Source: a virus. From it: DNA of 35,019 nucleotides. A model generated the notes under the pieces. That model was not told the DNA's origin. It saw only the letters and a program-made list of their open reading frames with translations, and did no database searches. This document shows, one piece after another, positions 1 through 35,019 of the stretch; position 1 is the first letter of the stretch; every line of letters begins with the position of its first letter. The translations under genes and the position numbers were made by a program. The stretch covers positions 1-35,019 of the IMG/VR virus record IMGVR_UViG_3300027896_004685; one strand, written 5' to 3'.

Positions 1-16302: not shown

Positions 16303-17086
16303 TAGGTGTGAGCCATTCCCCTGGTACTGGTCGCGAGAACTGATTGCTGGCCCAGATCGCATCGAAATGCGCGGTCAGTCGCCCGTAGAGAAGCCCATCG
16401 CGTTCGACCAAGAAGGTCGGGAGGTTCCGGCTGACGTCGCCAATCAAGTAGGGCCCCCAGAACAAATGGTCATCAATTCGGAAGATATTGACCGAGGGCA
16501 GGCAACGGTACAGCCGTATCTCAAATCGGGAGTTCTCCTTCTGCAGCAACCCAGAGAATTCGCGGACAAACGCTCGAACGTCTTCGGCTATCGTCCCGGC
16601 CCTGTCTTTCTCCTCAACGTCTCGCTGGTTGGCCAGCGAGCCCTCCGCGGCGGGGAACTCCGGGTCTATGAGAAGTATCCGCACCCTAGCACAGGCGGCC
16701 CAGTGCTCAAACTGGCCACGATAATCCACCCGGAGGCTCCTGAGGCCGAACCCCATGATATCAATGGCCTCGCGGACCCCCTGCAGCCGGACGTCATACT
16801 CGTCTTTAATGCGGACAGAACGGACCTCGAATGCCCCAACAAGGCCAAACTCCCGGAAGACTCTCAGGCGGTTAACGCTGTCTTCCGAGAACCATACATA
16901 CAAGAATAGAACCCACCCGGCCACTCCAGCAGCAACGAGGGACCCGCCGATTCCGACCGCAACAACATGCCCCGTCATCACAAGCAGCAGTCCTGAGACG
17001 AACACAAATGCGTGAAGCACAAGGTAAAGCCAGTGGGGCGCCTTGAGTCTCCTGACCACCCCCCGCAACGACCGCGTGACGTGCAT
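16280..17086 (-). CDS. Two-TM membrane protein with PLD-like cytoplasmic domain
   Basis: A 268-aa protein with two transmembrane helices (about 18-37 and 41-66) and a cytoplasmic domain of about 200 residues. The segment IDIMGFGLRSLRVDYRGQ (102-119) followed by ARVRILLIDPEFP resembles the middle part of the 2TM-NUDIX protein (FFIAGRSLDFV, then ITLRLLILDP), and a later strand set (FEIRLYRCLPSVNIFRIDD, then a GLLYGRLTAHFDAIW end) fits a degenerate phospholipase-D-like or DUF5919 fold. HxK catalytic pairs are not apparent. I chose the ATG at 17086, with AAGG seven bases upstream. It is the first gene of the operon with the GHMP and HAM1-kinase genes. A membrane effector or sensor responding to a nucleotide is a reasonable guess. 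Confidence 0.75.
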   Translation of the reverse strand: MHVTRSLRGVVRRLKAPHWLYLVLHAFVFVSGLLLVMTGHVVAVGIGGSLVAAGVAGWVLFLYVWFSEDSVNRLRVFREFGLVGAFEVRSVRIKDEYDVRLQGVREAIDIMGFGLRSLRVDYRGQFEHWAACARVRILLIDPEFPAAEGSLANQRDVEEKDRAGTIAEDVRAFVREFSGLLQKENSRFEIRLYRCLPSVNIFRIDDHLFWGPYLIGDVSRNLPTFLVERDGLLYGRLTAHFDAIWASNQFSRPVPGEWLTPNDKASAS

Positions 17087-17191
17087 TGTGGGCCCTTCCC
17101 GTAACCTAGTTTGGCCGTATCGCCGGAACGCCCTTCCGATCCGAGCCAAATCCAAACGACGCCATTATGCCACATGAGTGGGCTTCGGGCA

Positions 17192-17223
17192 ACATGCGGG
17201 TTGCCTCACATGCGGGTTGCCTC
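17192..17223. repeat. Perfect 16-bp tandem duplication
   Basis: The 16-base unit acatgcgggttgcctc occurs twice head to tail, at 17192-17207 and 17208-17223. It lies in the short gap between the end of the 115-aa gene (17231) and the start of the 2TM operon (17086). It may be an operator, an iteron or a simple slippage product; two copies do not let one decide. Confidence 0.85.
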
Positions 17224-17230
17224 CTTGTCC

Positions 17231-17578
17231 TTAGCCTTCGGGTTCGGAAAAGGACTCTTTCATTTTGGCGAGCGCGGTGGTAGCCTTTCGGCTAATGGCT
17301 GAGTCTGGGATGACCAGGAATTGCATGCGGGTGAACGGTATTGTGGGCAGGACGTGGCACAAACAGGTGCAACCACGGCAACACGAGATGAAGCTCTGCG
17401 TAAGCGGATCAGCCGCGATGCGCCGGAAATCACGCGCCGCGCCCGCGAAGCCGTAGCCGTGGGATATGACAACGAAGCCCGTTTCCACACTTTGTCCGCG
17501 CAGATCATCGAGCCGTGGGCTCAAGCCCTTGACATCCCGTTGCTCGTCCGCCAGGAGCGTGACCTCGTGGTTACTCAT
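17231..17578 (-). CDS. Hypothetical 115-aa protein
   Basis: A 115-aa frame with codon use like its neighbours (mostly G or C in third position), starting MSNHEVTLLADEQRDVKGLS at 17578. It contains GFVVISHGYGFAGAARDF, a cysteine group CCRGCTCLC (positions about 68-76) and a basic, charged C-terminus. It diverges from the SPPY methylase gene with 44 bases between. No clear ribosome site is seen at the ATG. An overlapping frame on the plus strand (17321-17626) is less likely to be real because its codons are irregular. I recognise no family; the SHG motif and strand-helix pattern could suit a CHAT- or Rossmann-like small domain, but this is weak. Confidence 0.5.
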   Translation of the reverse strand: MSNHEVTLLADEQRDVKGLSPRLDDLRGQSVETGFVVISHGYGFAGAARDFRRIAADPLTQSFISCCRGCTCLCHVLPTIPFTRMQFLVIPDSAISRKATTALAKMKESFSEPEG

Positions 17579-17622
17579 CCGATCAAGATCAGATTGCTGA
17601 TGCCAGCGTATAAACAACACCG

Positions 17623-18927
17623 ATGAGCTATCCGTTCGAGACATGCATGGAGTGGCGCAAGTGGGTTGTGCCGGAACTGCTCCGCGAGCGGCCGGTACAC
17701 CGCTGGTTCGTTTTCCCGCACAGCTTCACGGATGACATCGTCCGGGCATTGGCCCAGGAGTGGCGCCTCGGCGAGGACGACCGCATCCTCGACCCGTTTG
17801 CAGGGGCGGGGACGACCGTTCTTGCCGCCAAACAGATGGGCATTGCCGGTGTTGGTTTCGACCTCTCGCCTCTGGCCATACTGGCCAGCAAGGTCAAGGT
17901 TGCGGACCATAATCCTGAGTTGTTGAGGGGCTATTGGCTGAAGTTGCGTCGCCGCATCCGGGTCCGTAGAGCCAACGGCGAGGCGGACTCATACGCGGCA
18001 CTTGTGCGCAAAGCGCTGCCGGACAAGAAGCTGGCCACGTTCCACGGCGCGAACGCTGCCATCGAAGAGCTTGGCGCTCCCGCGGAGACGCTAGCGTTCT
18101 TCAGGCTGGCCCTGCTTGCTCAGATCCCGAAGTTCAGCAACGCCGTACCAACCGGCGGCTGGCTAAGTTGGAGGGCCAACCGCCGACCGGCGGGCCGGTT
18201 GCCGAACGACCTCGCCGAGACTGTTCGCCTAATGCTAGCTGATGTGGAGGGTGCGCCCGGGCCGACAAAGAACAAGTGGCGTGCTCAACTGGCCGACGCC
18301 CGGCGCTTGCCCATAAAGGATGGAACCTGTTCCGCTGTTGTGACCTCGCCGCCGTATCCGAACCGACATGACTACACGAGGGTCTTCGGCATCGAGCTCA
18401 TGTTCGGCTTCTTGGATTGGGATGGGACTCGCCACCTGCGGTACCAGACGCTTCACTCGCATCCGGAAGCAAAGCCGGACCGACCACCATCGGACGGGTA
18501 TGAAGAACCAGTCTTTGTCACGCGAGCAATCCGCGAGGTTACGAAGCACGAAGAGCGGGAACGGATCGTTGCCATGTTGCACGGCTATTTCCTAGACCTC
18601 TTCTTGAGCCTCAAGGAAGTGGCCCGGGCGCTCAAGCCAGGTGGCCGAGCAGCCTTTGTGCTCGGCAACGCGCAGTACGACGGGGTCCCCATCGAGGTGG
18701 ACAAGGCGACAGCCCGGATTGGCGAGCAGGCCGGGCTGGCATGCACCGAAATCCGGGTTGTCCGCGAACGCGGTAACAGCGCCCAGCAGATGAAGGTGCA
18801 TGGCCGGAACCCCTCCCGCGAGAGTGTCATCATCTTCCGGAAGCCGGATGGTGTGCAAGCAGGGCAGGGGCTGCCGGGAGCGTGCCCGACTCGTGATTCC
18901 AGTCAAGGCAGGAACTGCCAGCCGTAG
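17623..18927 (+). CDS. SPPY-type DNA methyltransferase (probable N4-cytosine class)
   Basis: A 434-aa DNA methylase. Motif I is ILDPFAGAGTT (55-65), the S-adenosylmethionine site, and motif IV is TSPPYPNRHDYTR (240-252); SPPY is usual in N4-cytosine and some N6-adenine enzymes. The order I then IV and the NRHDYTRVFGIELMF segment define a broad phage- and island-borne family. The target-recognition part lies between them (about 110-230). A later motif, GGRAAFVLGNA, is present. It may be an orphan methylase protecting an element, because no nuclease sits next to it. The last 25 residues, after VIIFRKPDG, are low in order and lie antisense to the end of the phage glycosyltransferase gene, so the native end may have been lost at a junction. 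Confidence 0.85.
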   Translation: MSYPFETCMEWRKWVVPELLRERPVHRWFVFPHSFTDDIVRALAQEWRLGEDDRILDPFAGAGTTVLAAKQMGIAGVGFDLSPLAILASKVKVADHNPELLRGYWLKLRRRIRVRRANGEADSYAALVRKALPDKKLATFHGANAAIEELGAPAETLAFFRLALLAQIPKFSNAVPTGGWLSWRANRRPAGRLPNDLAETVRLMLADVEGAPGPTKNKWRAQLADARRLPIKDGTCSAVVTSPPYPNRHDYTRVFGIELMFGFLDWDGTRHLRYQTLHSHPEAKPDRPPSDGYEEPVFVTRAIREVTKHEERERIVAMLHGYFLDLFLSLKEVARALKPGGRAAFVLGNAQYDGVPIEVDKATARIGEQAGLACTEIRVVRERGNSAQQMKVHGRNPSRESVIIFRKPDGVQAGQGLPGACPTRDSSQGRNCQP

Positions 18928-19481
18928 CGGACTTCGGTCGGGGCGCCGGGGGTTACGGGCGGCAGGGCGACCATCGGGAGCAGGTGCCCGATGCGCCCGA
19001 CGATCTTGGCGGTCTGGTCGGCGGCCAGAAGCTTCTGCGAGAAGGTGTAGGCTTCGCCTTGGGTCGTCTGGCGGATGTCCTCTGAGACCTTGTACTCGAA
19101 CCACGGCGGTGGGATCGTCAGCATCAGGTCGCGGGCCAACCGCAGGCATCCGGTCTGGATGCCGTTCTCTTTCCAGTCGATAGCGTGGCCGTGCTGGTCC
19201 ACGTAGGCGCAGGCCACGACGGGGCCGTCGGCGGTCAGGACGGCGTTCGTCTCATCGACGGGCACCATGTCGCTGTCGAGCATCAGGAGGTACTGCGTCC
19301 GGTCCTCTTCTAGCCAGCGGCCGACCTCCATGTTGCGGGTGAGGTCCACGCGCGGAGTGAAGCACGAGTCCCGCACGGTAGCGCCGAGGTAGGTGAGTCG
19401 GCGCAGCCAGGCCGCCAGCGGGGCGTTGTCGTGTTCGCTGGCGTAACGGAACCGGACGACGGTCAACCAGTCGGGTCTCAT
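18903..19481 (-). CDS. GT-A glycosyltransferase-like protein at the end of the late operon
   Basis: A 192-aa protein with a GT-A-like nucleotide-sugar fold: TRNMEVGRWLEED, then strand and metal motif LLMLDSDMVP, with Asp69 and Asp71 (DxD). It is related to the protein at 25817-26338, which has ARNLAVREV and IFVDRDMRP at matching places, followed in both by a segment ending PPWF/LPWF. Such enzymes transfer sugar to protein, DNA or a glycan, but the acceptor is unknown. The ATG at 19481 overlaps the fibre gene stop (ATGA). It is the last gene of the phage operon and overlaps the convergent methylase gene by 25 bases. It lacks a signal peptide and membrane segment. Confidence 0.7.
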   Translation of the reverse strand: MRPDWLTVVRFRYASEHDNAPLAAWLRRLTYLGATVRDSCFTPRVDLTRNMEVGRWLEEDRTQYLLMLDSDMVPVDETNAVLTADGPVVACAYVDQHGHAIDWKENGIQTGCLRLARDLMLTIPPPWFEYKVSEDIRQTTQGEAYTFSQKLLAADQTAKIVGRIGHLLPMVALPPVTPGAPTEVRYGWQFLP

Positions 19482-21277
19482 GCGCAAGGTCCCTCCCACA
19501 CGCCGCTCCACACGCCGCCGCCGGCGTGCCAGTTTCGGAAGTAACGCCGAACGTGGCCGTTGGCATCCGTCTCCACGGTCCGCACGATAGAGGTCCCGTC
19601 GGACGAGCCGTTCCCCGTCGTGCCCAGTCTCGCGCCCGGCCCGGTGTGGATGATGCTGGCGCCATCCAGGGCGTTGAGGTGGCCGTTCTTGTCGAACTGG
19701 ATCGACCCGTCGCCGGTCTTGCCGATGTTCTCGCCGTACACGTTCTCGAAGTAGGCCCGTTCGGTCACGACGTTCGGGTCCGGCGAGTTGTGCTTGACGT
19801 TGCCGGCGTTGTCGAACGTCAGGCCGCCCGGCTCGTTCACGATCTTGACGGCCAGGCCGTCGGCATCCACGGTCATTCCGGCCTGCTCGTTCACGATGGC
19901 AAAGAGGCCGTTTGCGTCCACGTCGATGCCGCGGGTCGGATCGACGACGGCAAAGAGGCCGTCCTGGTCCACATCGACGCCGCCGGCCTGTTTGACCATC
20001 ACCAGCATGTCGCCGTCGTTGGCGAAGCCGAGGCCGTGGTCGGGTTCGAGCTTGGCCGAGACGCCCTGGAGCTTGACCGTGATGCCCTCGGCCTCGTTCG
20101 GCAACACCTTGATGTCGCCGTCCTGGGCGAACTCAAGGCCGCCATTCTTCTGGCCATTCCCGTCTTCTTCGAGCTTCACGGTCACGCCATCATCGGTGAC
20201 GGTGACGCCGGCGGTTTCGTCGGGCAGGACCTTGAGCTTTCCGTCATCGCCCTGAGCGTCGAACTCCAAGCCCGGATCGCTGTCGGCCAGCTCGACCGAG
20301 ACCTTCGGTTCGTCCTTGGCCGGGTCGGCGTTCGGCTCGACGATGATGCCGGGGCCGCCGTCGATCTTCGTGCTCGTCGAGAGGAGTGCGCCTTCGGGGC
20401 CGGGGAACGCGATGACTTGGCCCGCGTAGGTTTCCTGGTTCTGGGCGCCGGGCACAGGCTCGAAGCCGTCGGCCAGCATGTAGCCGATGAAGTCGTTGAC
20501 CTGGATCTTCTTGAACCCCACGCTGGCTGAGGCGGGCAGATTCGTGGCCTTGACGATATACACCCTCGACTCGTCTACCCAGGATTTGTCGGCGAAGGCG
20601 AAGTACCCGGTCACGTAAAGGATGAAGGGATGCACGGCCGGGTTGAACGGCACGTTGTACGCGCCGTAGACGCCGGTCACCTTGAGCGTGTGGACGGCGG
20701 CAGCCGGGTCCTGGGGCGAGACGTTCGAGATTCGGACGATGGCGTTGACCTCGCCGGTGCCGTCCTCGCCGTCGGGGGTCTCGCTCCACAGGATGAAGGC
20801 CGCCCCGCGCCGCTGGGTTTCCAGGCGGGCGCACTCCTCGCCCTCCGTAATGCAGATGTCCGCGTAGGGGCCGCCCGTCTCGTTCACGAACAGCCGCACG
20901 GGCGCGACGCCCTGGACCATCGCGCGGCCGATCTTGCCCTGGGCAATCGGTTCCAGGAGCACGGCGAAGCGCCCCAGGTCGCCCACGGTGGGCACGCGGG
21001 CCTTAAAGGCGAAGCGGAATTTGTACTCGTCGGCGTTGTCGTCGGGGCCATAGACGGGGGCATCGAGGACCACGATCTCAAAGAGGCCCCGGTCCGCCCC
21101 CGTGTCGTTGCGGACGAGCACGACGCTGGCGGGACGGCCGCCGCCCGAGCCGGACGCCGCGCCGCCGCTCTGCTGGCGCTGGAGGTAGTCCTTGGCGGCA
21201 TCGACGAACGTGTTGAACGCCTGCGCCGGGATGCGGAGCTTCTCGCCGACCTGGACTTTCTTGAGCGCGTCGCCCAT
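19478..21277 (-). CDS. Tail fibre-like protein with internal repeats
   Basis: A 599-aa protein placed after the tail hub. The first 300 residues are mixed beta and hold a likely attachment domain (KKVQVGEKLRIPAQAFNTF near the N-terminus). Residues about 336-496 are a run of imperfect repeats of 17-22 residues with the theme GL-x-F/V-x-x-D-G-x-L-x-V, for example GLEFAQDGDIKVLPNEAEGI and GLFAVVDPTRGIDVDANGLF, a pattern that folds as a beta helix or triple-stranded fibre. The C-terminal 100 residues (YFRNWHAGGGVWSGVWEGP) would be the tip. It probably recognises the host surface. The stop of the preceding gene overlaps the ATG at 21277 as TGATG; a GTG at 21280 is the other possible start. Confidence 0.75.
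   Translation of the reverse strand: MGDALKKVQVGEKLRIPAQAFNTFVDAAKDYLQRQQSGGAASGSGGGRPASVVLVRNDTGADRGLFEIVVLDAPVYGPDDNADEYKFRFAFKARVPTVGDLGRFAVLLEPIAQGKIGRAMVQGVAPVRLFVNETGGPYADICITEGEECARLETQRRGAAFILWSETPDGEDGTGEVNAIVRISNVSPQDPAAAVHTLKVTGVYGAYNVPFNPAVHPFILYVTGYFAFADKSWVDESRVYIVKATNLPASASVGFKKIQVNDFIGYMLADGFEPVPGAQNQETYAGQVIAFPGPEGALLSTSTKIDGGPGIIVEPNADPAKDEPKVSVELADSDPGLEFDAQGDDGKLKVLPDETAGVTVTDDGVTVKLEEDGNGQKNGGLEFAQDGDIKVLPNEAEGITVKLQGVSAKLEPDHGLGFANDGDMLVMVKQAGGVDVDQDGLFAVVDPTRGIDVDANGLFAIVNEQAGMTVDADGLAVKIVNEPGGLTFDNAGNVKHNSPDPNVVTERAYFENVYGENIGKTGDGSIQFDKNGHLNALDGASIIHTGPGARLGTTGNGSSDGTSIVRTVETDANGHVRRYFRNWHAGGGVWSGVWEGPCA
19790..20272 (-). repeat. Imperfect coding repeats in the tail fibre gene
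   Basis: About eight imperfect units of 50-65 bases encode the Gly-Leu/Asp-Gly beta repeats of the fibre (residues about 337-497). The DNA units are diverged, with recurrent ctcgttcacgat and cgtcgacg-type words. They look like products of old duplication that are now under protein-level constraint. Confidence 0.65.
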
Positions 21278-22083
21278 CACCCGATCCCCAGCCCGGCGAA
21301 GTTCCCGGAGTCATACACCCGCTCGACGAAGACGAACTTGGGTTTCTTGACGACGCTCTTGGCCCCGGAATCCTCGGCGTCCTCGTACTGGACCCACAGG
21401 TACTCCCAGCCCTTCTTGGCGATCCCGGTGGAACCGCCGATGGAAAGGTTCGTCATGTTCGGACTGGCGGCGAACCGGAAGGTGATTTCCCACACGCCGT
21501 CGCCCTGGCGCTGCGAACCCGACGCCCCCAGGAACAGGACCTCGCCCGCCTGGAACCCCTTGAACGTGCCGCTATTGGTCTTGCCCGTGAGCGAGTAGAT
21601 CGCCGCCTTGTAGGCGTCCGTGACGACGCTCGCCTCGAAGTAGTGGGTCTCGGAGAAGTTGTAGACGGGCACGGTGACGTCACAGCCTTCGACCGAATCC
21701 TGCGTCACGCCGATCGCGCCCAGAAGGTCCGGCGGGGTCGCGCCGTCGCGGCCGTAGGAGGCGACGTGCTCCTTGGCCTGCGTGATGTGCATCTGGCCGC
21801 CGCCCGTGTCGAACTGGTAGGTCGCGGCGCCCGCCTGGCGGGGGGCGCTCGTCACGAGGCCGTACTGGACCGTCCCTTCCCACAGGGACCCGTCGCCGGC
21901 GGGCGCCACGGTCCAGTTCAGCCGCGCGAGGCCGCTATACGCGCCGGGCGAGCCGCCCTGGAGCGCCGTGAGCGCGGCCTGTTCGTCCGTGGTTCCTTGA
22001 ACCAGGTACTTGAGCGTCGCGGTCGGCCGGTCGCCCTGGCCCACGTCGCGGCTATCGACCTTTTCGTCACACGTCACGGCCAC
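21277..22083 (-). CDS. Phage tail protein, likely hub or distal tail component
   Basis: A 268-aa protein of mostly beta character (LARLNWTVAPAGDGSLWEG, then FRFAASPNMTNLSIGG), found between the tape measure and the fibre gene, the slot where siphoviruses encode the distal tail or hub protein. The start is the GTG at 22083 with GGAGAG five bases upstream. No catalytic motif is seen. The N-terminus (MAVTCDEKVDSRDVGQGDRP) matches a type known in planctomycete prophages as a hypothetical tail gene; I rely on position more than on sequence. Confidence 0.6.
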   Translation of the reverse strand: MAVTCDEKVDSRDVGQGDRPTATLKYLVQGTTDEQAALTALQGGSPGAYSGLARLNWTVAPAGDGSLWEGTVQYGLVTSAPRQAGAATYQFDTGGGQMHITQAKEHVASYGRDGATPPDLLGAIGVTQDSVEGCDVTVPVYNFSETHYFEASVVTDAYKAAIYSLTGKTNSGTFKGFQAGEVLFLGASGSQRQGDGVWEITFRFAASPNMTNLSIGGSTGIAKKGWEYLWVQYEDAEDSGAKSVVKKPKFVFVERVYDSGNFAGLGIG

Positions 22084-22095
22084 GGCGGCTCTCCG

Positions 22096-23550
22096 TCAAT
22101 TAAACGACAGGCCCAGGTCCTTGATGACCTGGGCGATCTTCTCAGTGTTCTTGGCGGTCTTTTCGCTGGCCTGGGCGATCCGGTCGCTGGCGCCGCCGGC
22201 CCCGAGGCCCGCCGCCTCCATCGCGTTGAAGGTGCCCCGGACGCCGATGGTGTGCTTCACAGCGTCGGGCAGCGTGGCGGCGGCGTCTTCAATGGACTTG
22301 CGGACGGCGCGGCTGTAGGTTTCCTGGCTGATCGTCCCGGCGTCGAGCATCCGCTTGTACCGGGCGATTTCATCGCGGGCCTTCTCTTCGGGCGTCCGCA
22401 TGGACTCCGTGAGGTCCTCGCCCGCCTTCTTCGCGGTCGCGGCTTCCTGGGCCTTGCGAAGCTCGCCGAACGCGGCCTTGAGTTCGTCGGTCTTCTGCTT
22501 CGCCTCGTCGAACGAGATCGTACCCGCGCCGACGGCCTCGTAGATGGGCTTCAAGGCCCGCTCCTGCTCGGCGGCCAGGGCGTCCATCGTGCCCCGGATT
22601 TCGGCGACGCGGGTCTTGACGGCCTCCAGCGACTCGCCCATCGCCACGTCGAACTTCTGGCGCTTCTCGGCGAGGGCCTGTTCCTCTGTCACCTGGAGGA
22701 TCGCCAGCTTCCAGTTGAGGAGCGACTTGGCGTGGTTCTCCGCCAGGCCCATGTGCCGGACCTCGTAGGCGATGAAGTCCTTCTCGGACATTGTGAGCTT
22801 CATGTACTGGTCCATCGCCTGGCCGAGGGCCGACTCGCCGCGCTCGATGAGGGCCTGCTGCTGGACGCCGAGCTTGCGCCGCTCGTCGGCGGCGATCAGC
22901 GAGAGCTTGAGCCCGAGGAGCTTCTCGGCCTGGTCCGCCGAGAGCCCCATCGCGTCCACCTCGACCTTGGCGAACTCCGCGGCCGAGAGCGTCGCCTTCT
23001 TCAGGGCGGTCTCGGTGTCGGCGATGGCCTTGATTCCGGTGTTGTACGCCTTGGCCTGGGCGGCGCGGTCCTTATCGGCTCGGGCCGTGGCGGCCGGGTC
23101 ATAAGCGCCCTTCATGTCGTGGCCGAGCCACGTCATCACGAACTTGGCGGCTTCATCGGCGGCCGCGCCGAGTTCCTTGGTGATTTCGCCCAGGCCGAAG
23201 GGGAGTGACTCGGCGGCCTTCCGCATGCCGTCCATGTCGCCCCGGACAAGGGCGCTGAAGACATGCACGTCCGCCATCGCCACCTTGACGGCGGCAACCG
23301 CCGTGGCGAACTTCATCCCGGTGTCGAAGAGCTGCATCCCCCGGAATCCGCCGCGCAGGAACCCCGACTTCTCCTCGCCGCCGAGGGCCTGCGCTTCCGA
23401 GCCGCGCGTCAGGGGCACGCCGCCCTGGTTGTCGGCCACCCATCGGCGGAGGCGCGTCTGGGATTCCTCGAGGCGCCGCTTCAAGGGGGAATCGTCGGCC
23501 GTGATTTCGACATAGGCGCCGCCCATTCGGATGGCGGATTGGTCGGCCAT
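22096..23550 (-). CDS. Tape measure-like tail protein
   Basis: A 484-aa, strongly helical protein rich in Ala, Lys and Glu, with a short hydrophobic stretch (FATAVAAVKVAMADVHVF, about 82-99) and long coiled-coil segments (ALKKATLSAAEFAKVEVDA; KKAGEDLTESMRTPEEKAR). Its place after the tail assembly chaperone and gp10-like genes is that of a tape measure, which sets tail length. At roughly 1.5 Å per residue it would suit a tail near 70 nm, short for a siphovirus. The N-terminus (GGAYVEITADDSPLKRRLEE) is the form seen in many tape measure proteins. AAGGAG lies just before the ATG. No peptidase or lysozyme domain is visible. Confidence 0.75.
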   Translation of the reverse strand: MADQSAIRMGGAYVEITADDSPLKRRLEESQTRLRRWVADNQGGVPLTRGSEAQALGGEEKSGFLRGGFRGMQLFDTGMKFATAVAAVKVAMADVHVFSALVRGDMDGMRKAAESLPFGLGEITKELGAAADEAAKFVMTWLGHDMKGAYDPAATARADKDRAAQAKAYNTGIKAIADTETALKKATLSAAEFAKVEVDAMGLSADQAEKLLGLKLSLIAADERRKLGVQQQALIERGESALGQAMDQYMKLTMSEKDFIAYEVRHMGLAENHAKSLLNWKLAILQVTEEQALAEKRQKFDVAMGESLEAVKTRVAEIRGTMDALAAEQERALKPIYEAVGAGTISFDEAKQKTDELKAAFGELRKAQEAATAKKAGEDLTESMRTPEEKARDEIARYKRMLDAGTISQETYSRAVRKSIEDAAATLPDAVKHTIGVRGTFNAMEAAGLGAGGASDRIAQASEKTAKNTEKIAQVIKDLGLSFN

Positions 23551-23559
23551 GCTCTCTCC

Positions 23560-24219
23560 TTACGCCACGGCGGGCGCGGACACCGACGCCTGCCAGAACG
23601 TCGGGATGATCTTCTTCGCCGACGCCAGGGCCGGGGCCATGTACGGCCTGGGCGGGTAGGTCACGTTCTTGATGGCGTACATCGCGCCGTAGAGTTCCTC
23701 GTTGAGGCGGTTGGCCCGTGCGACCTGGGCGGGTGTCCGCAGGCGCGCATAGACTGCCACGGTCGAGGTGTCCTGGACCTGGATCTCGCCCCGGCCGTGC
23801 GGCGAATCGGCGAAGCGGGTGGTAGTCTTCGTCGTCAAGCGGATTTCACCGGGTTTGCCGAGCTTGCGGACGCGCCGGCGCTTGTTGCGGATGAGCCGCG
23901 CGCCCGTGAACCCGTGCTCGTGGATGCGCGGGGTGTCGCCGACCGCCCCGAGCGGGACAGGGCCCGCCACGACGTTCTTGTCGGCCGGCGAATAGGCGTA
24001 GTAGATGTGCCGCCTGAGCGCCCCGTTCTTGTGGGCGTAGGGCGGCACGCCGGGCGGCGAATGCTCGTTCGGGTCGGCGCGACGGAGCATGCTCCACTTC
24101 GCGGCGTTGACGATGTACCGGCCCGTGGCGATGAGGCCGCGGCTCGTGCGGCCGTCCACGAGGGCCTGCACGAGCTTTGTGGTGAAGAACCACTTCTTGA
24201 CGGCGAAGTTGACGGCCAC
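23560..24219 (-). CDS. HK97 gp10-like tail completion protein
   Basis: A 219-aa protein. The C-terminal end has PPRPYMAPALASAKKII, a strong sign of the HK97-gp10 / tail-terminator family, whose members end with a 'PxRPFhxxA' sequence. The middle is basic (NKRRRVRKLGK) and fits an internal insertion. It begins at the GTG at 24219, one base after the stop of the lipoprotein gene; the long upstream open frame is a shadow of that gene. In phages this protein joins or completes the tail after tube assembly. The gene precedes the tape measure by 9 bases. Confidence 0.65.
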   Translation of the reverse strand: MAVNFAVKKWFFTTKLVQALVDGRTSRGLIATGRYIVNAAKWSMLRRADPNEHSPPGVPPYAHKNGALRRHIYYAYSPADKNVVAGPVPLGAVGDTPRIHEHGFTGARLIRNKRRRVRKLGKPGEIRLTTKTTTRFADSPHGRGEIQVQDTSTVAVYARLRTPAQVARANRLNEELYGAMYAIKNVTYPPRPYMAPALASAKKIIPTFWQASVSAPAVA

Positions 24220-24220
24220 G

Positions 24221-24361
24221 TTACACCAGCGTCCCGGCGCAGGCCATGACAGGGGCCTCCGGCCGCTCGACCGCGGGGGCCGGGATGCTCTTGCACCCGG
24301 CCAGCACAAGGGAGAGGGCCAGGGCTGCGGCCAGGAGGGTCCGTGCGAGTTCATTCTTCAT
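24221..24361 (-). CDS. Small lipoprotein, candidate o-spanin
   Basis: A 46-aa protein with a clear lipoprotein signal: MKNELAR, a hydrophobic core (TLLAAALALSLVLAG) and the lipobox LAGC with Cys23. The mature part is only 24 residues and Pro-rich (CKSIPAPAVERPEAPVM), like Rz1-type outer-membrane spanins. The start overlaps the end of the frameshifted chaperone frame as ATGA (24358-24361), and the next gene starts one base after the TAA. Coding sense is firm because of that coupling and the ideal signal. A lipoprotein in the middle of the tail genes is unusual, and no inner-membrane spanin partner is visible, so spanin is only a candidate role. Confidence 0.75.
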   Translation of the reverse strand: MKNELARTLLAAALALSLVLAGCKSIPAPAVERPEAPVMACAGTLV

Positions 24362-25028
24362 GGCTTCAGCTCCTCAAAGACGGCCTTGAACGACTTCCAG
24401 TCACCGACCGGGATCGCCCGGTCCCGCTCGGCCTTGGCGTAGGGGTCGAAGTCGGCGGCGGTGAACGGCCCGCGTTTCTTCGGGTCGCGGTTCACGTTGG
24501 CGATGAGCGCGAGGATCGACGAGGTGTGCGCCCACATCGCCCGGCCCCTGGCCTCGGCCATCATCACGAGGTCGCGGAGGGTGAGGTTGCCGGGGTCGAT
24601 TCCGACGATGCCGGCGAGCTTCCAGACGAGGCCCCAGGCATCGACTGGATCGCCGCCGTGGCCTCCGCTATCGCCTTCTCCTGCTCCCCGATCTTGCGGA
24701 TCATCCGCCCCAGCGCCCGGGCGCGCTGGGCACTCGGGAAAAAATCCAGGAGTTCCTTCATAAGCGCGGCGCTCCCGTCGTCGAGGGCCGCGCCGACCAT
24801 TGCCGCGCCGAAGTCCTGGGCATTCACGCCCTTTGCGTCGGCGTCGGGCTTGAGGACGGCATAGAGCACGTCCGCCAGGAGGCACGGATCGTCTACGAGA
24901 CGCGACAGGAGTTCCCCGTTGGCTACGTCCAGAAGGTCCACATTCAGGAGGTCGCGGACACGCTTGACGGCGTGGACATTGACCACGACGTTCCACGTGC
25001 GGTTGGCGGCGTCGGTGAACGGCTTCAT
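24358..25028 (-). CDS. Tail assembly chaperone, -1 frameshift product (G-T-like)
   Basis: The long form of the tail chaperone. Translation starts at 25028, runs 97 codons to the slippery site at 24744-24738, slips back one base, and continues in the second frame to the TGA at 24358-24360, giving about 223 aa. The shifted frame has coding character near its end (KLAGIVGIDPGNLTLRDLVM, then FTAADFDPYAKAERDRA). Lambda gpG/gpGT and many siphoviruses use the same scheme to make two products in a fixed ratio, with the T part recruiting the tail tube. The shifted frame has no good start of its own. Coordinates span both frames, so the interval is not a simple ORF. Confidence 0.8.
24564..25028 (-). 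CDS. Tail assembly chaperone, short form (G-like)
   Basis: A 154-aa protein read without frameshift, starting MKPFTDAANRTWNVVVNVHA. The first 97 residues are shared with the long form and are helical (HAVKRVRDLLNVDLLD, LLADVLYAVLKPDADA). The final 25 residues (SSGSSPASSESTPATSPSAT) are Ser/Thr/Pro-rich and disordered, as if not selected for structure, which fits a frame used only as the unshifted end. It lies 12 bases after the tail tube gene, the usual position. Confidence 0.8.
   Translation of the reverse strand: MKPFTDAANRTWNVVVNVHAVKRVRDLLNVDLLDVANGELLSRLVDDPCLLADVLYAVLKPDADAKGVNAQDFGAAMVGAALDDGSAALMKELLDFFPSAQRARALGRMIRKIGEQEKAIAEATAAIQSMPGASSGSSPASSESTPATSPSATS
24738..24744 (-). promoter_or_regulatory. 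-1 programmed frameshift heptamer T TTT TTC
   Basis: On the minus strand the bases at 24744-24738 are T TTT TTC, in phase with the short chaperone frame: the preceding codon is GAT (24746-24744), then TTT and TTC. This is a canonical X XXY YYZ slippery site. A shift of -1 leads exactly into the open frame that ends at 24358. GC-rich sequence follows and could form a stimulatory structure. Confidence 0.88.
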
Positions 25029-25040
25029 GGGTATCTCCCC

Positions 25041-25502
25041 TTACGCTCCCGCAACCTTCTTCCAGAGCGGCTTGTTGGCGGAGTAGGTCGGCTTCATGGC
25101 CACGCTCACCATCATGGCGCCCTCGTTGCCTTCCTTCCGGTCGAACTTCGTGACCTGGCAGTCGGCCCACGGGCCTTCGGACCCCACGGTTGCGATGGGG
25201 CCGTCCATGACGGCCATCCCCAGGACGCTGTTGTTGATGAAGGCGTCCTTCACGGCCTCGCAACCCGTGTCGCTGGGGTTCCAGACCATCTCGAACTCGA
25301 TGGTCAGGTCCTTGAGGCTCGTGACCGTGGCCTTCCACCCGCCGTTGGCGCGGGTCGTGGCGTCGGACTCGGTCTTCGTGATCGAGCAGTTCACGTCCTT
25401 GGCGTCCGTGAGTTCGACCCACGTCGGCGTGCTGCCGATGCCGTCGGCGCAGTAGTACACCTTGCCTTCGATCCCCAGCTTGAACGTGATCGTCGCGGCC
25501 AT
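25041..25502 (-). CDS. Major tail tube protein
   Basis: A 153-aa beta-rich protein in the tail tube position, just ahead of the chaperone gene. Features match the family: N-terminal TITFKLGIEGKVYY, a strand pair (LKDLTIEFEMVWNPSDTG), and a C-terminal GAMMVSVAMKPTYS. Tail tube subunits form hexameric rings stacked around the tape measure. The ATG at 25502 has AAGGA upstream. There are several Cys residues, but no other unusual mark. Confidence 0.75.
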   Translation of the reverse strand: MAATITFKLGIEGKVYYCADGIGSTPTWVELTDAKDVNCSITKTESDATTRANGGWKATVTSLKDLTIEFEMVWNPSDTGCEAVKDAFINNSVLGMAVMDGPIATVGSEGPWADCQVTKFDRKEGNEGAMMVSVAMKPTYSANKPLWKKVAGA

Positions 25503-25546
25503 GACAGTGAGTCCTTTCGTTTGCGGGCGGCGGGGGTGCTACGGCG

Positions 25547-25801
25547 TCACGACGCCGGGATGCCCGGCTCGTTTCCGCCCGTCGCCGTGTCTGCGAAATC
25601 CTTCAACTTGCCGTAGAGCGTCGCCATGTCCGTGGCGTCCGTCGTGCCGAGCGCGGCCACGATGGCGGCCTTGCGGCCGGTGACGAGCGCCCGCATGGCC
25701 GCCAGGTTGCCCTTGACGCCGTTGGCCGTCATCAGCATCAGGTTCCGAAGCTGTGCGCACGCGGCGGCAATGTCGGTGTTCGGGTCGGCTGCAAGGGCCA
25801 T
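25547..25801 (-). CDS. Small helical phage protein
   Basis: An 84-aa protein, Ala- and Leu-rich, predicted to be helical: ACAQLRNLMLMTANGVKGNL, then RKAAIVAALGTTDATDMATL. GGGAGG eight bases before the ATG gives strong support. It lies between the first glycosyltransferase-like gene and the tail tube gene. No family recognised; possibly a virion accessory or assembly factor. Confidence 0.65.
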   Translation of the reverse strand: MALAADPNTDIAAACAQLRNLMLMTANGVKGNLAAMRALVTGRKAAIVAALGTTDATDMATLYGKLKDFADTATGGNEPGIPAS

Positions 25802-25816
25802 CGCTTATCCTCCCGG

Positions 25817-26338
25817 TCAGTATTTGCTGTGGCCGCACCACCCGGCGCGGGCCACGGTGAACCCCTGGGCCTTCGCCAGGTCGATGAAGTGCCGGCACTC
25901 GCACTTTTCCACGAGGCAACCGTCGGCGCTGTGGTCAAAGAGGAACCACGGCAGCGGCAACGTGTCGGCCACCTTGCGGCTGAACCGCACCAGGCCCAGG
26001 TGGAGGTCATCCGGCCGGACCCACGCCGCCATGTCCGGCACCGGGTACATGCACCCCACGATGTCGGCCTCGGGGCCGAAGAACGCCATCGTCCGGGCCT
26101 CGGGCCGCATGTCGCGGTCCACGAAGATGAAGTGCTTGATGTTCGGCGGCGCCTTCTTACAGACCTCGCGGACGGCGAGGTTCCTCGCCGCCTCGACGCC
26201 GTAGACGCACTGCTGGAAGCACTGCTCCCTGGGGAACAGGCGCAGCCAGTCGGCCAGTTCCCACGGCAGGGAATGGTCGGGCCACGTGAGGGCCACCACC
26301 ACGCACTCCTCGAACTTGACCGCCAGCTCGATGTCCAC
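25817..26338 (-). CDS. GT-A glycosyltransferase-like protein
   Basis: A 173-aa protein with the nucleotide-sugar fold marks ARNLAVREVCKKA (51-63) and IFVDRDMRPE (71-80), where Asp74 and Asp76 form a DxD-type metal site. It is a paralogue of the protein at 18903-19481, sharing the order helix, DxD strand, then LPWF/PPWF. The acceptor is unknown. It uses GTG at 26338 with a weak ribosome site, six bases after the tail-collar gene, so it depends on coupling. The C-terminal part is Cys-rich (CLVEKCECRHF, GWCGHSKY) and could bind metal. Sugar transfer to virion proteins, or to host glycans, are both open. Confidence 0.65.
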   Translation of the reverse strand: MDIELAVKFEECVVVALTWPDHSLPWELADWLRLFPREQCFQQCVYGVEAARNLAVREVCKKAPPNIKHFIFVDRDMRPEARTMAFFGPEADIVGCMYPVPDMAAWVRPDDLHLGLVRFSRKVADTLPLPWFLFDHSADGCLVEKCECRHFIDLAKAQGFTVARAGWCGHSKY

Positions 26339-26344
26339 GGGGCG

Positions 26345-26932
26345 CTAACTCGCTTTCTTGACCTTGATGAGCTTGTAGACCACGGCGTAGGGCTGAAGGG
26401 GCGAGACGCCGTAGCCCGAGCCGCAAGTCCCGCTCCCCCCCGTGCTCCACGAGGCGCTCCCGCAGTTGAACGCGCAGTTGCCGTTCGTCGTGCAGGCGTA
26501 GTAGGTCATGCCGAAGCCGACGGCGCAGTACCCGTAGCTGTGCTGGTGCGAGGGCATCTGGTTGGCGTTGAGCACGCACGCCTCGCAACCGCCCAGGCAC
26601 ACGTTGTTCACACCGTCCATGCGGGGAAGGGCAACGTTGTTGACCGTGCCGGGGCCGGTGCAGGGGTCGCGGCCCACGGTCACGCGGCGCTTGAAGTTCG
26701 GAAGGAAGAAGTTCCCGCCCGAGTCAATTCCCCAGCGGTTTACCCCTCCGCCGCCGAACACGGTGTAGAGGTCCGCATACACCGACTGGTTGATCGCCGT
26801 GCCGTCGCACTCCATCCACTCGCCGGCGTCGGGCTTGTGCGTGGCGTCGAACGTCCCGGCCCAGTCGAGGATCGTCCCGACCGGAAGCTCCGTCATGCCG
26901 CTCGACCCACCGCCGCCCGCGTAGGGAGACAT
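26345..26932 (-). CDS. Tail-collar domain protein, Cys-rich, with HxH motif
   Basis: A 195-aa protein with a phage tail-collar domain: ELPVGTILDWAG (15-26), GEWMECDGTAINQSVYADLY (37-56) and NFFLPNFKRRVTVGRD (74-89). The second half has about ten Cys and an HQH motif at 129-131 (PSHQHSYGYC). HxH motifs in T4-like short tail fibres and phage spikes hold a metal ion at the tip. The start ATG at 26932 overlaps the previous stop as ATGA. Its location between neck and tail tube genes, not with the fibre, is atypical. Confidence 0.75.
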   Translation of the reverse strand: MSPYAGGGGSSGMTELPVGTILDWAGTFDATHKPDAGEWMECDGTAINQSVYADLYTVFGGGGVNRWGIDSGGNFFLPNFKRRVTVGRDPCTGPGTVNNVALPRMDGVNNVCLGGCEACVLNANQMPSHQHSYGYCAVGFGMTYYACTTNGNCAFNCGSASWSTGGSGTCGSGYGVSPLQPYAVVYKLIKVKKAS

Positions 26933-27204
26933 CACACGCCCCCTTCCCGGTCGGTGGACCCGACGAGCGTCACAAGGTCGTTGGCCGTGCCCTTCACCTG
27001 GATCAGCGAGAGGTCGATGCCGTGGAAGACATGCCATTCGCCAGCGACCCAGGGAATGTCGGTGAACCCCGGCCCCTTGAAGTTCACCACCCCCTTGTTC
27101 GACGGCGGGCAGGAGATTGTCACGGCGCCGAGTACGAGCTTCGTCGCCACGAGGGCCACGTAGTCGGCCGTCACCGTGATCTTCGCCATGTACGGAGTAT
27201 TCAT
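26932..27204 (-). CDS. Small phage structural protein
   Basis: A 90-aa beta-rich protein: KITVTADYVALVATKLVLGA, FTDIPWVAGEWHVFHG, ending VTLVGSTDREGGV. The ATG at 27204 has GAGG/AAGG upstream, and its stop overlaps the tail-collar start. It occupies the slot of a head decoration or baseplate-type small protein. No named family is recognised. Confidence 0.65.
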   Translation of the reverse strand: MNTPYMAKITVTADYVALVATKLVLGAVTISCPPSNKGVVNFKGPGFTDIPWVAGEWHVFHGIDLSLIQVKGTANDLVTLVGSTDREGGV

Positions 27205-27209
27205 GGGCC

Positions 27210-27650
27210 TTACCTCACCACGCGGAACGTCAGCGTCAGAATGCTCGTGAACTGCCTGAGCGTGTTCATGTGCTCCTCCAGGAACCCGTGCTCGCACCCC
27301 GGCGCAAACGCGGCCGAGACGCACGCCGCGCCCGTGTAGGTCGCGGGCCGCCGGCCCCGGAAGAACTCCCCGATCGACTCGACGAGGCCGGCCAGAGGGT
27401 CGATGGTCGCGTTCGCCGCCGGATCGACCGCCTGCTGGACCGCCACGTCCACGAGGTAGTCCACCTGGTCCTGGGTCCGCGTCAGGAACTTCCGGGTGAA
27501 CCCCCGCGGCGCGACCGTCACGTGAAGCGTCTTCATGTCCTCGCGGTCGTAGCGCGGCCACCAGGTCCGCACCGCCGTGAACGGCAGGGCGAACGTGTGG
27601 CCGTTCACCTCGGCCAGGACGGCATCCGCGATGGCGGCCAACTCGCTCAA
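27210..27650 (-). CDS. Neck/tail terminator-type phage protein
   Basis: A 146-aa protein encoded after the head closure gene, with TTG at 27650 overlapping the previous TGA as TTGA. Its sequence (LSELAAIADAVLAEVNGHTF, then MKTLHVTVAPRG and FLTRTQDQVDYLVDVAVQQ) has the alpha/beta order of tail terminator or neck proteins that give a strand-helix-strand fold. It may be analogous to lambda gpU or HK97 gp10. A far longer open frame exists upstream but overlaps the previous gene and has no start of its own. Confidence 0.55.
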   Translation of the reverse strand: MSELAAIADAVLAEVNGHTFALPFTAVRTWWPRYDREDMKTLHVTVAPRGFTRKFLTRTQDQVDYLVDVAVQQAVDPAANATIDPLAGLVESIGEFFRGRRPATYTGAACVSAAFAPGCEHGFLEEHMNTLRQFTSILTLTFRVVR

Positions 27651-28036
27651 GGCACGTCCTCCACCGTATCCACGAGGGCCGTATGGACCCGCAACGTCAG
27701 GCCGCCGGGGTCCGACGGGCGGAAGTGCTTCTCCTGGCCCGTCGCCACCGCCTCGTACACGTACTCCTTGCCGTCGCGGCTCTCCCGGATGCGGTCGCCG
27801 GCCAGCGGCAACGTCCGCACGCCGCCGAACACGAGGTCCACGGCCCGAACGAGGTAGTCCCGCCGCTCGACCTGCTCGACGGCGCCTTCGGCCGTCATCA
27901 CCTGAAAGACCGTGCGGCCGATGGTTGCGCTCAGCGTGATGCTCGCCTCGCCCCGCTGGTACACGACCGGCTGGGAGGCGTGCGCGTGCCGCATGCCTTC
28001 CAGCCAGGTCGAGGCTTGGGCGAGAAGATCGGCCAT
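27647..28036 (-). CDS. Head closure / head-tail joining protein
   Basis: A 129-aa protein beginning MADLLAQASTWLEGMRHAHA, with beta strands YQRGEASITLSATIG and DYLVRAVDLVFGG, ending in an LRVHTALVDTVEDVP tail. This is the order of small head-tail joining proteins (gpFII-like) that plug the portal. It lies 5 bases after the DUF2190 gene and is coupled to the next gene by TTGA. Confidence 0.65.
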   Translation of the reverse strand: MADLLAQASTWLEGMRHAHASQPVVYQRGEASITLSATIGRTVFQVMTAEGAVEQVERRDYLVRAVDLVFGGVRTLPLAGDRIRESRDGKEYVYEAVATGQEKHFRPSDPGGLTLRVHTALVDTVEDVP

Positions 28037-28041
28037 GACGC

Positions 28042-28716
28042 TTACACCGTGGACAGGGTGGCGCCGTCGTTCGACACGACCGACCACCGCTTGTTCGTGC
28101 CGTTGACCTTGCCGACGAGCAGAACCGCGTCGCCCGCGTCATTGAGCGTGATCGTGTTGTTGCCGGTCTGGTTGACCGTGGTCGCGCAGGTGATGACGCA
28201 ATCGCCGCCATCGGTCTTCATGCCGACGAGGAGTTGCTGGCCGACGAAGCTCGGCGCGGCAAGCGTCCGGGTCTCGGCCGCCGCGGTCACGATGTCCACG
28301 TGGCCGGAAGCGGTCACGGGGATGGCGCCGCTCGCTCCGGGGTCGGCGATGTTCGCGTTCAGCGGGTTCGTCGCGACGGTGATGCCGTCCAGGCGGACCC
28401 GGACGGTCGTGTCGGCGTCAACCGCCGCCAGGACCGTGCGGCCAAGCTGCTTGTTGCCGGTCGAGGTCGCGGTCGCCTGCTTCGCCGTGGCGTCCCAGTA
28501 GACGACCGTGCCGGCGGCGATGGCAGACCCTCCGCTCGTCGCCTTCGGGAAGTCGTAGATGCCCTCGACCGCCAGCGAACCGAGCCGGTTGGCCGCGATG
28601 TCGAGCTTCGCCACGCCCACGAGGTCGCCCTGGACCACCACGTCGCCCGCGGCCACGTCGGCGCCGGGGATGTAGTCCACCGATTCGTCGTCCTGAATGT
28701 ATCGCACCAGAGCCAT
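28042..28716 (-). CDS. DUF2190-family head decoration protein
   Basis: A 224-aa protein whose first 105 residues match DUF2190 (YIQDDESVDYIPGADVAAGD, then GVAKLDIAANRLGSLAVEGI and VVYWDATAKQAT), found right after the capsid gene in many phages and thought to bind the capsid surface. The C-terminal 110 residues add a beta-rich Ig-like or spike domain (VTTVNQTGNNTITLNDAGDA in part). AAGGAG lies eight bases before the ATG. Confidence 0.8.
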   Translation of the reverse strand: MALVRYIQDDESVDYIPGADVAAGDVVVQGDLVGVAKLDIAANRLGSLAVEGIYDFPKATSGGSAIAAGTVVYWDATAKQATATSTGNKQLGRTVLAAVDADTTVRVRLDGITVATNPLNANIADPGASGAIPVTASGHVDIVTAAAETRTLAAPSFVGQQLLVGMKTDGGDCVITCATTVNQTGNNTITLNDAGDAVLLVGKVNGTNKRWSVVSNDGATLSTV

Positions 28717-28781
28717 GTCTGTTTCTCCTTGGTTCCGCCGTTGCCCTTGCTCAGTTACTCAGTTCCTCAGTCACTTGCCGT

Positions 28782-30254
28782 TTACGCCGCGCCCTTGATG
28801 AACAGGGCGCCGCGCGGGTCCTGCATCCCGACGCCGAAATCCATGAAGCCGCGGAACTGGACGCCCAGCGTCGAGAAGTCGGCCTCGGCCCGCTCGACGG
28901 TCGGCTGTTCCATCCCGTTCACGAAGCCGACCTCGATGGCCGGCAGGATGTTCGGGTCGGCGAACAGGTACCAGCCCGTCGCCGAGTAGCCGGTGAAGCT
29001 CGCGTTCGAGAGGTACGCGGTGGACGCCACCGTGAACTTCCCGGCCATCTGGTTGTCCTGCGGCACGAGCGTAGACTTCGAGCCGGTCGTCGCGATGGAC
29101 GCGATGAGCTGGCGGCTGGTCGTCAGGCGGTCCGCGTCCACCCGAAGCTGGGCGGGGACGCAGAGGATTCGCGGCTCGATCCCCAGGGGCCGGCCGTTCG
29201 GCTTCGTCTGCGTGAGGAAGGCCGTGTACGCCGCCACGAGGGCGTCGTGCGACAGAACCGTGTCGGCGCCGGTGAGGTAATTCTTGTTGCCGGCCGAGAA
29301 GAAGCTCGACGGGTTCGAGAGGATCAGCGTCCAGACGGCCTCGGCCAAAGCCTCGGCGCCGCCGATGCCGATCCGCCGCGGGATGTCCGTGAACGCCGAC
29401 ATATCGTCGTTCATAATCATCTGGCGGGTCAGGCTGAAGAGGATGCCCGCCGTGTCGGCCTGGATCGTGAACTTCTGTTCGCCCAGGGCGCCGTGGTGGA
29501 GCTTGCCGTCCGAGCCGACCTTCTGGAACTTCATGTCATCCGTCATGCGGTAACGGTTGTGGACCTTGAAGTCCTTGAGGCTGCCGACGCGGACGATCTG
29601 CCGCCAGGCGCTCTCGACGTAGAGGAACCCGTCGAGCAGCAGCTTGTTGGCGACGGGTGCGAGGATGCCCGGCAGGGAGAGCGTCGAGAAGGCGGCCTCG
29701 ATGAACTCCGTGCCCTTGCCGGCCATGATGGGCAGTTCGCGGCCTTCGGCGCGGGCCACGAGACGGAAGAAGTCCTGGATGCCGATGCCGCGGAACTTGG
29801 CGGCGGCGTCGAGGGCCTTCTCGCCGAAGTCCTTGAGCATGCGGCCTTCGTCCATCCGGGCGTTCATGCAGGCGGTGGCCATGAGCATCTGCCGCGACAG
29901 GTCCACGCCACCCGAGATGATGGCCGGCGCCTTCGGGCGTTCGGCCCGGAGCACCTCCAGCTCGGTGCGGGTGGGGTCCCAGCCTTCCTCGATGGCCTTG
30001 GCCTCGATGTCGGCGTGCTTGCTGGCGCAGATCCGGCGAACCCCGCCGATGCGCTTCGTCTCGGCGACCTGGGCCTCGCGGACCTCCTTGACCACATCGG
30101 CGGCCGTCGGCGCGGTTGCGGTGACGACCGCGGGGGTCTCGGGCGGCTTCTGGCTGGCGTCGAACGCCGCCTTGAGGGAGGTGCTTTGCTGCTCGGTGAG
30201 GTCGTCGGCCTTGAAGCCTTGCGCCTCAACCCATTCCTTGAACTTGGGGTCCAT
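28782..30254 (-). CDS. Nested scaffold-capsid product from an internal start
   Basis: Within the protease-capsid gene, the ATG at 30254 (MDPKFKEWVEAQGFKADD) has a full AAGGAG eight bases before it (minus strand, about 30263-30268). That is an ideal ribosome site, not expected by chance exactly at the domain joint. It would yield a 490-aa scaffold-capsid protein in excess over the fusion, as lambda does with Nu3 inside C. Its existence is a prediction. Confidence 0.6.
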   Translation of the reverse strand: MDPKFKEWVEAQGFKADDLTEQQSTSLKAAFDASQKPPETPAVVTATAPTAADVVKEVREAQVAETKRIGGVRRICASKHADIEAKAIEEGWDPTRTELEVLRAERPKAPAIISGGVDLSRQMLMATACMNARMDEGRMLKDFGEKALDAAAKFRGIGIQDFFRLVARAEGRELPIMAGKGTEFIEAAFSTLSLPGILAPVANKLLLDGFLYVESAWRQIVRVGSLKDFKVHNRYRMTDDMKFQKVGSDGKLHHGALGEQKFTIQADTAGILFSLTRQMIMNDDMSAFTDIPRRIGIGGAEALAEAVWTLILSNPSSFFSAGNKNYLTGADTVLSHDALVAAYTAFLTQTKPNGRPLGIEPRILCVPAQLRVDADRLTTSRQLIASIATTGSKSTLVPQDNQMAGKFTVASTAYLSNASFTGYSATGWYLFADPNILPAIEVGFVNGMEQPTVERAEADFSTLGVQFRGFMDFGVGMQDPRGALFIKGAA

Positions 30255-30830
30255 CGTATGCGCTCCTTGACTGGCGGCCTTGGCCGCGACCTGGACTTCC
30301 GTGCTCTCGTCGGCGCCAATGGCGACGAAACTGGTTTCTCGAAGGGTGCCCTTGCGAACAATGAGACAGGGGCCGGTGACGGTCTGGCCGTTGACCTGGG
30401 CCTTGGCATCCTCGGCGACGGATTCGAGCTTGGTGATGCCCACGCCCACCGAAGCCTGGAGGGTCATGCCGTCCTTGGCCTGATCGGCAACCATGCGGCC
30501 GGCGTCGGTCGAACGGGTCAGAACGCCGTCGATGCAGAGGCGGTGGTTGTCTACGCGGGGGGTGCCCTGCCCGGCCCGTGAAGCCATCCGGTTGTCGTGG
30601 TCGACCAGCATCGGCATCTTGGCCCGCAGGTTCAGGCCGGCGAGGTCGATGGCGACGGGACGGAACCACCCGGCGAGCTGCATGAGGCCGCCGGTGTAGG
30701 CGACCATGCTGAAGCGCGGCGGCGCATCGGCCGGGGCGCCGGGGGCGGCGGCCTGAATGTCAACCGGAGCGGCCAGGGTCAGCGTCTCGGGATGCTCGGC
30801 GGCGGCCTGGATCGTGCGGGTGCGGGGCAT
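28782..30830 (-). CDS. Prohead protease-major capsid fusion protein
   Basis: A 682-aa fusion. Residues 1-190 are a prohead protease of the herpesvirus-assemblin-like clan, with MPMLVDHDNRMAS (His78) and LQASVGV (Ser127), and the later strand TLRETSFVAIGAD. Residues 193-300 are a helical scaffold-like stretch rich in Ala, Lys and Glu, and about 330-682 an HK97-fold major capsid protein (FTIQADTAGILFSLTRQMIM and LGVQFRGFMDFGVGMQDP near the end). The protease would cut the scaffold and free the capsid protein during maturation. The start overlaps the portal stop as ATGA. Protease-capsid fusions of this kind are known. An internal start at 30254 is described separately. Confidence 0.88.
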   Translation of the reverse strand: MPRTRTIQAAAEHPETLTLAAPVDIQAAAPGAPADAPPRFSMVAYTGGLMQLAGWFRPVAIDLAGLNLRAKMPMLVDHDNRMASRAGQGTPRVDNHRLCIDGVLTRSTDAGRMVADQAKDGMTLQASVGVGITKLESVAEDAKAQVNGQTVTGPCLIVRKGTLRETSFVAIGADESTEVQVAAKAASQGAHTMDPKFKEWVEAQGFKADDLTEQQSTSLKAAFDASQKPPETPAVVTATAPTAADVVKEVREAQVAETKRIGGVRRICASKHADIEAKAIEEGWDPTRTELEVLRAERPKAPAIISGGVDLSRQMLMATACMNARMDEGRMLKDFGEKALDAAAKFRGIGIQDFFRLVARAEGRELPIMAGKGTEFIEAAFSTLSLPGILAPVANKLLLDGFLYVESAWRQIVRVGSLKDFKVHNRYRMTDDMKFQKVGSDGKLHHGALGEQKFTIQADTAGILFSLTRQMIMNDDMSAFTDIPRRIGIGGAEALAEAVWTLILSNPSSFFSAGNKNYLTGADTVLSHDALVAAYTAFLTQTKPNGRPLGIEPRILCVPAQLRVDADRLTTSRQLIASIATTGSKSTLVPQDNQMAGKFTVASTAYLSNASFTGYSATGWYLFADPNILPAIEVGFVNGMEQPTVERAEADFSTLGVQFRGFMDFGVGMQDPRGALFIKGAA

Positions 30831-32485
30831 CAGAGGTCCTCCGTCTCGTCCACGGGCGGCGGCTCGCTGTCATCTGGGGGCTCGCCATCATCCGCGGGGA
30901 CCGGGGCCGGCGCCGGGGCGGGAGCGGCTGGCGTGCCAGGGGCCTGGCCGAGGGGCGCGGCCACGGCGGGCGTCACGCCGAGTTGCTTGCACAGGGCGAT
31001 CTCCTTGGCCCGCTGACGGATTTCGGGCTCCCAGTCTTTGCCCTGCCGGGCGTACTCGGCGGCCAGGGTGGTGGTATTCGAGGCCAGGCGGGTCTGTTGG
31101 GCGGTCGCCTCCTTGGCGGGGTCAACGTGCTCGTGCCCATCCCAGAACCACTGGTGTGGGTACTCGGCCATCGTCCGGGCCGGGAGGGGCAGAAGGTCGG
31201 AGACCAGGATGGCTTCGTCCATCCAGGCCGAGAAGATGCGGTCGAGGACCACGTCGGCGGCGCTCTGCTGGTCGACGCGAATCTGGCGGTAATAGGTCTG
31301 GTGGTCGAGGCGGCCGGACGCATAGTTGTAGGCGGACGAGTTGCCGCGGGCCACGTTCGACGGCACGTTCAGGCAGCGGGCGATCTCATCCAGAATCTCG
31401 CCCTTGAATTCCCTGTAAGTGGTGGCGGGCTGCTCGGCCTTGATCTGGCCCGGTTCCCAGCCTTCGGGGAGCGTCGTCATCATGCGGCGTTCAAGTTCGA
31501 TGGTGTCCATCGGCTCGACAGCTTCGGCTTCGCCGTCGGCCGGGGCCTTCGTGTAGAGGACGATGGCGAAGTCGGCGGCGGCCTCGGCGGCGTCCAGCAC
31601 GGCCAGGGTGAAACGCCGCAGTTGGGCGAAGAGGGGCAGCGCCGGCGTCAGCTCGGGGATGCCGCGGTGCTGGCCGGGGCGGTCCTGGCGGAACCAGTGG
31701 ACGACGTCCTTGGCCGGGATTTTGTCGTATTCCCAGGGGAACCCGATCGTGCCGGTGAAATAGGCGTAGTTCCCCGGGTGGATGCGGAGGACGTGGTACT
31801 CGACGGGGTTCCCCGCTTTGTCGAAAACGATGCCGTCGACGGAGGGCACGGTCAGCAGGGTTACGTCGGTAAACGTCACCTGGTCGGCCTCGATCAGGCG
31901 GAGGTCAAGCTTGACGGGCGAGGCCAGGCCGGGGTTCGAGGTCAGGATTCCGAAGGCCTCGCCATCCTGAACGCGGGCGGCCCGCATGGTGCGGAGCTTT
32001 TCGGCCAGGCGGACCTCGCGAGCCCAGCGGGAGAACTGCCGCTCGACCTTCCGGTTAACGTCGGCGTTGGGGGTCTGCATCTGGAGGCGCGGGCCGGTGC
32101 CGACCACGTCGTTGGCGATGGTCAGCACGAGGCCGCGGGCATAGGTGTTGTTGGCAACCTCATAGCGGGCGCGGTTGCGAAGGATGTAGCGGACGCCGGG
32201 ATTGCTGGCGGCGTCGGCCGACAGGCCGTCCGACATGCCCCAGTGGCGGCGGTTGTCGTCGGTGGTCTGGGCAGCGTCGAACCGGGCGCTCAGGCGGCGG
32301 GGTCGCGGCGTCCGGTCGGAGAGCATCATGGGCGGCGGAGCGGCGGAGGCGACGGCGCGCATCGCGCTCTCCAGCTCGGGATCGTCCTGGCGGCCACGGT
32401 TGCCCCGGAGCGTCACGCGGGCCGTCAGGCGGGACTTCGGGCGGCCGGGGGCGCGACGGGGCGACTTGGTGTTTCGCTTGGACAC
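30830..32485 (-). CDS. Lambda-family portal protein
   Basis: A 551-aa portal protein, the dodecameric ring at the capsid vertex through which DNA passes. Motifs of the lambda family are present: RFDAAQTTDDNRRHW near residue 65, then NPGVRYILRNRARYEVANNT, and VQDGEAFGIL, VHWFRQDRPGQHRGIPEL and the helical crown PSNVARGNSSAYNYASGRLD. The C-terminal 45 residues are Pro/Ala-rich (APAPAPAPVPADDGEPPDD) and disordered. The start is the GTG at 32485, sharing a base with the gpW-like stop (TAGTG). The open frame reaches 32878, but that part overlaps the upstream gene and is not coding. The stop overlaps the protease-capsid start. Confidence 0.92.
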   Translation of the reverse strand: MSKRNTKSPRRAPGRPKSRLTARVTLRGNRGRQDDPELESAMRAVASAAPPPMMLSDRTPRPRRLSARFDAAQTTDDNRRHWGMSDGLSADAASNPGVRYILRNRARYEVANNTYARGLVLTIANDVVGTGPRLQMQTPNADVNRKVERQFSRWAREVRLAEKLRTMRAARVQDGEAFGILTSNPGLASPVKLDLRLIEADQVTFTDVTLLTVPSVDGIVFDKAGNPVEYHVLRIHPGNYAYFTGTIGFPWEYDKIPAKDVVHWFRQDRPGQHRGIPELTPALPLFAQLRRFTLAVLDAAEAAADFAIVLYTKAPADGEAEAVEPMDTIELERRMMTTLPEGWEPGQIKAEQPATTYREFKGEILDEIARCLNVPSNVARGNSSAYNYASGRLDHQTYYRQIRVDQQSAADVVLDRIFSAWMDEAILVSDLLPLPARTMAEYPHQWFWDGHEHVDPAKEATAQQTRLASNTTTLAAEYARQGKDWEPEIRQRAKEIALCKQLGVTPAVAAPLGQAPGTPAAPAPAPAPVPADDGEPPDDSEPPPVDETEDL

Positions 32486-32682
32486 TAGACGGCCCCTGGG
32501 GCGGCGAGCTTCGAGAATCGGATGCCGCGACTCTTCGTGGCGACGGCCTTCTTGCCGCAGACGTACTTGTCGGCCTCGATCTGTTGGGCGAGGTCGTGCT
32601 GGCTCATGCTGCCGGAGTCGCCCGAGGCAGACTTCGGCCCCTGGGCGTTCGTCCGGATGGCATCCGTCAGTTCGTCGGCCAC
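32485..32682 (-). CDS. gpW-like small head completion protein
   Basis: A 65-aa protein, VADELTDAIRTNAQGPKSAS at its start and EADKYVCGKKAVATKSRGIR later, placed before the portal gene where lambda has gpW. The GTG at 32682 has AGGAG eight bases upstream. In lambda-type phages gpW joins the head and tail after packaging. The large terminase normally lies just before this gene but does not here. Confidence 0.7.
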   Translation of the reverse strand: MADELTDAIRTNAQGPKSASGDSGSMSQHDLAQQIEADKYVCGKKAVATKSRGIRFSKLAAPGAV

Positions 32683-33019
32683 TCGCGTTACTCCTGGCAA
32701 CCCAGCCGGGCAACGGCCAAAAGAAAAGGCCCGTGGAGTCGTGGCTCCACGAAGCCTTGATCTTCAGGACTCCGCGTCGGGGATCAGCCGCCGCGTCGTC
32801 ACCCAGCCGGGTTGTCGATGCCTGCCTCCTATCTATTTCATACCCAGCGAAAAGAGCTACGCAGACGGAAACTCTCACGATTCGGCAACGTTGTTACACC
32901 GGTGGAATACCTCGCTTGCGGAGGCACAGTCGCCGCAACGCTTGTGAACATTGCGGCTCGGCAGGAGCCGAATCCTGGGCATCATCCGCTCTGAGGCGTA
33001 AAGCCGATCCCGAAGCACC
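32683..33019. other. 337-bp intergenic region upstream of the late operon
   Basis: I see no gene or terminase remnant here. It contains a strong minus-strand intrinsic terminator (32719-32758, listed separately) and a 7-bp-stem hairpin, GCCGCAA...TTGCGGC (32932-32957), which may end kinase transcription. It presumably also holds the promoter for the late operon between 32682 and about 32718, though no clear motif is visible in that short space. Confidence 0.5.
32719..32758 (-). terminator. Intrinsic terminator before the late operon
   Basis: On the minus strand a two-part stem (AAGGC pairing GCCTT, then CGTGGAG pairing CTCCACG, loop of 6) is followed by TTTTCTTTT. It ends about 37 bases before the gpW-like start. 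It would stop transcripts coming from the kinase side, so the late genes need their own promoter or an antiterminator. Confidence 0.75.
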
Positions 33020-34312
33020 CTACGGCAATCTCTCGTCTGCCTCCGTGATGAAGAACGTCCCCTTGCGGCCGTCGATGACAACCACGAGATGCTGAAGGCC
33101 GTTCGTCCCAAGTATGTTGGGAAGGTCAGGCCTGCCATAAGATACGTGAACGTTGCAGGCGACGACGCTTGGGAGGCCCGGAATCTGGACAGAGACCTCT
33201 GCTAGGCCCATGACCATCTGCTCCCCGGAGACCGTCCGAATGAGTCTTTCGCCTCGCAAACCCAGTCCTATGGATTCCGCGACTTGCCGCGAGATCATCG
33301 ACACCGTCGCTCCGGTATCTAGCAGGGCCTTCACGTTGGCCCTCCTCCCCGTGAAGGGGTTCGCGACAACAAGATCGACCGCTAATCCGTTGTCGGAGTC
33401 AATCTTTCCTTCATATCTCTTTCCTTTGAATGGATACCGAACTACGGGGACCTCGCGTGCGACAACCGGCGCAACAACAGCTCGCCCCCTCTTCCCAATG
33501 CCTAGATGTTTGTTGATATCAAGGAGAACCTCGTGCATTGTTCGGTAGCGCTTCCCGGGATCTTTTGCGAGACATTTCATCACTACTCCATCGAGCCACG
33601 GTGGCACGTTCGGCCGACCCGCGCTGGGGGGGACAGGTGCGTTCTGATTCGGATTCCCGTGCCAATAGACAGAGCCGTCTGCTTGCTTCGGCATAGTTCT
33701 GGCCAAGCAGCGGTACATCGTTACGCCCATCGCATAAATATCTACTTGTGGCGTGATGGTGCCACTTTGGACGTACTCTGGGGCTAGGTGAAGGTTGTAC
33801 CCAAGTGAGCCGCTAGTGATGCGCGGCAGGTCGACCAACGACGCTATGCCAAAGTCCACGATTCTTGGCCTGCCGTACGATTCGAGAATGATATTTGCGG
33901 GCTTTATGTCGCGGTGAAAGACGTGGCACTTGTGAGCCGTCCTCAGGGCAAGGGCGACGCGCTTGAAGACGAGAATCAAATGCTTGGGGGCCAGCAGCGG
34001 GCTGTCGACAAAGACGAGCTTCTCCAGGTCCTCCCCGTCCACGAACTCCATTGTCAGGAAGTAGCCCTCGGCTGTCTGTCGGAGGTCTATCGGCTTGACA
34101 ACGTATGGTGATTGGATTCTCCGCAGGCTCAGCAGTTCTCTTCGCGCCCTCTCAAGCATCTCTGGGCTTGCTGCAGCTCCAGGAAGGAGTTTTAGCGCTT
34201 GCACTTCCTGTGTAAGAGTTTGACGAACCTTATAGACCTCACCAAAGGCGCCGGCACCCTTGAACTCGATGATCTGATACGCGTCAAAGCTGGAGTTGAT
34301 CGTCAAGAGCAT
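33020..34312 (-). CDS. Ser/Thr protein kinase fused to a retropepsin-like aspartyl protease domain
   Basis: A 430-aa cytoplasmic protein with two domains. Residues 11-270 are a Hanks-type kinase: Gly-rich loop GAGAFGEVYKV (19-29), Lys41 in QALKLL, Glu59, HRD with Asp135 and Asn140 (HRDIKPANII), DFG (153-155) and APE (177-179). All catalytic residues are present. Residues 295-425 are an aspartyl protease of retroviral type: ALLDTGATVSMIS with Asp332-Thr333-Gly334, and the later ILGTNGLQHL segment; such enzymes act as dimers. I know of no standard family with this fusion. No membrane segment, PASTA or other sensor is seen. It starts at the ATG at 34312 with GGGGG upstream. It has less GC-biased codons than the phage genes, which suggests transfer. 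It may be a phage defence or a regulator. Confidence 0.88.
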   Translation of the reverse strand: MLLTINSSFDAYQIIEFKGAGAFGEVYKVRQTLTQEVQALKLLPGAAASPEMLERARRELLSLRRIQSPYVVKPIDLRQTAEGYFLTMEFVDGEDLEKLVFVDSPLLAPKHLILVFKRVALALRTAHKCHVFHRDIKPANIILESYGRPRIVDFGIASLVDLPRITSGSLGYNLHLAPEYVQSGTITPQVDIYAMGVTMYRCLARTMPKQADGSVYWHGNPNQNAPVPPSAGRPNVPPWLDGVVMKCLAKDPGKRYRTMHEVLLDINKHLGIGKRGRAVVAPVVAREVPVVRYPFKGKRYEGKIDSDNGLAVDLVVANPFTGRRANVKALLDTGATVSMISRQVAESIGLGLRGERLIRTVSGEQMVMGLAEVSVQIPGLPSVVACNVHVSYGRPDLPNILGTNGLQHLVVVIDGRKGTFFITEADERLP

Positions 34313-34518
34313 GTTCTGCCCCCACCACGAGACAGCCGAACGACTAGAGTGAGCCGCCTCGGGCTAGCCGCAGGGTCTTGCGGCGCGGCTCTCCACGTCG
34401 GTTGTCGCCCACTGCCGCACCGGCATAGATTACCCTCATGAAGGGCAGAACACAAGAGCAGTTTGGCTAGCCGCCCACTCGGGCCAACGATGGGCTTATG
34501 TGTGTCCGCGAGAGCAAA

Positions 34519-34543
34519 CGCCCGCGCTAGGATCGCGCGGGCG
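34519..34543 (-). terminator. GC-rich hairpin after the HARE-HTH gene
   Basis: A perfect 9-bp inverted repeat, cgcccgcgc-taggatc-gcgcgggcg, lies 22 bases after the stop at 34566. On the minus strand it is followed by TTTGCT, a short T tract. It likely ends transcription of the HARE-HTH gene before the kinase. Confidence 0.6.
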
Positions 34544-34565
34544 CATGGGAAGAACGGCGGAAGGA

Positions 34566-35018
34566 CTACTGCTGCGTACCCAACCCGAACAGGCCCCGGT
34601 CGGTCTTGCGGAACCGGGCGTCCTTGCCCTTCTTGGCGATCTCGCGGATGATGGCAGCGTAGATGGTGGCCGCGGGCGTCTTGCCGTCCGTCTTCCAGTA
34701 CCCCTTGGCCAGCATCGCTTCGACCATCTCCTTGCACTTCATGGGCTTCCCCGCCTCGGCCAGGACCTTGGCGGCGGCGTCCAGGCCGCTCATGCCCTTC
34801 TTGCCGTCGCCGCCCTTGGCGGCCTTGGGGGCCTTCTTGCCGCCCTTGGCATCCTTGGCCGCGGCGGCGTCTGATCGCGGCCCGTGGGCCAACGTCGTGG
34901 CCCCGGCCGTCGCCGGGGCGTCGTCCTTCGGCGTCTTGGCGGCGTGGGCGGCCTTCATGGCGGTGTCCACGGCCTCGGCCTTCGTCACGGTCTTGGCTTC
35001 GGCCGCCTTGCGGCCGCG
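34566..35018 (-). CDS. HARE-HTH winged-helix protein (N-terminus outside window)
   Basis: A protein with a HARE-type winged helix at its C-terminus ([20 protein letters not shown], then [17 protein letters not shown] and a strand pair ending DRGLFGLG). The domain is found in ASXL, RNA polymerase delta subunit and many planctomycete proteins, and likely binds DNA. It follows a long Ala/Lys-rich, low-complexity basic arm (about 70 residues), which fits non-specific nucleic acid contacts. The frame stays open to the window end, so a GTG at 34988 may not be the true start. It lies on the same strand as the kinase and is set apart by a hairpin. Confidence 0.75.
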
Positions 35019-35019
35019 G

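Follow-up and report, generated by a model that had tools for sequence, protein, structure and literature searches.

Background

The locus analysed here raises the question of what role is served, inside a phage genome, by a single gene that joins a Ser/Thr protein kinase to a retropepsin-like aspartic protease. Few forms of kinase-based phage defence are known, their triggers are poorly understood, and the biology of Planctomycetota phages is little explored. To our knowledge, no retropepsin has previously been found in phage conflict and the fusion would be the first. If the kinase is tied to a protease that is obligately dimeric, the fusion would constitute a simple and testable switch. We carried out a computational analysis of the window, i.e. 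the whole stretch of DNA analysed, which is the 35,019-nt IMG/VR virus record IMGVR_UViG_3300027896_004685 (positions 1 to 35,019).

The fusion gene and its two domains

The gene is an intact reading frame of 430 amino acids on the minus strand of the window, with the following parts.

33020..34312, minus strand: kinase-retropepsin fusion gene, 430 aa, ATG start (ORF list; codon-position GC)
34313..34326, minus strand: purine-rich GGTGGGGGCAGAAC immediately 5' of the ATG, a possible ribosome-binding site of the fusion gene (from the sequence itself)
33539..34273, minus strand: Hanks-type Ser/Thr protein kinase domain, residues 14-258 (PF00069; PDB matches; catalytic residues)
33776-33802, minus strand: kinase P+1 loop GYNLHLAPE, elsewhere GT..Y..PE, residues 171-179 (comparison with 90 related kinases)
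33437..33508, minus strand: short linker, residues about 269-292 (Pfam domain ends; start of the alignment with stand-alone relatives, at the 'YPF' region)
33041..33436, minus strand: retropepsin-like (clan AA, A2-type) aspartic protease domain, residues about 293-424 (PF13975/PF13650, TIGR03698 and profile matches)

GC content by codon position is 0.62/0.41/0.66, and GC3 is 0.65 and 0.71 in the two halves of the gene; a joining artefact of two genes is unlikely because this coding bias is common to both. No transmembrane segment was found in the whole protein (hydropathy maximum 1.37 over 19 residues).

Residues 14-258 match the Pfam Pkinase family PF00069 with an E value of 5.2e-41 (141 bits; cut-off 31.7), and the best PDB matches of this half are PknE, PknB and StkP. 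In a comparison with 90 related kinases, all catalytic positions are kept (G19/G21, K41, E59, H133-R-D135-K137-N140, D153-F-G, P178-E179, D191 and R255), so that the Lys, Glu, HRD..N, DFG, APE and Arg of the Hanks-type Ser/Thr kinases are all present. The P+1 loop deviates from the same 90 kinases in having Y172 for T and H175 for Y, at positions that are 92-94% conserved; the substrate is therefore uncertain, and the kinase may have unusual ones. In PADLOC, the models for PD-T4-6 hit the kinase half at 1.4e-54, although such models match this type of kinase generally; this was rejected as proof of defence, since many of them match with scores like those of generic PknB-type models. Against the NCBIfam model for the MADS kinase MAD6, the protein scored 147 bits, far under the cut-off of 460.

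A DTG-type active site followed by a hydrophobic-hydrophobic-Gly motif is the hallmark of a retropepsin half. Both occur here in one small domain, as D332-T-G-A and, about 70 residues further on, ILG at 400-402. Residues 326-408 match gag-asp_proteas PF13975 (2.1e-8, 35.1 bits; cut-off 28.2) and Asp_protease_2 PF13650 (2.4e-8, 35.0 bits; cut-off 24.3), with E values of 2.8e-9 and 3.5e-9, respectively, when the C-terminal part was searched alone. Matches to TIGR03698 (1.5e-9, 38.1 bits) and TIGR02281 (20.2 bits) lie under the NCBIfam cut-offs of 57.35 and 57.95. A profile built from the protease half and ten bacterial relatives matches HIV-1 protease, DDI1 and Rickettsia ApRick in the PDB with E values of 9e-9 to 1e-6. 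AlphaFold2 models of the whole protein and of the C-terminal part, drawn from alignments of only 1 and 2 sequences, have pLDDT values near 32; the retropepsin fold of the C-terminal domain is predicted from the profile matches.

An earlier, sequence-only reading had described a Ser/Thr kinase and a retropepsin-like domain in one protein, with the HRD/DFG/DTGA catalytic residues kept. Both Pfam matches lie above cut-off and D135, D153 and D332 are in place, and the occurrence of the two domains in one intact ORF inside a phage genome is confirmed at the level of sequence.

Phage neighbourhood and insertion of the gene

Upstream of the fusion gene lies a HARE-HTH gene; downstream come a gpW-like gene, the portal gene and the head protease/major head gene, as listed below.

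34566..35019, minus strand: HARE-HTH gene, truncated by the end of the record (PF05066 1.7e-14; 91% DNA identity to the related phage contig L112)
34519..34543, minus strand: strong hairpin directly 3' of the HARE-HTH gene, 9 bp stem, -20.9 kcal/mol (a similar one in L112; no clear T run)
32719..32753, minus strand: terminator-like hairpin with a T-rich tail, between the fusion and gpW-like genes (terminator scan and position)
32485..32682, minus strand: gpW-like small gene directly 5' of the portal gene, kept in relatives (comparison with relatives)
30830..32359, minus strand: lambda-type portal gene (PF05136 1.3e-57, phrog_21)
28782..30830, minus strand: fusion of major head and head-maturation protease (phrog_4523 3e-72, PF25209 3e-42)

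The terminator scan found 1 terminator against 2.2 expected in shuffled DNA, and it is position alone that favours the hairpins. The portal ORF is open to 32878, with homology beginning near residue 174-200. A single ORF at 28782-30830 holds both the head maturation protease and the major head protein.

In L112, the HARE-HTH gene has terL further upstream and is directly followed by the gpW-like and portal genes, with no fusion gene between them; from this empty site it follows that the fusion gene was inserted within the phage, on a stretch of about 1.6 kb. The GC3 of the gene, 0.66, differs from that of the HARE-HTH (0.957), portal (0.888) and head (0.916) genes, and several other accessory genes of the record have GC3 values of 0.66-0.68. 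With neighbours that lie next to each other in L112, and with a composition unlike that of the phage (GC3 0.66 versus 0.89-0.96), the fusion gene is, by position and composition, a phage cargo ("moron") gene. The phage context proposed by the sequence-only reading is borne out, as phage genes stand on both sides and L112 has the same neighbours. A promoter scan found no sigma-70-like promoter for the fusion gene.

We also considered whether the HARE-HTH side was a host flank at the end of a prophage, and rejected this on the 91% identity to the HARE-HTH gene of L112 and the empty site there. Between terL and gpW, L112 (8155-10644) carries three small genes of high GC3 in addition to the HARE-HTH gene. 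In most relatives the HARE-HTH gene lies on the far side of terL in the opposite orientation, and the rearrangement is apparently common to the record and L112.

The portal protein is 45-68% identical (mostly about 58-68%) to portals in 39 of 392 Planctomycetota genomes, some of which hold three or more copies, and the best portals among isolated phages are less than 30% identical. By these matches, the phage family is one that resides in Planctomycetota.

Rarity of the fusion

Both domains were found together in 1 of 103 retropepsin ORFs and 1 of 100 kinase ORFs, in each case the record's own. No retropepsin was detected by motif at the best 80 kinase loci from 84,980 species genomes, and none of 54 long retropepsin ORFs of Planctomycetota carries a kinase. 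Neither a search of viral contigs nor alignment-based scans yielded a close relative of the whole protein or of its protease domain, and tblastn against phages and plasmids matched the kinase half but not the protease half. We found nothing in the literature on Pkinase joined to gag-asp_proteas or retropepsin. A survey of Planctomycetota kinases covers 105 accessory domains, and no protease is named in its main text (PMC11032199).

The arrangement is as rare as the sequence-only reading had supposed, with no second fusion among the 99 other kinase and 102 other retropepsin ORFs; these same ORFs give no sign of a common housekeeping planctomycete regulator, which that reading had named as the finding that would count against it. 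Such a regulator was also rejected in 294 Planctomycetota, 347 Acidobacteria and 289 Verrucomicrobia genomes, where a C-terminal query yielded stand-alone proteins or other fusions only. The searches leave room for diverged fusions elsewhere, one copy being known. No other example of the architecture turned up in the collections searched; the component parts and the setting are already known.

A cargo hotspot between terL and the gpW-portal genes

The terL-portal regions of 54 prophages were compared together with viral contigs, giving 63 related phages and prophages with both landmarks. The interval from terL to gpW is 35 nt at its shortest and 4728 nt at its longest, and 30 of the 63 have more than 600 nt there. 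By contrast, the gpW-portal gap is 3-83 nt in 29 of 30 phages of the first set of relatives and the HARE-terL interval is 0.74-1.99 kb in 20 of 21 of the same phages, the neighbouring intervals having been compared by length and inspection and the cargo interval by family matches. In this contrast with its neighbours, the terL-gpW site reads clearly as a cargo hotspot, exposed here in a widespread Planctomycetota phage family.

At 11 of the 30 occupied sites (>600 nt), the cargo strongly matches toxin-antitoxin or defence (or defence-candidate) families, a count in which the loci are not all independent and the PDC families are candidates only; the site is thus one that such genes use recurrently. 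The other 19 are without a strong match of this kind. The recognised contents of the terL-gpW interval are as follows.

L120, L123, L167, L195, L196, L208 and L216: AbiEii (seven loci)
L119: PD-Lambda-2_B (3.5e-46), with HigB
L122: Fic/PDC-S24 (1.4e-184)
L163: PDC-M36A (9e-22)
L188: PDC-M41A/B (6.9e-64 and 1.4e-119)
L165, L173 and L171: HNH or GIY-YIG proteins
L184: SUKH protein
L180, L181 and L197: sigma-factor-like genes

The remaining occupied sites hold genes without a recognised family, and neither the kinase nor the protease of the fusion was found at the site in the 63 relatives.

The cargo loci of the hotspot comprise L119, L120, L122, L123, L163, L165, L167, L171, L173, L184, L187, L188, L193, L195, L196, L208, L211 and L216. 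Unrecognised genes among them, in L163 (503 aa), L193 (485 aa), L211 (219 aa), L187 (376 aa) and L184 (190 and 181 aa), make good candidates for toxin or defence systems of a new kind. The sigma-70-like genes lie directly 5' of gpW (L180:1588-2163, L181:6766-7350, L197:6804-7364 and, by eye, L200:6637-7293) and are perhaps late-gene sigma factors. L189 and L213 have gaps of 3.9 and 4.7 kb with long high-GC3 ORFs that resemble secreted bacterial proteins; unlike the other cargo, these may be host genes or rearranged prophage.

Comparison with known systems

Stk2 of Staphylococcus, the product of a single gene, is a Hanks-type kinase; it phosphorylates proteins of the host and makes infection abortive (PMC11676413), and PD-T4-6 of S. 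thermophilus is a kinase followed by PASTA-like modules (PMC11514479). The fusion resembles such lone kinases in being a single gene with a Hanks-type kinase, and differs from them in having no membrane segment and a retropepsin as its C-terminal domain; with no PASTA match, it falls outside the S. thermophilus form of PD-T4-6. The KKP systems are prophage-borne kinases with variable C-terminal domains that act in defence and lysogeny control (PMC11341870). Like these, the fusion is a phage-borne kinase with a distinct C-terminal domain; however, KKP consists of two kinases and a PP2C phosphatase with CSD and FHA domains, whereas the fusion is one gene that has no second kinase, phosphatase, CSD or FHA domain and is neighboured by HARE-HTH and gpW/portal genes.

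On the protease side, APRc of Rickettsia dimerises and cleaves itself in an Asp-dependent manner, also when fused to GST in E. coli (PMC4140852), and RimB of Pseudomonas acts as a dimer, also on its partner enzyme (PMC11957791). The fusion shares the DTG catalytic motif and a family profile match with these two and with the TIGR03698/TIGR02281 proteins of clan AA, none of which is joined to a protein kinase. As to the site, P2-like phages have a defence hotspot between gpA and portal, next to cos (PMC9122126). Both hotspots place variable cargo beside the portal/packaging region of prophages; unlike that of P2, the present one belongs to the lambda-type head module of Planctomycetota phages, places its cargo between terL and gpW-portal, and is known from sequence alone.

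Proposed role and alternatives

The reading that we prefer, with a probability of about 0.45, is that the gene is cargo of a temperate Planctomycetota phage and serves the lysogen as a single-protein phage-exclusion effector of an abortive-infection-like kind; as a phage-exclusion gene, it would probably be of a type not described before. Phage exclusion or abortive infection is the best-supported role because the variable site holds toxin-antitoxin and defence or defence-candidate genes in relatives (11 of 30, as qualified above). Context supports a defence reading, and phage resistance itself is predicted. The setting of defence or exclusion that had been suggested from the window alone is upheld in part; the empty site of L112 and the AbiE, PD-Lambda-2, Fic and PDC cargo of relatives speak for it, and the 19 of 30 sites without such a match speak against it. 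Further findings that weigh against exclusion are the single known copy of the fusion, the altered P+1 loop, the lack of an antitoxin, phosphatase or other partner next to the gene, and its orientation in the direction of the head genes. Given this direction and the lack of a sigma-70-like promoter in the scan, the gene may be expressed late in the lytic cycle.

Bacterial Hanks kinases are turned on through pairing, and retropepsin domains function only as homodimers, the known ones cleaving themselves. Under the exclusion reading, the fusion protein would be made in the lysogen. Because retropepsins work as homodimers, the C-terminal dimer could bring two kinase domains together, and the paired kinases would autophosphorylate in trans and then phosphorylate host (or incoming phage) proteins, halting growth and phage production as with the Stk2 and KKP kinases. 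Since these kinases stop infection by phosphorylating host proteins, the kinase of the fusion would, by analogy, most likely be the effector and the retropepsin dimer the part that gates or clips it. The protease would most likely clip its own chain in or near the linker and part the kinase from the dimer; this could set the duration of kinase activity, or whether the kinase stays on, and may be an on- or an off-switch. In a tighter form of the same idea, which we regard as doubtful, a single-gene abortive infection would couple phosphorylation and proteolysis, in that infection makes or frees the retropepsin dimer; the dimer would bring two kinases together before releasing them by cleavage (or would cleave a protein of phage or host), with protease and kinase as trigger and effector of one switch.

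The orientation of the gene bears on an alternative in which it is expressed in the phage's own lytic cycle as a host-takeover kinase whose substrates, like those of T7 gp0.7, are host proteins, with the protease degrading or trimming host factors. The fusion gene lies on the strand of the head genes and inside the late head operon, and many phages have kinases, but this is unlikely in view of its absence from all 63 relatives checked, its foreign codon usage, the toxin-antitoxin/defence cargo that the site otherwise holds, and the hairpins at both sides, which suggest a separate unit. We also regard it as quite unlikely that the fusion is a signalling gene of host origin that happens to be carried along and tunes the physiology of the host (stress, metabolism), unconnected with phage conflict. 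The genomes searched yielded no host copy of the fusion, and conflict genes are enriched at the site, against which stand a GC3 like that of the phage's other accessory genes, the presence of retropepsin-like proteins in 162 of 343 Planctomycetota genomes, and the many Ser/Thr kinases with varied accessory domains described for this phylum in the kinase survey (PMC11032199).

A role in lysogeny, in which the kinase acts on the phage repressor or on host nucleoid proteins to set the balance of lysis and lysogeny, with defence secondary, would parallel the regulatory side of KKP, where the same kinase type does so in prophages (PMC11341870); without the second kinase, PP2C phosphatase and CSD/FHA domains of KKP, and without the conservation among relatives expected of a core regulator, the gene is a distinctly improbable regulator of this kind. 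That there is a single sequence with no homologue found would suit a decayed or chance fusion without function, transiently acquired in a metagenomic contig; the intact frame, the coding-type base composition and the full set of catalytic residues in both halves make this very improbable. Next to no credence is given to a virion morphogenesis enzyme, i.e. a head-maturation retropepsin tuned by phosphorylation. It would account for the adjoining portal and head genes, but the phage already has its own prohead protease within the head gene at 28782-30830 (phrog_4523), relatives have head genes without the fusion, and the fusion gene is by all signs an insertion.

Other accessory genes of the record

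The window also contains a large low-GC3 accessory island at 1764-17155. It holds radical SAM-like, HNH, phosphoribosyltransferase, NUDIX and Eco57I-type methyltransferase genes, a HATPase protein with an N-terminus that resembles the BbrUII/HgiDII restriction enzymes, a queuosine precursor transporter (TIGR00697, above cut-off) and a fusion of Ham1-like and nucleotide-kinase-like parts. Within the island, at 15307-16362, lies a gene of the methanopterin-pathway type beta-ribofuranosylaminobenzene 5'-phosphate (beta-RFAP) synthase family (TIGR00144, above cut-off). The island is possibly cargo for nucleotide/DNA modification or restriction.
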